64,000 nt of DNA from Agrobacterium sp. RAC06. Its GTDB lineage: Bacteria; Pseudomonadota; Alphaproteobacteria; Rhizobiales; Rhizobiaceae. Where the stretch lies: contig NZ_CP016499.1 of the NCBI RefSeq assembly GCF_001713475.1, positions 930,001 to 994,000 of the forward strand, in the 5' to 3' direction. The notes beneath the pieces are model-generated. The model did no database searches. It had not been told where the DNA came from and was given only the letters and a program-made list of their open reading frames with translations. Of this stretch, positions 1 through 64,000 are shown piece after piece (position 1 is the stretch's first letter; every line of letters begins with the position of its first letter). The position numbers were made by a program, and so were the translations under genes.

Positions 1-1260
1 GAAGCCTTCGGGGAATCGCTGGCAAGGCTCGGCTCCAATCTGATCCTGCGCAGCGGCGCCGCAGACGCCATGCTCGCCGATCTCATCACAGAAACCGGCG
101 CTTCGGCCGTCTTCTGGAATCGTCGTTATGATCCCTCAGGCATTGCTGTCGACAAGGCGTTGAAGGCAAAACTGATCGCTGATGGCATCGACGTGCGCAC
201 CTTTGCCGGCCAGATCCTGCACGAGCCGACCAAGCTCAAGACCGGCGCCGGCGGCCATTTTCGCGTCTATACGCCCTTCTGGAAGGCGCTGGACGGGTCC
301 GGCGAGCCGCCCGAGCCGATCCCTGCCCCGAAGTCGCTCACCGCACCTGAGCATTGGCCGAAGAGCGAGACGCTTTCGGACTGGAACCTGCTGCCGACCA
401 GGCCGAACTGGGCGAAAGGCTTTGAAAGCGAATGGCAGCCCGGCGAAGACGGCGCAAGCAAGCGCCTCGCCGCTTTCATCGCATCCGGCCTCAAGGGCTA
501 TCGCACCCGCCGCGATTTTCCCGGTGAAGCGCATGTCTCGATGCTCTCGCCGCACTTAGCGCTGGGCGAAATTTCGCCCGCGTCCGTCTGGCACGCGACG
601 CGCGGGCTGCCGGACGCCTATTCGAGTGAGGACTATATCCACTTCCGCAAGGAGCTCGTCTGGCGCGATTTTTCCTATCATCTGCTCTTCCATTTTCCCG
701 ATCTCGCGACCAAAAACTGGAACGCCAAGTTCGACGTCTTCCCCTGGCGCGACGCGCCGGATCTGCTCGAAAAGTGGCAGCGTGGCCAGACCGGCTACCC
801 GATCGTCGATGCCGGCATGCGCCAGCTCTGGCAGACGGGCTTCATGCACAACCGCGTGCGCATGATTGTCGCCTCCTTCCTGATCAAGGACCTTTTGATC
901 GACTGGCGCGAAGGCGAACGCTGGTTCCGCGACACGCTTGTCGATGCCGACCCGGCCTCGAATGCAGCCAGCTGGCAATGGGTCGCCGGCTCCGGCGCCG
1001 ATGCCGCTCCCTTTTTCCGCATCTTCAACCCCACCAGCCAGGGCGAGAAATTCGATCCCGAAGGGGCTTACATCCGTCGCTTCGTACCGGAGCTGAGAGG
1101 CATGTCGAACAAGTTCATCCACAAGCCATCGGAGGCGCCCTTCGCGATGCTGAAGGAAGCAGGCGTGAGCCTCGGCAAGACCTATCCGCTGCCGATCGTC
1201 GATCACGGCAAGGCAAGGGATGCGGCGATGGCGGCGTTTCAGGGGTTGAGGGGGGAGTGA
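1..1260 (+). CDS. phr: Deoxyribodipyrimidine photo-lyase, C-terminal part
   Basis: The frame is open from base 1, so the true start lies upstream. The visible part covers the end of the antenna (DNA photolyase) domain and the whole FAD-binding domain. Family motifs are present: GYPIVDAGMRQL, the run TGFMHNRVRMI followed by ASFL.KDLL.DWR, the WQW tryptophans, and the FRIFNP..QG.KFDP segment that contacts FAD and the lesion. This is a class I CPD photolyase, which reverses UV-induced cyclobutane pyrimidine dimers using blue light and reduced FAD. The methionine at base 70 is internal, because upstream residues continue the family alignment (..LARLGSNLILRSG). The gene ends just before a toxin-antitoxin pair. 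A cryptochrome role is possible but less likely. Confidence 0.93.
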   Translation, partial: EAFGESLARLGSNLILRSGAADAMLADLITETGASAVFWNRRYDPSGIAVDKALKAKLIADGIDVRTFAGQILHEPTKLKTGAGGHFRVYTPFWKALDGSGEPPEPIPAPKSLTAPEHWPKSETLSDWNLLPTRPNWAKGFESEWQPGEDGASKRLAAFIASGLKGYRTRRDFPGEAHVSMLSPHLALGEISPASVWHATRGLPDAYSSEDYIHFRKELVWRDFSYHLLFHFPDLATKNWNAKFDVFPWRDAPDLLEKWQRGQTGYPIVDAGMRQLWQTGFMHNRVRMIVASFLIKDLLIDWREGERWFRDTLVDADPASNAASWQWVAGSGADAAPFFRIFNPTSQGEKFDPEGAYIRRFVPELRGMSNKFIHKPSEAPFAMLKEAGVSLGKTYPLPIVDHGKARDAAMAAFQGLRGE

Positions 1261-1323
1261 TGCGGCCACGCCGAGTTGTGCAAATCGACGGGCGCCCAGC
1301 AAAAAGAGAGCAAGAGTTGCTTC

Positions 1324-1343
1324 TTGTACGCGATCAAGTACAA
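1324..1343. promoter_or_regulatory. Inverted repeat, likely YefM/YoeB operator
   Basis: TTGTAC (1324-1329) and GTACAA (1338-1343) form a perfect 6-bp inverted repeat with an 8-bp spacer, just upstream of the antitoxin ATG at 1351. YefM-type antitoxins are known to autoregulate by binding palindromes with a TGTACA-like core, so an autorepression operator is the natural reading. This is inferred from sequence and position. Confidence 0.55.
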
Positions 1344-1350
1344 TAAAGGG

Positions 1351-1605
1351 ATGAGAACGACATCCTACAGCGACCTGCGCAAGAACCTGGCCTCTCTGCT
1401 CGACAGCGTGACTGAGGACCGGACGCCTGTGCTGATCACCCGTGATCGCGGAAAACCAGCTGCCGTTCTGATGTCGGTGGAGGATTTTGCGTCCTATGAG
1501 GAAACGCAGCATCTCCTAAAGAGCCCCCGCAACGCCGAACGCCTGCTTGAAGCGGTGCGGGACCTCGATGAAGGCAAGGGCGAGGCGCGCGAGCTCTCGG
1601 AGTGA
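1351..1605 (+). CDS. Type II antitoxin, YefM/Phd family
   Basis: This 84-residue protein begins MRTTSYSDLRKNLASLLDSV and contains the Phd/YefM signature PVLITRDRGKPAAVLMS.EDF.S. The N-terminal half should be the DNA-binding dimer and the acidic C-terminal tail (about residues 55-84) should wrap the toxin. I chose the ATG at 1351 over the upstream in-frame start at 1276 because the 1276 extension is not family-like and would run through the operator. It overlaps the downstream toxin by 4 bases (GTGA), which is typical of translational coupling in these modules. It neutralises the YoeB-like RNase encoded next and represses the operon. Confidence 0.88.
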   Translation: MRTTSYSDLRKNLASLLDSVTEDRTPVLITRDRGKPAAVLMSVEDFASYEETQHLLKSPRNAERLLEAVRDLDEGKGEARELSE

Positions 1606-1856
1606 AGCTCATCTTCCATGCGCGTGCCTGGGAGGACTACCTGTATTGGCAGTCTACCGATCCGAAGATGCTGGCGCGCGTCAATCAATTGATCAAGGAC
1701 AGCAGCCGATCACCCTTTCATGGCATCGGCAAACCGGAGCCGCTGCGGGGCGAGTTGCGCGGCTGGTTGTCGCGGCGGATCGATCAGGAGCATCGGCTCG
1801 TCTATCGTCCGAAGGAAGACGGGCTCCTGATCGCGCAGTGCCGCCATCACTACTGA
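1602..1856 (+). CDS. yoeB: Toxin, YoeB family mRNA interferase
   Basis: This is an 84-residue RelE/YoeB-fold protein of full family length. It shows GKPEPLRGELRGWLSRRI, DQEHRLVY and the C-terminal HHY that carries the catalytic histidine in YoeB. The equivalents of the YoeB catalytic Glu, Arg and His all appear present, so it should be active. YoeB cleaves mRNA in the ribosomal A site and blocks translation. The start is GTG at 1602, overlapping the antitoxin stop. It forms a complete module with the gene before it and lies directly upstream of a second TA module. Confidence 0.9.
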   Translation: MKLIFHARAWEDYLYWQSTDPKMLARVNQLIKDSSRSPFHGIGKPEPLRGELRGWLSRRIDQEHRLVYRPKEDGLLIAQCRHHY

Positions 1857-1940
1857 TCGACTTTGGGAAGGACCCTAGTGGCCAGTTCGACGGCCAGCAA
1901 ACTCAGCCCCCCGCACTGGACCTTGATCCATCTCTCCGCT

Positions 1941-1964
1941 AAAATGACCATACATAGTCATTTT
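1941..1964. promoter_or_regulatory. Perfect 8-8-8 palindrome, likely VapB/Phd operator
   Basis: AAAATGAC (1941-1948) and GTCATTTT (1957-1964) are perfect reverse complements separated by 8 bases. The repeat abuts a strong ribosome binding site (AGGAGA, 1965-1970) ahead of the ATG at 1976. Position and symmetry fit an autorepression operator for the antitoxin, and binding there would block both promoter and ribosome site. The function is inferred. Confidence 0.6.
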
Positions 1965-1975
1965 AGGAGATCCAC

Positions 1976-2230
1976 ATGTCGAGCATGAGTGTTGCCGATG
2001 CCAAGGCAGGATTCGCCAGCCTCGTCGATGATGCCGCCAACGGCGAATTCGTTACGATTACCCGTCACGGGAAGCCTGCCGCCATGTTGGTCAGCGTCGA
2101 GGCCGGAGAGGCGGCGAAACGGGCGATGTCGAAGCCGAGACCGAATTTCGGAGAGTTCCTGATGTCTTATCCCGGCCCCGCCGATCTAGTCCGCAATCCA
2201 TCCCCCATGCGGGACGTCGAGCTTGAGTAA
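1976..2230 (+). CDS. Type II antitoxin, Phd/YefM (VapB-like) family
   Basis: This 84-residue protein begins MSSMSVADAKAGFASLVDDA, followed by GEFVTITRHGKPAAMLVSVE, the Phd/YefM fold signature. It is preceded by AGGAGA and a perfect palindrome. The C-terminal half is the likely toxin-binding region. It overlaps the PIN-domain toxin gene by 8 bases, so the two are co-translated. It is distinct in sequence from the antitoxin at 1351, so this is a separate module and not a duplication. Confidence 0.87.
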   Translation: MSSMSVADAKAGFASLVDDAANGEFVTITRHGKPAAMLVSVEAGEAAKRAMSKPRPNFGEFLMSYPGPADLVRNPSPMRDVELE

Positions 2231-2669
2231 CGGCTTCGTCATCGACACCAACATTATCTCGCTCTTTTCGCCCGACCGGAAGCAGGCGCCATCAGAGGCG
2301 ATGCGGATGTGGTTTCGAAATGAAGGCGAAGTCCTCTATGTGTCGGCCATCACGCTGGCGGAGATCGAGAAGGGCCTGCGCAGATTGTATCGTCGCGGCA
2401 GCTTCGAGCGGTCGCAGCGCTTAAGCGACTGGCTCGATACGATCACTGAAACCTTCGGCGACCGAATCTTGCCCGTCGACCCCATCGTTGCCCGGATCGC
2501 CGGCGGGCTCGACGATGTCGCTACCGCGAGCGGCGCGCATCCCGGGTTCGCCGACATCCTGATTGCCGCCACAGCAAAGGCTTACGGGCTGACAGTGATT
2601 ACCGCCAATCTGAAGCACTTCATGCCTCTTGGCGTGGCCTGTGATTTTCCAGAAGCCCTTAAATCCTAG
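2223..2669 (+). CDS. vapC: Toxin, VapC-family PIN-domain ribonuclease
   Basis: This 148-residue PIN domain protein carries the acidic residues that bind Mg2+ in the active site: Asp in FVIDTNIISLF, Glu in TLAEIEKGL, and Asp in GFADILIAATA. The ending GLTVITANLKHF is typical of VapC/FitB. The start is TTG at 2223, overlapping the antitoxin stop; the usual aspartate motif begins six residues in, so an upstream start is not needed. VapC toxins cleave tRNA or rRNA when released from the antitoxin. All catalytic residues appear intact. Confidence 0.9.
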   Translation: MSNGFVIDTNIISLFSPDRKQAPSEAMRMWFRNEGEVLYVSAITLAEIEKGLRRLYRRGSFERSQRLSDWLDTITETFGDRILPVDPIVARIAGGLDDVATASGAHPGFADILIAATAKAYGLTVITANLKHFMPLGVACDFPEALKS

Positions 2670-2877
2670 TCCCGAACGCATTTTCCCTCTCTCCGCCGCC
2701 ACGCGAAAAGCCATTCCTTGCCTTTGCCTGCCCTCGGGCGGAAAAGACCTGTCCACGTTTCGCGCTGACCGCTGCCCCGCAGAATCTTGCCCAGAAGGAC
2801 AAAATTGCGCGGCATACCGGTTTTCTTCCCCGCGCATTTGGTTCTAGTGTCCGCGTCAGACAAAAAAGGCAGGCATC

Positions 2878-3915
2878 ATGGCATTTCACCCCTCCGTGCT
2901 CGAGGCGATCGGCAATACGCCCCTCATCCGGCTGAAAGGCGCCTCGCAGGCGACCGGCTGCACCATTCTCGGCAAGGCCGAATTCCTCAATCCCGGCCAG
3001 TCGGTCAAGGATCGCGCGGCGCTGTTCATCATCCGTGATGCCGAGCGGCGCGGGCTGTTGCGCCCCGGCGGCGTGATCGTCGAGGGCACGGCCGGCAATA
3101 CCGGCATTGGGCTGACCATGGTGGCCAAGGCGCTTGGCTACCGCACCGTGATCGTCATCCCCGAGACCCAGAGCCAGGAAAAGAAGGATGCGCTGAAGCT
3201 GCTCGGCGCCGAACTCGTCGAAGTGCCGGCGGTGCCGTACAAGAACCCGAACAACTATGTGAAGATCTCCGGCCGTCTCGCCGCCCAGCTAGCGAAGAGC
3301 GAGCCCAACGGTGCGATCTGGGCGAACCAGTTCGACAACACCGTCAACCGTGACGCCCATATAGAGACGACGGCGAAAGAGATCTATGAGCAGACCGGCG
3401 GCGCCGTCGATGGCTTCATCTGCGCGGTAGGCTCAGGCGGCACGCTCGCCGGCACCGGCATCGGTCTTCGCAACATGAAACCATCCGTCAAGATCGGCCT
3501 TGCCGATCCGGAGGGTGCTGCGCTCTTTGAGTATTACAAGAACGGCGAGCTCAAGTCCTCGGGATCCTCGATCACCGAGGGTATTGGCCAGGGCCGCATC
3601 ACCGCGAACCTTGAAGGTTTTGCGCCTGACTTCGCCTATCAGATCCCCGATTCCGAAGCGCTCGACATTGTCTTCGACATCGTCGAGAACGAGGGCATCT
3701 GCCTCGGCGGCTCGTCAGGCATCAACATTGCGGGTGCCATGCGTCTGGCTCGCGAACTCGGCCCCGGCCACACGATCGTGACGATCCTCTGCGACTACGG
3801 CAACCGCTATCAGTCGAAGCTCTACAACCCGGATTTCCTGCGTTCGAAGGGTCTGCCGGTTCCGGCCTGGCTGGAAAAGCGCCCCGCCTTCGACCTGCCC
3901 TTCGAAACTGCCTGA
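2878..3915 (+). CDS. cysK: Cysteine synthase A (O-acetylserine sulfhydrylase)
   Basis: This 345-residue fold type II PLP enzyme makes L-cysteine from O-acetylserine and sulfide. Visible motifs are the N-terminal IGNTPLIRL, the PLP lysine in NPGQSVKDRAA, the substrate loop EGTAGNTGIGL, the phosphate-binding GSGGTLAGTG, and GGSSGINIAGA. It is somewhat longer than the roughly 310-320 residues usual for CysK, with an extension at the C-terminus (PAWLEKRPAFDLPFETA). It is followed after 20 bp by an AlaX editing gene and then a sulfurtransferase, so the three may form a cysteine-centred operon. Confidence 0.93.
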   Translation: MAFHPSVLEAIGNTPLIRLKGASQATGCTILGKAEFLNPGQSVKDRAALFIIRDAERRGLLRPGGVIVEGTAGNTGIGLTMVAKALGYRTVIVIPETQSQEKKDALKLLGAELVEVPAVPYKNPNNYVKISGRLAAQLAKSEPNGAIWANQFDNTVNRDAHIETTAKEIYEQTGGAVDGFICAVGSGGTLAGTGIGLRNMKPSVKIGLADPEGAALFEYYKNGELKSSGSSITEGIGQGRITANLEGFAPDFAYQIPDSEALDIVFDIVENEGICLGGSSGINIAGAMRLARELGPGHTIVTILCDYGNRYQSKLYNPDFLRSKGLPVPAWLEKRPAFDLPFETA

Positions 3916-3935
3916 TTGTTATTGAAAGCATAGCC

Positions 3936-4667
3936 ATGACCACCATCGCCCTCTACCGCGACGATTTCTATCTCTCGACGGCGGAAGCGGTGGTCACGGC
4001 CGTGCATGAAGACGGCGCGGTCGAACTCGACCAGACCTGTTTCTATGCGGCCTCCGGCGGGCAACCGGGCGATACCGGTTTCCTGGAGCGGGAGGATGGC
4101 AGCCACATTCAGCTTGCCGAGACGCGCCACGGCGCCAGCAAGGATATCATTTTGCACCGCCCTCTCGACGGCGAGCCTCTGCCCGCAGTCGGCGAAAAGC
4201 TCGTGCTGCATGTCGACTGGGCGCGCCGTTACAAGCTGATGCGCATGCACACAGCCTGCCACCTGCTCTCCGTCGTCTGCTCCTATCCGATCACGGGGGC
4301 CGCCGTCGGCGAGGAGGAAAGCCGCGTCGATTTCGACATGGGCGAGACCATCGACAAGGATCAGGTCACGGCAGACCTGATGAAGCTCGTCGGCGAAAAT
4401 CACCCCGTTTATCTCCAGTGGATCACCGACGAGGAGCTCGCGGCCAACCCCGGCATCGTCAAGTCGAAGAATGTCCGCCCGCCCGTCGGCCTTGGTCGGG
4501 TGTCTTTGGTCTGTATCGGCGAGCATTCCGCCGTTGACAGTCAGCCCTGCGGGGGCACACATGTTTCCGAGACCCAGGAGGTCGGTGCGATTCATATCGC
4601 CAAGATCGAAAAGAAGGGCAAGGAGAACCGCCGGTTCCGCATTCGCTTTGGAGCCCCGGAGACCTAA
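3936..4667 (+). CDS. alaX: Alanyl-tRNA editing protein, AlaX type
   Basis: This 243-residue free-standing homologue of the AlaRS editing domain hydrolyses Ser-tRNA(Ala), and in some cases Gly-tRNA(Ala). Zinc ligands are visible as HTACH (HxxxH) in the first half and CGGTH (CxxxH) near residue 210. The N-terminal FYAASGGQPGDTG is the conserved beta-barrel segment. It lacks the aminoacylation domain. It follows cysK by 20 bp and precedes the sulfurtransferase by 26 bp, which suggests co-transcription. Confidence 0.9.
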   Translation: MTTIALYRDDFYLSTAEAVVTAVHEDGAVELDQTCFYAASGGQPGDTGFLEREDGSHIQLAETRHGASKDIILHRPLDGEPLPAVGEKLVLHVDWARRYKLMRMHTACHLLSVVCSYPITGAAVGEEESRVDFDMGETIDKDQVTADLMKLVGENHPVYLQWITDEELAANPGIVKSKNVRPPVGLGRVSLVCIGEHSAVDSQPCGGTHVSETQEVGAIHIAKIEKKGKENRRFRIRFGAPET

Positions 4668-4693
4668 GCCATAGGAACGTACGGGAGAAGTGC

Positions 4694-6118
4694 ATGTCCG
4701 GTGAAAGAAGCCGTTTCGTCGTTTCGGCGGATTGGGTGGAAAAGAACCTCGGGTCTCCCGGCTTCAAGCTCGTCGATGCCTCCTGGTATTTGCCGGCTCA
4801 TAACCGCAACGGCGCCGTGGAATATGCCTCCGGCCACATTCCAGGTGCGGTCTTCTTTGATCAGGACGTGATTGCCGACACGACCACCGGCCTGCCCCAT
4901 TCCCTGCCCTCGCCCTCCTTTTTTGCCCAGGCCGTCGGCCAGCTCGGCATTTCCGCCGAGGATACGATCGTCGTTTATGATGGTCCCGGCTTCTTTTCGG
5001 CGCCGCGTGTCTGGTGGATGTTCCGTGTCATGGGCGCGCGGCGCGTCTACGTGCTTGAAGGCGGCATCGATGGCTGGAAGGCGGAAGGGCGAAAGCTTGA
5101 AACCGACCTGCCGGAACCGGCACCTGTTACCTTCGAGGCGCAGTTCGACCGCTCGAGACTCACCTCCTTCGACCAGATGTCGGCGATTTCAGACGAGGGC
5201 GACAAGCAGATTGCCGACGCCCGTCCTGCCGGCCGCTTCACCGGCGAAGAGCCTGAGCCTCGCGAAGGCATGCGCTCCGGCCATATCCCCGGGGCACGCA
5301 GCGTGCCTGCATCATCGCTGTCGGAAAACGGCCGCTTGAAGGATCTCGCCACGCTGCGCTCGATCTTCACCAGTGCCGGTATCGATCTCAACAATCCGGT
5401 GGTGACGTCCTGCGGCTCAGGTGTGACGGCAGCCGTCGTGACGCTGGCGCTCGAAAGCCTGGGGCATACCGACAATTCGCTCTATGACGGCTCCTGGTCG
5501 GAATGGGGGTCGAAGACCGATACGCCTGTCGTCACCGGCGACGCTTCATCGCTCAGCTCGAAGACGTCGGGGCCGCTGACCGCCCATGTCACGCGGCTCG
5601 AAATGACGGCCCCGCCGAAATCCAGCCTTCCGGTGCCGGTCAACATTCAGACGGCAATCATGCGCACGCATGAAATCCCGCTTTCCTTCTACCGCTTCCT
5701 GCACCGCCAGGTTGGTGCACGCTGGCACTGGTATGAGCGCCTGCGTTTGCCCGACGAGCAGCTGAAGGCGATCATCCATGCCGAGAAGGTGTCGATCTCA
5801 GTTCTCTATGTGAACGGGGCGCCGGCCGGCTTCTACGAGCTCTCACAGGAAAGCGACGATCTCGTCGAGCTCTCCTATTTCGGCCTCTTCGAACATGCGC
5901 TGGGGCTCGGCATCGGCAAGTGGTTTCTGCTCCAGTGTCTCTATGCCGCATGGGCGAGTAATCCGAAGACAGTCACCGTCACCACCAATTCGCTCGACCA
6001 TCCGCGCGCGCTGCAGCTCTACCAGCAGTTTGGCTTCTCGCCCGTCGGCACCTATGACGCCCTGGTCGATCCCCTGACCGATCAGGAGCTGTTGGCGCTC
6101 ATCAAGCGCGACGGCTGA
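4694..6118 (+). CDS. sseA: 3-mercaptopyruvate sulfurtransferase fused to a GNAT acetyltransferase domain
   Basis: The protein has 474 residues, whereas SseA proteins are normally about 280-290. Residues 1 to about 285 are two rhodanese domains: inactive first domain SGHIPGAVFFDQD, and second domain with catalytic cysteine in TSCGSGVTAAV, the CGSGVTA loop diagnostic of mercaptopyruvate sulfurtransferase. Residues about 305-474 are a GNAT domain with the acetyl-CoA loop LGLGIGKWFL and the later LYQQFGFSPVGTYDAL. The joint (about 285-305) is a Ser/Thr-rich linker with no stop codon. The start ATG at 4694 follows GGGAGAA. The rhodanese half transfers sulfur from 3-mercaptopyruvate; the GNAT substrate is unknown. 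The fusion seems real in this sequence, although a lost stop by sequencing error cannot be excluded. Confidence 0.9.
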   Translation: MSGERSRFVVSADWVEKNLGSPGFKLVDASWYLPAHNRNGAVEYASGHIPGAVFFDQDVIADTTTGLPHSLPSPSFFAQAVGQLGISAEDTIVVYDGPGFFSAPRVWWMFRVMGARRVYVLEGGIDGWKAEGRKLETDLPEPAPVTFEAQFDRSRLTSFDQMSAISDEGDKQIADARPAGRFTGEEPEPREGMRSGHIPGARSVPASSLSENGRLKDLATLRSIFTSAGIDLNNPVVTSCGSGVTAAVVTLALESLGHTDNSLYDGSWSEWGSKTDTPVVTGDASSLSSKTSGPLTAHVTRLEMTAPPKSSLPVPVNIQTAIMRTHEIPLSFYRFLHRQVGARWHWYERLRLPDEQLKAIIHAEKVSISVLYVNGAPAGFYELSQESDDLVELSYFGLFEHALGLGIGKWFLLQCLYAAWASNPKTVTVTTNSLDHPRALQLYQQFGFSPVGTYDALVDPLTDQELLALIKRDG

Positions 6119-6130
6119 CGCCGCCGTCGC

Positions 6131-7030
6131 TCATTCCTTCCTCTTCAGCTTGACGGACGTCGCCTCATCGCCGGAACCGGTCGCGTCGTCGTCGCTCGAG
6201 GTCTCCTCTGAGCCCTGGTTCTCGAACCAGTTGGCGATGAGACCGGCATGGAAGGCGGCCATCTCGTAGCAGTAGGTGATTTCGCGCGCCTCTGGATCCC
6301 AGAAGGCATTCTCAACGCCACAGGCCGTGCCGGTGATCTTGATGCCGTCCTTCAGATTGTAGCCCTCGCCGAAGACGGTGGCGATCGTCTCCAGAGCGCC
6401 AGCGCTCTTCAGCAGATCGGCAAAAGCCTGCAGATCCGCGTCACCCGCCGGTTCGTAGCGGACGTCGAAGCGGGTCTTGGCGCCTTCCTTCATGTTGGCA
6501 GCGAGCAGGCTCATCCAGCTGTCGCGCGCCTTCTCGTATTCGAAGAGGCATTCCTCGCGACGATCCTCGGGAAATTCAAGCGAGTCGGCAAACTCATCGA
6601 AGAACTCCGCATTCGCCCCGGTCATCATGCAGACGATCGAATAGGCACGCTGGCGATCCAGGCCATGGGTGCCCATGAAGTCATCTTCCTGCGGACCATC
6701 CTCATTGGCTTCATCGAGCAGGAACCAGCCATCGGCGGCATCCTGCATGGTCGTGTAGAGATCCTCGTCCTCGGCGCCGAGCAATAGCACAGAGGAGAGC
6801 GCATCGACCGCGTCCTCCTCGCGTCCGAGCACCGGCAGATTGAACTCGGAGACCAGCATGTGGCCGGCCTCGTGGAAGAGGATGAAGATGGCATTGTTGA
6901 CAACGAATTGCTGGCCTTCCTCCACCTGTTCGGCAGTCAAATCTTCTGCCTGAACACGCGTGGTTGGCTGGAAAAGCCATGCTGCAGCGAAGGCCAGCAT
7001 GACTGTTGTGACGGACTTGAGCGACAGCAT
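6131..7030 (-). CDS. Exported DUF4344 putative metallopeptidase
   Basis: This 299-residue protein has an N-terminal signal peptide (hydrophobic run ending near VQAED) and a zinc-peptidase-like HEAGH motif (HExxH) at residue 53, within FILFHEAGHMLVSEF. This matches the DUF4344 family, whose members are putative metallopeptidases. Four cysteines in the later part could form disulfides, consistent with a periplasmic location. The C-terminal tail is acidic and low-complexity (SEETSSDDDATGSGDEA) and ends in KLKRKE. The substrate is unknown. The gene is convergent with the sulfurtransferase fusion, 12 bp apart. Confidence 0.8.
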   Translation of the reverse strand: MLSLKSVTTVMLAFAAAWLFQPTTRVQAEDLTAEQVEEGQQFVVNNAIFILFHEAGHMLVSEFNLPVLGREEDAVDALSSVLLLGAEDEDLYTTMQDAADGWFLLDEANEDGPQEDDFMGTHGLDRQRAYSIVCMMTGANAEFFDEFADSLEFPEDRREECLFEYEKARDSWMSLLAANMKEGAKTRFDVRYEPAGDADLQAFADLLKSAGALETIATVFGEGYNLKDGIKITGTACGVENAFWDPEAREITYCYEMAAFHAGLIANWFENQGSEETSSDDDATGSGDEATSVKLKRKE

Positions 7031-7193
7031 ATGAGAGACCCCGAACCCCTGATACCTCGCCCATTCTCTACAGCAGAGATGCGGCGAGAGAGAAGCACCA
7101 TTTCTGACCGCACGAACGCACGCAGGAATCGGGTGGCCGCAGATGCCTCAGTGACAGAAGCTAGCCTATCTCAACTGTCGACATGAGGCTTCC

Positions 7194-7697
7194 ATGATGT
7201 CCGATCTCCGTTTTCTCGCCATGCCTTCGCAACAGGCCGCAGCCTATCGTCAGGGGGCCCCCGACGCCTATGGGCTCGCGCCCGAGCGTCGCATCTCCCC
7301 CGGCGGTTATCCCTGCCGCCATTGCCTAGGCGTCATTGCCGAAGGTGAGGCCTATCTGACGCTCGCCTATCGCCCTTTTCCCACGCTCCAGCCCTATGCC
7401 GAGACCGGGCCGGTCTTCCTGCATGCCGATGCCTGCCCGCGCTATGAAGCAAGCGACGTCCTGCCGCCGATGCTGGAAAGCCCCGACTACATCGTGCGCG
7501 GCTATGGCGCGGACGACCGGATCGTCTACGGCAGCGGTAGCGTGGTCCAGACAGAGGCCATCATCGCGCGGGCGCAGGAACTGCTCGCCAGTCCAGGGAT
7601 CGCCTATCTGCATGTCCGATCGGCACGCAATAACTGCTATCAATGCCGGATCGAGCGCGGCGACACGGCAGTGACCGACGGCCGGAGACAAGCATGA
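7194..7697 (+). CDS. DUF1203 family protein
   Basis: This 167-residue protein shows the DUF1203 pattern: PCRHCLGVIAEGEAYLTLAYRPF, then GPVFLHADACPRY, and a late NNCYQCRIER. The paired cysteines and histidines suggest metal binding, though the family has no known function. Two in-frame ATGs lie at 7194 and 7197; either fits the GAGG at 7184. The stop overlaps the start of the DMT transporter (ATGA), so the two are co-translated. Confidence 0.8.
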   Translation: MMSDLRFLAMPSQQAAAYRQGAPDAYGLAPERRISPGGYPCRHCLGVIAEGEAYLTLAYRPFPTLQPYAETGPVFLHADACPRYEASDVLPPMLESPDYIVRGYGADDRIVYGSGSVVQTEAIIARAQELLASPGIAYLHVRSARNNCYQCRIERGDTAVTDGRRQA

Positions 7698-8644
7698 CTA
7701 CCGCCCGCCCCTCCATGACCGCCACCGAATGGGGCCTGCTGCTCTTGCTTTCCGTCATCTGGGGCGGATCCTTCTTCTTCACCGGTGTTGCCGTTCGCGA
7801 ATTGCCGCCGCTCACGATCGTCGCAGCGCGCGTTGGTCTTGCTGCCCTTGCCCTGCACGCCGTGGTGCGCCTCTCCGGAAAACACATGCCGACTTCACCG
7901 AAGATCTGGCTCGGCTTTCTCGGCATGGGGCTTCTCAACAACATCCTGCCTTTCAGCCTGATCGTCTGGGCGCAGACCCATATCGAAAGCGGCCTCGCCT
8001 CGATCCTGAATGCCACGACGCCCCTGTTCGGCGTGGTTGTGGCGCATCTGCTGACGAGCGACGAGAAGATGACGGGTAACCGCCTCTCAGGCGTGCTTGT
8101 GGGCTTTGCCGGCGTTGCCGTGATGATCGGCCCATCTTCGCTGTCCCATCTTGGACAGGATCTGCTCGCACAGATCGCCATCCTCTGCGCCGCTCTCTCC
8201 TATGCTTTCGCAGGCGTGTATGGCCGTCGGTTTCGGCTCTGGGGGCTCAGCCCGATGGTCACCGCCTGCGGCCAGCTCACGGCGTCGAGCGTCGTCATGC
8301 TGATCTTCGCCATGGCTTTCGATCACCCTTGGACCCTTCCGGCTCCAAGTGCTGCCACCATCGCCGCCGTGATCGCCATCGCGCTCATCTCGACTGCGCT
8401 TGCCTATGTCATCTTCTTTCGCATTCTGGCGAGCGCCGGCGCCACCAATATCATGCTGGTGACCTTCCTGATCCCAGTCAGCGCCATCATGCTCGGCGCC
8501 GTCTTTCTGGGTGAACGCCTTGATCCGGAGGATTTTACCGGCATGGCGATCATCCTTCTCGGCCTCGCCCTGATCGACGGTCGGGCATGGCCTCGTGTGC
8601 GACGCATCGCGACCCATGCTCTTGATCGCAGCGGGCGGGGCTGA
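7694..8644 (+). CDS. DMT-superfamily (EamA) transporter
   Basis: This 316-residue protein has ten predicted hydrophobic segments and the duplicated EamA fold. It begins SVIWGGSFFFTGVAV, and the second half includes YAFAGVYGRRF and FLIPVSAIMLGAVFLGERL. I chose the ATG at 7694 because it overlaps the preceding stop in the coupled ATGA arrangement and gives the canonical N-terminus; the longer frame starting at 7643 runs inside the upstream gene. Proteins of this family export metabolites or amino acids. The substrate cannot be told from sequence. Confidence 0.88.
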   Translation: MTTARPSMTATEWGLLLLLSVIWGGSFFFTGVAVRELPPLTIVAARVGLAALALHAVVRLSGKHMPTSPKIWLGFLGMGLLNNILPFSLIVWAQTHIESGLASILNATTPLFGVVVAHLLTSDEKMTGNRLSGVLVGFAGVAVMIGPSSLSHLGQDLLAQIAILCAALSYAFAGVYGRRFRLWGLSPMVTACGQLTASSVVMLIFAMAFDHPWTLPAPSAATIAAVIAIALISTALAYVIFFRILASAGATNIMLVTFLIPVSAIMLGAVFLGERLDPEDFTGMAIILLGLALIDGRAWPRVRRIATHALDRSGRG

Positions 8645-8725
8645 AGCAACGGCCTTTCGTCTCTGAGGAACCCCGGTCACTGGCGCTGCGTTCCGTCCGC
8701 TTGTCTACAGAGAACGGAGCCCTTG

Positions 8726-9823
8726 ATGCAGCCCACCCCGCCAATCCGCTACCATGCCGACCTCGAAAGTCCCTCCGCCGACGAAAAGGAGGCGATCGAG
8801 GATATCAAGGAGAGCATGCTCTACATCATCGAGAAGACACACGAGGATCTTGGCCATGCGCAGCGCAGCGTACATGCCAAGAGCCACGCCCTGCTCGAAG
8901 CCTCTGTCACCGTCCATCCGGATCTTTCGGCCGAACTGCGGCAGGGGATCTTCGCCGAACCGGGTCGGACCTATCCGGCGATCATCCGCATATCCACCAT
9001 CCCTGGCGATCCCTTGCGCGACAGTGTTTCACTGCCGCGCGGTTTCGCCATCAAGCTCTTCGACGTCGAGGGCACGCGGTTGCCAGGCAGCGAAGGCGAT
9101 CTCACGCAGGATTTCCTCTTTGCCTCCGCGCCGGCTTTTGCTGCACCGGATGCCGCAGGTTTTGCCAAAAACCTGAAACTGATTTCCCGCACCACCGATC
9201 GGGTGGAATGGGCCAAGAGTGCGCTCAGCTGGATCCTGAGACCCATCGTCCGTGGACTGGAAGCCATGGGCGCGGATGCCGGAGCGTTGAAGGCGATGGG
9301 CGGCTATCCGGAGACCCATCCACTCGGCGAGCACTACTACACCCAGGTTCCCTTGCGCTTCGGCGAGTATGTGGCAAAGCTCGACATCGTGCCACGGTCC
9401 GAGAGCTTCAAGCGCCTGGTCGACGACAGAATCGATCTATCCGAGGGGCCCGACGTGCTGCGCGAAGCGGTTGCCGAGGTGATGGCGCGCGATGGCGGAG
9501 AATGGACCTTGCGCGCACAGCTCTGTCGCAATCTCGAAACACAGCCGATCGAGGATGCTTCCGTCGTCTGGCCAGAGGAAGACAGCCCCTATCTGGAGAT
9601 CGCGACCATCAGTGTTGCTCCGCAGACGGGCTGGTCGGAAGGTCGTTCGCGTGCCGTCGATGACGGACTGACCTTCCGCCCCTGGCGCGGCATCGAGCAG
9701 CATCGACCCCTCGGCAATGTCATGCGGGCCCGCAGAGAGGTCTATCCGGTGGCGGCGGCAAAGCGCAGCGCCTTGATCGGCTGCCCGATGCATGAGCCGA
9801 AGAGCCGGCCCGATCTGCCTTGA
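8726..9823 (+). CDS. Catalase-like heme protein, y4iL type
   Basis: This 365-residue protein is shorter than true catalases. The N-terminal RSVHAKSHALLEASVTV carries the distal-histidine-type segment, and RISTIPGDPLRDSVSLPRGFAIKLFDVEG resembles the catalase barrel. This arrangement matches the catalase-like group typified by rhizobial y4iL, whose activity is not established. The start is ATG 8726, with a TTG codon directly before it and AGAACGGAG upstream. It stands alone and converges with ald. Confidence 0.82.
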   Translation: MQPTPPIRYHADLESPSADEKEAIEDIKESMLYIIEKTHEDLGHAQRSVHAKSHALLEASVTVHPDLSAELRQGIFAEPGRTYPAIIRISTIPGDPLRDSVSLPRGFAIKLFDVEGTRLPGSEGDLTQDFLFASAPAFAAPDAAGFAKNLKLISRTTDRVEWAKSALSWILRPIVRGLEAMGADAGALKAMGGYPETHPLGEHYYTQVPLRFGEYVAKLDIVPRSESFKRLVDDRIDLSEGPDVLREAVAEVMARDGGEWTLRAQLCRNLETQPIEDASVVWPEEDSPYLEIATISVAPQTGWSEGRSRAVDDGLTFRPWRGIEQHRPLGNVMRARREVYPVAAAKRSALIGCPMHEPKSRPDLP

Positions 9824-9832
9824 TCTAGGCAT

Positions 9833-9866
9833 AAAAAAACGGGCCGGCCGATGGGAAGGCCGGCCC
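9833..9866 (-). terminator. Rho-independent terminator for ald
   Basis: GGGCCGGCC (9841-9849) and GGCCGGCCC (9858-9866) form a perfect 9-bp stem with an 8-base loop. On the minus strand it is followed by seven T residues (A run at 9833-9839). It lies 68 bp past the ald stop and just beyond the end of the convergent catalase-like gene. Confidence 0.85.
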
Positions 9867-9933
9867 GGATCGGCCGCTTTACACGTTACATTCGCGGACC
9901 TGACGCCGCGTGAGGCGACCGGAGAGTGCAGCC

Positions 9934-11052
9934 TTACGCAACGTTGAGTACGGATTCCGGCGCATGGGCCGGATAACCCAGGGCATCGGCCACCGGCTTG
10001 TTGGTGATCCGGCCCTTGTGAACGTTGAGACCGTTGCGCAGGTGACGATCCTCGGCAATCGCGCGCAGACCGCGATCGGCGAGCGCCAGACCGTTGACCA
10101 GCGTTGCATTGTTGAGGGCATGCGCCGAGGTAATCGGAACCGCGCCCGGCATGTTGGCGACACAGTAATGCACGATGCCGTCGACGACATAGGTCGGATC
10201 GGAATGGGTCGTGGCATGCGAGGTCTCGAAGCAACCGCCCTGGTCGATGGCGACGTCGACTATGACAGCGCCCTTCTTCATGCCGGACAGCATCTCGCGC
10301 GTGACGAGCTTCGGGGCAGCCGCACCGGGGATCAGGACCGCGCCGATGACGAGATCGGCGGAGAAGGTTTCCTGCTCAAGCGCATCGATGGTGGAGTAAA
10401 CGGTGTGAACGCGACCGCCGAAGATGTCGTCGAGCTGGCGCAGACGCGGCAGCGAGCGATCGAGGATTGTGACATCGGCGCCGAGACCGACGGCCATCTT
10501 GGCCGCATGCAGGCCGACAACGCCGCCACCGATGACGGTGACCTTGGCCGGCAGCACGCCTGGCACGCCGCCAAGCAGGATGCCGCGGCCGCCATGGGCC
10601 TTCTGCAGGGCCGTCGCACCCGCCTGGATCGCCAGGCGTCCGGCGACTTCCGACATCGGCGCCAAAAGCGGCAGGCCGCCACGCTCGTCGGTTACAGTTT
10701 CATAGGCGATGGCAGTCACGCCCGAATCGAGCAGCCCCTTGGTCTGGTCCGGATCCGGCGCTAGATGGAGATAGGTATAGAGAATCTGGCCTTCGCGCAG
10801 CTGCACCCATTCGGAGGGCTGCGGCTCCTTGACCTTAACGATCATGTCGGACTTTTCGAACACGTCCTTGGCCGAGGCTGCGATCTTCGCGCCAGCGGCG
10901 ATATAGGCGTGGTCGTCTGCGCCGATGCCGGCGCCTGCTCCCGTTTCGATCAGGACATCATGGCCATGAGCCACATATTCTCTGACGGCACCGGGGGTCA
11001 GACCGACACGGTATTCATGGTTTTTGATTTCCTTCGGGCAACCGACACGCAT
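9934..11052 (-). CDS. ald: Alanine dehydrogenase
   Basis: This 372-residue enzyme is the usual Ald length. It begins [20 protein letters not shown], contains the catalytic lysine and histidine segments (MIVKVKEP and YLHLAPD), the NAD-binding [17 protein letters not shown], and [24 protein letters not shown]. It interconverts L-alanine with pyruvate and ammonia using NAD(H). A divergent Lrp/AsnC gene lies 159 bp away and is probably its regulator. A strong terminator follows. Confidence 0.96.
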
Positions 11053-11211
11053 GAAGCGTTCCTCTCTCTTATTCGCAGCCGAAGCTGCTTTGTTTCAGAT
11101 ACGGAAATTCAAACATTCTCCGCGCAAAATGTCCTTGCAAAGTGAAGCCTGGGACATCAGACAATTCGCAGCTTCTTGCGTCAGGCAGCTGCAAAACGGA
11201 GAAATCTACGA

Positions 11212-11673
11212 ATGGCGGAACTGGATGCCATTGATCGTGCCATTCTGAAGGCGCTTCAGGAGAATGGACGGATGACCAATGCCGAGCTCGCCGAAACGGT
11301 GGGCTTATCGCCCTCCGCCTGCTCGCGACGCCATGACATGCTCGAAAAATCGGGCGTGATCAGCGGCTATCATGCGCGCCTGTCGCACAAGGCGATCGAC
11401 TACAAGATGATGGTGATCGTGCACATCTCGCTGTCCGGCCAGTTCGCCAAGACGCTGACCGAATTCGAGGCCGCCGTGAAGCGCTGTCCGAACGTGCTTG
11501 TGTGCTATCTGATGTCGGGAGAATACGATTACATTCTGCGTGTGGCCGCCAAGGATCTCGAGGATTACGAGCGCATCCATCGCGACTGGCTCTCGGCGCT
11601 GCCGCATGTGGTGAAGATCAATTCGAGCTTTGCGCTGCGCGAAGTGATCGAACGTCCAAATGTGGGTCTTTGA
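11212..11673 (+). CDS. Lrp/AsnC-family regulator, probably of ald
   Basis: The protein is 153 residues: an N-terminal winged helix-turn-helix (LDAIDRAILKALQENGRMTNAELAETVGLSPSAC) and a C-terminal RAM ligand-binding domain (LMSGEYDYILRVAAKDLEDYE). I chose the ATG at 11212 because GGAG lies 11-14 bases upstream and it gives the standard Lrp N-terminus; the ORF extends to 11176 without homology. The divergent position next to ald is the usual arrangement of AldR-type activators responding to alanine. That pairing is inferred. Confidence 0.9.
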   Translation: MAELDAIDRAILKALQENGRMTNAELAETVGLSPSACSRRHDMLEKSGVISGYHARLSHKAIDYKMMVIVHISLSGQFAKTLTEFEAAVKRCPNVLVCYLMSGEYDYILRVAAKDLEDYERIHRDWLSALPHVVKINSSFALREVIERPNVGL

Positions 11674-11768
11674 TGGGGGATCCTGAAAATCCTAATGAAT
11701 TGATTTAGGCCATTCTCACAGATCGGGCGTAGGTTCGTGCCATTCCCTTTTCTATTCAGGACGGCATC

Positions 11769-12104
11769 ATGAGCAATAATCTCGGTATGGATGTTCGTAA
11801 ATCACCCCGCAACCGCTGCCGGATCGATAGCAAGATCCGCTATTTTCAGCAGCAGGCGGATGCGCGCGTGATCAATATTTCGCGCACCGGCCTCGCCCTG
11901 GAGCTCGCCACCAAGCTGACCGCCGCCGCCGGCAGCCAGGTGACCATCGAGAACGCGGATATCGGCCATCTCGAAGGCGTAGTCCGCTGGAATTATGGTG
12001 GCCGCATCGGCATCATGTTCCGCCCGAACAGCAACTCGATCGCCAAGGTCGCGGCCTATTTCCGCAACTACCACCAGGAAGTCCGGCCGGTCCTGCGCGG
12101 CTGA
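11769..12104 (+). CDS. PilZ-domain protein
   Basis: This 111-residue single-domain protein has the PilZ c-di-GMP binding elements: the basic RKSPRNRCRID near the N-terminus and NISRTGLALEL (the D/NxSxxG motif), then GVVRWNYGGRIGIMF. It is followed 164 bp later by a second PilZ gene of similar layout. PilZ proteins act as c-di-GMP receptors for motility or polysaccharide control. The first motif deviates from strict RxxxR spacing, so binding should be tested. Confidence 0.85.
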   Translation: MSNNLGMDVRKSPRNRCRIDSKIRYFQQQADARVINISRTGLALELATKLTAAAGSQVTIENADIGHLEGVVRWNYGGRIGIMFRPNSNSIAKVAAYFRNYHQEVRPVLRG

Positions 12105-12268
12105 CCCTGCCGAGCGGAAGTTAACGGTAAACACCCCGCATAACTGGCAAAACCCCCAAAATCTCCTGAGGAGATCGCTCGCATTCTAATGACCTTGGCC
12201 AGATGCCGTTAAGGCGCCTGACCGAGGTTTTCTGCGTTTCTTTCATCAATTTGACGGAGCGCAATTTT

Positions 12269-12607
12269 ATGCTTGCTGCCAAACTCAATCCGGACGGCCG
12301 CCGAAGCCACCGTATCCGCTGTCACATCAGGGGCACGCTGGAATTCATCGGCCAGAAGTTCAACGTCCGTATTCTCGATATTTCCCGAACCGGCATGGCC
12401 CTGCATCTGGAGGGCTGGATCGAAGCCAAGCGCGGCGCGACTGTTACCGTCAGCTGCGCCGAACTCGGTCACATCGAATGCACCGTCCGCTGGTACCGCG
12501 CCGGCAAGATGGGGCTCGAATTCGAGCAGACCACCAATGCGGTTGCGCAGGTCACCGCCTATTTCCGCCACTTCCATCGGGATCCGCGGAACCTCGTGCC
12601 GAGCTAG
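12269..12607 (+). CDS. PilZ-domain protein, paralogue of the preceding gene
   Basis: This 112-residue PilZ domain has RRSHRIRCHIRG, DISRTGMALHLEG and CTVRWYRAGKMGLEFE. It resembles the gene at 11769 over its whole length (both end with an AYFR segment after xxVA), so they probably arose by tandem duplication. The ATG at 12269 has GGAG at 12256-12259; the longer frame from 12203 lacks a ribosome site. Confidence 0.85.
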   Translation: MLAAKLNPDGRRSHRIRCHIRGTLEFIGQKFNVRILDISRTGMALHLEGWIEAKRGATVTVSCAELGHIECTVRWYRAGKMGLEFEQTTNAVAQVTAYFRHFHRDPRNLVPS

Positions 12608-12711
12608 ACACGGCCATGGCAACGTCTCACCCCTGTCATTTTACAGGTGCAAGCCTCTTGAAAGCGACTTAACCTCTGTCGCTTTCAGAACCTGTTCTTC
12701 GCGAGGCCCCC

Positions 12712-14700
12712 ATGCCGTCTTTGCTCGATCTTCATCCGATTTCCCGCCGATCTTTGCTCAGCGGCGTCGCGGCCTCCGCGGCGCTAATCACGCTTCATCC
12801 GTTTGCGGCGCGCGCCAATGGCAATCAGGCGCATCTCAGGCTGATGGAGACCACCGACATCCACGTCAACGTGATGCCTTACGACTACTATGCCGACAAG
12901 CCGAACGACACGATGGGCCTTTCGCGCACCGCAAGCCTGATCGATTCCATCCGCGCCGAGGCCGGCAATTCGATGCTGATCGACAATGGCGACTTCCTGC
13001 AGGGCAATCCGATGGGCGACTATATGGCCTATCAGAAGGGCATGAAGCCAGGCGACGTACATCCGGTGATCAAGGCGATGAACGTGCTCGGCTATGATTG
13101 CGGAACGCTCGGCAATCACGAATTCAACTACGGCCTCGACTTCATGTTCAACACGCTGGCGGGTGCGCAGTTTCCCTTCGTTTGTGCCAACCTGACCAAG
13201 GGCCAGCTTGCGGCCGATCCCAAGCAGGATCCACTCTATTTCAAGCCCTACCACATCATCGAAAAGCAGATCCGCGACGGATCCGGGGCCACCAGCCCGA
13301 TCAAGGTCGGCTTCATCGGCTTCGTGCCACCACAGATCATGCTCTGGGATGCGAAGAACCTCGAGGGCAAGGCGATGACGCGCGACATCCTGCAGGCGGC
13401 CCGCGCCTGGGTGCCGCAGATGAAGGAAGAAGGCGCCGACATCGTGATTGCCCTTTCCCATTCCGGGATCGACGGGCAAGGCGAAACAGAAGGCATGGAA
13501 AATGCCTCGCTGTATCTCGCAGGCGTCGAAGGTATCGACGCGATCTTCACCGGCCACCAGCATCTCGTCTTCCCCGGCCCGAAGGATTTCGAGGACGTGC
13601 CTGGCGCGGACGCCGTCAAGGGCACGCTGCTCGGCAAGCCTGCCGTGATGGCCGGTTTCTGGGGCTCGCATATGGGGCTGATCGACCTGCTTCTCGAAAA
13701 GGACGGCGCAAGCTGGAAGATCGTCGACTTCACCTGCGAGGCACGCCCGATCTATCATCGCGACGACAATCGCAAGGTCGTTGCCGACGTCAAGGACAAG
13801 CCCGAGGTCATCGCCTCGGTCGCGACAGAACATCAGGCGACACTCGACTACGTGCGCACGCCGGTCGGCAAGTCGTCTGCTCCCCTCTATTCCTATTTCG
13901 CCCTCGTGGCCGACGATCCCTCGATCCAGATCGTCTCGATTGCGCAGTCCTGGTACATCAAGGACATGTTGAAAGACGGTCCGCACAAGGATCTGCCGGT
14001 GCTGTCGGCGGCGGCCCCGTTCAAGGCCGGCGGTCGTGGCGGCGCCGATTACTTCACCGACGTGCCGGCCGGCGATATCGCGATCAAGAACGTCGCCGAT
14101 CTCTATCTCTATCCGAACACCATCCAGGCCGTGTCGATCACCGGCGAACAGGTGAAGAACTGGCTTGAAATGTCGGCCGGCATCTTCAACCAGATCGAGA
14201 AGGGCGCGAAGGACGCGGCACTGATCAATCCGGATTTCCCGTCCTACAATTACGACGTCATCGACGGCGTGACCTATCAGATCGATCTCACCAAGCCCGC
14301 CCGCTACGACAAGGACGGCGTGGTCGTCCATCCGGAGGCGAGCCGCATCGTCAACCTGCAGTTCGACGGCAAGCCGATCGACCCCGGCCAGACCTTTGCG
14401 GTCGCGACGAACAACTACCGCGCCGGCGGCGGCGGCAAGTTCCCGGAGATTGCCTCCGACAAGGTGATCTTCGTCGGCCCGGATACCAACCGGGACATCA
14501 TCGTTCGCTACATCGTCGAACAGGGCACGATCAATCCGTCAGCCGACGGCAACTGGTCGTTTGCACCGATCGGCGAGACCAGCGTGATCTTCGAGACCGG
14601 CCCGAAGGCACGCGAATTCCTCGCCGACTTCAAGGGCGGCCAAATCGAAGATGCCGGCGAAGCGGCGGAAGGTTTCGCGAAGTTCCGGCTGATGCTCTGA
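12712..14700 (+). CDS. cpdB: 2',3'-cyclic-nucleotide 2'-phosphodiesterase/3'-nucleotidase, periplasmic
   Basis: This is a 662-residue protein with a Tat-like signal ([20 protein letters not shown], cleavage near ARA). The metallophosphatase domain shows [39 protein letters not shown] and GHQH, the metal ligands of the 5'-nucleotidase/CpdB family. The C-terminal nucleotide-binding domain includes [15 protein letters not shown]. It dephosphorylates extracellular 2',3'-cyclic nucleotides and 3'-nucleotides for scavenging of phosphate and nucleosides. Length fits CpdB. Confidence 0.93.
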
Positions 14701-14763
14701 GCAGGGCCAGCATGATGCTGATCCATCAAGAACGGAGTCGATTCAGGATGTTGAATCGATTCC

Positions 14764-15717
14764 TTAAACTACCGTTGCAAGTGGCGGTGGGGATGCCAGA
14801 TCCATGGGGCAGTTCGAAAGCTGTTCTTCGAAGGCCCGGATCAGCCAGGTTCCGGCGGGGCCCGGCGGATTGTCGGTCCGCCTGATGGCATAGAGATTGT
14901 AGGACCCCTGCTCATAGGCCGGCAGATCGAGATGCACGATCCGGCCGCTTGCCATGTCTTCGCGAATGATCGAGGCCGGCAGCCCGCCCCAGCCGAGACC
15001 GCCACGGATCAGCTGATGTTTCGTTGCCATGTCGCTCACGCGCCAGGTCTTGAACGACAGGACGTTGAAATCACGTCCCGACGTCAGATCCGAGGCGTCG
15101 CTGACGACGATCTGGGTTTCCTCACGCACATCCTGCAGGGACAGCGTGCCTCTGCGCTCAGCGAGCGGATGATCGGCCGCGGCAGCCGGCAACAGGAAAT
15201 TGTGGCCAATGCGGGTGACGATCAGCGTGTCGTCCTGCCGGGTCGGCGCACCGCCGATGCCGATGGTCGCCCTGCCGCTCATCACCAGCTCGACCAGCCG
15301 TCCGAGTTCGCCCACTTCCAGTCGCAGCGAAACGGACGGAAACTGCCGCTGAAACTCGCGGAGCACCGCCAGCATGGCGCCGGTCGGCACGAGTACGCTG
15401 ATGGCCACCGACAACTCCGCCTCCAGCCCCTGATGCATGCTGCGCACCTTGGCGCGCATCACCTGCAGATCGCCGACGATGCGGCGGGCATCGGTCAGCA
15501 TCGCTCTGCCCTCTTCCGTCAACTTGGGTTGCCGTGTGCCGGTCCGCTCGAACAGCGTCACGCCGAGCTGGCTTTCGAGATTGCCGATCGTATAGCTTAC
15601 TACGGATTGGGCGCGATTGAGCTGCCGGGCGGCCGCGGAAAAGCTGCCGGTATCAGCCACGGTGAGAAAGACCTGCAACTGGTCGAGAGTGGGATTGGCA
15701 TCCATGCGATCGGGCAT
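14764..15717 (-). CDS. LysR-family transcriptional regulator
   Basis: This 317-residue protein has an N-terminal winged helix-turn-helix (LDQLQVFLTVADTGSFSAAARQLNRAQSVVSYTI) and a substrate-binding domain. It is transcribed away from the azoreductase gene, with 117 bp between starts. That is the classic layout for a LysR regulator controlling its divergent neighbour. A start four codons downstream (15705) is equally possible. The inducer is unknown, although quinones or electrophiles would fit an azoreductase target. Confidence 0.9.
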   Translation of the reverse strand: MPDRMDANPTLDQLQVFLTVADTGSFSAAARQLNRAQSVVSYTIGNLESQLGVTLFERTGTRQPKLTEEGRAMLTDARRIVGDLQVMRAKVRSMHQGLEAELSVAISVLVPTGAMLAVLREFQRQFPSVSLRLEVGELGRLVELVMSGRATIGIGGAPTRQDDTLIVTRIGHNFLLPAAAADHPLAERRGTLSLQDVREETQIVVSDASDLTSGRDFNVLSFKTWRVSDMATKHQLIRGGLGWGGLPASIIREDMASGRIVHLDLPAYEQGSYNLYAIRRTDNPPGPAGTWLIRAFEEQLSNCPMDLASPPPLATVV

Positions 15718-15834
15718 CCATCCAGTTATTCGATATGACCGATCTAGATTATCACAGTTTCATTGATGCGTGCTCGGACATAGATGCATGGCAGGCCTGC
15801 TCCCAAGGGCCCACCACCATTCGAGGAATTGCAC

Positions 15835-16446
15835 ATGTCTTCCATCCTTCTCGTCACCTCCAGCCCGCGCGGCTCGGAATCCCTCTCGAACGCGATCGCC
15901 ACCGAGCTCGCCGAGAAGTTCGCCGGTCAAACCGGTACGCTGGTCCGCCGGGATCTCGTCGAAACCCAGCTCGACCACGTCGACGGCGCCTTCACCACTG
16001 CGATCCGCAAGTCGGCCGATGCACGCACCGCTGAAGAAACCGCTTCTGTTGCTATCTCCGACGCGCTCGTCGCCGAACTGATGGCCGCCGACACGATCGT
16101 CATCGGCACCGGCCTCATCAACTTCAACATCTATTCTTCGCTGAAGAGCTGGATCGACCACATCGCCCGTGCCGGCCTCACCTTCAGCTACACGGAAAAC
16201 GGCCCGGTCGGCCTCGCCAAGGGCAAGAAGGCCTATCTGGTTCTCGCCGCCGGCGGCATCTACTCCTCCGGCCCCGGCGCCCCGATGAACCATGCCGAAC
16301 CCTATCTCAAGACGGTTCTCGGCTTCCTCGGCATCGAGCTGGTCGAGACTGTCTATGTCGAAGGCGTGGCATACGGTCCGGAAGCCGCCGAAAAGGCCGT
16401 GGCTTCAGCCAAGGCCAAGGTCGAGGAACTGGCGCGCGCCGCCTGA
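15835..16446 (+). CDS. azoR: FMN-dependent NADH-azoreductase
   Basis: This 203-residue flavodoxin-fold protein begins MSSILLVTSSPRGSESLSN, the phosphate-binding loop of AzoR. It contains GTGLINFNIYSSLKSWIDHIARAGLTFSYTENGPVGL and AAGGIYSSGP. AzoR reduces azo dyes and quinones with NADH and FMN. The ATG at 15835 has GAGGAA 7 bases upstream; the frame extends to 15784 without support. It pairs with the divergent LysR gene. Confidence 0.93.
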   Translation: MSSILLVTSSPRGSESLSNAIATELAEKFAGQTGTLVRRDLVETQLDHVDGAFTTAIRKSADARTAEETASVAISDALVAELMAADTIVIGTGLINFNIYSSLKSWIDHIARAGLTFSYTENGPVGLAKGKKAYLVLAAGGIYSSGPGAPMNHAEPYLKTVLGFLGIELVETVYVEGVAYGPEAAEKAVASAKAKVEELARAA

Positions 16447-16491
16447 TCCATTGACGATCCAGCGCGGCAGCCTCGCTGCCGCCCCACTTCT

Positions 16492-16523
16492 GCAAACGGC
16501 AAGAACCTTCAGTTGCCGTTTGC
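16492..16523. terminator. Inverted repeat at the azoR / amt-fusion convergence
   Basis: GCAAACGGCAA (16492-16502) and TTGCCGTTTGC (16513-16523) form a perfect 11-bp stem around a 10-base loop. The right arm includes the last codons of the minus-strand fusion gene. A smaller hairpin, GCGGCAGC/GCTGCCGC, lies just to the left. No T run follows on either strand, so a terminator role between the two convergent genes is likely but unproven. Confidence 0.45.
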
Positions 16524-19500
16524 CGCCAGAGCAAGCCCTGTCTCGCTCCCCGTTCGGGACAGGCGCTTGTGGCGATGCGCTGCCAGCCGCGCGACACTGG
16601 TCAGCTCGGAGACAATCTCTGCGCTCACCTCGGATGCGACGCTGTCGAGCGGCTGAGGCCGGCCGAGCAGATATCCCTGCAGCTCGTCACAGCCCGCGAC
16701 GCTCAGGTAACGAGCCTGGTCCACCGTCTCCACACCTTCCGCCACGACCCGCATGCCGAGCCCGCTGCCGAGATCGATGATGGTGCGGACGATGGCGTCG
16801 GCGGTCTCCTCTGTGCCGAGGGCAGACACGAAGCTGCGATCAATCTTGATCACGTCGAAGGGGTAGCGGCTCAGATAGCTGAGCGACGAATAGCCGGTGC
16901 CAAAATCGTCGAGCGCAATCCTCAAGCCCAGGGTCTTCAGATGGCCGAGAATGAGGCGCGCCCGTTGATCGTCGTCGATCAGCACGCTCTCCGTGATCTC
17001 AAGCTCCAGCTGATGCGGCGAAACCCCGGACGCATCCAGGATCGCTTCGATCCGTTCCAGAAACTGCGGATGGCGGAACTGCACCGGCGAGACGTTGACG
17101 CTGATATGCAGATGCTCTGGGAAATCGGTTGCCAGACGGCAGGCTTCGATCAGTACCCATTCTCCCAGTTCGATGATCTTGCCGGACACCTCGGCGACCG
17201 GGATGAAATCACCCGGCTGCACCATGCCGCGCTCCGGATGTTTCCAGCGCACCAGCGCCTCGTATCCGACGATCAGAGCATCCGATGCCGAGACCCGAGG
17301 CTGGAGATAGAGCTCGAACTCACCGCGCTCCAGTCCGCGCTCGATATCGGCTTCGAGCGCACGTCGCTTCTCGATCAGTTCGTCCATGCCCCTGCGGTAG
17401 GATCTGAACGTGTTCCGACCGGACTTCTTGGCGTGATAGAGGGCGATGTCAGCACGGCCGATCAGTTCGTCGAGCTCGCCCGCATGCTCCGGGCAAAGCG
17501 CACCGCCGATGCTGACACCGCATTTGATGCGTTCGCCCTGGCCGGTGTCAAAGGGTTGCCGGAAGGCTTCAACCAGGCGGCGACCGAAATCTTCGCATTG
17601 GGCTTCGAAATGGCAATTGCCGAGGATGATCGCGAACTCGTCACCGCCGAGGCGAGCCGCCATGTCGGCGGGACCGAGTGCTGCGGACAGACGCCGCGCC
17701 GTCTCTCTGATCACCTCGTCGCCAGCAGGGTGCCCGTAAAGATCGTTGACGTCCTTGAAATGGTCGAGATCGACCAGAAGAACCCCGCAACCCCACCCGT
17801 CATTCGCCTGTTTGACATGGGCGGCGAGCGTTTCGGTAAACAGCGCACGGTTCGCAAGCCCTGTCAGCGGATCGTGCTGCGCCAGATGGCGCATGCGGCT
17901 TTCGACGGCCTTGCGCTCACGAAGATCGACGAGGCAGCTGATCCGGATATGCCGGCCGCGATATTCTATATTGCGGCCCCGAGCCTCGATCGGGATGCTT
18001 GAGCCGTCGGCGCGGACGATCTGGAACTCTCGCGACACGTCGGGCGCCGGATTGGGATCCTCGATGAGCATGCGCCGCCCGGTCTGGTCGACAACATCGA
18101 GGATCGACGTTCCGATGAGATCTGCAATCTTGCGACCAGTCAGCACCTCGAACTGCTCGTTGCCGTCAATGATCACGCCGCCTTCGTGCATGACGATCGC
18201 TTCAAAGGTGGCGTTGGCGAGCGCCGACACCCGATCCGCCTCTTCCTGGTCGCGGACCTGGGATTCGAGTACGCTTCGATTGCGTTCCTGTTGCTGGATA
18301 TTGTCCATCAGGTGGTTGAACAGCCGGGTCAGCTTCTCCGCCTCGTCGCCCGGATCGACCGGTAACCGGTCGCCCAGATCGGCCTTGCCGGAAACGAGCT
18401 TTGAAAGAGCGTCCTCGACATGGCCGACACCGAGCCGCGTCCCATGTTCGGCGACGTTCAGGCCGATGTCTTCGGCCTCGGCCGTGACGCGAACCGGCAC
18501 GAGTTTGTCGAGCGTCCAGAAGAAGGCATAGCCGAGGCCGAAGGCCCAGTAGAAGTTCAGCGCGGAGCCAAAGATCTGGATGTAGAGCTGATCGAATCGT
18601 CCACCGAGCGGCAGCCGATCGACCGGCGCCAGCAGTGCAAGTGCCACGGTTCCGGCGACACCGGCGAAAGCGTGCACGCCGACGGCTCCGACGGCATCGT
18701 CGACCTTGAGCTTCTCTTCGAGATACTGGTTGCCGACGATGGCGACGATGGCGCCGAGCGCGCCCGTGATGAGGGCCCCACCCGGCTCAAGCAGGTGGCA
18801 GCCCGCCGTGACGGCGACCAGCGCACCCAGCATGCCACACAGCGCCTTTTCCGGCAGCACCACACCATCTTGCCTCGCACCGATCACATAGCCGACGCAG
18901 GTGCCCATTCCGCCGGCGAGAACCGTGTTGAGAATGATCGGCGCCACATCCGCATTGGCTGCCAGGGTGGAACCGCCATTGAAGCCAATCCAGCCGAAAA
19001 ACAGGATGAGGCCTCCGGTGGTCGCCAGAACCGGATTGTTGCCGGCAAGGCGCACCGGGCGTCCCTCGGCATCAAAACGCCCGCGTCTTGCGCCGATCAC
19101 CAGGCATGCAGCAAGTGCTACCCAGCCACCCGTGGCGTGCACCACCGTGGAGCCGGCAAAATCGACGAAGCCGAGATTGGCGAGAAAGGCACCTGAGTTC
19201 GGCCCGATCGCCGCTCCCCAGACCCAGTGCACGAAAATCGGATAGATCAGCGTCGACAGGATGATTGACCCGAGAACATAGGCCGAGAGTGTCATGCGCT
19301 CGGCGACGGCACCGGAAACGATGGTCGCCGCCGTACCGCAGAACATCACCTGAAAGACGAAGAACCCGGCGAGCCAGCTATCGAGGTCCTGCAGCAGGAA
19401 ATAGTCAGGATCGAGCCCGACCGGCAGGAAGCCGGAGCGGCCGAAGGCGAGCATGAAACCCGCGACCGCGAAGCCGACAACGCCGAAGACAAAATCCAGG

Positions 19501-19748
19501 AGGTTCTTCTGGGCGACATTGATGGAATTCTTCGAGCGCACCATGCCGGCTTCAAGAAGCAGGAATCCCACCTGCATCATCATCACCATGCCGGCCGCCG
19601 CCATCAGCCAGGCGAGATCGGCAGAAGCCTTGGCCGCCTGAACGGACACTGCGTCAGCGGCATGAACAGGGAAAGCTGCGCCCAACACGAGGCTCGCTGC
19701 CAAACCGTGAAAAGCAAGGAATGAAACGGAGCGAAACGCAATGATCAC
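16509..19748 (-). CDS. Ammonium transporter fused to PAS-GGDEF-EAL (c-di-GMP enzyme)
   Basis: This protein has about 1079 residues. Residues about 1-30 are a signal peptide (ending PVHAADA). Residues about 35-420 are a full Amt/MEP/Rh channel with the twin histidines in STVVHATGGW and GVHAFAGVAG and the aspartate in FVDFAG. A helical linker (about 430-505) precedes a PAS domain (about 505-615), GGDEF (about 620-785; RLGGDEFAI intact, but the inhibitory RxxD site reads GPAD) and EAL (about 800-1045; YEALVRW, DDFGTGYSS, VIKIDRSF and EGVET intact). Both catalytic halves look competent. It probably senses or transports ammonium and sets c-di-GMP levels. I chose GTG 19748 because it gives a clean signal peptide; a TTG at 19838 is the alternative. 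No glnK gene is adjacent. Confidence 0.92.
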   Translation of the reverse strand: MIIAFRSVSFLAFHGLAASLVLGAAFPVHAADAVSVQAAKASADLAWLMAAAGMVMMMQVGFLLLEAGMVRSKNSINVAQKNLLDFVFGVVGFAVAGFMLAFGRSGFLPVGLDPDYFLLQDLDSWLAGFFVFQVMFCGTAATIVSGAVAERMTLSAYVLGSIILSTLIYPIFVHWVWGAAIGPNSGAFLANLGFVDFAGSTVVHATGGWVALAACLVIGARRGRFDAEGRPVRLAGNNPVLATTGGLILFFGWIGFNGGSTLAANADVAPIILNTVLAGGMGTCVGYVIGARQDGVVLPEKALCGMLGALVAVTAGCHLLEPGGALITGALGAIVAIVGNQYLEEKLKVDDAVGAVGVHAFAGVAGTVALALLAPVDRLPLGGRFDQLYIQIFGSALNFYWAFGLGYAFFWTLDKLVPVRVTAEAEDIGLNVAEHGTRLGVGHVEDALSKLVSGKADLGDRLPVDPGDEAEKLTRLFNHLMDNIQQQERNRSVLESQVRDQEEADRVSALANATFEAIVMHEGGVIIDGNEQFEVLTGRKIADLIGTSILDVVDQTGRRMLIEDPNPAPDVSREFQIVRADGSSIPIEARGRNIEYRGRHIRISCLVDLRERKAVESRMRHLAQHDPLTGLANRALFTETLAAHVKQANDGWGCGVLLVDLDHFKDVNDLYGHPAGDEVIRETARRLSAALGPADMAARLGGDEFAIILGNCHFEAQCEDFGRRLVEAFRQPFDTGQGERIKCGVSIGGALCPEHAGELDELIGRADIALYHAKKSGRNTFRSYRRGMDELIEKRRALEADIERGLERGEFELYLQPRVSASDALIVGYEALVRWKHPERGMVQPGDFIPVAEVSGKIIELGEWVLIEACRLATDFPEHLHISVNVSPVQFRHPQFLERIEAILDASGVSPHQLELEITESVLIDDDQRARLILGHLKTLGLRIALDDFGTGYSSLSYLSRYPFDVIKIDRSFVSALGTEETADAIVRTIIDLGSGLGMRVVAEGVETVDQARYLSVAGCDELQGYLLGRPQPLDSVASEVSAEIVSELTSVARLAAHRHKRLSRTGSETGLALAANGN

Positions 19749-19810
19749 TGGAAAACCCGGACAATATCTCAGGGGCCAGTGTTGCGACGCATCATTAACA
19801 TTCGGTGATC

Positions 19811-19830
19811 GCGAAGAAACATTTCTTCGC
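19811..19830. promoter_or_regulatory. 20-bp palindrome upstream of the amt fusion
   Basis: GCGAAGAAA (19811-19819) and TTTCTTCGC (19822-19830) are perfect reverse complements around a 2-base centre. It lies between the HlyU-family gene and the fusion gene, 63 bp before the GTG start of the latter. There is no T run, so it is better read as an operator than a terminator. No regulator can be named from sequence. Confidence 0.45.
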
Positions 19831-19847
19831 AATATCAAAGTGCAACG

Positions 19848-20168
19848 TCAGACGATGCGCGTTTCCTCGCCATCACCGAACAGCGAGGGGCCATTCTGAT
19901 CGATGATCTGCTGCGCCTTGCGGAAGGTGCAATCGAGGGCATCATCGAGCGAGGTGAAGACGTCGGCGCGGATGAACTTGCGCTCGAGCACCCGACCATC
20001 CACGGTCTGTAAGATGCGACCGGCCAGACGATACTGACTGCCTTCACGCATGGGTTCGGCATGGATGACGCAGTCCTTATAGGTCTGCGGCTCGGCCAGG
20101 GGCTTGGCAGCGGTCTCGGAAGAGGAACCACCGGTGAAAATGGAGAGGATGCTGGACAGAATAGACAT
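19848..20168 (-). CDS. HlyU-family small protein
   Basis: This 106-residue protein begins MSILSSILSIFTGG. The core QTYKDCVIHAEPMREGSQYRLAG, then LERKFIRADVFTSLDDA, FRKAQQIIDQNGPSLF matches the HlyU family (PF10115). These small proteins are annotated as transcriptional activators by name, but their DNA-binding role is not well shown. I chose ATG 20168; the frame runs to 20543 with no homology. It lies upstream of and in line with the Amt fusion gene. Confidence 0.75.
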   Translation of the reverse strand: MSILSSILSIFTGGSSSETAAKPLAEPQTYKDCVIHAEPMREGSQYRLAGRILQTVDGRVLERKFIRADVFTSLDDALDCTFRKAQQIIDQNGPSLFGDGEETRIV

Positions 20169-20282
20169 GGCCTGACCTAGCATAACCGGGCCTGCCGAGG
20201 AAGAGCAGGTGGGACGGCTTCCCGCATCATGATGGCGTGATACAGTCGGCACCGGTCGGGAGGGACCGTGGGAGGCTTGAGG

Positions 20283-21272
20283 ATGCGGATCGTCATGGGC
20301 TTGTTGCTTGCACTCGTTTTTCTCAGCATCGCGGCTATCGTCTTTCTCTATCTCAGACCTCCGGTACTCGCCCTGGAACGAGAGGCAGAGATCGGTGCGG
20401 ACACGCCGCTCGATTCGCTTGAAGCCCTGATCGCCGACAATGAGCATGACGCAGGCCGCATCCGCGAAGGGCTTGCCAAGCAGATCGTCTGGGCGGACCC
20501 CATCCGCAAAGCGAAGACGCCGCTCGCGGTGGTCTATGTGCACGGCTTTTCCGCCTCATCCGCCGAGGTTCGCCCCCTGCCCGACCTCGTGGCACAAGCG
20601 CTCGGCGCCAATCTCTTTCTCACCCGGCTCACCGGTCATGGCCTTGATGATCCCGATGCCATGGGCCTCGCGACGATCGATGACTGGGCGGCGGATGTGG
20701 GTGAAGCGCTGGCCATCGGTAAACATCTGGGGGAGCGCGTCGTCATTATCTCGACATCCACCGGCGCCTCGCTTGTCACCTGGGCGCTCGGTCGCCCTAA
20801 GCTTGCGGACAAGATCGCGGCTTCGGTGTTCCTCTCACCCAATTATGGCGTACAGGCATCCGGCAGCTTCCTGCTGACAGGCCCGTTCGGCGCCCAACTG
20901 GCCCGCCTGATCATCGGCAAGCGCACGGGATTTGAACCGATCAGCCCGCTCAACGCGCACAACTGGACGACAAGTTACCCGGTGGCCGCGCTCATTCCCA
21001 TGGCGCAATCGGTCCAACTGGCCAACCACACACCGGTTCGGGAGATCCGCGTCCCCGCCCTCTTCCTCCAGTCGGCCGAGGACAAGGTTGTCAGGCCGGA
21101 TCGGACGGCGGCGGTTGCGGCGCGCTGGGGTGCCGATCACAAGCTCGTCGATCCAGGCCCGACCGGCGACGCCAACAACCATGTAATTGCCGGCGACACC
21201 TATTCGCCCGAGACCACCGAGCCGATTGCGAAGATCATCGTGGACTGGCTCGCCGGCCAGGGCATCAGATGA
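20283..21272 (+). CDS. Membrane-anchored alpha/beta hydrolase
   Basis: This 329-residue protein starts with a hydrophobic anchor or uncleaved signal (MRIVMGLLLALVFLSIAAIVFLYL). The oxyanion segment is VYVHGFSASSAEVRP. The nucleophile elbow reads STSTG, so the first glycine of the usual GxSxG is a serine. The acid Asp lies in AEDKVV and the histidine in NNHVIAG. It is probably a lipase or esterase acting at the membrane. ATG 20283 is chosen over GTG 20268. The 3' end overlaps the convergent ilvA by 8 bases. Confidence 0.78.
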   Translation: MRIVMGLLLALVFLSIAAIVFLYLRPPVLALEREAEIGADTPLDSLEALIADNEHDAGRIREGLAKQIVWADPIRKAKTPLAVVYVHGFSASSAEVRPLPDLVAQALGANLFLTRLTGHGLDDPDAMGLATIDDWAADVGEALAIGKHLGERVVIISTSTGASLVTWALGRPKLADKIAASVFLSPNYGVQASGSFLLTGPFGAQLARLIIGKRTGFEPISPLNAHNWTTSYPVAALIPMAQSVQLANHTPVREIRVPALFLQSAEDKVVRPDRTAAVAARWGADHKLVDPGPTGDANNHVIAGDTYSPETTEPIAKIIVDWLAGQGIR

Positions 21273-22515
21273 TCAGGTTGGCCAGGATCTCGTTCTCGGT
21301 GATGTCCTCGAAGCCAAGACCTGCCTGATCGAAACGGTCGAACAGCTCTGCGAAGTTCTCGCGCTTGCCCGTCTCGATGCCGATCAGGATCGAACCGAAG
21401 TTGCGCGCCGACTTCTTCAGATATTCGAAGCGGGCGATATCGTCTTCGGGCCCGAGAAGATTGAGGAAATCCCGCAGGGCGCCTGGACGCTGCGGCAGAC
21501 GCAGGATGAAGTATTTCTTCAAGCCGGCGTAGCGCATGGCGCGTTCCTTGACGTCAGGCAGCCGCTCGAAATCGAAATTGCCGCCGGAGACGACGGCGAC
21601 GATTGTCCGCCCACTCAGGGCAACCCGCGGCAGAAGGTCGAGTGCGGCAAGTGCCAGCGCGCCTGCCGGCTCCAGAACCACGCCCTCGACATTCAGCATG
21701 TCGGTCATCGTCACGCAGATCGCGTTTTCCGGCACGATCAGCACCTGATCGGGGCGGAAAGCCTTCAGCGCCTCGAAATTATGGTCACCGATCCGGGCGA
21801 CGGCTGCCCCATCGACGAAGTTGTCGACCTTGGGGAGCGTGACGACCTTGCCGGCCTCGAGGCTCTTCTTCAGGCTCGGCGCGCCCTGGGGCTCGCAGAA
21901 GATCATCGCCTCGGGCGAAACCTTGCCGGCGAGATAGCCGGTCATGCCCGACGAGAGCCCGCCACCGCCGACCGGCATGATGACGAGATCCGGCGTCACG
22001 CCTTCCGGCAACTGCTGCATCATTTCAGCCGCGACCGTCGCCTGGCCTTCGATGATATCGGGATGGTCGAAAGGCGGGACCATGTAGCCGCCGATCGCCT
22101 CGACATGTTCGCGGGCAGCCTGATAGCACTGATCGAAAATGTCGCCGATCAGGCGGATGGTGATGAATTCGCCGCCGAAGATGCGGGTCTTGTCGATCTT
22201 CTGCTGCGGCGTCGTCACCGGCATGAAGACCACGCCCTGAACGCCGAAATGGCGGCAGACATAGGCAAAGCCCTGGGCATGATTGCCGGCAGAGGCGCAG
22301 ACGAAGGTGGTACCGGAAGGGCTGTCTTCGACGATCTTGCGGAAGAAATTGAAGGCGCCGCGAATCTTGTAAGAGCGAACCGGCGTCAGGTCCTCGCGCT
22401 TCAGGTAGACATTGGCACCGTAACGGGCACTCAAATGCTCGTTGAGTTGCAGCGGTGTCTCGGGAAAAAGCCCGCGCATGGCTTCCAGCGCTTCGTCGAC
22501 CTGATTGGGGGTCAC
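21265..22515 (-). CDS. ilvA: Threonine ammonia-lyase (threonine dehydratase)
   Basis: This 416-residue PLP enzyme converts threonine to 2-oxobutanoate, the first step of isoleucine synthesis. The PLP lysine is in PVRSYKIRGAFNF, the phosphate loop in MPVGGGGLSSG, and the catalytic-site segment in SAGNHAQG. The C-terminal part (FILRLPQRPGALRDFLNLLG) is a single ACT-like regulatory domain, as in the shorter IlvA forms. Length sits between the catabolic TdcB (about 330) and the two-ACT enzyme (about 510). ilvD, of the same pathway, lies about 38 kb away in this window. Confidence 0.9.
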   Translation of the reverse strand: MTPNQVDEALEAMRGLFPETPLQLNEHLSARYGANVYLKREDLTPVRSYKIRGAFNFFRKIVEDSPSGTTFVCASAGNHAQGFAYVCRHFGVQGVVFMPVTTPQQKIDKTRIFGGEFITIRLIGDIFDQCYQAAREHVEAIGGYMVPPFDHPDIIEGQATVAAEMMQQLPEGVTPDLVIMPVGGGGLSSGMTGYLAGKVSPEAMIFCEPQGAPSLKKSLEAGKVVTLPKVDNFVDGAAVARIGDHNFEALKAFRPDQVLIVPENAICVTMTDMLNVEGVVLEPAGALALAALDLLPRVALSGRTIVAVVSGGNFDFERLPDVKERAMRYAGLKKYFILRLPQRPGALRDFLNLLGPEDDIARFEYLKKSARNFGSILIGIETGKRENFAELFDRFDQAGLGFEDITENEILANLII

Positions 22516-22611
22516 GTCAGCCTCCGTTGAATTTTGGACAGAGCCCCGCTATGGCATAGACATCGGGCAGAGACAAAGCCTCTTTGCGCTGCAACAGACG
22601 GAAGTCATTCC

Positions 22612-24066
22612 TTGAACACCAATCTGCTCCGCTCCGTCGTCTATATCGCAGCCCTTTGCGGGCTCTATCTGTCCACGGCCATGCTGATCCCGGCCATGGT
22701 GGACCTCTATTACGGCGACCCGCACTGGTCTGTCTTCACGGTGTCTGCCGCCATGGTCGGCGGTCTATCGGTCACGGCTGCCATGGCGACGCGGGGGCCG
22801 CCGCCGGCCTTCTCCAAGCGCATGGGCTTTCTGCTCGTCAACGTGCTCTGGGCCACCTTTTCGCTGGTCGGTGCGATCCCGATCTATTTCTCCGAACTGG
22901 ACCTGACCTTCGCCCAGGCCCTGTTCGAATCGGTTTCGGCCATCACCACGACAGGCTCGACGGTTCTTGCCGGACTGGACGACATGGCGCCCGGGCTTCT
23001 CGTCTGGCGCTCGCTGCTACAATGGCTGGGCGGCATCGGGATTGTGGCGCTCGGGCTGTTCGTGCTGCCATTCCTGAGAGTGGGCGGGGTCTCCTTCTTC
23101 AAGATGGAATCCTCCGACATCGCAGACAAGCCGTTCGCGCGGATCGCCACCTTTACCAGCGCCTTCGTCGCCATCTATGTCGCGATCACCCTGATTTGCA
23201 TGATCGCCTACGACATCTTCGGCATGAGTCATTTCGATGCGCTCAACCATGCCCTGACAACGATCGCCACAGGTGGCTTCTCCACCCATGACGCCTCCTT
23301 CGGCTATTTCGACAGCTATGCGCTTCGCGGGATCGCAACCTTCTTCATGACGGTCTGCAGCCTGCCTTTCTCGATCCTGATCGTCTTCTTCATAAAGGGG
23401 CGCCTCGACGCCCTGCGCGATCCACAGATTCTCGTCTTTCTTGGCTATCTCGCAGCCTTCGCCGTATCTGCAGCACTCTACAACCACCTGCGCAATGGCG
23501 TGGACCTGCCGCTCGCGCTGTCGCATTCCTTGTTCAATTTCGCATCGATCCTGTCGACCACCGGCTATGCCAGTGAAGACTACACTCTGTGGGGGCCGTT
23601 TGCAGTGGCCGCAGCCTATTTCGCCACCTTCATGGGCGGCTGCTCCGGCTCGACGGCCGGGGGCATCAAGGCCTACCGTTTCGTCATCATTTTCAACATC
23701 ATCGTGACGGGGCTGAAGCGGCTCATCTATCCGAACGCCGTCTATTCTGTCCGCTACGGCAACCAGATCGTCGATGCAGACACGCAGCGCGCCGTGTTCC
23801 TGTTCTTCAGCGCCTATATCTTCATCTGGGTGATCGGCAGCCTCGCCATGGCGCTGGCCGGCTACGATTTCGCCACTGCCTCATCCGCCATGATCACGGC
23901 GCTCTCGAATGTCGGCCCCGGCATCGGGTCGCTGATCGGCCCGGCCGGCAACTTCGCCACGATGCACGATCCGGAACTCTACATCCTGTCGCTTGCCATG
24001 CTGCTCGGTCGTCTCGAAGTGCTGACCGTCATGGTGCTGCTGGTGCCAATGTTCTGGCGCTCGTGA
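22612..24066 (+). CDS. trkH: TrkH-family potassium uptake protein
   Basis: This 484-residue integral membrane protein has repeated pore-loop segments typical of TrkH/KtrB: TTTGSTVLAG, TIATGGFSTHD, LSTTGYASED and SNVGPGIGS, each with the selectivity-filter glycine. It imports K+ with a cytoplasmic TrkA-type regulatory subunit encoded elsewhere. The likely start is TTG 22612 with GGAAG upstream; the frame extends to 22534 but gives an unlikely hydrophilic leader. It is divergent from ilvA. Confidence 0.9.
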   Translation: MNTNLLRSVVYIAALCGLYLSTAMLIPAMVDLYYGDPHWSVFTVSAAMVGGLSVTAAMATRGPPPAFSKRMGFLLVNVLWATFSLVGAIPIYFSELDLTFAQALFESVSAITTTGSTVLAGLDDMAPGLLVWRSLLQWLGGIGIVALGLFVLPFLRVGGVSFFKMESSDIADKPFARIATFTSAFVAIYVAITLICMIAYDIFGMSHFDALNHALTTIATGGFSTHDASFGYFDSYALRGIATFFMTVCSLPFSILIVFFIKGRLDALRDPQILVFLGYLAAFAVSAALYNHLRNGVDLPLALSHSLFNFASILSTTGYASEDYTLWGPFAVAAAYFATFMGGCSGSTAGGIKAYRFVIIFNIIVTGLKRLIYPNAVYSVRYGNQIVDADTQRAVFLFFSAYIFIWVIGSLAMALAGYDFATASSAMITALSNVGPGIGSLIGPAGNFATMHDPELYILSLAMLLGRLEVLTVMVLLVPMFWRS

Positions 24067-24161
24067 CCATCAGGCCAACGTGATCGCACAGAACCGCTCT
24101 GCGCTTGACGCCCGGGCCTGGTTCTTCCCACACTCCCGCAAGATCAATGCGGGAGAATCAC

Positions 24162-24761
24162 GTGTCCCTGATGCCCTCAGCCCCTGCCCGCGGCCTTGCC
24201 GTCACCCTGATCGGCGCATTCCTTTCTGCGGCACCGGTTGCGGCCGGCCCGCTTCTCGATGCGGCGATCGAGGCGGAGAAACTTGCGGCACAAAACGATG
24301 CGAAGGGCGCCTTCGAGGCCATGCGTTCGGGGCTTGCAGCCTTCAGCCAGAGCTTGCCGCTCACGGTCCCGCGCGCCGTCTTCATCACGGAAGTCCCGAA
24401 GGCCTACAGGGCCTATACCGCAAAAGCGGAGCCGGTCTTCGTCACCGGCGAGAAGCTCATCACCTATGTCGAGGTGGCTGGGCTCAAATGGCAACAGGCG
24501 CCTAACAACCAGCGGCAATCGCATTTCACCGTCGATCTCGAACTCACCGACGACGAAGGCAAGACGCTCGCGCTGCAAAAGGAATTCGGCAACTTCACCT
24601 TCACCGGCCATTCGGATGCGATCGAGGTCTATACCCATCTGACGCTCGACGTCGATGGCGCCAAGCCCGGCGCCTATGTGCTGCGCTATACGGTGAACGA
24701 CGTGATCGCCGAACGCTCGACGCCTTTCGAACTGGCCTTCACGCTGAAGGACAAGAGCTGA
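24162..24761 (+). CDS. Exported protein of unknown function
   Basis: About 199 residues. The N-terminus (SLMPSAPARGLAVTLIGAFLSAAPVAAGP) is a clear signal peptide, and there are no further membrane segments. The mature part has an Ala-rich helix, then beta-rich sequence ending ERSTPFELAFTLKDKS. I do not recognise the family. The start chosen is GTG 24162, placed 8 bases after GGGAG; ATG at 24171 is possible. It follows trkH by 95 bp and has its own terminator. Confidence 0.7.
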   Translation: MSLMPSAPARGLAVTLIGAFLSAAPVAAGPLLDAAIEAEKLAAQNDAKGAFEAMRSGLAAFSQSLPLTVPRAVFITEVPKAYRAYTAKAEPVFVTGEKLITYVEVAGLKWQQAPNNQRQSHFTVDLELTDDEGKTLALQKEFGNFTFTGHSDAIEVYTHLTLDVDGAKPGAYVLRYTVNDVIAERSTPFELAFTLKDKS

Positions 24762-24787
24762 ACGCCCACATCGGGCGTCCAGTTTTT
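24762..24787 (+). terminator. Rho-independent terminator
   Basis: ACGCCC (24762-24767) and GGGCGT (24773-24778) form a 6-bp stem with a 5-base loop, followed by five T residues at 24783-24787. It begins immediately after the stop codon of the exported protein gene. Confidence 0.75.
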
Positions 24788-24791
24788 CGGA

Positions 24792-25610
24792 TCAATTCGC
24801 CATGGTCGAGCGATGCGCCCAGCCGGTCATGCGCTTTTCGAGCCAGGCCATCAGCGCATACATGGCGATGCCCTCGACGGCGAGCGCCAGAAGCCCGGCA
24901 AAGACCAGGGGCACGTTGAACTGGCTCTGGGCCGAGCTCATCATGTTGCCGAGGCCGTAATTCGAGGCCACCGTCTCCGAAACAACAGAGCCGACGAAGG
25001 CGAGCGTGATCGCAATCTTCAGCGAGCCGAAGAAATAGGGCATCGACCGGGGAATGCCGACCTTCAGCATGATGTCGAGCTTCCTGGCGCCCAGCGCCCG
25101 CAGCACGTCTTCCGTCTCCGGCTCGATCGTGGCGAGACCCGTCGCGACATTGACGACGATCGGGAAGAAGGAAATCAGGAAGGCGGTCAGCACCGCCGGC
25201 ACGGTGCCGATGCCGAACCAAATGACGAGGATCGGCACGAGCGCCACCTTGGGGATCGCATTGAAGCCGATCATCAGGGGATAGAGCCCGGCATAGATGG
25301 ACTTCGACCAGCCGATGAAGAGACCGAGCCCCAGTCCGGCGACAACGGCGATCATGAAGCCGAGCGTCGTCGTGTAGAGCGTCTGCAGCGAGTTCTTCCA
25401 GATCGGCGACCAGTATTGCACCACCGCTTCAAAGACCCGTGACGGTGCCGGCAGGATGGTCGGCGGCATGTCGAGCACGATGACCGTCAGTTCCCAGATG
25501 GCGAAAAGCGCCAGCGTGTAGAGGAAGGGTGCGGCCCGCACCCAGTTGATGCGCTGCATCAGGGGCTTTACGACCGGGCGGGTCGGCGCTGTCTCGATCG
25601 TCATCGTCAT
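24792..25610 (-). CDS. ABC transporter permease, NitT/TauT (SsuC/TauC) type
   Basis: This 272-residue protein has about six membrane segments and the EAA loop (ATIEPETEDVLRALGARKLDIMLKVGIPRSMPYFF) that docks on the ATPase. The layout matches permeases for taurine, alkanesulfonate, nitrate or pyrimidine precursors. It is the last gene of a three-gene importer operon and overlaps the ATPase gene by 4 bases. The substrate is not evident. Confidence 0.92.
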   Translation of the reverse strand: MTMTIETAPTRPVVKPLMQRINWVRAAPFLYTLALFAIWELTVIVLDMPPTILPAPSRVFEAVVQYWSPIWKNSLQTLYTTTLGFMIAVVAGLGLGLFIGWSKSIYAGLYPLMIGFNAIPKVALVPILVIWFGIGTVPAVLTAFLISFFPIVVNVATGLATIEPETEDVLRALGARKLDIMLKVGIPRSMPYFFGSLKIAITLAFVGSVVSETVASNYGLGNMMSSAQSQFNVPLVFAGLLALAVEGIAMYALMAWLEKRMTGWAHRSTMAN

Positions 25611-26395
25611 GCCGCAACCCTCGCCTTTGCGATCTCGCCGTGCAGCACATGCACCATGTCGTTGAATTCGGTCTGGTACATCAATTCCAGATCCCTTGGT
25701 CGCGCGAAGGGCACTGTGTGTTCCTTGACCACCTTGCCGGGTCTGGCACTCATCACGAAAATCCGGTCGGCGAGGAAGACTGCCTCGCGCAGGTCATGGG
25801 TCACAAGCACGATCGTCACGCCCTGGGCCGCATGCAGATCGCGGATGACGCACCACAGCTCCTCGCGGGTGAAGGCATCCAGCGCACCGAAGGGCTCGTC
25901 GAGCATCAGGAGTTCCGGTTCGTGGATCAGCGCCCGGCAGAGATTGGCGCGCTGCTGCATGCCACCCGACAGCTGCCAGGGGAATTTCGAGCCGACGCCC
26001 TTCAGGCCGACGATCTCCAGGAGGTTCTCGGCCTTTTCGACATATTCCTTCTTGTTCGCTCGCAGGCGATGCCGATGCTTCTCGACGATTTCGAGCGGCA
26101 GGAGAATGTTCTCGAGCGTCGTGCGCCAGGGCAACATGGTCGGGTTCTGGAAGGCCATGCCGACGATCGACACCGGCTTGGTCACCTGCTGGCCGGCGAC
26201 GATGACGACGCCGGATTGCGGGATGTGCAGCCCGGTCACGAGCTTCATCAGGGTGGACTTGCCACAGCCGGACGGGCCGACCACGGCGGAGAATTCGCCC
26301 TTGTCGACGCGCATGGTAAGGCCGGATACGGCAAGCGTTCCGTCGGCGCCGCCATAGCGCATGTCGACATTGTCGATGGAAACGAGGTGGGACAT
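25607..26395 (-). CDS. ABC transporter ATP-binding protein, NitT/TauT type
   Basis: The protein is 262 residues. Walker A is GPSGCGKSTLM, the signature is LSGGMQQRANLCRAL, Walker B is ELLMLDEPFGALD, and the H-loop is VTHDLREA. These are intact, so it should hydrolyse ATP to drive uptake through the adjacent permease. Its stop overlaps the permease start. A 107-bp palindromic repeat lies between this gene and the binding-protein gene, which might attenuate expression of the distal genes. Confidence 0.94.
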   Translation of the reverse strand: MSHLVSIDNVDMRYGGADGTLAVSGLTMRVDKGEFSAVVGPSGCGKSTLMKLVTGLHIPQSGVVIVAGQQVTKPVSIVGMAFQNPTMLPWRTTLENILLPLEIVEKHRHRLRANKKEYVEKAENLLEIVGLKGVGSKFPWQLSGGMQQRANLCRALIHEPELLMLDEPFGALDAFTREELWCVIRDLHAAQGVTIVLVTHDLREAVFLADRIFVMSARPGKVVKEHTVPFARPRDLELMYQTEFNDMVHVLHGEIAKARVAA

Positions 26396-26425
26396 CGGGG
26401 CTCCGGTCTAAATGGGATTACCCAA

Positions 26426-26532
26426 CCTCCCCTTGAGGGGGAGGTCGCTGCGAAGCGGCGGGTGGGGTGATCTCGCAAAAAGGTCACCCCACCCCGAACC
26501 TGCGGTTCGACCCTCCCCCCTCAAGGGGAGGG
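26426..26532. repeat. RIME-like 107-bp palindromic intergenic element
   Basis: The element is a compound inverted repeat. Its ends carry CCTCCCCTTGAGGGGGAGG and CCCTCCCCCCTCAAGGGGAGGG-type hairpins, and inner arms GGGTGGGGTGA and TCACCCCACCC are perfect complements. Size and double-palindrome layout fit the roughly 108-bp Rhizobium-specific intergenic mosaic elements (RIME) as I recall them. It sits inside an ABC operon and so would be transcribed into a large mRNA hairpin. Confidence 0.7.
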
Positions 26533-26540
26533 TGAGGTCA

Positions 26541-27575
26541 TCAAGGCAACATCCGCTCTTCCTTGGCCGGCAGGAAGCTTGCATCGAAGACCTGCTCGGC
26601 CGTGACATTGCCCTTAAGGCCCATGGAGACCTTGAGGGTCTCGATCGAGGCGGAAAGGCGCGCCATGTCGACGCTGCCCATGCCGTTTTCGACAACATAG
26701 GGCGTCTTGATATTCATGGCGTTGGCCATTTCGAGACGTTCCTTCTCGATGTCGACATTCAGCGTCTCGTTGCGCTTCAGGACAGCGGCGGCACCCTCTT
26801 CCGGATTGGCAACGGCATCGGCAAAGCCCTTGGCCAGCGCCCTCAGGAAGCCTTTCACAGCCTCAGGGTTTTCGGCGGCGAAGTCGGAGTTCACCAGAAC
26901 GCTGTTGCCATAGAGGTTCAGGCCGTTATCGGCCATCAGGATGGTCGCGATGTCGTCTGCCGGGATGCCTTGCGCCTTGAGGTTCAGGATGACCGAGAAG
27001 GCAAAGCCGAAGACGGCATCGACGTCGCCCTTGGCGAGCATCGGCTCGCGCACGGGAAAGCCGATCGATTCGATGGTGATGCCGCTGTCGTCGATGCCGG
27101 CGGCCTGCTTGAAGGCCGGCCACTGGGCAAACGCGCCATCCGGCGGCGGTGCGCCGAGCTTCTTGCCTTCCAGCGACTTCGGATCTTCCGTCACGCCGAG
27201 CGACTTGCGGCCGACGACCGAGAAGACGGGCTTGTCATAGACCATCATCACGGCCTTGACCTTCTGGGACGGATCCTCATCGAGGAACTTGATCACCGAG
27301 TTGATGTCGCCGAAGCCCATCTGATAGGCGCCGGTTGCCACGCGCGGAATCGCCTCGACCGAGCCATTGCCCGAATCGATCGTCACATCCAGGCCTTCCG
27401 CTGCGAAATATCCCTTGTCCTGCGCCAGCAGGAAGCCGGCGGCCGGGCCCTCGAACTTCCAGTCGAGCGTGAACTTGATGGCCGTCTCGGCATGCGCCTG
27501 ACCGACCGGCAGCGTCACGCCGGCAAGCAGACCCGCCGCCACAACGGCGGCCGAAAAGAGACGTCTTGATATCAT
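26541..27575 (-). CDS. ABC transporter substrate-binding protein, NMT1/THI5-like
   Basis: This 344-residue protein has an N-terminal signal peptide (ISRRLFSAAVVAAGLLAGVTLP, cleavage near AHA). The mature part begins ETAIKFTLDWKFEGPAAGFLLAQDKGYFAAEGLDV, typical of NMT1/THI5-like periplasmic receptors. This family binds varied ligands (pyrimidine precursors, sulfonates, riboflavin and others), so the substrate is open. It leads the operon with the ATPase and permease. I looked for a TPP riboswitch upstream and saw none, which argues against a thiamine-precursor role. Confidence 0.9.
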   Translation of the reverse strand: MISRRLFSAAVVAAGLLAGVTLPVGQAHAETAIKFTLDWKFEGPAAGFLLAQDKGYFAAEGLDVTIDSGNGSVEAIPRVATGAYQMGFGDINSVIKFLDEDPSQKVKAVMMVYDKPVFSVVGRKSLGVTEDPKSLEGKKLGAPPPDGAFAQWPAFKQAAGIDDSGITIESIGFPVREPMLAKGDVDAVFGFAFSVILNLKAQGIPADDIATILMADNGLNLYGNSVLVNSDFAAENPEAVKGFLRALAKGFADAVANPEEGAAAVLKRNETLNVDIEKERLEMANAMNIKTPYVVENGMGSVDMARLSASIETLKVSMGLKGNVTAEQVFDASFLPAKEERMLP

Positions 27576-27769
27576 GGATTTGAGCTCCCCTTGTTTTTGG
27601 TGGGAGCATCAAAGCAGGAAATAGCGAGGCCGCAAAGCGGAAAATGCTCAAACTTTCGTCAAAAATAGATCTGCACAAATTTGGCGCATTGAGTGCAAAG
27701 AGATGTACGACACCAAGAACCTGTCCCGAAGAGAACGGGCCAGCGCTAACAGTCAAAACACAGGAAGTT

Positions 27770-27855
27770 TGGTGCGGACGGCGGGGATCGAACCCGCATG
27801 ACCTAAGGCCGAGAGATTTTAAGTCTCTTGCGTCTACCAGTTTCGCCACGTCCGC
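27770..27855 (-). tRNA. tRNA-Leu (anticodon TAA)
   Basis: The 86-base gene is read on the minus strand. It has a 7-bp acceptor stem (GCGGACG/CGTCCGC), the Leu-type D arm, an anticodon stem AGAGA/TCTCT around loop CTTAAAA (anticodon TAA), a long variable arm as expected for leucine tRNAs, the T arm GGGTTCGATCCCC, discriminator A and an encoded CCA end. It lies upstream of and in line with the ABC operon. Confidence 0.95.
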
Positions 27856-27938
27856 GTGCGGGCCCTGTTTCGATCAGATCGGCGGACGCGTCAAGGGTAG
27901 TGGGCCAATGCTGTGGCCCGCCCCGTGTCATCGATCAC

Positions 27939-28202
27939 TCAGCTTGCGAGCGCATCCAGGAATTCGACGCCGATCTCGCGGGGGCTGCGCCATTTGACGG
28001 CGCAGTCATGGGTCGTGCCGTCCTCCAGGCGCAGGCGGAACTGAGGGGGAATGTCGGCGGTCGATTCGAAGCTCATCTTGGCGCCGAGAGGCGACAGATT
28101 GCGAATCATGCAGTCGAAGGTGGAATGGCCGCCGGGGAGGATGGCGCGGCCGGCTTTGAGCGCCCGCAGGCGGGGCTGGCGACGACGATCTGGCTGTTCC
28201 AT
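27939..28202 (-). CDS. PilZ-domain protein
   Basis: This 87-residue protein starts MEQPDRRRQPRLRALKAGRAIL, giving the basic N-terminal PilZ motif, and later has IRNLSPLGAKMSFES (the NxSxxG element). It is a single-domain c-di-GMP receptor candidate, the third PilZ protein in this window. ATG 28202 is chosen because AGGA lies just upstream (within AAAGGACGC); the frame extends to 28238. Confidence 0.83.
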   Translation of the reverse strand: MEQPDRRRQPRLRALKAGRAILPGGHSTFDCMIRNLSPLGAKMSFESTADIPPQFRLRLEDGTTHDCAVKWRSPREIGVEFLDALAS

Positions 28203-28314
28203 GGCATGCGTCCTTTCAGGTCTTACAACCCGAAGCATGCGCCAAAGCGCTCAAGAGACCCTTGAAACGATCGATCGCCTTTTACCGATCGGGTGGCCCA
28301 GTTGCCCCAAAGAC

Positions 28315-28341
28315 GAAAAAAGGCGGAGCTTGCGCCCCACC
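28315..28341 (-). terminator. Rho-independent terminator for wrbA
   Basis: On the minus strand a GGTGGGG/CTCCGCC stem (28322-28341) with a 6-base loop is followed by a T run (A residues at 28316-28321). It lies 25 bp downstream of the wrbA stop. Confidence 0.8.
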
Positions 28342-28365
28342 TTTTGACGATAGTCAATTCTATGC

Positions 28366-28962
28366 TCAGGCCAGCTTGGCAGCTAGCTTCGCCACATGGG
28401 CACCCTGATAGCGAGCACCTTCGAGTTCGATCTCGGAGGGCTGGCGCGAACCGTCGCCGGCCGTGATCGTGGAGGCGCCGTAGGGCGAGTTACCCATGAC
28501 TTCGCTCACACCCATCTGGCCCTGGAAGGCGTAAGGCAGGCCTGCATAGAGCATGCCGTGATGCAGGAAGGTCGGGATGAAGCCCATGATGGTGGTTTCC
28601 TGGCCGCCATGCTGGGTCGCGGTCGAGGTGAACATCGAGCCGAGCTTGCCGGTCAGCTTGCCCTGCGCCCAGAGGCCGCCGGTCTGATCCCAGAAATTGC
28701 GCATCTGCGAGGCGACCGTGCCGTAACGGGTGCCGGCGCCGACGATGATGGCGTCATACTGATCGAGCTCGGTCGGGTCGGCGATCGGCGCCTGCTGGTC
28801 CATCTTGTAATAGGAAGCCTTGGCGACATCGTCCGGCACCAGTTCCGGAACGCGCTTGACAGTGACGTCGGCACCGGCCGACTTTGCGCCTTCGGCAACG
28901 GCATAGGCCATGGTTTCGATGTGACCGTAAGCGGAATAATAGAGAACCAGTATCTTGGCCAT
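28366..28962 (-). CDS. wrbA: NAD(P)H:quinone oxidoreductase, WrbA type
   Basis: This 198-residue flavodoxin-like protein begins [19 protein letters not shown], the FMN phosphate loop. It contains [25 protein letters not shown] and [12 protein letters not shown], both hallmarks of WrbA. It performs two-electron reduction of quinones, limiting oxidative stress. ATG 28962 follows AAAGGGAGATACGAC; the ORF extends to 29067 without homology. It is monocistronic with a strong terminator. Confidence 0.94.
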
Positions 28963-29152
28963 GTCGTATCTCCCTTTGAACATGCGGCCCTGCCGCGCTG
29001 TGGATGTGCGAGATGTAGCGCATTCCGCATCGGGAACCAGTCGCGGCTGCGGGAACGCAGTGTTCAATCAATGAGTGCCTTTACTTCTCTTCACGGACAT
29101 AAAACGGTAACCTCTCGGTCCCCGCCTGCCCCATTCCCATAGGACTTAATCC

Positions 29153-29938
29153 ATGACCTCGACGATCAAGACCGCCGCCATGCTCGCCATCGGCGACGAA
29201 CTCCTGTCCGGCCGCACCAAGGACAAGAATATCGGCCATCTCGCCGACCTGCTGACGGTTGCCGGCATCGATCTGAAAGAGGTCCGCATCGTCTCGGACG
29301 AGGAGGATGCGATCGTCGAGGCGCTGAATGCGCTCAGGTCGAAATACACCTATGTCTTCACCTCGGGCGGCATCGGCCCGACGCATGACGACATCACGGC
29401 CGATGCCGTGTCGAAGGCCTTCGGCGTGCCCTGCCTGCACGACCCTGACGCCATGAAGCTGCTCGGCGACATGTATGCCGGCCGAGGACTGGAATTCACC
29501 GAGGCCCGCCAGCGCATGGCGCGCATGCCGCAAGGCAGCCGCCATATCCCGAACCCGGTCTCGACCGCCCCCGGCTTCATCATCGGCAATGTGCATGTCA
29601 TGGCCGGCGTGCCGCAGGTCTTCCAGGCGATGATGGCGCATGTGATCGAAACACTGCCGGCCGGCCAGCGCGTGCTGTCGCGCTCGATTGCCTGCCCCTT
29701 CGGTGAAGGCGATATCGGCACGGCACTTGGCGCGATCCAGAAAGCGCATCCGGAAACCTCGATCGGCTCCTATCCGCATTTCGACGGTCGGCGCTTCTCG
29801 ACCGAACTCATTGTCCGGGCGCGCGACCAGGCGATCGTCGATGCGGCAGCCGCCGATGTCGAGGCGATGATCGATGCGATCCGGAACGAGAAGGATGCGG
29901 CCGCCACGCGCGATCTCGGCACCGGCGAGGTGGCCTGA
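29153..29938 (+). CDS. CinA-type molybdopterin-binding domain protein
   Basis: This 261-residue protein begins TAAMLAIGDELLSGRTKDKN and has TSGGIGPTHDDITADAV, the nucleotide-binding motif of the MoCF_biosynth fold in CinA. It lacks the C-terminal amidohydrolase domain of full-length CinA (about 400 residues), as is common in alphaproteobacteria. In CinA proteins the N-terminal domain can act as an ADP-ribose or NAD-related pyrophosphatase; a role in competence is not implied. Confidence 0.88.
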   Translation: MTSTIKTAAMLAIGDELLSGRTKDKNIGHLADLLTVAGIDLKEVRIVSDEEDAIVEALNALRSKYTYVFTSGGIGPTHDDITADAVSKAFGVPCLHDPDAMKLLGDMYAGRGLEFTEARQRMARMPQGSRHIPNPVSTAPGFIIGNVHVMAGVPQVFQAMMAHVIETLPAGQRVLSRSIACPFGEGDIGTALGAIQKAHPETSIGSYPHFDGRRFSTELIVRARDQAIVDAAAADVEAMIDAIRNEKDAAATRDLGTGEVA

Positions 29939-30059
29939 GCCCGCTTTCCTTTGTGCCTCAAACCCCTCCCGACTTGACCTCGGTCAAGGCGGAACCTGGT
30001 GATGGAACCCATAGTTATCTCATGCGGACATTAAATAAGGGCCGCAAGAGGAGACGACC

Positions 30060-30902
30060 ATGGGTTACCGCACACTTCTTGCCATATTGGACACACCCAA
30101 AACCACGCAACAGGTGACGGATTTTGCCGTCGCCATTGCCAACCAGTTTCAATCGCATGTGATCGGCGCCCATGCGGAGGCCGTGGCCATGGTGCCGCTG
30201 GTCGCGCCGATGGAAATACCGGACCCTGCGACCGTGCAGGCGCTGCAGGACATGGCGCATCAGGAGACGGAAAGCGTGGAGCGGATCTTCCGCGAGATCG
30301 GCAACCGCGAAGGCTTCTCCCATGAATGGCGCAGCTTCGTCACATCCTCGGGCTTCAATTCCGCCGCCCTGATCGACAGTGCGCGCAGCGTCGATCTCGT
30401 CATCGCCGCCCAGGGTGAAGCGGGTATGCTGTCGGAGACCCGCTCGGAACTCGAAAGCTTCCTGTTCGAAAGCGGGCGGCCGGTACTGCTCATCCCGCAT
30501 ATCCTGAAGGCGCCGAAGCCGATCCGCCGGGTGCTCGTTGCCTGGAACGGCTCGCGCGAGGCGGCCCGCGCCACCTTCGATGCCCTGCCCTTCCTGATGG
30601 CGGCGGAAGAGGTCGAGATCTTCACCGTCGACGCCTCCGACACCTCCACACAGACCGGCGCAATCGCCGGCGCCGAGATCGCCGCTTCGCTTGCCCGTCA
30701 TGGAATCAAGGTCACGGTCACGGCGTCGGAAAAGACCGGCCTCGACCCGGCGATCGCCATCGAGAACCGGCTGTCGGACAGCTCCATCGATCTCCTGGTC
30801 ATGGGCGCCTATGGCAACAAACGCTGGTGGGAAATGCTGTTCGGCGGCGTCACCCGCACGCTGCTCGATTCGATGACGGCACTGACGCTTCTGTCGCGCT
30901 GA
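30060..30902 (+). CDS. Universal stress protein, two UspA domains
   Basis: This 280-residue protein has two tandem Usp folds. The N-terminal one begins YRTLLAILDTPKTTQQVTDFAVAIANQF, and the C-terminal one ends LLVMGAYGNKRWWEMLFGGVTRTLLDSM, which resembles the ATP-binding G-2x-G-9x-G(S/T) loop. It likely responds to starvation or oxidative stress. A stable hairpin starts 17 bp after the stop. Confidence 0.9.
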   Translation: MGYRTLLAILDTPKTTQQVTDFAVAIANQFQSHVIGAHAEAVAMVPLVAPMEIPDPATVQALQDMAHQETESVERIFREIGNREGFSHEWRSFVTSSGFNSAALIDSARSVDLVIAAQGEAGMLSETRSELESFLFESGRPVLLIPHILKAPKPIRRVLVAWNGSREAARATFDALPFLMAAEEVEIFTVDASDTSTQTGAIAGAEIAASLARHGIKVTVTASEKTGLDPAIAIENRLSDSSIDLLVMGAYGNKRWWEMLFGGVTRTLLDSMTALTLLSR

Positions 30903-30918
30903 TTGATCGGCTGACCGG

Positions 30919-31098
30919 GCGGGAACGCGAGGCCTTGCCAGAGGCTTCGGATTCCCGCTAATAGCAACGGCCAAAGACTGGAACCCTTTGAGGGGACGAG
31001 GTTCGCGCGGTATCTGCCGCGCGAAACGCGTTTCGGGACCGCGCAAGACGGTCCGCCTGAAAGGATCCGGTCGACGGCGCCGCAATCCGGCGCGGACG
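30919..31098 (+). promoter_or_regulatory. Structured leader between usp and gpt
   Basis: The 224-base gap holds four strong hairpins. The first (30919-30958) is a two-part stem, GCGGGAA/TTCCCGC outside CGAGGCCT/AGGCTTCG. The second is TTCGCGCGG/CCGCGCGAA (31002-31025, 6-base loop). The third is GGACCG/CGGTCC (31036-31054). The fourth is GCGCCG/CGGCGC (31077-31093). The first might end usp transcription, but it lacks a T run. The rest would form a folded 5' leader for gpt. It matches no riboswitch I recognise. Confidence 0.5.
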
Positions 31099-31126
31099 AT
31101 ATCATCCAGCCAGCGGAGCCCCGTGC

Positions 31127-31624
31127 ATGTCTCTCCCCGATAAAGCCTTTCCCGTTTCCTGGGATCAGTTCCACCGCGATGCGCGTGCGCTCGCCTGGCG
31201 CCTCGCCGGCCTCGGCCAGGACTTCCGCGCCATCGTCTGCATCACCCGCGGCGGCCTGGTACCCGCGGCGATCATCTCGCGCGAACTCAACATCCGCCTG
31301 ATCGAGACGGTCTGCATCGCCTCCTACCATGACTACGTCAACCAGGGCGAAATGAACCTCCTGAAGGGCATCACCGCCGAGCTGATGGTCAATGGCGGCG
31401 AAGGCGTGCTCGTGGTCGACGATCTGACAGACACCGGCAAGACCGCACTTGAAGTGCGCGAAATGATGCCGAAGGCGCATTTCGCCTGCGTCTATGCCAA
31501 GCCGAAGGGCGTGCCGACCATCGACACCTTCGTTACCGAAGTGTCCCAGGACACCTGGATCTATTTCCCCTGGGACATGGGCTTCACCTATCAGGAGCCG
31601 ATCGCCAAGGGCTCGAAGGGCTGA
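31127..31624 (+). CDS. gpt: Xanthine(-guanine) phosphoribosyltransferase
   Basis: This 165-residue enzyme shows the PRPP-binding motif [14 protein letters not shown], an early [10 protein letters not shown] and a late YFPWDMGF, all typical of Gpt. It salvages xanthine and guanine to XMP and GMP. It is preceded by a structured leader and followed 23 bp after the stop by a strong terminator, so it is a single-gene unit. Confidence 0.94.
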
Positions 31625-31647
31625 TCCAAGCCCCGCCGCCAGCATCA

Positions 31648-31680
31648 AACCCGCCTGTCACCGCAGGCGGGTTTTTTCTT
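31648..31680 (+). terminator. Rho-independent terminator of gpt
   Basis: AACCCGCCTG (31648-31657) and CAGGCGGGTT (31664-31673) form a 10-bp stem with a 6-base loop; the T run covers 31672-31677. Confidence 0.9.
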
Positions 31681-31819
31681 GGCCGGCAAAAGCCCTCCTA
31701 CCCTCCAATATCTCGGCCAGCCGCCTCGCTTGTTGCGCACGCGTGGTGATGGGACGGAACAATTCGGCCGCTCGGCCGTATGGCTCTCATGTTCCACTCC
31801 CAACGGTAGAGAGCAACTG

Positions 31820-32260
31820 ATGGCCACCTTCCACTCGCCGCCGACAGCCTCGAACGCCTATCCGGCTTCGGCGCTATTCGTCCCCTTCCCCTTCGTCTGC
31901 TTCACGCTGACGCTGATCACCGACATCCTCTACTGGCGGACGTCACATCTGATGTGGAGCAACTTCTCCGACTGGCTCTTGTTTTTCGGCCTGATCTTCG
32001 GCGGCTTGTCCATCCTGGCCGGCCTCGTCGATCTCGCCCGCCCGGCAACTCGTGCCCTGCGCCCGAGCTGGCCTGCAGTGCTGGCCTATCTCGCGGTTCT
32101 GGTGCTCGCCTTCATCAACAGCTTCATTCACGCCGGCGACGGCTGGACGGCGATCGTACCTTACGGTCTTGCCGCATCCCTGATCACCGTGATCGCGATG
32201 ATCGCCTGCGTCTACCTCACCGCCGAACAGCGCAGCGCCGACGCCTGGAGAACACCATGA
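31820..32260 (+). CDS. DUF2231-type membrane protein
   Basis: This 146-residue protein has four hydrophobic segments: ALFVPFPFVCFTLTLITDILYW, WLLFFGLIFGGLSILAGLVDL, AVLAYLAVLVLAFINSFIHA and a C-terminal one. That pattern, including FPFVCFTLTLITDILYW, fits DUF2231. ATG 31820 follows GAGAG; the frame extends to 31679 without homology. Its stop overlaps the start of the sugar dehydrogenase lipoprotein gene, and this pairing suggests a membrane partner for that enzyme. Confidence 0.8.
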   Translation: MATFHSPPTASNAYPASALFVPFPFVCFTLTLITDILYWRTSHLMWSNFSDWLLFFGLIFGGLSILAGLVDLARPATRALRPSWPAVLAYLAVLVLAFINSFIHAGDGWTAIVPYGLAASLITVIAMIACVYLTAEQRSADAWRTP

Positions 32261-33936
32261 CCCGCACCACCTTCACGCTCCGTCACGCCGCCCTCGCCTC
32301 GACCGCCGTCCTGGCGCTGGCGCTTGCCGGCTGCAGCGACGACAACGGCAATTTTGACGTCACCAGCCAGATCGGCCCCGACCCCGTCCTGCCCGAACCG
32401 AGCCAGTCGCTTGTGCCCGACCTCAAGGTCGCGGAGGTCATTGGCTGGGGTGCGGACGAAACACCCGACGTCATCGACGGCTTCACGATCACGGCCTATG
32501 CGAAAGATCTCGTCAATCCGCGCACGGTGCACACGCTGCCGAATGGCGATGTGCTTGTCGTGCAGAGCAAGGCACCTCCCGGCAAGCCGGTCGAGCGACC
32601 GAAGGACGTCATTCGCGGCTTCATCATGTCGATGGCATCGGGTGGCGGTGGCGGCGACAAGCCGACCAACCTCATCACCCTGCTGCGCGACACGGACCGC
32701 GACGGCACAGTCGATGAACGGCACGATCTGCTCACCGATCTCAATTCGCCCTTCGGCCTCGCCTTCGCCGACGACACGCTTTATGTCGCGGCCGCCGACG
32801 CGGTGCTCGCTTACGACTACCAACTCGGGCAGAACGCGATCACCACGCCACCGCGCGTGCTCAGCCCCTTGCCGGGTGGCCCGATCAATCACCACTGGAC
32901 CAAGGATCTGGCGCTCAGCCCCGACGGTCGTTTCCTCTACGCCTCGGTCGGCTCGAACTCGAATGCCGGCGAACGCGGTCTGGAGGCCGAGAAAGGCCGC
33001 GCCGCGATCTGGCAGATCGACCGGGAAACCGGTGCCTCGCGCGTCTATGCATCAGGCCTGCGCAATCCGAACGGCCTGACGATCAATCCGGAGAGCGGCG
33101 CGCTCTGGACCGTCGTCAACGAGCGCGACGAACTCGGCCCCAATCTCGTGCCCGACTACATGACCTCGGTGCAGGACCGCGGCTTTTACGGCTGGCCGTG
33201 GAGCTATTATGGTCAGCATGTCGATCCGCGCCTGCATCCGCCACGGCCTGACATGGTCGAGCAGGCGATCAAGCCGGACTATGCGCTCTCGAGCCATGTC
33301 GCCGCGCTCGGTCTCGCCTTCTCCATGGGCATGGCCATGCCTGAGGATTTTGCCAACGGCGCCTTTGTCGGCAATCGCGGCAGCTGGAACCGCGACCAGT
33401 TCAACGGTTACAAGGTGCTTTACGTGCCCTTCGAGAACGGCGCACCCGCAGGCGAGGCGCGTGATGTCGTGACCGGCTTCCTCAATGGCGAGGAACAGGC
33501 GCGCGGCCGCCCCGTCGGCCTCGGCTTCGATGGCACCGGCGCCCTGCTTGTCGCCGACGATGCCGGCAATACGGTCTGGCGGGTCGCGGCGCAGAATGCG
33601 ACGGCGCTTGCCGAACCACTCGGCACGGACGAAATGCCGCCGGGCTCCCCGGTTGCTGCTGAACAGGCTGCCGCGGCGGAAGCCTTGGAAGGCACGCCTC
33701 CGGCGAACGCACCGGCCGAGGGCACACCAGCCAGCGACACCCCTGCGCCGGACGCCACAACGCCGTCCTCCACGCCGCCGACCTTAGAAGATCCGGCGGT
33801 AGCACCAACCCCGGATGCGCCGGCCAATACTGGCGATGGCACGCTCGCAGCCCCGACCCCGCCACAGACGGATGTCCCGGCAACGGGACCGGAGGGTGCT
33901 GTCCAGGATGCAACGCCAGCGCCTGCACAGCCCTGA
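32257..33936 (+). CDS. PQQ-dependent sugar/sorbosone dehydrogenase-like lipoprotein
   Basis: The protein is 559 residues. The signal ends in a lipobox (LALALAGCSDD), so it is a lipoprotein. The core (about residues 60-440) is a six-bladed beta-propeller of the soluble glucose/L-sorbosone dehydrogenase family: FGLAFADDTLYVAAADAV, HHWTKDLALSPDGRFLYASVGSNSN, RNPNGLTINPESGALWTVVNERDELG and GFYGWPWSYYG. It probably oxidises sugars in the periplasm with PQQ. The last 110 or so residues are a Pro/Ala/Thr-rich tail with many acidic residues, unusual for this family and perhaps a wall-spanning linker. ATG 32257 overlaps the preceding stop. Confidence 0.87.
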   Translation: MTRTTFTLRHAALASTAVLALALAGCSDDNGNFDVTSQIGPDPVLPEPSQSLVPDLKVAEVIGWGADETPDVIDGFTITAYAKDLVNPRTVHTLPNGDVLVVQSKAPPGKPVERPKDVIRGFIMSMASGGGGGDKPTNLITLLRDTDRDGTVDERHDLLTDLNSPFGLAFADDTLYVAAADAVLAYDYQLGQNAITTPPRVLSPLPGGPINHHWTKDLALSPDGRFLYASVGSNSNAGERGLEAEKGRAAIWQIDRETGASRVYASGLRNPNGLTINPESGALWTVVNERDELGPNLVPDYMTSVQDRGFYGWPWSYYGQHVDPRLHPPRPDMVEQAIKPDYALSSHVAALGLAFSMGMAMPEDFANGAFVGNRGSWNRDQFNGYKVLYVPFENGAPAGEARDVVTGFLNGEEQARGRPVGLGFDGTGALLVADDAGNTVWRVAAQNATALAEPLGTDEMPPGSPVAAEQAAAAEALEGTPPANAPAEGTPASDTPAPDATTPSSTPPTLEDPAVAPTPDAPANTGDGTLAAPTPPQTDVPATGPEGAVQDATPAPAQP

Positions 33937-33960
33937 CCTTTTGCGGCTTCGAAAGACCAG

Positions 33961-33991
33961 AAAGCCCTCTGCCGATAAGGCGGAGGGCTTT
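33961..33991. terminator. Bidirectional terminator hairpin
   Basis: AAAGCCCTCTGCC (33961-33973) and GGCGGAGGGCTTT (33979-33991) form a long stem with one mismatch and a 5-base loop, with A and T flanks on both sides. It separates the convergent dehydrogenase (+) and SRPBCC (-) genes. Confidence 0.8.
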
Positions 33992-34017
33992 CGATTTGGT
34001 TGAGCTCACTTCTGTGG

Positions 34018-34557
34018 TCAGGCTGGCAAACGCCGATCGTATTCGCCCTTGAGCTTGAGCCAGCCATCCCAGAACGGTTCCGCCCGCGTGCCGTCGAGCT
34101 TGGCCTTGAGAATGTCGATATGCATGTGCCAGCCGGCACCGACCATGAGCAGATTGGCACGATCAGAAATGCGGCGATGGGTGATCGTCAGGAGCACCTC
34201 ATCCCCGTCCGCCTGCAGATCGAAGGCGACCTCACCACTCTCGCCCCAGGTGAAAACGAGGCGTTTCTCCGTCTGCACCTCGAGCACGCGGCTCGTCATC
34301 CGCATCTCCTCACTGAACCCTTCCGGCCTATGCCCGGGCGGGTCCGTCAGTTCCTCGTTGCGCCATACCAATTCAAAGGTCGAACCCGCCTTTGCTTCCA
34401 TCGCGCCTGCCGCCAGCCATTTGCGCCGCATCTCGCCATCGGTCAGGTATGACCAGATTCGCGAAGCGGGTCCGGGCAACAGCCGTTCGATCACCAGCGT
34501 TGCGGGCTCGGTCAGTCGGCCATAGGGATTTATGTCCAGTCTTTCCGTCATCGTCAT
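34018..34557 (-). CDS. SRPBCC (AHSA1-like) domain protein
   Basis: This 179-residue protein shows the START/AHSA1 fold signature: LVIERLLPGPASRIWSYLTDGEMRRKWLAAG, then FELVWRNEEL and MTSRVLEVQTEKRLVFTWG. Such proteins bind small hydrophobic ligands. The start overlaps the ArsR-family regulator stop by 4 bases. The ArsR-plus-SRPBCC operon is a common bacterial pair, but its function is not well understood. Confidence 0.88.
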   Translation of the reverse strand: MTMTERLDINPYGRLTEPATLVIERLLPGPASRIWSYLTDGEMRRKWLAAGAMEAKAGSTFELVWRNEELTDPPGHRPEGFSEEMRMTSRVLEVQTEKRLVFTWGESGEVAFDLQADGDEVLLTITHRRISDRANLLMVGAGWHMHIDILKAKLDGTRAEPFWDGWLKLKGEYDRRLPA

Positions 34558-34916
34558 TCTCCATCAGGTTTCTGTCGGGGAAATGCGGCATCCTCCGCGT
34601 GAAGGAGCCGTTCGAGGACATCCAGCCGGCCGGTCCAGAAGTGCTCGTAGGCGCTCAGCCACTGGTGGGCACCGGCGAGCGGTCCCGGATCCAATCGGCA
34701 GAGATGGGTGCGGCCCCGGATCTCGCGGCGGATGAGGCCGGCGGCTTCCAGGACCTTGATGTGTTTGGAGGCGGCGGCCAGCGACATGGAAAAAGGCTCG
34801 GCCAGTTCGCCGACGCTCCTTTCTCCTTGCGACAGGGCCGCCAGCATGCGCCGACGCGTTTCGTCGCCCAGCGCGTGAAAGATCATGTCCAAGGGGTTTT
34901 GCGCAATATCAACCAT
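34554..34916 (-). CDS. ArsR-family transcriptional regulator
   Basis: This 120-residue winged helix protein has IFHALGDETRRRMLAALSQGERSVGELAEPF, then MSLAAASKHIKVLEAAGLIRREIRGR, the classic ArsR recognition region. There is no cysteine pair for metal sensing, so it is of the non-metal SdpR/YgaV-like type often paired with SRPBCC proteins. It probably represses its own operon. Confidence 0.92.
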   Translation of the reverse strand: MVDIAQNPLDMIFHALGDETRRRMLAALSQGERSVGELAEPFSMSLAAASKHIKVLEAAGLIRREIRGRTHLCRLDPGPLAGAHQWLSAYEHFWTGRLDVLERLLHAEDAAFPRQKPDGE

Positions 34917-34985
34917 GTGGTTGAATATCTGCGGACATCACTCGATTGTCAACCTCTTGGTTTAATGACGGATGATCTGGGAGCT

Positions 34986-35156
34986 CTAGAAGAGTAGCAG
35001 CCCAGCGACAAACAGCAGGATGAAGCCGCCGCCGATGACGAGTGACCAGGCCGAGAGCGCAAAGCCGGGCTTTGCGCCACTGTCTGACTGGGCGGAGTAA
35101 TCGGTGGTCCGTAGCACCTCCGTGCCTTCGCCGTTTTCGCTTGGCTCCGTCGCCAT
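34986..35156 (-). CDS. Small single-span membrane protein
   Basis: A 56-residue protein: a polar, acidic N-terminus (MATEPSENGEGTEV) followed by one C-terminal membrane segment (WSLVIGGGFILLFVAGLLLF). The start ATG 35156 has GGGAGAC upstream; the longer frame to 35306 has no ribosome site. No family is recognised. It is divergent from the DUF1206 gene. Confidence 0.6.
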   Translation of the reverse strand: MATEPSENGEGTEVLRTTDYSAQSDSGAKPGFALSAWSLVIGGGFILLFVAGLLLF

Positions 35157-35298
35157 CAGTGTCTCCCTTGTCGTTACCTCAGCAGGTAACCCGTCGATTA
35201 TCCCTTGGTTCCGATGACCGTCCGGTTGGCTGACGCAAGAAGGCAAGGAACCCTGCCTCCCCTCCTCCGTTTCTTCCTCACAGCAGGAGAGGATTTCC

Positions 35299-36126
35299 AT
35301 GAACACGCGGTCGAAATTTCAACTGATGGCACGGGCCGGTTATGGCGCCCGTGGCATCGTATTTCTGATGATTGCAGCTATCGCTCTGTTTTCGAGCTTC
35401 GCCGGGTCGAAGCCGGACACCAATTCGGCGCTGGAGACAATCCTGCAGCAGCCATTCGGACGGATCTGGATCGGCCTCATCGGCCTTGGCCTTGCGGGCT
35501 TCGTCGTCTGGCGTCTCGCCCAGTCGCTCGCCAATGCCGACGGACAGGACGACGACATGAAGGGCTATGCGATCCGCGCCGCCCTGTTCGGCAGCGCGAT
35601 TACCTATGCGGGTCTTGCGATGACAAGCCTGTTGATGGCGCTGCAGATGCCCGGCGGCGGTGGCTCCGGCGGCGAGGAAGGCCTTGCCGCCTGGGTAATG
35701 GCCCAGCCCTTCGGTCGCTATCTCGCCGGTATCATCGGCATCGGCTTTGTCATCGGCGGTATCGTCACGGCCATGAAGGGGATCAAACGCAAGTTCGGCC
35801 GCTATCTCGACCTCGACGCAGAGAAGAACTCGCCGGCCGTGCTGATTTCGATCTACGGGCTCGTCGCGCGCGGCCTGGTCTTCGGCATCATCGGGGTCTT
35901 CTTCCTCTATGCCGCTTTCACTGTTGATCCTGACCAGGCCGGCGGCATGGCCGACGCTCTGGCCTGGGTGCAGAGCCTGCCCTTCGGCGGCATCATCTAT
36001 GCCGTGGTCGCAGTCGGCCTCGCCGCCTTCGGTGTCTACAACTTCGTGGAGGCCCGCTACCGGCACATCAATGCACCCGAAGCCGACGACCTGCGCCGTC
36101 ATCTACCGATCGGTGGCACGAACTGA
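35299..36126 (+). CDS. DUF1206 membrane protein
   Basis: This 275-residue protein has six hydrophobic segments in three repeating two-helix units, each beginning with an AR.GY.ARG or similar loop (LMARAGYGARGIVFLMI; YGLVARGLVFGIIGVFF). That is the DUF1206 layout. GGAG precedes the ATG. The function is unknown. There are no obvious operon partners. Confidence 0.85.
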   Translation: MNTRSKFQLMARAGYGARGIVFLMIAAIALFSSFAGSKPDTNSALETILQQPFGRIWIGLIGLGLAGFVVWRLAQSLANADGQDDDMKGYAIRAALFGSAITYAGLAMTSLLMALQMPGGGGSGGEEGLAAWVMAQPFGRYLAGIIGIGFVIGGIVTAMKGIKRKFGRYLDLDAEKNSPAVLISIYGLVARGLVFGIIGVFFLYAAFTVDPDQAGGMADALAWVQSLPFGGIIYAVVAVGLAAFGVYNFVEARYRHINAPEADDLRRHLPIGGTN

Positions 36127-36152
36127 CCTTTGAGAAGGTGTTACGCGTGCCG

Positions 36153-36782
36153 TCACAGCAGAGCCTGTGACGGCACGATGGTCACCCCCGATGTCGTCGA
36201 CACGGCGGCATCGAGCATGGCACGGGCGATCGCGTCCGGCGGGTTCGGCTTGATGGAGGGCGGCAGGATCGGATCCAGAATCGAAAGCACCCTGCCCGCC
36301 CAATGCTCCATAGGCCGCCGCTCGGGGCGCGGACCATCGATGAGCCCGGGACGAACCAGCACGGTCCGTTCGAAGCCGAGCTGAAGGATATCACGCTCCG
36401 TCTCTCCCTTGACCCGACTGTAGAAAAAGAGCGACGTCACATCCGCTCCCTTTGCCGAATTGAGAACGAAGGTCCGCGCGCCATGGGCCTTTGCCAGCCT
36501 TGCAATCTCCAGAGGATAGTCGTGGTCGACCTGACGGAAGCGCTCGCGTGATCCGGCCGTCTTCAGCGTTGTGCCGAGAGCACAGATCACCGCATCGACG
36601 GCCCAGATCGACGGATCCTGCGGAAGATTGTCGAAATCCACCACCGGCGCCGAAAGGCCAGCTCGTTCCGGCAGCGGCCGGCGGGTCGGGGCGGTTACCG
36701 CCGATACGCGTGGGTCGGCGAGCGCCAGGTTGAGGACATGACTGCCGACAAGTCCGGTGGCGCCCAACAGCAACAGATGCAT
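36153..36782 (-). CDS. NAD(P)-binding Rossmann-fold protein
   Basis: This 209-residue protein begins MHLLLLGATGLVGSHVL, the dinucleotide-binding GxTGxxG loop. It belongs to the atypical short-chain dehydrogenase group (NAD(P)H-binding, HTATIP2/YbjT-like): VICALGTTLKTAGSRERFRQVDHDYPLEIARLA and LNSAKGADVTSLFFYSRVKGETE, with a YxxxK-like catalytic region. ATG 36782 is chosen because the glycine loop must lie near the start; the frame extends to 36848. Confidence 0.85.
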   Translation of the reverse strand: MHLLLLGATGLVGSHVLNLALADPRVSAVTAPTRRPLPERAGLSAPVVDFDNLPQDPSIWAVDAVICALGTTLKTAGSRERFRQVDHDYPLEIARLAKAHGARTFVLNSAKGADVTSLFFYSRVKGETERDILQLGFERTVLVRPGLIDGPRPERRPMEHWAGRVLSILDPILPPSIKPNPPDAIARAMLDAAVSTTSGVTIVPSQALL

Positions 36783-36876
36783 GATCCCGTCTCCTTCGTT
36801 CCGATGTCTCGCCTCAAGGCCAGTGCCAAGGCGCAATGCAGGCCTCAATGCACGCCAAGACTGCCCGTTCCATCAC

Positions 36877-36909
36877 ACAAACGAAAGAAGCGCCGCATCG
36901 CTGCGGCGC
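36877..36909 (-). terminator. Rho-independent terminator of the chemoreceptor gene
   Basis: On the minus strand a GCGCCGC/GCGGCGC stem (36890-36909) is followed by TTCTTTCGTTT. It lies 37 bp past the stop codon of the minus-strand chemoreceptor. Confidence 0.75.
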
Positions 36910-36946
36910 CTCTGTATTTAACTAGTTAGCAATTTCCCGAAGTTTC

Positions 36947-38857
36947 TCAGGCGGCCGTGCGATAGCCGGCCGAGCCGGCCGATGCGCCACCTTCCAGCTT
37001 GAAGCGGGCGAGCTGCGCCTGCAGCTGGCGGGCTTCGCTGGCGAGAACCTGGCTGGCCGCCGTTGTCTCTTCGACCATGGCGGCGTTCTGCTGGGTCATC
37101 TGGTCCATGTGGTTGACCGAGGTGTTGATCTCGCCGAGCGCTGCCGACTGCTCTTCGGCAGCACGGGCAATCGTCACGACGTGATCGTTGACGCGGTTGA
37201 CCAGCGATTCGATTTCCTTCAGCGCCTCGCCGGTGGACAGAACGAGCGACACGCCGCCCTTCACTTCCTCGGCCGAGGTGTTGATCAGGGTCTTGATCTC
37301 CTTCGCAGCATTCGCCGAGCGCTGGGCCAGTTCACGCACTTCCTGAGCGACGACGGCGAAACCACGACCGGCTTCACCGGCGCGCGCAGCTTCGACGCCT
37401 GCGTTCAGCGCCAAGAGGTTGGTCTGGAAGGCGATCTCGTCGATCACGGAGATGATCTGGCTGATCTTCTGCGAGGACTGCTCGATGCGGCCCATGGCGT
37501 CGATCGCGTTGCGAACGATATCGCCCGACTTGCCAGCGCTCGACTTGGTCTCGTCGACCATGTGCGAGGCTTCCTTGGCGCGCTGGGTCGAGGTCTTGAC
37601 CGTTGTGGTGATTTCCTCAAGCGCTGCGGCGGTCTCTTCCAGCGAAGCAGCCTGCTGCTCGGTGCGGCGGGCGAGCTGGTTGGCGGCCGACGACAGCTCG
37701 CCGGAATTGCCGGTGATGGTGCCAGCAGCGCTCAGGATGTTCTGCATGGTCTGGCGCAGAACGGCCATGGTCTGGTTGACGTTGCCCTGCAGTTCGGCAA
37801 AGGCGCCCTGGAACTGGCCCTGCATGTCATGCGTGAGGTCAGCATCGGCAAGCGCTGCAATGACGCGGCGCACTTCGGTCACGCCGCGATCGACGCTTTC
37901 GACCAGCTCGTTGACCGAGGCTGCAAAGCGCTGCAGGTCCGCATCCTCATAGGTCTTGGAGATGCGCTTTGAGAAGTCGCCGGCAGCAGCAGCGGCGACG
38001 ATATCGCTGATCGAGGTTTGCAGGTCACGGCTCTGGGCGTGGAGGGCCGCTTCCTGCGCTTCCATGGCACGCATCTGCGCTTCATTGGTTCGGAAGACTT
38101 CGAGCGCACGCGCCATCTCGCCGATCTCATCCTTGCGCTCGGTACCGGCAATCGCGTTGCCGAGCTTGCCGGAGGCCATTTCCGTCATGACGGCGGTCAG
38201 GCTGCGGATCGGGTTGACGATGCCGCGGCGGGCAAGCAGGAAGCTGATCGCGACGCCTGCGAGAATGCAGACGGCGGCGGTGACGATCTGGACCAGCATG
38301 GTGAAGCCAGAGGCGGCCAGCGCGTTTTCACGCGAACCTGTCAGGCTCTCGGCCGACGAGGTCGAATATTCCTTGACGACTGATGTCACTGTCTTCTGCG
38401 CCTCGAGCGCCTTGGCGAGCTCGGCCTTCATGACGGCGAGATCCTGACCAGCCGGCGTGGCGGCGACGGCCACCATGGCGCGGATCTGGTTGAAATAGGC
38501 ATCCAGCGCCTGCTTGGTGCGATCGAGGATCTGGGCTTCGGCCGGGCTCGCGGTGGTCGCGATCTTCGGCAGGCGTGCGAGCATCTCGGCGGCACGCTTG
38601 TCGGTTTCGGCCGCGAAATCTGCGGCCTTTTCAGGCGCCAGCGCCAGTTGGTAGGTCATGCGCGAAATGGCGATGATGTCGACGCGCAGGTCCATGGCCT
38701 CGCGGGCCACCTCCTCGCGGGCGCCGGTATCCTTGAGGGCCGCGCCCAGCGAGGAGAGACCGCTTGCGCCGACGGCTGCAATCGCGGCAGCCGCCACGCC
38801 CATCAGGACGACGACAAGGCTGACCTTCTTCAGAATGGAAAGATTGGCAATACTCAT
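36947..38857 (-). CDS. Methyl-accepting chemotaxis protein
   Basis: The protein is 636 residues. An N-terminal membrane segment ([26 protein letters not shown]), a periplasmic helical domain of about 150 residues, a second membrane segment ([23 protein letters not shown]), a HAMP domain (about 215-265), a second HAMP-like linker, and the signalling hairpin with [33 protein letters not shown], which binds CheA/CheW. It ends [17 protein letters not shown] with no NWETF-type CheR tether. The ATG 38857 has GGAGTGAG upstream; the frame extends to 38941. Confidence 0.93.
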
Positions 38858-39272
38858 GGAAAATCTCACTCCGTGCGAACCCGCCATCCTGGCAGGCGGC
38901 CCTGACCGGCCGGGCATGGAGCTCATTCCATACGTCTGCACCTCTTCTACGCGTCACATGTTGCAATTTCGTTGCTGCGCAATACAGGAAAGACGCAGAT
39001 GATTTTTAGGCCACTCCCCGCGGGGCGCGGACGGGGCGGGCGATGCAGCGTGTCAATGAGCAAATTCTTGGCAGGCCTAATCCCCAGGTTTTTGAGCAAC
39101 AGGTGCAGCCTTTCGCGAAAGCCCCCAAATGCGGGGCGCCGTTTGCCCCGGCGGCTCATTTCGGCACGAATTTTATCCCGTGACATCTGGTTGACGGAGC
39201 GACATGCGGGGCCGCTTGCATCACATCGTCCGAGAAAGCCCTTTCATTCCCGTGACTTCGCTCTTTTGCCCG

Positions 39273-39281
39273 TTATCCACA
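39273..39281 (+). promoter_or_regulatory. Consensus DnaA box
   Basis: TTATCCACA matches the strict DnaA box consensus. It lies 9 bp from an NrdR-box-like site and 422 bp upstream of nrdJ. DnaA is known to control ribonucleotide reductase operons in E. coli, so a regulatory role is plausible; a single box does not suggest an origin. Confidence 0.5.
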
Positions 39282-39289
39282 ATCCAACA

Positions 39290-39305
39290 CCACAAGATAT
39301 AGCGT
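39290..39305 (+). promoter_or_regulatory. Solitary NrdR-box-like site
   Basis: CCACAAGATATAGCGT agrees with the NrdR consensus acaCwAtATaTwGtgt at 13 of 16 positions by my count. No partner lies 31 bp to either side. It could be a distal site or a chance match. Confidence 0.4.
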
Positions 39306-39534
39306 TAACATTTCCTTCACAGACCACCCCTTGACGGAATCAGTCGGGACGATGTTAATGGACCCTGTTGCGGCGGCGACTGGACCGGGCATTAACGAGG
39401 CCGGGTTTCATCAAACATTGTGGCGGCTTTCTTTGAGGTGGAACGGCGTTCTGACGGCGCCCTCCACGGCAGGAAATTTGTGCGATTTTTGACCGCCGGA
39501 CAGGGGGTCTGGGTCTGGCGGCAATTGTGTGGTA

Positions 39535-39581
39535 AAACTATATTTAGTATTTGCAGCCACCATCACCACAAGATAGAGGGT
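39535..39581 (+). promoter_or_regulatory. Pair of NrdR-box-like sites 31 bp apart
   Basis: AAACTATATTTAGTAT (39535-39550) and CCACAAGATAGAGGGT (39566-39581) match the NrdR consensus at 13 and 12 of 16 positions. Their starts are 31 bp apart, about three helical turns, which is the usual spacing of paired NrdR boxes. They lie 122 bp or more before the nrdJ start, near the expected promoter. NrdR represses RNR genes when dATP is high. Confidence 0.65.
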
Positions 39582-39703
39582 GCACTCATCTCCGGATGAA
39601 TCACCTGACGGACGAACCAGTGAACGGCTGCGCGACCCATCGTGCGACCGAACGAAATTTCTCGCGCCGATTTCCGGCGCCCTAGATCGAGGGACACAGG
39701 CAG

Positions 39704-42700
39704 ATGCGCATTGAACGTCGCTTCACCAAACCGGGACAGTCCGCTTACGCGGAGATCGAGTTCCGCAAGGCCATCAGCGAAATCAAGAACCCCGACGGCT
39801 CAATCGTATTTCGTCTTGCCGACATCGACGTCCCCGCCCAGTTCAGCCAGGTGGCGGCGGACATTCTCGCCCAGAAGTATTTCCGCAAGGCCGGCGTGCC
39901 GAAGGTGCTGAAGAAGGTTGAGGAGAACGATGTTCCTTCCTTCCTCTGGCGCTCGGTTGCCGATGAAAAGGCACTCGCTGCCCTCCCCGAGAACGAGCGT
40001 TATGGCTCGGAAACCGATGCTCGCCAGGTCTTCGATCGCCTGGCCGGCACCTGGGCCTATTGGGGCTGGAAGGGCAAATATTTCTCATCCGAAGAAGATG
40101 CTGCCGCCTTCAAGGACGAGCTCGCCTATATGCTCGCCACCCAGCGCGTCGCACCGAATTCGCCGCAGTGGTTCAACACCGGCCTGCACTGGGCCTATGG
40201 CATCGACGGCCCCGGCCAGGGCCATTTCTATGTCGACCCCTTCACCGGCAAGCTCGTCAAGTCGAAGTCGGCCTATGAGCACCCGCAGCCGCATGCCTGC
40301 TTCATCCAGTCCGTCGAGGACGATCTCGTCAACGAGGGCGGCATCATGGACCTCTGGGTCCGCGAAGCCCGTCTGTTCAAGTACGGCTCCGGCACCGGCT
40401 CCAACTTCTCCTATCTGCGCGGCGAAGGCGAAAAGCTGTCCGGCGGCGGTCGCTCGTCCGGCCTCATGTCCTTCCTGAAGATCGGCGACCGTGCAGCGGG
40501 CGCCATCAAGTCTGGCGGCACCACGCGTCGTGCGGCCAAGATGGTCGTCGTCGACATCGACCATCCGGATATCGAAGCCTATATCGACTGGAAGGTGAAG
40601 GAAGAGCAGAAGGTTGCCGCCCTCGTCACCGGTTCCAAGGTCGTCGCCAAGCATCTGAAGGCGATCATGAAGGCCTGCGTCAACTGCGAGGCTGACAACG
40701 GCGCCTGCTTCGACCCGAACGAGAACCCTGCCCTCAAGCGCGAAATCAAGGCCGCGAAGAAGGACCAGGTTCCGGAAAACTACATCAAGCGCGTCATCCA
40801 GTTCGCCCAGCAGGGCTACAAGGATCTCGACTTCAAGACCTATGACACGGACTGGGATTCGGAAGCCTATCTCACGGTCTCCGGCCAGAACTCCAACAAC
40901 TCGGTCTCGCTGAAGGACGACTTCCTACGCGCCGTCGAGAATGATGGCGACTGGAACCTGACCGCCCGCAAGGACGGCAAGGTGATGAAGACGCTGAAGG
41001 CCCGCGACCTCTGGGACAAGATCTCCTATGCCGCCTGGGCATCGGCAGATCCTGGCCTGCACTTCAACACGACGATGAATGACTGGCACACCTCGCCGGC
41101 AGCGGGCCCGATCCGCGCGTCGAACCCGTGCTCGGAATACATGTTCCTCGATGACACGGCCTGCAACCTGGCTTCGCTGAACCTGCTCCGCTTCAAGGAT
41201 CAGAAGACCAAGAACATCGACATCGCCGACTACGAACATGCCGTTCGTCTGTGGACCGTCGTTCTCGAAGTCTCCGTGATGATGGCGCAGTTCCCGTCGC
41301 GCCAGATCGCCGAACGCTCCTATGAATACCGCACGCTCGGCCTCGGCTACGCAAACATCGGCGGCCTGCTGATGTCCTCGGGCATCCCGTATGATAGCGC
41401 CGAAGGCCGTGCCATCGCCGGTGCGCTCACCGCCATCATGACCGGCGTCTCCTATGCGACGTCAGCCGAAATCGCCTCGGAACTCGGCCCCTTCCCGGGC
41501 TTTGCGCCGAACCGCGACAACATGCTGCGCGTCATCCGCAACCATCGCCGCGCAGCACTCGGCCTGTCGGACGGCTATGAAGGCCTCTCGGTCAACCCAG
41601 TCCCGCTCGTCCATGCCGAATGCACGGATCCGGCCCTGATCGCCCATGCCACGGCTGCCTGGGACAAGGCTTTGGCGCTCGGCGAAAAGCATGGCTACCG
41701 CAATGCCCAGGTCTCGGTCATCGCGCCCACAGGCACGATCGGTCTCGTCATGGACTGCGACACGACCGGCATCGAGCCCGACTTTGCGCTGGTCAAGTTC
41801 AAGAAGCTCGCCGGTGGCGGTTACTTCAAGATCATCAACGCTGCCGTTCCGGAAGCGCTGCGCTCGCTCGGCTATTCGGAAAGCCAGATCGCCGAAATCG
41901 ACGCCTATGCCGTCGGCCATGGCAACCTGAACCAGGCGCCGGGCATCAATCCCTCGACGCTCAAGGCCAAGGGCTTCACCGACGAGAAGATCGAAGCCGT
42001 CAACGGCGCGCTGAAGGCCGCCTTCGACATCAAGTTCGTCTTCAACCAGTGGACGCTCGGCGCTGACTTCCTGAAAGAGACCCTCAAGGTCTCCGACGAG
42101 CAGCTCGCCGACATGAGCTTCAACCTGCTCGACCACATGGGCTTCTCGAAGAAGGACATCGAGGCCGCCAACATCCATGTCTGCGGTGCGATGACGCTGG
42201 AAGGCGCCCCCTTCCTCAAGAAGGAGCACCTGCCCGTCTTCGATTGCGCCAACCCCTGCGGCAAGATCGGCAAGCGTTATCTCTCGGTCGAATCCCACAT
42301 CCGCATGATGGCGGCTGCCCAGCCGTTCATCTCGGGCGCGATCTCCAAGACGATCAACATGCCGAACGAAGCCACCGTCGAAGATTGCGGCTCCGCCTAC
42401 ATGCTGTCCTGGAAGCTGGCACTGAAGGCCAACGCGCTTTACCGCGACGGCTCGAAGCTCTCCCAGCCGCTCAATGCCTCGCTGATCGAGGACGAGGATG
42501 ACGAGGACGGCGTCGACGAACTGCTCCAGCAGCCGATGGCGGCCCAGGCGGTCACCATCACGGAACGCATCGTCGAGCGTATCGTCGATCGTGTCGTGCG
42601 CGAGCAGGAAAAGCTGCCGACCCGCCGCAAGGGTTACACCCAGAAGGCCAAGATCGGTGGTCACACCATCTTCCTGCGCACCGGCGAATATGACGACGGC

Positions 42701-43486
42701 CGTCTCGGCGAAATCTTCCTTGACATGAACAAGGAAGGCTCGGCCCTTCGCGCCTTCATCAACAACTTCGCCATCTCCGTCTCGCTCGGCCTGCAATATG
42801 GCGTGCCGCTCGAGGAATATGTCGACGCCTTCACCTTCACCAAGTTCGAGCCGGCCGGCATGGTCACCGGCAACGACGCGATCAAGAATGCGACGTCGAT
42901 CCTCGACTACGTCTTCCGCGAGCTGGCGATCTCCTATCTCGGTCGCCACGATCTCGCCCATGTCGACACCTCTGACTTCTCGACCACGGCACTTGGCCGC
43001 GGCATGAAGGAAGGCAAGGCAGACGTCGTCTCCAAGGGCCTGACCCGCGGTTACAAGCCGACGCTCGTCTCCAGCCACATGCCGGCAGCGGCGGGCAGCG
43101 AGCCCAAGGGTGCCGCCACCGCCCTCCCCGCCAAGGCGTCTGCCACCGTCACCGCCTTCTCCTCTTCGGGCGCCACCGCCCGCAAGCTCGAAGTGACGAC
43201 CGCTGTTGCAACCTCTGAAGTCGTTTCCTTCAAGCGCGACTACGAGGAGCGCGCCGTGGAACTGGCCGAGGAGATCGCCTCCGAAAGCGTCTTCACCGAC
43301 GCTGCGGCGGATGAGGCGGCAGCTGCCAAGGCCGACGCCAAGAAGCTCGAGGCCTCCCGCCGCATGCGCTCGATCGCGCAGGGGTATACGGGCAACATGT
43401 GCTCGGAATGCCAGAACTTCACGATGGTGCGGAACGGCACCTGCGAGAAGTGCGACACGTGTGGCGCGACGAGCGGGTGCAGCTGA
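39704..43486 (+). CDS. nrdJ: Vitamin B12-dependent (class II) ribonucleotide reductase
   Basis: This 1260-residue enzyme reduces ribonucleotides to deoxyribonucleotides using an adenosylcobalamin radical, independent of oxygen. Key segments: [21 protein letters not shown] (active-site cysteine), [14 protein letters not shown], and [16 protein letters not shown] near the specificity and active-site loops. The C-terminal tail [19 protein letters not shown] continuing to [10 protein letters not shown] carries the redox-active and zinc-binding cysteines. [17 protein letters not shown] segment and a long Ala-rich spacer precede the tail. It is followed by a rho-independent terminator. Confidence 0.97.
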
Positions 43487-43511
43487 TTAGCTGAGAATTG
43501 AACGAGATTTC

Positions 43512-43540
43512 GGCCCGGGGGAAACCTCGGGCCTTTTGTT
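43512..43540 (+). terminator. Rho-independent terminator of nrdJ
   Basis: GGCCCGGGG (43512-43520) and CCTCGGGCC (43525-43533) pair (one G-T) around a GAAA tetraloop and are followed by TTTTGTT. It lies 26 bp after the nrdJ stop. Confidence 0.9.
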
Positions 43541-43559
43541 GCGATGATGAGGTCAGCCA

Positions 43560-44294
43560 ATGAATGAATTCAACTGGACGTGTCCTTACTGTTCAAATCA
43601 TCAAACCGTGGTCAGCGCCAAGTTCGATGCCTCCACAGTACGCCTTAATGTCGGAGATACAGCCGATGGAAACTGTGTTGGCGTGAAAATCACGTCAATC
43701 GGATGCTCTAATACCTCGTGCAAGAACGTAACAATCGATGTTTCTTATGGAAAGCTGACTCAAAGCCAGTTCACTCATGACTACATACTTAGCAGAGCGA
43801 CACTAACCGTACCAATAAAGCCGGAGAGCCGTGCGCGCGCGCTGCCACAGTGTATTCCCGCGCCAATTGCCAATGACTATTCCGAAGCTTGCCGGATTTC
43901 AAATCTGAGCCCGAAAGCATCAGCGACCCTTGCAAGACGTTGCTTGCAAGGCATGCTTAGAGATTTTTGCGGCATTACAAAGCCGACCCTCCATCAGGAA
44001 ATCAACGACCTCAAGAAGCAATTCGATGAAGGACATGCCCCCAGGGGCGTATCTGAAGAGAGCTTCGAAGCCATTGAAGCGATCCGTAAGATTGGCAATA
44101 TCGGTGCTCATATGGAGAAAGACATTAACGTGATCGTCGATGTCGAACCGGATGAAGCAGAACTGCTACTCAGTCTCGTGGAGAACTTGTTCGACGATTG
44201 GTACATTGCCCGCCAAAAGCGGCAAGACAGATTAGCACGCGTAACCGCGAGTGTTGAAGAGAAAGAAGTCATCCGGAAGGGTCCTTCGGAATAG
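43560..44294 (+). CDS. DUF4145 protein with N-terminal zinc-ribbon-like cysteines
   Basis: The protein is 244 residues. The N-terminus has CPYC and then a C..SC pair (about residues 8-55), likely a zinc ribbon. The C-terminal half, RRCLQGMLRDFCGI and then IEAIRKIGNIGAHMEKD, is the DUF4145 HEPN-like helical domain, which often appears in restriction and defence-related proteins. It uses visibly more A/T-rich codons than its neighbours (AAT, ATA, TTT), and lies between nrdJ and a repeat tract, so recent acquisition is likely. No restriction gene is adjacent. Confidence 0.75.
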   Translation: MNEFNWTCPYCSNHQTVVSAKFDASTVRLNVGDTADGNCVGVKITSIGCSNTSCKNVTIDVSYGKLTQSQFTHDYILSRATLTVPIKPESRARALPQCIPAPIANDYSEACRISNLSPKASATLARRCLQGMLRDFCGITKPTLHQEINDLKKQFDEGHAPRGVSEESFEAIEAIRKIGNIGAHMEKDINVIVDVEPDEAELLLSLVENLFDDWYIARQKRQDRLARVTASVEEKEVIRKGPSE

Positions 44295-44311
44295 CATCTG
44301 AGGGGACCCCA

Positions 44312-44431
44312 CCTCCCCATGCGGGGGAGGCCGGAAAATCGAAGGCTTAGGCCAGCGCAAGCGGCCTAAACTTCAGATTTTCCTGGAGAGGGGCGCGGTT
44401 CCGTTGCCACCCGCCTCACCGAGCCCCTCTC
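44312..44431. repeat. Compound palindromic repeat downstream of the DUF4145 gene
   Basis: Three nested hairpins follow one another: CCTCCCC/GGGGGAGG (44312-44330), a long stem from AAAATCGAAG..TTAGGCC to GGCCTAA.CTTC.GATTTT (44335-44381), and GAGAGGGGC/GCCCCTCTC (44386-44431). This looks like a mosaic intergenic element and is distinct from the REP family that follows. Confidence 0.65.
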
Positions 44432-44472
44432 TTGCGAAATCTGAGGTTTGGCCCTGATCGGCGAAGGTCTAG

Positions 44473-44634
44473 GCTTGCGTCTGGATCCTCGGGTCAAGCC
44501 CGAGGATGACGGAGTGTGGGGAGGCTGCGGGTATCCTCCTCCACCGTCTTCATCGCACGAGGCCTGAGGAGAATACCTAGCCACACCCCTAAGGTCGTCA
44601 TCCTCGGGCTTGACCCGAGGATCCAAACACAAGC
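44473..44634. repeat. REP-type mosaic element, copy A (complete)
   Basis: The element begins GCTTGCGTCTGGATCC and ends GGATCCAAACACAAGC. Each end has a REP hairpin (TCCTCGGGTCAAGCCCGAGG core) in opposite orientation. The centre has a further inverted repeat, GGTATCCTCCTC and GAGGAGAATACC, about 24 bases apart. It is one of three copies in this tract. Open frames across it are repeat-derived. Confidence 0.85.
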
Positions 44635-44701
44635 CCTTCAGCGGCAGCGACTGGCACAAGTGCCACCGGAACCCTAACATCAACTCGTAACGCTAGCTGC
44701 T

Positions 44702-44809
44702 GGGTATCCTTCCCTACCCGTCTTCATCGCACAAGGCCTGCGGAGAATACCCTTCCACTCCCCCATACTCCGTCATCCTCGGGCTTGACCCGAGGATCCA
44801 GACACAAGC
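44702..44809. repeat. REP-type mosaic element, copy B (left end missing)
   Basis: It shares the central inverted repeat (TATCC..CTTCATCGCACAAGGCCT..GGAGAATACC) and the right REP hairpin (44771-44800, ending GGATCCAGACACAAGC) with copy A. The left REP is absent. It ends 27 bp from the stop codon of the GIY-YIG gene. Confidence 0.8.
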
Positions 44810-44836
44810 CGTTCAACGACCGCGGCAAGCTCACCC

Positions 44837-45118
44837 TCACAACTCGTAATACAGATCCCGCCAGTCGGGATTGAACCCCTCGATCAACTCGATCTTCCAT
44901 TGCCGATACCAGCGCTTCAGCAACTTCTCCCGCTGGATCGCCGTGCCGATACGGTCGTGCTCTTCGTACCAGACCAGTTGCCGGCAGCCATACTTGGACG
45001 CGAAGCCTGGCGTCTGACCTTCCCGATGCTCGTAAATCCGCCGCTCCAGATCGGATGTCACACCGATATAGAGGGTGCCGCGTTTGTGGTTGGTGACGAT
45101 GTAGACATATCCCGCCAT
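44837..45118 (-). CDS. Single-domain GIY-YIG nuclease
   Basis: This 93-residue protein begins MAGYVYIVTNHKRGTLYIGV, then TSDLERRIYEHREG: the GIY-YIG fold with its catalytic Arg in ERRIYEH and a later Glu (KIELIEGFN region). It matches the small UPF0213/YhbQ-like group. It has no extra DNA-binding domain. The start ATG 45118 lies just outside a REP element; upstream codons (SSHKHTAR) come from that repeat, and there is no clear ribosome site. Inverted REP hairpins bracket the gene at 27 and 11 bp. The role is unknown. Confidence 0.88.
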   Translation of the reverse strand: MAGYVYIVTNHKRGTLYIGVTSDLERRIYEHREGQTPGFASKYGCRQLVWYEEHDRIGTAIQREKLLKRWYRQWKIELIEGFNPDWRDLYYEL

Positions 45119-45454
45119 GCGTGCAGTGTGCTTGTGACTGGATCCTCGGGTCAAGCCCGAGAATGACGGAGTGTGGGGGAGCTATCCTCCTCTACCGTTT
45201 CAATCGCCTAACGCCGGAGGAGAATACTTGCGCCTCCCTGAAGGTCGTCATCCTCGTCCTCGGGTTTAACCCGAGGATGACCCGAGGATCCAGACACAAG
45301 CCTTTCAGGCCAGCCGGTCACGTCAGCCCCCCACTTCCCGAAAAAAAGGGGGACGACTTCCGAAAATCCTCCAACAAAATCAACAAAACAAAGTTTTTTC
45401 ATCCCCGCCCATTTCCACCCCTTTACCCTAGTCCCAGTCCCGCCCTCGGATACA
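45119..45454. other. REP element copy C followed by AT-rich spacer; no genes
   Basis: 45130-45301 is the third REP element, described separately. 45302-45454 is a less GC-rich spacer with A and T runs (AAAAAAAGGGGG near 45341 and GTTTTTTC near 45394), which could hold a promoter or terminator for the structured region to the right. No gene is supported. Confidence 0.5.
45130..45301. repeat. REP-type mosaic element, copy C (with an internal duplicated hairpin)
   Basis: It begins GCTTGTGACTGGATCC with a plus-orientation REP hairpin (variant CCCGAGAATGACGG), contains the central inverted repeat (TATCCTCCTC..GGAGGAGAATA), and ends in a doubled REP hairpin (TCCTCGTCCTCGGGTTTAAC..GAGGATCC) and GACACAAG. 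It starts 11 bp from the GIY-YIG start codon. Confidence 0.82.
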
Positions 45455-45838
45455 CCTGACGATGCGATGTCAGGCGAGGCGGGGCCGGCGCCGGGGTGAT
45501 GGGCTTTCGCAGGCACGAATCCCCGGCCCGCTGCAACGGTCTCCCTCTGGACGTGGGGCTGGTAACGAAGGTGAAGGGGTCGGATGCCCCGACGCCGGAT
45601 ACCCCGATCGGAAGGACGTGCCTCAGAGGCACACAGACAAGGCGCCCACGCCGTCGCGAACTTGACCAGACGGCGGGGCGGATAAAACGGCGGGGATGAT
45701 CGGCCGAGGTCGCCAATGACCGGAGCCCCCATCCCCCGGGCGAGGGTCCCGGTCGGAATGGTGCACCATCCGGCGGGAACCTCCCGGGCCACCGGCCAGG
45801 CTCTGGCAGAACACTCTTCGGAGGACTCTGTCAAAGCC
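45455..45838. ncRNA. Candidate large structured RNA (strand unknown)
   Basis: This 384-base stretch has hairpins almost end to end: CCTGAC/GTCAGG (45455-45474), GGGCCGG/CCGGCCC (45482-45529), GTCGG/CCGAC (45579-45593), GTGCCTC/GAGGCAC (45618-45632), CGCCGTC/GACGGCG (45649-45675), GGGGATG/CATCCCC enclosing GGTC/GACC (45692-45736), a 54-base rod centred on ATGGTGCACCAT (45735-45788), and a stem with a CTC-TTCG-GAG loop (45799-45838). Proteins predicted across it look like artefacts. It does not match rnpB, tmRNA, 6S or SRP RNA motifs that I know. A cluster of DNA palindromes is the alternative. Confidence 0.45.
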
Positions 45839-45850
45839 GGACCCTACGCC

Positions 45851-45889
45851 CGGTCATCCTCGGTCCTCGGGTCAAGCCCGAGGATGACG
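45851..45889 (+). repeat. REP hairpin copy
   Basis: It has the same TCCTCGGGTCAAGCCCGAGG core as the mosaic elements, preceded by a partial duplicate (CGGTCATCCTCGG). It directly follows the structured region. Confidence 0.8.
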
Positions 45890-45942
45890 AGACCGTCGCC
45901 GCCTTGCCAGAGAGACGCATGCAGTGGGAATAGACGCCGAAC

Positions 45943-45996
45943 GAGGCGCCGGAAGGAGCCACATACATTACTTAGACAGGTTGCTTCTGGCGCCTC
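45943..45996. repeat. Long-armed inverted repeat
   Basis: GAGGCGCCGGAAG (45943-45955) and CTTCTGGCGCCTC (45984-45996) pair at 12 of 13 positions across a 28-base AT-richer loop. It sits between two REP copies. Confidence 0.7.
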
Positions 45997-46000
45997 GTCC

Positions 46001-46024
46001 GATCCCTCGGGTCAAGCCCGAGGA
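46001..46024 (+). repeat. REP hairpin copy (truncated)
   Basis: GATCCCTCGGGTCAAGCCCGAGGA is a shortened version of the local REP hairpin, the last copy in the tract. Confidence 0.75.
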
Positions 46025-46098
46025 CAAGTTTCAAACCACCCGGAGGGAGTTGATCCCGACCGGCGGCGAAGCTTGGGGTTTTTGAAATCGACAGATCA

Positions 46099-46212
46099 CC
46101 CTCACCCTGAGGTGCCCGACACATCAGGGCCTCGAAGGGCGAGGCCGCCGTACATCAATGCAGAGGAATGCTTCGAGGCCCGCGCTTCACGCGGGCACCT
46201 CAGCATGAGGGC
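46099..46212. repeat. Second REP family, compound palindrome
   Basis: CCCTCACCCTGAGGTGCCCG on the left is the near complement of CGGGCACCTCAGCATGAGGG on the right. Between them are GGGCCTCGAAGGGCGAGGCC and GCTTCGAGGCCCGCG. The pattern CCTCATGCTGAGGTGCCCG with CTTCGAGGCC is a common intergenic repeat of Rhizobiales. It ends about 110 bp before the DUF378 gene. Confidence 0.7.
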
Positions 46213-46320
46213 GTTCAACCGCCCGCAGTCCCCGTGGGCCCCGTGGGGCGAGAAGCAGGACACCGGAACCAATTGCAATTGAAACTGTTAGCCCCTTACA
46301 ACAGCCAAGGAGAGAACATC

Positions 46321-46560
46321 ATGCGCGCACTCAACCTCGTCACCCTGCTGCTCGTCATCGTCGGCGGCGTCAACTGGCTGCTCGTCGGGCTGGCCGATTT
46401 CGACCTCGTCGCCACCCTGTTCGGCGGTCAGGATACAGCACTTGCCACGATCGTTTACGTTCTGGTCGGCCTGTCGGCCCTCTGGCAGATCGTCCCCTTC
46501 GCGAAGGCCATGCAGGTCGGCGAGACGCGGGCAGAAGCCAATATCGGCGGTCATCGCTGA
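46321..46560 (+). CDS. DUF378 membrane protein
   Basis: This 79-residue protein has two membrane segments: MRALNLVTLLLVIVGGVNWLLVGL and LATIVYVLVGLSALWQIVPF. The IVGGVNWLLVGLADFDLV signature is DUF378. AAGGAGAG lies just before the ATG; the frame extends leftward into the repeat tract, which is not coding. The function is unknown. Confidence 0.88.
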   Translation: MRALNLVTLLLVIVGGVNWLLVGLADFDLVATLFGGQDTALATIVYVLVGLSALWQIVPFAKAMQVGETRAEANIGGHR

Positions 46561-46606
46561 TTGAAGCCATCTTCCGGATTGCAGCCCCATTTCAGGCTGC
46601 AACTCA

Positions 46607-46635
46607 CAGGGCCAGCCACGCCGGCCCTGTTTTCG
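46607..46635 (+). terminator. Rho-independent terminator
   Basis: CAGGGCC (46607-46613) and GGCCCTG (46623-46629) are followed by TTTTCG. It lies 47 bp after the DUF378 stop. A second hairpin, GCAGCC/GGCTGC, precedes it. Confidence 0.8.
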
Positions 46636-46782
46636 TTCGGATGGCACCTTTCATTCCGATGAACCCCGCGTCCCAAAAAAGTCCGCCCTGCCCCGTCCTT
46701 CGGCACCGCCCGGCCAACGCTTCCTTAACGGCCTTGCGGTACATTATGATAGATTAAAAGACTGGACGGAGACCCAAGCGAA

Positions 46783-47094
46783 ATGTCCAAACCGACCTTC
46801 CGCTTCACCCATTACGACCTGAAAGAACAGCGCGCCGGAACGATCATCGAGGTGACGCTGTCGGCCGTGAACAATGTGCGGCTAATGACGCCGACAAATT
46901 TCCAGCGGTTCAAGGAAACGCTGGACTTCAAGTTCCTCGGTGGCGTGGCGAAGAAATCGCCGATCAATATCGTCATTCCCGAGAGTGGCCACTGGCACTT
47001 GATCGTCGACATGGAGGGCCATCACGGACTGGCCGAATCCAAGGTCAAGATGATCGCGGCCCCTGCCGTGCAGCCGAAGCAGAAGGCCTCCTAA
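46783..47094 (+). CDS. DUF1883 family protein
   Basis: This 103-residue protein has HYDLKEQRAGTIIEVTLSAVNNVRLMTPTNFQRF and GHWHLIVDMEGHHG, matching DUF1883. Members are small beta-rich proteins, sometimes fused to TIR domains; here there is no fusion. The function is unknown. It converges with the amine oxidase gene 32 bp away. Confidence 0.82.
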   Translation: MSKPTFRFTHYDLKEQRAGTIIEVTLSAVNNVRLMTPTNFQRFKETLDFKFLGGVAKKSPINIVIPESGHWHLIVDMEGHHGLAESKVKMIAAPAVQPKQKAS

Positions 47095-47126
47095 GGCCTC
47101 CATCCCCTTCCGCCAAACCTTGACCG

Positions 47127-48539
47127 TCAGCCCCTGCCGCGCTCGAGGACGGCCAAGGCGGCGCGTTGGCCGCTTTCCAGCGCGCCATGCACCGTGCCGA
47201 AATGGTCGCGGCTGGTATGCTCGCCGGCAAGCAGCAGCCGGCCTGAAGCCGGTCCCGCCAGGACATCGTGATCCCCAGGCCTCGCCCCGACGGCAGGATA
47301 GGAATAGGTCCCCAGCGCCAGAGGGTCGGTCGACCAGGCGTGGCGGGTGATGGCTTCAGGTGCCGGCACCGCCTGCCCGAACATCTCGCGCAGCACCGCC
47401 GTCACATCGGCGCGCAGGGCCGCCTCGTCCATGGCATCCACCTTGTCGGCGTAATCGCCGCTCGCCATCAGCGTGAGCACCGGAGCGTCGTGGATCGGCA
47501 CCAGGCTGAGCATGTCGGCAAAGCGGCCACGCTCCTTGCCGGCATAGCCGAGATAATGCAGGTCCGTCGGCCAGAAGACCCTGTCGAACAGCACGGAAAC
47601 CTTGGCGAGATTGCCGAAGCCGATGGCGGCAATCGCGGCCTGATGTTCCGGCGGCAGCGGCGGATCGAAGGTGATGGTGCCAGCCTTCAATACGCCGAGA
47701 GGCACGGCAACCACACAGTGGTCGGCCTCGAACCGTGCCGTTGCGGTCTCCACGGTCACGGCATCTCCCGCATGGCGGATGTGGCGGACCGCCTCGCCCA
47801 GCCTGATGTCGAGACCGTCGGCAAGATGGCGCGGCAGGAGATCATAGCCCTGGAGCAACACGGCGTCCGGACCCGGATAGACCTCGCCGGCATTGAAATG
47901 CAGCGCCGAAATCGCCGAGAGCGGCGCACCGAGCTCGTTCTCCCACATGTCGGTGAGGCCCCATTTGCCGATCGGCTCCTGCAAGAGTGCAGGGTCGAGC
48001 AGTTCGATGATGTCGAGGAGCGAGAGTGCGGCATCACCATCGGCTTCCTCGGCCGCCTTTTCCTCGATGCGCTCGATCTCCTCCCAGAGATCATCGATCT
48101 CGAAATCCTCGGGCTCCTCGCCGCCCGAAAGCAGGACGGAGGACTGCTCCTCGTCGACAAAGAAGGGCATGCCACCTGCCTTGGAGGCGAGCGCCGCGAC
48201 GGGATTGCCGTTGAAACCGTGGATGAAATTGGCACCCTGCTCGACCGGCACACCGAGGCTGCGGTCGGTGAAGATTCGGCCACCGATCCGGTCACGGGCC
48301 TCGAGAACAACGACTTCGGCACCGGCTGCAACCAGCGTTGCGGCGGCAGAAAGGCCGGCCATGCCCGCGCCGACAACCACGACCTTCAGCCCCTTGCCGG
48401 CATCGGATGCTGGCGCCTGTGTGCCACCGAGTGAGGGCCGCGCGGCCTCGGCGAGCGCCCGGCGTGCAAGCGGTGCGGAATACAGTGTTGAGGCCGTGAG
48501 CAACAGCAACAGGCGGCGTCGACGCAGGTCAGGCCGCAT
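47127..48539 (-). CDS. Flavin-containing amine oxidase, exported
   Basis: This 470-residue protein has an Arg-rich signal (MRPDLRRRRLLLLLTASTLYSAPLARRALAEA). The FAD-binding loop is VVVVGAGMAGLSAAATLVAAGAEVVVLEARDRIGGR, and a late TSRDHFGTVHGALESG is the second flavin segment of the amine oxidase family. It probably oxidises polyamines or monoamines outside the cytoplasm. The start ATG 48539 overlaps the preceding diguanylate cyclase stop by 11 bases. Confidence 0.88.
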   Translation of the reverse strand: MRPDLRRRRLLLLLTASTLYSAPLARRALAEAARPSLGGTQAPASDAGKGLKVVVVGAGMAGLSAAATLVAAGAEVVVLEARDRIGGRIFTDRSLGVPVEQGANFIHGFNGNPVAALASKAGGMPFFVDEEQSSVLLSGGEEPEDFEIDDLWEEIERIEEKAAEEADGDAALSLLDIIELLDPALLQEPIGKWGLTDMWENELGAPLSAISALHFNAGEVYPGPDAVLLQGYDLLPRHLADGLDIRLGEAVRHIRHAGDAVTVETATARFEADHCVVAVPLGVLKAGTITFDPPLPPEHQAAIAAIGFGNLAKVSVLFDRVFWPTDLHYLGYAGKERGRFADMLSLVPIHDAPVLTLMASGDYADKVDAMDEAALRADVTAVLREMFGQAVPAPEAITRHAWSTDPLALGTYSYPAVGARPGDHDVLAGPASGRLLLAGEHTSRDHFGTVHGALESGQRAALAVLERGRG

Positions 48540-50010
48540 GCACCGCCTCCCCGGGGGGCAGGTCCTCGGCAAAGAAGGCGCGGCCGCGGCCACCTTGCTT
48601 GGATGCATAGAGCGCCCGGTCGGCGTTCGACATGATGGCACGGGCCGAAGCGCCGTCTTCCGGCGCCGTGGCAATGCCAAGGCTGATGCCGACATCGACG
48701 TCGGCTCCGTTCGACAGCGTCATGGGCTGGGAGACCGAGGCGATGGTCGACTGGGCGAGCATCGACAAGCGCGCCCTGTCGCGGAAGGCATGGACGAGGA
48801 TGACGAATTCGTCGCCGCCGACCCGGCCGACCAGACCGTTTTCACCAACGGCCTCGCGGAGCCGCTCGGCCACCACGCGGATGACCTCGTCGCCGGCGCC
48901 GTGGCCATGGAGATCGTTGACGGCCTTGAAGCGGTCGAGATCACAGGCGATCACCGCAAACGGCGCATGGGCCAGCCGATCCGCGGCCTCGTTCAGCGCC
49001 TTGTCGAAGCAGAGGCGGTTGGCAAGGCCCGAGAGCGCATCCCGATGGGCGAGCTCGCGATTGCGCCACTCGCTCTCCTCCAGACGCTCCGACAGCCGGC
49101 CGATATAGCGGCCGAGCACGAAGCTTGCGGCGAACATGAGGCCGCAGAGCAAGACGACGGCGGGAACGACGATGGTCCAGATATCGGCACCCGGCTTGAA
49201 CAGCGTGAAGTCGAAACTGCCGAGTGCCTGACCATCGGCGCTTTTCACCGTCAGCAAGCCGTCGCCATTGCGGTTGAACTGCAGGTATTCATATTCGAGT
49301 TGCGAATTGAGGTCCGCCACCAGATCGGCATCGATCGGACGGGCGGAAACCAGGATGACCGGATCGCCTTCCGGCAGCGCCACCTCGCCGTCATCGGGCA
49401 CGATCGCCATGGCGGTCGCCAGCATGACCTCTCCCTCGACTTCGGCAAAGCCGAAAGCCGCGATGGCATGGACCTGCGATGCCGGCACCGGCCGCTGGCC
49501 GAAACCGCCGTCGATCGTGGTGCGATGCGCATGGTGGCGGGTCAGCGCGAGTTCGGCGATTGCCCTCAGGTCATCGCCGGGCTTGAGATCGCGGGCGGTC
49601 AGATCCACCTCGTCCTGCCAGGCCGACATCAAGACACGGCCATCAGGGCCGATCAGGAAACTGCGCTCATGGCCAAAATCGTACCAGAGCGAAGAGACGA
49701 ATTCCTCGATGACGTAGGAGGCGTGGAATTTGAGGGTGATGTATTTGACCGAGCGATCCCAGCGCGCCAGACCCAGCTGGTCGCGCGCCAGCAGGCTCTG
49801 GCGATCGCGCAGCACATTCTCCAGCAGTATGATCTGCTTTTTGGCAGCGATATCGTCGGCCTTGCGTGAGGCGATATAGCCGATGAAGAGCAGCGACAGA
49901 GCTGAAAGCGTGATGAGCACAATAGAGAACAGCTTGACCATGGCCGGCAGGCCAAAACGCGGCGCGACGGTCGCGCCCTGCATGTGCCATCCATCCATCT
50001 CTTTCGCCAT
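48529..50010 (-). CDS. CHASE4-GGDEF diguanylate cyclase
   Basis: The protein is 493 residues. Two membrane segments (about residues 25-47 and 285-307) bracket a periplasmic CHASE4 domain (QSLLARDQLGLARWDRSVKYI). The C-terminal GGDEF domain has an intact RVGGDEFVIL and CDLDRFKAVNDLHGHGAGDEV; no RxxD inhibitory site precedes it. It should make c-di-GMP in response to an external signal. It overlaps the amine oxidase gene, which suggests a shared operon. Confidence 0.92.
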   Translation of the reverse strand: MAKEMDGWHMQGATVAPRFGLPAMVKLFSIVLITLSALSLLFIGYIASRKADDIAAKKQIILLENVLRDRQSLLARDQLGLARWDRSVKYITLKFHASYVIEEFVSSLWYDFGHERSFLIGPDGRVLMSAWQDEVDLTARDLKPGDDLRAIAELALTRHHAHRTTIDGGFGQRPVPASQVHAIAAFGFAEVEGEVMLATAMAIVPDDGEVALPEGDPVILVSARPIDADLVADLNSQLEYEYLQFNRNGDGLLTVKSADGQALGSFDFTLFKPGADIWTIVVPAVVLLCGLMFAASFVLGRYIGRLSERLEESEWRNRELAHRDALSGLANRLCFDKALNEAADRLAHAPFAVIACDLDRFKAVNDLHGHGAGDEVIRVVAERLREAVGENGLVGRVGGDEFVILVHAFRDRARLSMLAQSTIASVSQPMTLSNGADVDVGISLGIATAPEDGASARAIMSNADRALYASKQGGRGRAFFAEDLPPGEAVHAA

Positions 50011-50092
50011 GCACGATCCCCTGTTCGACCAGGAGCCTAGAGCACAGCGCTTAAATTCGGCTTAAGCTGAAATGACGATAAGCAAGTCTGTT

Positions 50093-51403
50093 TCAGCCGC
50101 CTCGCTCGCGGCGAAGCTTCGCCCACCAGTCGAGGCGCTTCTTGATCTCCCGCTCGAAGCCACGCTCCGGCGGATCGTAAAAGGTCTTGCGGCCCATCTT
50201 CTCCGGGAAATAGTCCTGGCCGGAAAAGGCGTCCGGCTGATCATGGTCGTAGAGATAGCCTTCGTTATAGCCTTCCGCCTTCATCAGCTTGGTCGGGGCG
50301 TTCAGGATATGCTTGGGCGGCAGAAGCGAGCCGTGCTCCTTGGCGGCGCGCATGGCGGCCTTGTAGGCGACATAGACGCCGTTCGACTTCGGGGCCGTCG
50401 CGAGATAGACGCAAGCCTGCGCCAACGCCAGCTCACCTTCCGGGGAGCCCAGATAGTCATAGGCGTCCTTGGCGGCATTGCAGACGACAAGCGCCTGCGG
50501 ATCGGCAAGCCCGATGTCCTCGACGGCCATGCGGACCAGGCGACGGCCGAGATAAAGCGGATCTTCGCCTGCATCGAACATGCGGCAGAGATAGTAGAGC
50601 GCCGCATCCGGATCCGAGCCGCGGACGGCCTTGTGGAGGGCCGAGATCAGATTGTAATGGCCGTCCTGACCCTTGTCGTAGACGGGCGCGCGGCGCTGGA
50701 CGATGCGGCCGAGGCCCTCGGTGTCGAAGACCTCATCCGGACGGGCGGCGCGCCAGACTTCCTCGGCCAAGGTGAGCGACGCCCGGCCGTCACCATCGGC
50801 CATGCGGATGAGGGCCTGACGGGCATCGGCATCCAGTGGCAGCGGCTTGGCTTCGGCTTCCTCGGCGCGTATCAAAAGCGTCTCGATGCTTTCGGCATCA
50901 TGGCTCTTGAAGGTGAGGACCCGGGCACGGGACAAAAGAGCGGCGTTCAGTTCGAAGCTCGGATTTTCCGTCGTGGCACCGACCAGAATGACGGTGCCAT
51001 CCTCCATGACGGGCAGGAAACTGTCCTGCTGGGCGCGATTGAAACGGTGGATCTCGTCGACGAAGAGCAGCGTCTGGCGGCCTTCCATGCGCCGCAGGCG
51101 GGCACTTTCGAAAACTTTCTTGAGGTCGGCGACGCCGGAAAAGATCGCCGAGATCTGCTCGAAGGCAAGGCCCGCCTCGCCGGACAGGAGCCGGGCGACG
51201 GTGGTCTTGCCGGTACCCGGCGGCCCCCAGAAGATCATCGAACCGAGCGAGCCGGAGGCGATCATGCGGGCGAGCACGCCATCCTCGCCGGTCAGGTGCT
51301 CCTGGCCCGTGACTTCACTCAGGCTTTTCGGCCGCAGACGATCGGCGAGCGGACGGCGCTCGGCCATTTCCTTCGACATCTGCGGCGCAAAGAGATCACT
51401 CAT
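50093..51403 (-). CDS. rarA: Replication-associated recombination protein A
   Basis: This 436-residue AAA+ ATPase shows Walker A GPPGTGKTTVARLL, Walker B LLFVDEIHRFNRAQQ, sensor VGATTENPSFE, and the C-terminal MgsA segment GSDPDAALYYLCRMFDAGEDPLYLGRRLVRMAVEDIGLADP. RarA acts at stalled forks with RecA and SSB. The start overlaps the protease stop by 4 bases, so the two are co-translated. Confidence 0.95.
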   Translation of the reverse strand: MSDLFAPQMSKEMAERRPLADRLRPKSLSEVTGQEHLTGEDGVLARMIASGSLGSMIFWGPPGTGKTTVARLLSGEAGLAFEQISAIFSGVADLKKVFESARLRRMEGRQTLLFVDEIHRFNRAQQDSFLPVMEDGTVILVGATTENPSFELNAALLSRARVLTFKSHDAESIETLLIRAEEAEAKPLPLDADARQALIRMADGDGRASLTLAEEVWRAARPDEVFDTEGLGRIVQRRAPVYDKGQDGHYNLISALHKAVRGSDPDAALYYLCRMFDAGEDPLYLGRRLVRMAVEDIGLADPQALVVCNAAKDAYDYLGSPEGELALAQACVYLATAPKSNGVYVAYKAAMRAAKEHGSLLPPKHILNAPTKLMKAEGYNEGYLYDHDQPDAFSGQDYFPEKMGRKTFYDPPERGFEREIKKRLDWWAKLRRERGG

Positions 51404-52806
51404 CGGAAGATCTGCCGGATGCGCTGACCGCCACGCTCGATCTCGACGCGCCAGAAACCGGGATCGCTTTCGGCCATGGTTTGCAGGTCATCAACCGAAT
51501 TGATCGCCTCGCCATTGACCGAGACGACAATATCGCGCGGTGCAAAGCCGAGCCGGGCGGATGGAGAACCGCGCAAGACTTCGGTGACGACAACGCCGGT
51601 TACGTCGGAGGGCATCTTCAGCTCAGAGGCAAGACGCGGCGACAGATTGCCGGCACGGATGCCGGCAAAGGGGCTGCGGCCTTCGATCAGCTGGATATCA
51701 CGCGGGCGGGTTTCAGGCGCGGAGGCAAGTTGAAGCGCCATAGTTTCCTGCGCGCCGTCCTGCTGGATCGTCAGTTCGGCCCGTTTGCCAAGACCGGCTG
51801 TGGACAGGCGGTACCCCAGGGCATCGGGATGCTCGACGGGGATGCCATTGACGGCGGTGATGACCTGGCCGGGTTTCAAGCCCGCCTTTTCCGCCGGGCC
51901 GCCTTCGACCACGCTCACCACGAGCGCGCCGCGCACGGTCTTCAGCCCGAGTGCTTCGGCAACGTCGGAGGTGACAGGCTCGAAACTTGCGCCGATATAG
52001 GGGCGCTCGAAGGAGGCATCGCCGCGGTCGGCTGCATCGAGGAAGACGCGAACGAGATTAGCGGGAATGGCGAAGCCGACGCCGTTGGAGCCGCCGCCGC
52101 GCGAGAAGATCGCCGTGTTGATGCCGATCAGTTCGCCATTCATGTTGACCAGCGCGCCACCGGAGTTACCAGGATTGATCGCGGCATCGGTCTGGATGAA
52201 GAAGCCGAAATCGCCTTCCGTCACCTGGTTTCTGGCAAGTGCCGAAACGATGCCCGAAGTCACCGTCTGGCCGACACCAAAGGGGTTGCCGATGGCCAGC
52301 ACGAGATCGCCGACCTCGGTCGCATCGGAATTGCCGATCGGCAGCGTCGGCATGGCCTCGTTGGTCTCGAATTTCAAAACCGCGAGATCGAGCCGGTCGT
52401 CCTTCAGCACAACCTTGACCGGAAACTCGCGGCCGTCAGCGAGCGCCACCTTGATATCGTCGGCGCCATCAATGACGTGGTTGTTGGTGACGACGACGCC
52501 ATCCGCCTCGACGATGACGCCGGAGCCGAGCGAAGACTGCTTCTCCGTGCGGTTCGGCATGCGCTGGCCGAAGAACTGTTCGAAGAAGGGGTCGCCGGCA
52601 AACAGGCTGGAGCGGGTCTGAACGAGGCGCTCGGCATAGACGTTCACGACGGCGCCCCGCGCCTGCTTGACCAGAGGCGCGAAGGAGAGCTGCATCTCGA
52701 TCTGGCTTTGCGGCACCGCCTTGTCCTGGGCAAGCGCCGGCGATGCGACAGGCGCGATCAGGGCGATGATGACGGCAACAGGTTTGAGGCAGTCGAAGCG
52801 CGGCAT
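51400..52806 (-). CDS. Deg-family periplasmic serine protease
   Basis: The protein is 468 residues. A signal peptide (PVAVIIALIAPVASPALAQ), then the trypsin-like domain with His in VVTNNHVIDGADD, Asp in DDRLDLAVLKFE and Ser in NPGNSGGALVN, then two PDZ domains (about 255-345 and 380-465). It is a DegP/DegQ-type protease or chaperone for misfolded envelope proteins. ATG 52806 follows AAGGATC with good spacing; 52821 is an alternative. It forms an operon with rarA. Confidence 0.93.
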   Translation of the reverse strand: MPRFDCLKPVAVIIALIAPVASPALAQDKAVPQSQIEMQLSFAPLVKQARGAVVNVYAERLVQTRSSLFAGDPFFEQFFGQRMPNRTEKQSSLGSGVIVEADGVVVTNNHVIDGADDIKVALADGREFPVKVVLKDDRLDLAVLKFETNEAMPTLPIGNSDATEVGDLVLAIGNPFGVGQTVTSGIVSALARNQVTEGDFGFFIQTDAAINPGNSGGALVNMNGELIGINTAIFSRGGGSNGVGFAIPANLVRVFLDAADRGDASFERPYIGASFEPVTSDVAEALGLKTVRGALVVSVVEGGPAEKAGLKPGQVITAVNGIPVEHPDALGYRLSTAGLGKRAELTIQQDGAQETMALQLASAPETRPRDIQLIEGRSPFAGIRAGNLSPRLASELKMPSDVTGVVVTEVLRGSPSARLGFAPRDIVVSVNGEAINSVDDLQTMAESDPGFWRVEIERGGQRIRQIFR

Positions 52807-52912
52807 TCGAAGATCCTTCATGCGATATGGACGTTCTAGACCCGGTTCGTGCGCCGTCAAATAGGCAGAACCAAGGAAGGTGTATCGCAGATGGGGATAA
52901 CGCGCGTCGGCC

Positions 52913-54025
52913 TCAAGTGCTGACGGTTTCGATGATGCGTGTCATGAGGCCGTGAAGCTCGTCCCGGTAGCCGGTGCGTGCCGATGGGGCGCTCTCATTC
53001 GATGTCATGGTGACGGTTACACCAAGGCTCGGTGTGATGTAGAGCATCTGGCCGCCATAGCCCCAGGCATAGTTCACCTGCTCGCCGGCCATTTCCTTGA
53101 GGAACCAGGCGTAGCCATAGCCATCGCCGTTGAAAACGGAGTTGGTGCGGCGGATCCAGCTTTCGCGGATCCATTCTTCCGAGATCAGCCGTGTACCGTC
53201 CTCGGTGACGCCACCGCGTCGATACAGTTCGCCGAAGGCGTGGAGCGACCGCGGCGTCATCGCCATCTGATTGCCGCCGAGATAGTAGCCCTGCGGGTCG
53301 CGGTGCCAGGAGCCGATGCGGAAACCTTCAAGCGGCTCCAGCCATTCACGGGCGAGCGCCAGCGTCGGCTTGCCGGAGACCTTGGTGAGGATGACGGAGA
53401 GGAGGTGGGTGGACGCGGTCGAATAGAGCATGCCGCCGCCGGGCTCCCCGACGAAATCGGCGGCGAGCGCGAAACGGGTCCAGTTCCGGCTCGCGACCCA
53501 GCGGCCATAATTGGGGCCGGACATGCGATCAAGGCCAGCGCGCATCGAGAGCAGGTGGCCGATCGTGATCTGTGACAGGCGGGGATCGGGATCGGCGGGA
53601 AACTCCGAGCGCAAGACAGTTTCGATGCGCTGGTCAACGCCTTCCAGAAGCCCCTTGTCGATGGCGATACCGACCAGCGCGGAGACGACGCATTTCGACG
53701 CCGACTTGATGTTGGTCGAACCTGTCAGCGAGTTGTTGCCATAGGCGCGCTCGGCGAGCGTCTCCCCATTGCGCGTGACGATCACCGTTTCCAGCGTCTC
53801 CAGGCGGCGCGCCTCCTCCAGCAGATTAGCGATTCGTGGTCGCAAAGCATCGAGATCCAAGGGGGCTGCTGTGGCCGGGGCTGCTGTTGCCGGCGTTGTC
53901 GCAGGCGACGGCTCAACCGTGGGCCCGGCCTCCGGCGCGGCGGTTTGTGCCAAGGCGTGTCGGCCGGAGATGACGGAGACAGCACCGGAGGCGCCGAGGA
54001 TGGAAAGGAATGTTCTTCTCTGCAT
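52913..54025 (-). CDS. Beta-lactamase-fold serine hydrolase, exported
   Basis: The protein is 370 residues. It has a signal peptide (MQRRTFLSILGASGAVSVISGRHALAQ) and then an Ala/Pro/Thr-rich spacer. The catalytic SxxK is SASK within NIKSASKCVVSALVG, and the tail TVTMTSNESAP resembles the class C fold. It is likely an esterase or peptidase of the beta-lactamase/penicillin-binding group and not an antibiotic-resistance enzyme. ATG 54025 is chosen; upstream sequence to 54601 is a different frame of neighbouring genes. Confidence 0.87.
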   Translation of the reverse strand: MQRRTFLSILGASGAVSVISGRHALAQTAAPEAGPTVEPSPATTPATAAPATAAPLDLDALRPRIANLLEEARRLETLETVIVTRNGETLAERAYGNNSLTGSTNIKSASKCVVSALVGIAIDKGLLEGVDQRIETVLRSEFPADPDPRLSQITIGHLLSMRAGLDRMSGPNYGRWVASRNWTRFALAADFVGEPGGGMLYSTASTHLLSVILTKVSGKPTLALAREWLEPLEGFRIGSWHRDPQGYYLGGNQMAMTPRSLHAFGELYRRGGVTEDGTRLISEEWIRESWIRRTNSVFNGDGYGYAWFLKEMAGEQVNYAWGYGGQMLYITPSLGVTVTMTSNESAPSARTGYRDELHGLMTRIIETVST

Positions 54026-54169
54026 GTGTCCCAAGGTAGTGAGCATCGCGCGTGAGGGAAGCCTGAGCAGCCAAGATCTCACCGGATCGTGACGGATTTG
54101 CAAGAGACGTCGCGCGGAACGTTCTCCACGCGGCAACCGTTGCCCTGTTATCAGGAAAGGAGACCGACC

Positions 54170-54568
54170 ATGTCCCGAACCCGCCCAGTTATATCCACCC
54201 TTGCCGCCTTCACGCTGACCAGCGCCCTGTTGATCGCCCTTCCCCAACCGCTCCAGGCCGCCAGTTTCGATTGCCGTACGCCTGGCCTTGCGCCCGACGA
54301 GGCGGCGATCTGCCAGAACATCGACCTCAACGACATGGATGTGCGCATGGTGACGACGTTCGAACTGTTGCGCGAAGTCTTGCCGATGGGCAGCCGTGGC
54401 GCGTTGGAAGCCTCTCAAATCGAATGGCTGGAAAAGCGCCGAGCATGTGAGGCGAACCTCGACTGTCTGGCCGCCGCCTATGCCAGCCGCATGGCAGAGC
54501 TGCGCAATGGCGTGGGCGAAGTGCTGAGCCTCATCGAGGGCGTGCCGCCCATCCAGAAAGTCAATTAG
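54170..54568 (+). CDS. Exported LprI/YecT-like small protein
   Basis: A 132-residue protein with signal peptide (RPVISTLAAFTLTSALLIALPQPLQAA). The mature part is SFDCRTPGLAPDEAAICQNIDLNDMD, then WLEKRRACEANLDCLAAAYASRM, with four cysteines in the DUF1311 (lysozyme inhibitor LprI-like) spacing. AAAGGAGA precedes the ATG at 54170. It may bind lysozyme or another envelope ligand, though this is inferred. Confidence 0.8.
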   Translation: MSRTRPVISTLAAFTLTSALLIALPQPLQAASFDCRTPGLAPDEAAICQNIDLNDMDVRMVTTFELLREVLPMGSRGALEASQIEWLEKRRACEANLDCLAAAYASRMAELRNGVGEVLSLIEGVPPIQKVN

Positions 54569-54576
54569 CATATTGC

Positions 54577-56061
54577 CTAAGTGGCGAAATAATACAGCCA
54601 CAGGACAGCAGCCAGCAGTGCCGCGACGCTGCCAAAGACGAGGCTCCGACGACGATCTTGGCGCGAGGTCGCTCCTCCGGCGTAGTCGAACCGCTCGTAG
54701 ACCACGTTCTTCATCGGAAGGCCGAGATCAAGCAAGGTGTCGGACACAGCCGTAACCATGCCGCCGGGGCCACACATCATTGCGACACAGCTGCGCGGCT
54801 CGATCCCGACAAGGAGATCCTTCAGCCGGGCATGATCGAGCCGACCGACCGCACCCTCGTAGCCGGGCGGCGAATCCTCACTGATCAACACGACTTCCAA
54901 GTCGAGCGCAGCACCGGCAGCGGCTATTTCGTCCAGACAGGCGAAATTGCTTGGCGTTCCCACAGCATAGGCGAGCCGGATGGGCCGCTTGTCGCGCCGT
55001 GCGGTCAGATCCCTCAGCATGCCGATGATGGGCGCAATCCCGACACCACCGGCGATAAGGAGGACGGCATCGCCTGGATGTGCCTCCATGGCGAATTCGC
55101 CATAGGGCCCGTCAATGCCGATGGGGGTGCCGGGTTGCAGATTGCCGATGCGACGGGTGAAATCGCCGACCTCCTTGATGATCAGGCTCAAGCCCGGACG
55201 AGTCGGGCTGTCGGCGATCGAAAACGGATGATCAAACAGCGGGAAGCGCCTTCGGCCTTCCGTCATCCAGACGAACTGGCCGGCATGATAATCGAGCGTC
55301 GGAGTGTTGTCGGCGGGCTGGATGTCGAGCTCCCACAGACGATCGGCGCGGCGCGTGACAGACCGAAGCCGCCACGGCTTGCGATGCAGATTGAGCCAGC
55401 GATAACCATAGAGGATCGCAAGCACAGCAAGAATCGTGGCGGCGATCAGGAACCAGTAGATCTCCAGAGGCCCCCTCGCCGCAAATCGGCCCGTGGAAAT
55501 GGCATGGAGCAGCCCGCCGGCGGTTGCCACTGTGCCGAGAACGAGATGCGTTCCCCGCCAGACTTCGTAACGCCAGGGCAGACGGTTGCGCAACACTGAC
55601 GACAGGACCAGGAGGATCAGGGCTGCCCAGGCAACCACGCCAGAGCGATAATGCGGCTGGGTCAGGTATGCGACCAGACGCTCCGTACCGAGGTTGGGAT
55701 CCTCAAGCCAGGTCGGAGCGACATAGGCCAGAGGATGAAGGACGATGGCCAGAAGGATCCACCAGGCGGCAAGCTTGTGAAAGGCCATGATCTTGTCGAT
55801 GCCGAGACGGCCGGAGACTACTTCGAAACGGCCGGAGGTCACAAACTGCACGGCCATGGCAGCCAGTCCGACCATGCCGAGGCCGGCGGCCAGTCGCTCC
55901 AGCGGATCGTGCGGCGAAACATCCGTCATCAGGGAGAGAGCAAGTGGCAGGGTGCATAGCCCGAGATAAAGGGCTGCCAGAAGGCTGGCCGGCAGACGGG
56001 GCAAGCGGCGGGCGGAGCGTTGCGACATGGTGGCGATGTCAGGCGTCACGGTTTCGGTCAT
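54577..56061 (-). CDS. Ferric-reductase-like transmembrane flavoprotein
   Basis: The protein is 494 residues. The N-terminal half has six hydrophobic segments with heme-ligand-type histidines (MAFHKLAAWW, IVLHPLAY and WRGTHLVLG), the ferric reductase/NADPH oxidase-like core. The C-terminal half is an FNR-type module: RRFPLFDHPFSIADSPT (FAD), LLIAGGVGIAPIIGMLR (NAD(P)H) and MMCGPGGMV. It should carry electrons from cytosolic NAD(P)H across the membrane. AGGAGG lies just before the start. It is divergent from a pentaheme cytochrome c, a possible redox partner. Confidence 0.88.
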   Translation of the reverse strand: MTETVTPDIATMSQRSARRLPRLPASLLAALYLGLCTLPLALSLMTDVSPHDPLERLAAGLGMVGLAAMAVQFVTSGRFEVVSGRLGIDKIMAFHKLAAWWILLAIVLHPLAYVAPTWLEDPNLGTERLVAYLTQPHYRSGVVAWAALILLVLSSVLRNRLPWRYEVWRGTHLVLGTVATAGGLLHAISTGRFAARGPLEIYWFLIAATILAVLAILYGYRWLNLHRKPWRLRSVTRRADRLWELDIQPADNTPTLDYHAGQFVWMTEGRRRFPLFDHPFSIADSPTRPGLSLIIKEVGDFTRRIGNLQPGTPIGIDGPYGEFAMEAHPGDAVLLIAGGVGIAPIIGMLRDLTARRDKRPIRLAYAVGTPSNFACLDEIAAAGAALDLEVVLISEDSPPGYEGAVGRLDHARLKDLLVGIEPRSCVAMMCGPGGMVTAVSDTLLDLGLPMKNVVYERFDYAGGATSRQDRRRSLVFGSVAALLAAVLWLYYFAT

Positions 56062-56187
56062 GAGGTCCTCCTGAATGCCTTTCTAGCAGAAGAACGCGGT
56101 CCGGATTTGATCTCGGTCATGTCGCGACGTCGCTTTGCAGCGCATCATGCTCCCATCGCCACGACGCATACGACCGAGGAGGATCCC

Positions 56188-57294
56188 ATGACGCCGCGAC
56201 GACCAACCCGCATTTTCACCCTTTTCGCCAGCCTGGCGGCATGGACCGCCGTACTGATCGCCGCACCGTCCGTGCAGGCGAGCGACGACAGTCCGATCAG
56301 CAAACTGGTCGAAGCCTGGCTCTCTTCGCCACATGGCAACTACCATTCCCCGTCCTTCACTTACTGGAACAAGGAAGGGGAAGTTCCGAAGAACTGTGCC
56401 ACCTGCCACTCCGAGACGGGCTTCCTCGATTTTCTCGGCGCAGACGGCAGCGCTGCAGGCAGCATCGAGCAGCCGGGTGTGATCAATTCGCCGATCGGCT
56501 GTGCCTCCTGTCATGCCGAGGCGGCGCATGCGCTGGATGCGGTGCGCTTCCCATCCGGCACGCAGGTGAGCGGACTGGGTAGTTCCGCGACCTGCACCGT
56601 CTGCCATCAGGGTCGGCAGTCGGGCGCTTCGGTCACCAAGGCGGTCGGCACGCTCGGGGAGGACGAGGTTTCGGCCGATCTCTCCTTCATCAACATCCAT
56701 TATGCCGTGGCCGCCGCGACCCTGCATGGAGCGGATACGGCAAGCGGCTATCACTATCCCGGCAAGACCTATGCAGGGCGCTTCCAACATGTGCCAAGCG
56801 CCAACAGCTGTGTCGCCTGTCATGATCCGCACACCACCAACGTGGCTGAAGACAGCTGCATGACCTGTCACAGGGGCGTCGAGACCATTCGCGACATCCG
56901 CATGCGGCATGCCGATTACGATGGTGACGGCAATACCAAGGAAGGCGTGCATGGCGAGATCGGCACGCTGCATGAACGGCTCTACGCCGCGATCCGGGCC
57001 TATGGCGACGCCGTGCTCGACACGCCGATTGGCTATCACAAGGGACGTCATCCCTATTTCTTCGGGGATACGAACGGAGACGGGATCATCGGCGACGACG
57101 AGGCAGTGCGCGACAATGCCTACAAGGCCTGGACCCCTCGCCTGCTCAAGGCCGCCTACAACTACCAGGTCGCGATGAAGGACCCGGCGGGCTATGTCCA
57201 CAACCCGGCCTATCTCCTGCAATTGCTATATGACAGCCTCGAAAGCCTGTCATCGGCGGTGGAGATCGACATGCCCCAAATCTCCCGGCCTTGA
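56188..57294 (+). CDS. Periplasmic pentaheme cytochrome c
   Basis: The protein is 368 residues. A signal peptide (IFTLFASLAAWTAVLIAAPSVQA) is followed by five CxxCH heme-binding motifs at residues about 70 (CATCH), 105 (CASCH), 136 (CTVCH), 208 (CVACH) and 224 (CMTCH). The C-terminal third has no heme motif, but has a DxDGDG-like calcium loop (DYDGDGNTKEG, DTNGDGIIGDDE). AGGAGG lies at good distance from ATG 56188. Multiheme cytochromes of this type are rare in Rhizobiaceae. Electron transfer with the divergent flavoprotein is the likely role. Confidence 0.87.
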   Translation: MTPRRPTRIFTLFASLAAWTAVLIAAPSVQASDDSPISKLVEAWLSSPHGNYHSPSFTYWNKEGEVPKNCATCHSETGFLDFLGADGSAAGSIEQPGVINSPIGCASCHAEAAHALDAVRFPSGTQVSGLGSSATCTVCHQGRQSGASVTKAVGTLGEDEVSADLSFINIHYAVAAATLHGADTASGYHYPGKTYAGRFQHVPSANSCVACHDPHTTNVAEDSCMTCHRGVETIRDIRMRHADYDGDGNTKEGVHGEIGTLHERLYAAIRAYGDAVLDTPIGYHKGRHPYFFGDTNGDGIIGDDEAVRDNAYKAWTPRLLKAAYNYQVAMKDPAGYVHNPAYLLQLLYDSLESLSSAVEIDMPQISRP

Positions 57295-57301
57295 GGTGGC
57301 G

Positions 57302-58204
57302 TCAGCGGGTTGAACTCTCCGCCTCCGCCCCAAGCCACGCCACGAAAGCGTTCACGGGAGGCCGCTTTGCCGCTGCCGGCGCGACCGTTGCGAAATAGGC
57401 GGTGCCGAGATCGAGGGCGCCATCGGGCCAGGACTTGAGGCTGCCATCGGCAACGAGTTTTTCGGTGATCGAGCGCCAGCCGAGCATCAAGCCACGGCTG
57501 TCGAGTGCAGCCTGAACCGCCTGCACGTAGTTGTCGAAGACATGGGACTGGCCGCGCTGCTTAGGCAGGCCGCGTCTTGCGAGATAATCGCTCCAACCTT
57601 CCCAGTGTCGCGCCTCCACTGTACGCACATGAATGAGCGGCGCGGCGTCCAGCCCGGCGCCCCTGGCCAAGAGGTCGTTGACCAGAGCCGGATGGCCGAC
57701 AGGGCAAACGGTTTCGGAAAAAAGGCGCTGGGTCGTGCCATCTGTCCAGGTGCCACGGCCGTAGCGCAGGACGAGATCGGTGCCCGGCCAGATCTGCGGC
57801 AGGTCGGTGGGCGGCACCTGCACATTGACGAAGAGACCGGGATGGCGGGCGTAGAAATCGCTGAGGCGCGGCATCAACCAATGGGTGGCGAAACCCATGG
57901 TGCAGGCAACGGTCAAGCGCTGGTCTTCGAGGCCGCTGCTGGTGCGGATCTCCTCGATCGTCTCGGCGATCAGGTCGAGGCCATCGCGGGTAGCGCGGGC
58001 GAGTTGCTGACCGGGTTCGGTGAGCCTGGCCGGCCGGGTCGAGCGGTCGATCAGGACGGCGCCGACATGGTCTTCCAGCGCCTTCAGCGCCTGGGTGACG
58101 GCGGGCTGGGTGACATTCAAGGCGGCGGTTGCCTCGCGCATCGAGCCGAGCCGCGCGACGGCTTCGAAAGTGGTCAGCAGACGCAGGGGCGGCAGACGGC
58201 TCAA
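57302..58204 (-). CDS. LysR-family regulator (GcvA-like)
   Basis: This 300-residue protein starts MSRLPPLRLLTTFEAVARLGSMREATAALNVTQPAVTQALKALEDHVGAVLI, a standard LysR helix-turn-helix, and its effector domain resembles GcvA. It is divergent from the dioxygenase/aldolase operon, with 117 bp between starts, and probably controls it. Confidence 0.9.
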   Translation of the reverse strand: MSRLPPLRLLTTFEAVARLGSMREATAALNVTQPAVTQALKALEDHVGAVLIDRSTRPARLTEPGQQLARATRDGLDLIAETIEEIRTSSGLEDQRLTVACTMGFATHWLMPRLSDFYARHPGLFVNVQVPPTDLPQIWPGTDLVLRYGRGTWTDGTTQRLFSETVCPVGHPALVNDLLARGAGLDAAPLIHVRTVEARHWEGWSDYLARRGLPKQRGQSHVFDNYVQAVQAALDSRGLMLGWRSITEKLVADGSLKSWPDGALDLGTAYFATVAPAAAKRPPVNAFVAWLGAEAESSTR

Positions 58205-58321
58205 CTTAACCTCCAGCTTAACTCAGCATAAGCATAATCGCTCTGTTTTCCCCTGGGAAGTCGGATGATGATCGCCAGATCAGATCTGCTCTCTCGCCAG
58301 CCAGACTTAAGGAAAACCGCG

Positions 58322-59458
58322 ATGAACATGCATGTTGCGACCGGGGCCGTCACACTCGCCGAAAAAGGCCTGCACCTGCCGCTCGCTGACGGCAAACAGG
58401 CTTACTTCAATTATTACTGGCTGCGCGACAATTGCCCCACTTCGTTCGACAGCAAGACTCGCGAGAGGAGCTTCGACATTTTTCATCTCTCAGCTGCCCC
58501 GCGCGCGGAGAGCGCCGAGTTGGAGGGCGATACACTCGTCATCCGCTGGGCGGGCGAGAACCACGTGTCACGTTTTCAGCTCGCGCTGCTTGAGCTCTAC
58601 AGCGAAGGCAAACAGCGGCCGGATCCGGCCGACCTGCCGCGCAAGGCGTGGTTCAGCGACCACTATCCTGACATTCCGCGTTTCTTGCAGGCGGAGCTGA
58701 TGCGCGATCCGGCCAAGGTTGCGGAGTGGATCGAGGCGATGATCGTAGAGGGCCTGACGATCGTGACCGACATGCCCGATAGTAACGAAGGACTGACCGA
58801 GACGGTCAAGCTGATGGGCCATGTACGGCCGACCTTCTTCGGCGAATATTTCGACGTCAAGACGCATATCAACCCGACCAACACCGCCTACACGGCGAAG
58901 GCCTTGGAGCTGCATACCGATACCCCGGCAGAGGAACATGCGCCGGGCATCCAGTTCCTGCATTGCCGGGCCAATACCGTCGAGGGCGGCATGAGCATCT
59001 ATTCCGACGGCGTCGCAGTCGCCAATGCTTTCCGCGAGATCGATCCTGATGGCTTCAAGCTGCTGTCAGAAATCGACATTCCGTTCTTCTGCGAGCATGA
59101 CACTTATGACATGCGCTCGCGGCAGCGGGTGATCGAGCTCGACAAACATGGCGAGGTCTCCGGGCTGACGATCAGCCAGCATATGGCTGATCTGTTCGAC
59201 CTGCCGCAGACGGTGCTCGACGATTACTATCCGGCCTTCTGCCGTTTTGGCAAAATGCTGCAGGACGACAAGTTCATGATGCGCTTCCTGATGAAGGCGG
59301 GTGACTGCATGGTGTTCGACAACCACCGCATCGTGCATGGACGGATGGCCTATTCGGCGACCAGCGGCGATCGCTATCTGCGCGGCTGTTATGCCGACCG
59401 CGAGGAGATGCGTTCGACCTACCGCGCGCTGACGACGGAAGGACGGTTCAAGACATGA
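58322..59458 (+). CDS. 2-oxoglutarate/Fe(II) dioxygenase, gamma-butyrobetaine hydroxylase type
   Basis: The protein is 378 residues. An N-terminal domain (YFNYYWLRDNCPTSFDSKTRER) is of the DUF971/BBOX type, followed by the TauD fold: HxD ligands in LELHTDTPAEE, and the distal histidine with the substrate Arg in VFDNHRIVHGR and YLRGCYADRE. It resembles gamma-butyrobetaine or trimethyllysine hydroxylases. ATG 58322 follows AAGGAAAA; the frame to 58265 is unlikely. It overlaps the aldolase gene. Confidence 0.85.
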   Translation: MNMHVATGAVTLAEKGLHLPLADGKQAYFNYYWLRDNCPTSFDSKTRERSFDIFHLSAAPRAESAELEGDTLVIRWAGENHVSRFQLALLELYSEGKQRPDPADLPRKAWFSDHYPDIPRFLQAELMRDPAKVAEWIEAMIVEGLTIVTDMPDSNEGLTETVKLMGHVRPTFFGEYFDVKTHINPTNTAYTAKALELHTDTPAEEHAPGIQFLHCRANTVEGGMSIYSDGVAVANAFREIDPDGFKLLSEIDIPFFCEHDTYDMRSRQRVIELDKHGEVSGLTISQHMADLFDLPQTVLDDYYPAFCRFGKMLQDDKFMMRFLMKAGDCMVFDNHRIVHGRMAYSATSGDRYLRGCYADREEMRSTYRALTTEGRFKT

Positions 59459-60219
59459 ATATCGCAGCTTCCGGAAACGATATGCTCGACGATGCGGCGC
59501 TGACCACGCTGCGTCAGGATCTCGCCGCTGCCTTCCGGCTCTGCCATCGCTTTGGCTGGAGCGAGTCGGTCGGCAATCATTTCAGCGCGGCGGTCTCGGC
59601 GAATGGGCGCAAGTTCCTTCTCAATGCGCGCTGGCAGCATTTTGCGACGATCAAGGCGAGCGATCTGCTGCTGCTCGATGCCGACGATCCCGATGTGATG
59701 AACCGACCGAATGCCCCCGACCCTTCAGCCTGGACCGTACATGGCACGCTGCACCGGATGCTGCCGGAGGCACGCGTGATCCTGCATTGCCATTCGCCCT
59801 ATGCGGTGGCGCTTTCCTGCCTCAAGGACCCGACGCTTCTGCCGCTCGACAACAACACGGCACGTTTTTTCGGTCGGATCGGCTACGACCTCGACTTCGG
59901 CGGGATCGCCGATGCGGCGGAAGAAGGCGAGCGGCTTGTCGAGATGATACGCGGCAAGGCGGTGCTGGTCATGGGCAATCACGGCGTGTCGGTTGCGGGC
60001 GAGACGGTGGCGGATGCTTTCGAGGACCTCTATTTCTTCGAAAAGGCGGCGCAGACCATGGTACTGGCGCTCTCGACCGGCCAGCCGTTGGCCGTGCTTT
60101 CGGACGATATCGCGCAAGGCACGTCAGACGGCTGGCTCCCCTATCGCGGCATGGCGGAAAAGCATTTCGCCTATCTGAAATCGTGCCTGGATAAGGAAGA
60201 TTCGTCCTGGCGGGATTAG
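59455..60219 (+). CDS. Class II aldolase/adducin-family protein
   Basis: The protein is 254 residues. Zinc ligands of the fuculose-aldolase fold are visible: HGTLHRM and LHCHSPYA early, and NHGVSVAGE late. The start overlaps the dioxygenase stop (ATGA), so they are a two-gene operon. It may cleave the hydroxylated product of the dioxygenase or a phospho-sugar-like compound; the substrate is not known. Confidence 0.87.
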   Translation: MNIAASGNDMLDDAALTTLRQDLAAAFRLCHRFGWSESVGNHFSAAVSANGRKFLLNARWQHFATIKASDLLLLDADDPDVMNRPNAPDPSAWTVHGTLHRMLPEARVILHCHSPYAVALSCLKDPTLLPLDNNTARFFGRIGYDLDFGGIADAAEEGERLVEMIRGKAVLVMGNHGVSVAGETVADAFEDLYFFEKAAQTMVLALSTGQPLAVLSDDIAQGTSDGWLPYRGMAEKHFAYLKSCLDKEDSSWRD

Positions 60220-60243
60220 AGTTCACAGATAAACGGGAATGAC

Positions 60244-60282
60244 AAAGACCCGCCGGATCGCTCCGGCGGGTCTTTGATTTTG
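60244..60282. terminator. Bidirectional terminator hairpin
   Basis: AAAGACCCGCCGGA (60244-60257) and TCCGGCGGGTCTTT (60262-60275) form a perfect 14-bp stem with a TCGC loop, followed by GATTTTG. It serves the aldolase operon, and on the minus strand ilvD. Confidence 0.9.
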
Positions 60283-60304
60283 CAGGTGGCAGGACCGTTG
60301 ACGT

Positions 60305-62140
60305 TTATTCCGGCAGCTGGCGCACCGCGCCCTTGTCGGCGGACGAGGCGAAGGCGGCGTAGGCCTTGAGTGCTGTCGTGACGTTGCGCTTGCGCTTTTC
60401 TTCGGGGAACCAGCCCTTGGCATCCTGTTCGGCGCGGCGGCGGTCCAGCTCGGCGGGGTCGACGACGAGGTTGATCGTGCGGTTCGGGATGTCGATGTCG
60501 ATCAGGTCGCCTTCGCGCACCAGGCCGATCGCGCCGCCCTGGGCGGCTTCCGGCGAGGCATGACCGATCGAAAGACCGGAGGTGCCGCCGGAGAAGCGAC
60601 CGTCGGTGACCAGCGCGCAGGCCTTGCCGAGGCCTTTCGACTTCAGATAGCTCGTCGGATAGAGCATTTCCTGCATGCCGGGGCCGCCCTTCGGGCCTTC
60701 GTAGCGGATGACGACGACGTCGCCGGCGACGACCTTGTTCGACAGGATGGCCTTGACGGCGTCATCCTGGCTTTCGAAGACGCGGGCCGGGCCCTTGAAC
60801 TTCAGGATCGATTCATCGACGCCGGCCGTCTTCACGATGCAGCCGTCGAGCGCGATGTTGCCCTTCAGAACGGCGAGACCGCCGTCCTTGGAGAACGGGT
60901 GATCGACCGAGCGGATGACCCCCTTTTCGCCGTCGGTGTCGAGATCATCCCAGCGCGAGGCCTGCGAGAAGGCCTGGGTGGTGCGAACGCCACCGGGGGC
61001 GGCCTTGAAGAATTCGCGAACCGTTTCCGAATTGGTGCGGGTGATGTCCCAGCGGTCGATGGCATGGCCGAGGGTTTCGGCATGCACGGTCGGGCAATCG
61101 CGGTTGATCAGGCCGCCGCGATCGAGTTCGCCGAGGATGCGCATGATGCCGCCAGCGCGGTGGACGTCTTCCATGTGCACGTCCTGCTTGGCAGGCGCCA
61201 CCTTGGACAGGCAGGGCACCTTGCGCGACAGGCGGTCGATATCGTCCATGGTGAAGTCGATACCGCCTTCATGGGCAGCGGCCAGGATGTGCAGAACCGT
61301 GTTGGTCGAGCCGCCCATGGCGATGTCGAGAGCCATGGCGTTTTCAAAAGCCTGCTTGGAGGCAACGTTGCGCGGCAGCACGCTTTCGTCGTTCTGTTCA
61401 TAGTAGCGGCGGGTGATGTCGACGATCAGGTGGCCGGCCTCGACGAAGAGGCGCTTGCGGTCGGCATGGGTGGCGAGCGTCGAGCCATTGCCGGGCAGCG
61501 ACAGGCCAAGCGCTTCGGTGAGGCAGTTCATCGAATTTGCGGTGAACATTCCGGAGCAGGAGCCGCAGGTCGGACAGGCGGCCTTTTCGATCTCATCTAC
61601 TTCAGCATCGGAGATGCTGTCGTCGGCAGCGGCAACCATGGCATCGACCAGATCGAGTGCCACCTTGCGGCCCTGCAGGATCGCCTTGCCGGCCTCCATC
61701 GGACCGCCGGACACGAAGACGGCGGGGATGTTGAGGCGCATGGCGGCCGACAGCATGCCGGGCGTGATCTTGTCGCAGTTGGAGATGCAGACCATGGCGT
61801 CGGCGCAGTGGGCGTTGACCATGTATTCGACCGAGTCGGAGATGATTTCGCGCGACGGCAGCGAATAGAGCATGCCGTCATGGCCCATGGCGATGCCGTC
61901 ATCGACGGCGATCGTGTTGAATTCCTTGGCCACGCCGCCGGCGGCTTCGATTTCACGGGCAACGAGCTGGCCGAGGTCCTTCAGGTGGACGTGGCCTGGC
62001 ACGAACTGGGTAAAGGAGTTGACGACCGCGATGATCGGCTTACCGAAATCGCCGTCCTTCATGCCGGTCGCGCGCCAGAGGCCGCGGGCACCGGCCATAT
62101 TGCGGCCGTGGGTGGTGGTTCTCGAACGATAGACGGGCAT
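60305..62140 (-). CDS. ilvD: Dihydroxy-acid dehydratase
   Basis: The protein is 611 residues. It begins [27 protein letters not shown]; iron-sulfur ligands are in [12 protein letters not shown] and [17 protein letters not shown]; late segments include [22 protein letters not shown]. It dehydrates 2,3-dihydroxy acids in valine and isoleucine synthesis. ATG 62140 is chosen because family proteins start at MPxYRS; the frame extends to 62206. Confidence 0.96.
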
Positions 62141-62369
62141 GGGTGTCACCTCGATGGCTTGTTCGCCGCCATGCCTGCACCCTCGGCGCCAAGGCAAGGC
62201 GGCCATTTTGGAACTGGTCTAAGCCATGTCCCCTGCCCTGTCACTAGCATCCAAGGGCAAATCGGTACGCCTTGACCTCACGGAGGGTGCGTCTTTGTTC
62301 GCATTTTAGTGATCGGCTTAAGCCTGCGGCAAGATGTGTTTACTAGAGTTTACCGCGGAAAGGGGAGTC

Positions 62370-62975
62370 ATGATGACCCGGAAACCTGCCCGCGTGATTC
62401 TGCTGAAAGATGCCCGCCAGAAGCTCAATCCCGAGCCTGCGCCGCGCTGGAACCCGTTCAAAGCACTCTACCGGATGCGCCGCATCCTGATGATGGCCTG
62501 CCTTGCGGTGCTGGCCGTCATTCATTTCGAAAAGCTTCCCTATTCCTATCTGGTTGTCCCGGCATCGAACAAGCTGATCGACTACGCCATCACCGGCGCG
62601 GTCGCGCCCCGTACCGAGCCAATCGAAGGCCGCTTCGTTACCTGTGTCGGGGCGCAGCGGATCAACTGCGTCGTCGACGGCGATACCTTCTGGTATCGGG
62701 CGGTGAAATACCGGATCTCTGATATCAATACGCCGGAGATCGGGCGCCCTGCCTGCGAGCGGGAACGCGCGCTCGGGCTCGAGGCGCAGGTTGCGCTGCT
62801 TGATGCCCTGAATGGCGGCGATCTCGTGATGGAGCGCCGTGAGCGTCGCGACACCGATCGGTATGGCCGCAAGCTTAGGGTGGTCCTTCACGACGGACGC
62901 TCTGTCGGCGATGATATGATCGCACGCGGCATCGCTCATCGGTGGGAAGGGCACAAGCAGAACTGGTGCAGCTGA
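62370..62975 (+). CDS. Membrane-anchored thermonuclease-like (SNase) protein
   Basis: The protein is 201 residues. A membrane segment (ILMMACLAVLAVIHF) sits about 35 residues in. The C-terminal domain has CVVDGDTFWYRAVKYRISDINTPEIG, then RDTDRYGRKLRVVLHDGRSVGDDMIARGIAH, the staphylococcal nuclease-like fold with the catalytic Asp and Arg pattern. GGGGAG precedes ATG 62370. It probably acts on nucleic acid at the envelope. Confidence 0.82.
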   Translation: MMTRKPARVILLKDARQKLNPEPAPRWNPFKALYRMRRILMMACLAVLAVIHFEKLPYSYLVVPASNKLIDYAITGAVAPRTEPIEGRFVTCVGAQRINCVVDGDTFWYRAVKYRISDINTPEIGRPACERERALGLEAQVALLDALNGGDLVMERRERRDTDRYGRKLRVVLHDGRSVGDDMIARGIAHRWEGHKQNWCS

Positions 62976-63133
62976 GGCGTGTCGGCGAACAACGCCGATC
63001 CTTACACGCGCCGGCCGGCGCGGACCTACACGAAATTGTTCCTGTCGGACTTCTTTTCCAGACGATGAAACTCTGGTCTCTATGCTCCCGTCTTCTATTT
63101 TAGAGTGACAGAGAAAGCCTCAAGAGGTCTGCC

Positions 63134-64000
63134 ATGCCGGTCTACCATCCGCCGAAGATTGCAAGTTCCGAGATCACGCCAAAGTCGCTCTATCTCAAGC
63201 GACGGCATTTCATGGGTGTAGCGGCCGGCGGCATCGCCGCGGCCGGGCTCGGCGCTCCGGCTTTGGCGGCGCCACTGGCTGCAAAACCCAGCATCTACAA
63301 GCTCGATGAGAAGCTGACCTCGAAAGAGGACGTGACGACCTACAACAACTTCTATGAGTTCGGCACGGGCAAGGAAGATCCGTCCCGCAATGCAGGGTCT
63401 CTGACCACGCGGCCCTGGACGATCGAAGTGGGCGGACTGGTCGCCAAGCCGCAGGTGATCGACATCGAAACGATCATGAGCGAGATTGAGATGGAAGAGC
63501 GCGTCTACCGGATGCGCTGCGTGGAAGCCTGGTCGATGGTAATCCCGTGGATCGGCTTCCCGATCTCGGCTCTGCTCGACCGGGTCGAGCCTCTGGGTTC
63601 GGCGAAATATGTGGCGTTCGAAACGCTTGTGAGGCCTGAGGAGATGCAGGGCCAGGCCGGCATCTTTCAGGCGCTGGAATGGCCCTATCGCGAGGGCCTG
63701 CGCCTCGATGAGGCACGCCATCCGCTGGCGATCCTTGCGACCGGCCTTTACGGCGAGACGCTGCCCAACCAGAACGGAGCCCCGATCCGCCTCGTCGTGC
63801 CGTGGAAATACGGCTTCAAGGGCATCAAGTCGATCGTCAAGATCACGCTGACGGAAGAGGAGCCGGTGTCGACCTGGAATAAGCTTCAGCCGTCCGAGTA
63901 TGGCTTCTACGCCAACGTCAATCCTGCTGTCGATCACCCCCGCTGGAGCCAGGCGACCGAGCGGCGGATCGGCGAAGCGGACGGGCTCTTCGGTGGCGCG
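63134..64000 (+). CDS. msrP: Protein-methionine-sulfoxide reductase catalytic subunit, partial (3' end off window)
   Basis: The open frame of 289 codons runs off the right edge without a stop. It begins [20 protein letters not shown], has a Tat signal ([24 protein letters not shown]), and the molybdopterin-binding sulfite oxidase fold: [26 protein letters not shown] (the cysteine ligates molybdenum), [25 protein letters not shown]. It is the YedY/MsrP periplasmic enzyme that repairs oxidised methionine, receiving electrons from MsrQ, which would be expected next. Confidence 0.93.

What the first reader, a model, noticed from the sequence alone, without database searches (positions are those of the whole stretch)
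44702..45301. GIY-YIG nuclease gene tightly bracketed by inverted REP-type elements
The 93-residue GIY-YIG gene (44837-45118) has REP hairpins in opposite orientation 27 bp and 11 bp away, with terminal sequences GGATCCAGACACAAGC and GCTTGTGACTGGATCC. Its start codon has no clear ribosome site, and its upstream frame reads into the repeat. Another complete copy of the repeat lies about 200 bp further left. This recalls REP elements and their partner transposases (RAYT), but with a nuclease from a different fold. The gene may be a helper for spread or excision of these repeats, or a passenger. The link is inferred.
Basis: partly seen in the sequence, partly recalled or inferred. Interest (0 to 1): 0.75.

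Follow-up and report, generated by a model that had tools for sequence, protein, structure and literature searches.

The report
Nuclease gene bounded by palindromic repeats
A tiny DNA-cutting enzyme gene and the palindromic repeats on both of its sides look like one small mobile unit, and in many bacteria this enzyme family sits beside a class of repeats for which a 2013 survey found no partner enzyme.

Summary
In detail: the 93-aa GIY-YIG gene (44837-45118, minus) lies 27 and 11 bp from inverted CGTC-tagged REPs. [quoted passage not shown]

The pairing is general. Close homologues have a [CT]GTC REP within 150 bp in 77 of 122 genomes, against 1 of 40 distant small GIY-YIG genes and 7 of 283 control ORFs; named loci give 53 of 74. 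A sister subfamily has another palindrome (GAG..TCGA) instead: 19 of 40, then 11 of 15 new loci after the pattern was fixed; close family 0 of 122.

In a sister genus, REP-gene-REP copies in differing flanks start at the CGTC end, and gene-less units of 208-222 bp exist. A relative with unique sequence on both sides of the window locus lacks the block (L332). The gene is under purifying selection (median dN/dS 0.05-0.07).

Best reading: a minimal mobile element whose nuclease acts on REP ends, a counterpart of RAYT-REP with an unrelated enzyme. Mobility is inferred from comparison; no cleavage was tested.

The parts
44837..45118 (-). GIY-YIG nuclease gene, 93 aa, ATG at 45118
   Evidence: PF01541 E=2.1e-17; AlphaFold2 mean pLDDT 96.1; dN/dS median 0.048 among 8 relatives including this one
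44771..44810 (+). left CGTC REP: CGTC tag, 9-bp stem, 5-nt loop, CCA tail, then GACACAAGC; tag points away from the gene
45130..45168 (-). right CGTC REP, inverted copy; tag points away from the gene
44472..44635 (.). complete REP dimer (tags inward) left of the unit
   Evidence: inverted pair I1, 79% complementary
44702..44750 (.). central palindrome-like segment that precedes the left REP; like the centre of the dimer at 44472-44635, whose other REP is missing here
   Evidence: direct repeats D2 and D5
45169..45301 (.). central segment and second, imperfect REP of the dimer that begins with the right REP
   Evidence: direct repeats D1, D2, D5 and inverted pair I7
44462..45337 (.). block (dimer, part dimer, gene, dimer) absent from the corresponding place in relatives
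   Evidence: L332 with unique sequence on both sides; L333-L336 and L338 with a multicopy element as left anchor

Best explanation
The gene and the inverted REPs around it are a minimal mobile element. Shown by sequence: the GIY-YIG subfamily is found beside CGTC/TGTC-tagged REPs of many different stem sequences; in a sister genus REP-gene-REP copies lie in differing flanks and begin at the CGTC end; gene-less REP-spacer-REP units with the same ends exist; the protein is under purifying selection. Inferred: the nuclease recognises the REP hairpin (as cruciform or single strand), cuts at or near the tagged end, and so lets the unit, and in trans the gene-less REP pairs, be copied to new sites with host repair. 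A GIY-YIG nuclease is expected to cut by hydrolysis (recalled), so joining must come from host repair or copying. That no consistent target-site duplication was seen, and that a few copies sit inside palindromes, fits this but does not prove it. It would be the counterpart, with an unrelated enzyme, of RAYT transposases and GTAG REPs.
For: Association: [CT]GTC REP within 150 bp on either side in 77 of 122 genomes (one gene per genome; 125 genomes, 3 dropped for short flanks), both sides 34 of 122; distant small GIY-YIG genes 1 of 40 and 0 of 40; control ORFs from 20 stretches of 20 kb in the same genomes 7 of 283 and 0 of 283; random intervals 83 of 5000 and 6 of 5000. Fisher P 1e-12 against the distant genes, 5e-42 against ORFs, without correction for kinship. 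Named loci in GTDB genomes: 53 of 74, both sides 32 of 74, among them loci recorded as Chloroflexota, Bacteroidota, Thermodesulfobacteriota, Kerfeldbacteria and LCP-89. Orientation when both sides have one: tags outward 25 of 34 and 19 of 32. Specificity: sister subfamily with GAG..TCGA palindromes 19 of 40 against 0 of 122 in the close family and 8 of 283 ORFs (pattern chosen); fixed in a note and tested on new loci: 11 of 15, [CT]GTC 1 of 15. Unit: of 60 listed copies away from the query locus that reach the gene, 55 begin at query 1166-1180 and 47 at 1174-1180, where 1178 is the first base of CTTCGTC (one row of the 60 added by eye). 31 of 32 fetched copies have both ends, in 22 sites (both flanks alike counted once) or 14 (either flank alike counted once). 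Gene-less units of 208-222 bp in 4 of 10 short matches fetched. Type B in the window's genus: inverted ends reading CGTC..ATCTACTGCCG in gene copies and a gene-less pair in the window's own genome. Converse, read by eye: tail-to-tail REP pairs 250-600 bp apart hold the gene in 6 of 6 (type A) and 7 of 7 (type B). Copy number: type-A REPs other than those at the gene, median 3 in 8 genomes with a gene >=90% like the window's, 0 in 55 without, P=0.004; type B 3 in 14 and 1 in 49, P=0.0008. dN/dS medians 0.048, 0.067, 0.061.
Against: 45 of 122 family genes had no REP by the detector within 150 bp, and outside the genus only 46 of 91 had one; four more family genes met had none (0 of 4). Some are detector misses (long-loop REPs in G318, G322, G430, G384), others may be true lacks. 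REPs persist in many genomes without the gene. Protein and stem are not tightly matched: genes 78-89% like the window's (G068, G070, G075, G080) sit beside another stem (CTCGCC..GGCGAG). No empty site with a base-exact junction was found. The hexamer conservation is partly by construction, because ends were located by that motif; one search is the independent evidence. Tags face inward in some loci (-+ in 5 of 34). No enzyme activity is known from any call.
Confidence: 0.72

Rival explanations
1. Homing-like spread: the nuclease cuts REP pairs without the gene, and repair from a gene-bearing copy brings the gene in, so that only the gene moves and the REPs are its target and homology arms.
For: Gene-less pairs with the same ends exist; GIY-YIG domains occur in homing endonucleases (recalled; one search gives a weak, sub-threshold match to a group I intron endonuclease model).
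Against: In L332 and at five loci seen with the same neighbour genes, gene and REPs are both missing, so whole units were gained or lost. Gene-less and gene-bearing states at one and the same site were not found, except a decayed gene (L351).
Confidence: 0.15
2. The nuclease is a host function (repair or RNA/DNA processing at REPs), kept beside REPs for regulation, and the REPs are moved by something else.
For: Strong purifying selection; REPs occur without the gene.
Against: Patchy presence (39 of 63 genomes of the genus have any match at E<=0.001), multiple copies (12 matches in G209), units in many different flanks.
Confidence: 0.07
3. Passenger or chance: REPs gather in the spacers of dispensable genes, and the gene happens to sit there.
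For: REPs are mostly intergenic (PMC3733652, passages) and 45 of 122 family genes lack a detected one.
Against: Controls at 2-3% against 63% and 72%; two related subfamilies with two different palindromes; common ends of the copies.
Confidence: 0.06

Closest known systems
RAYT (TnpA-REP) transposases with GTAG REPs / REPtrons / REPINs
   Same: one small gene between inverted palindromic repeats that also occur without it, in pairs; patchy distribution; tag at one end of the palindrome
   Different: GIY-YIG nuclease instead of an HUH tyrosine transposase; CGTC instead of GTAG tag
CGTC-tagged REPs (Di Nocera et al. 2013)
   Same: CGTC or TGTC tag, 8-9 bp stem that starts with AT, 4-5 nt loop, CCA tail, dimers
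   Different: the paper found no associated transposase; here a GIY-YIG gene family lies between them
Free-standing GIY-YIG homing endonuclease genes
   Same: GIY-YIG domain, selfish distribution
   Different: intergenic, bounded by REPs, no intron, intein or conserved target gene seen
UPF0213 / YhbQ-type small GIY-YIG proteins (PDB 1zg2, 1ywl)
   Same: nearest solved relatives by sequence, E=2.9e-8 and 7.2e-5
   Different: the more distant genes of this look in the samples had neither palindrome nearby (0 of 9 outside the class; 0 of 7)

Membership tests
CGTC REP superfamily | CGTC (or TGTC) tag, stem of 8-9 bp beginning with AT, loop of 4-5 nt, CCA tail (PMC3733652, passages) | tested here: met
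   window REPs CGTC-ATCCTCGGG-CTTGA-CCCGAGGAT-CCA
CGTC REP superfamily | repeated in the genome, often as head-to-head dimers | tested here: met
   17 strict sites in the own genome; dimers at 44472-44635 and 45130-45301
RAYT / REPtron | HUH tyrosine transposase | tested here: not met
   Pfam gives GIY-YIG and T5orf172 only, no transposase
RAYT / REPtron | GTAG-tagged REPs at the gene | tested here: not met
   tags are CGTC/TGTC
RAYT / REPtron | gene bracketed by inverted REPs that also occur alone or in pairs | tested here: met
Insertion sequence | terminal inverted repeats with discrete ends | tested here: met
Insertion sequence | target-site duplication | tested here: not met
   longest exact direct repeat at the junctions: 0 bp in 27, 1 bp in 2, 4 bp in 2 of 31 copies; several IS families lack one (recalled)
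Insertion sequence | active movement | not testable with these tools
   needs an experiment
GIY-YIG nuclease superfamily | GIY-YIG domain with conserved catalytic positions | tested here: met
   PF01541; Y6, Y17, R27, E64, N83 invariant in 34 sequences; their catalytic role is recalled from I-TevI
GIY-YIG homing endonuclease gene | cuts the empty allele and is copied in by repair | not testable with these tools
   no activity data

The most novel reading that the evidence does not exclude
Small GIY-YIG nucleases are a whole class of one-gene mobile elements in bacteria, whose subfamilies each own a palindrome superfamily (CGTC REPs; GAG..TCGA palindromes) and spread these, with and without the gene, by cutting hairpins instead of by transposase chemistry. 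That would name the missing partner of CGTC REPs and of a second repeat group.
Probability: 0.55. Interest if true: 0.93.

Novelty: new variant of a known kind. Interest (0 to 1): 0.84.

Why it matters
A 2013 survey left open how CGTC REPs, the main REP class of Alphaproteobacteria, arise, because no transposase was linked to them. A dedicated GIY-YIG partner would give that question a direct test, add a second and unrelated enzyme type to REP biology, and give a role to a very common, unnamed small protein family. The sister subfamily with its own palindrome suggests a general principle: nuclease family and palindrome type go together.

Tried and rejected
Rejected: chance or a general intergenic effect (controls). 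The 'weak' GIY-YIG set was meant only as a negative control; by an unbiased flank comparison 10 of 40 also had strong inverted repeats (score >=25), which turned out to be another palindrome. In the same comparison the close family had 21 of 31 (genus) and 50 of 90 (other), named loci 39 of 74, control ORFs 1 of 283, random intervals 27 of 2000, mispaired family flanks 5 of 500.

First clade assignment for the REP counts leaned on the flanking REP; I replaced it by protein identity, which weakened the type-A result from P=0.0003 to 0.004 (0.001 with a 75% cut). Cross test with the first sets: type-A REPs do not follow the clade-B gene (P=0.97), type B with clade A P=0.08.

Insertion into palindromes: 4 of 31 copies have flanks that mirror each other over at least 11 of 12 bases (L380, L388, L394, L396); local scores >=15 in 2 of 31 true pairs against 18 of 930 mispaired. 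Suggestive only. Loop type on the protein tree: 16 changes against a mean of 27.5 (minimum 23) in 200 shuffles, for 115 of 216 proteins that had one clear loop type; kinship alone could give this.

Literature: ten searches. GIY-YIG with 'repetitive extragenic palindromic' and with 'REP elements' found no paper; the other listings showed none on this link by title. GIY-YIG with RAYT gave 10 papers that by title are not about REPs; their passages were not read. Only open-licence PMC papers are held. I read the first of eight parts and passages of PMC3733652 and passages of PMC12306157; other papers only as listings.

Sampling limits: genome-search loci are the best matches plus 40 stretches fetched; further listed copies were not fetched. 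One search's output was cut, so only part of its 30 loci was seen.

Full report
What is there. The gene at 44837-45118 (minus) encodes a 93-aa GIY-YIG protein. AlphaFold2 gives a confident fold, mean pLDDT 96.1; the nearest solved sequences are two UPF0213 proteins. Palindromic repeats of the form CGTC-stem-loop-stem-CCA stand on both sides in opposite orientation with the CGTC tags outward. They fit the CGTC REPs of Di Nocera et al. [quoted passage not shown] first part and passages read). Around the window gene the REPs are parts of dimers: 44472-44635 complete, 44702-44810 half, 45130-45301 complete.

Is it a rule. I collected relatives with a profile of 21 sequences in 63 genomes of the genus, 190 of the class and 200 of the phylum. 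Scores fall in two groups: the close family, above 90 bits over at least 75 profile positions, and more distant small GIY-YIG genes below 65 bits; partial matches were left out. With one gene per genome (125 genomes, 122 with enough flank), 77 have a [CT]GTC REP within 150 bp and 34 have one on both sides. The distant genes give 1 of 40 and 0 of 40, control ORFs of at least 100 aa 7 of 283 and 0 of 283, random intervals 83 of 5000 and 6 of 5000. In the genus it is 31 of 31, elsewhere 46 of 91. Eighty named loci (best 80 of 570 relatives) gave 74 usable genes: 53 with a REP, 32 on both sides; some of these may be species already in the first sample. They include records of Chloroflexota, Bacteroidota, Thermodesulfobacteriota, Kerfeldbacteria and LCP-89; single loci of Zixibacteria, Omnitrophota and Cytophagia had none. 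Stems differ widely between lineages, so the link is to the REP class and not to one inherited sequence.

A second pair. The distant set was meant as a control. An unbiased comparison of flanks showed inverted repeats there as well, of another kind: CATCCTGAG..TCGAAGGATG and variants. Counted with a pattern made after seeing this, 19 of 40 distant genes have it within 150 bp (all 19 among 31 loci, 28 of which are from the same class), against 0 of 122 in the close family, 1 of 74 named loci and 8 of 283 ORFs. I wrote down the prediction, searched 249 genomes of the order with a profile of this subfamily, and tested the new full-length loci: 11 of 15 have the palindrome and 1 of 15 a [CT]GTC hit, which overlaps such a palindrome-like stretch. 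Two loci used in making the pattern and two partial ones were set aside. In the same listing 0 of 4 close-family genes and 0 of 7 other GIY-YIG genes had either repeat.

A discrete unit. In a sister genus of the same family, 61 genomes were searched with a stretch that holds one locus. Of 60 listed copies at other places that reach into the gene, 55 begin at query 1166-1180 and 47 at 1174-1180; base 1178 is the first of CTTCGTC (one row added by eye; the listing is capped). Thirty-two copies were examined and 31 have both ends; they lie in 22 or 14 different sites, by a strict or a lax rule for calling flanks alike. Inside the ends the first 40 bases are mostly 87-100% conserved; outside conservation falls. 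The end motif itself was used to find the ends, so its 100% is not evidence. No consistent target duplication was seen. Four of ten short matches fetched are complete gene-less units of 208-222 bp with the same ends. At the query locus, five loci seen have the same neighbour genes and no unit (L353, L355, L356, L369, L376); L351 has both REPs and a decayed gene. Type-B elements in the window's own genus show the same anatomy, and the window's genome holds gene-less type-B pairs.

The window locus. In L332 (genome G082, no close-family gene) unique sequence on both sides (window 43410-44449 in two pieces and 46648-47099) frames 215 bp where the window has 888, with no REP detected. L333-L336 and L338 look alike, but their left anchor (44307-44461) is itself multicopy, so they count for less. 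L337 was aligned but its gap was not inspected.

Selection and copy number. Median dN/dS is 0.048 (8 clade-A genes), 0.067 (12 clade B) and 0.061 (7 copies in the sister genus). REPs of type A and B other than those at the gene are more frequent in genomes with the matching gene clade (medians 3 against 0, P=0.004; 3 against 1, P=0.0008), without correction for kinship and from hand-transcribed counts. REPs are also present in many genomes without the gene. Genes 78-89% like the window's stand beside a different stem, so a fine match of protein to stem is not shown.

How it may work. Most likely the nuclease recognises the palindrome as a hairpin or cruciform and cuts near the tagged end; host repair then copies or re-joins the unit. 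The REPs are the ends, the gene the autonomous part, REP pairs the non-autonomous part. Homing into existing REP pairs is the main rival. Steps shown: association, boundaries, gene-less units, selection. Steps inferred: binding, cutting, movement.

Known or new. It works like RAYT-REP but is not a RAYT: no HUH transposase and no GTAG tag. Ten literature searches showed no paper that by its listing makes the link, within open-licence PMC papers only. I rate it a new variant of a known kind; if the nuclease alone moves these units it would be a new class.

Noticed in passing
L172-L211, L407-L424: A sister small GIY-YIG subfamily (GYTxxRRPV..KGWxRxKKEALI) lies beside GAG..TCGA palindromes, often as inverted pairs.
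   Followed up: partly
window 45335-46211: A stretch of about 750-900 bp right of the unit occurs several times per genome in the genus (own genome near 534k, 975k, 2627k and 3039k), often next to type-A REPs; no Rfam match.
   Followed up: partly
window 44307-44461: Another multicopy element of about 155 bp just left of the block, seen twice in some related loci.
   Followed up: no
G209 (L079, L153-L161): One genome with 12 listed matches of the GIY-YIG profiles, with REPs of several different stems nearby.
   Followed up: no
L068-L074 and other clade-B loci: The clade-B nuclease unit often follows the same neighbour gene in different species, which suggests old, inherited insertions.
   Followed up: no
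L318-type dimers, L340, L341 (G062): G062 carries two clade-A genes (97% and 91% like the window's) at different places, each with REP dimers.
   Followed up: partly
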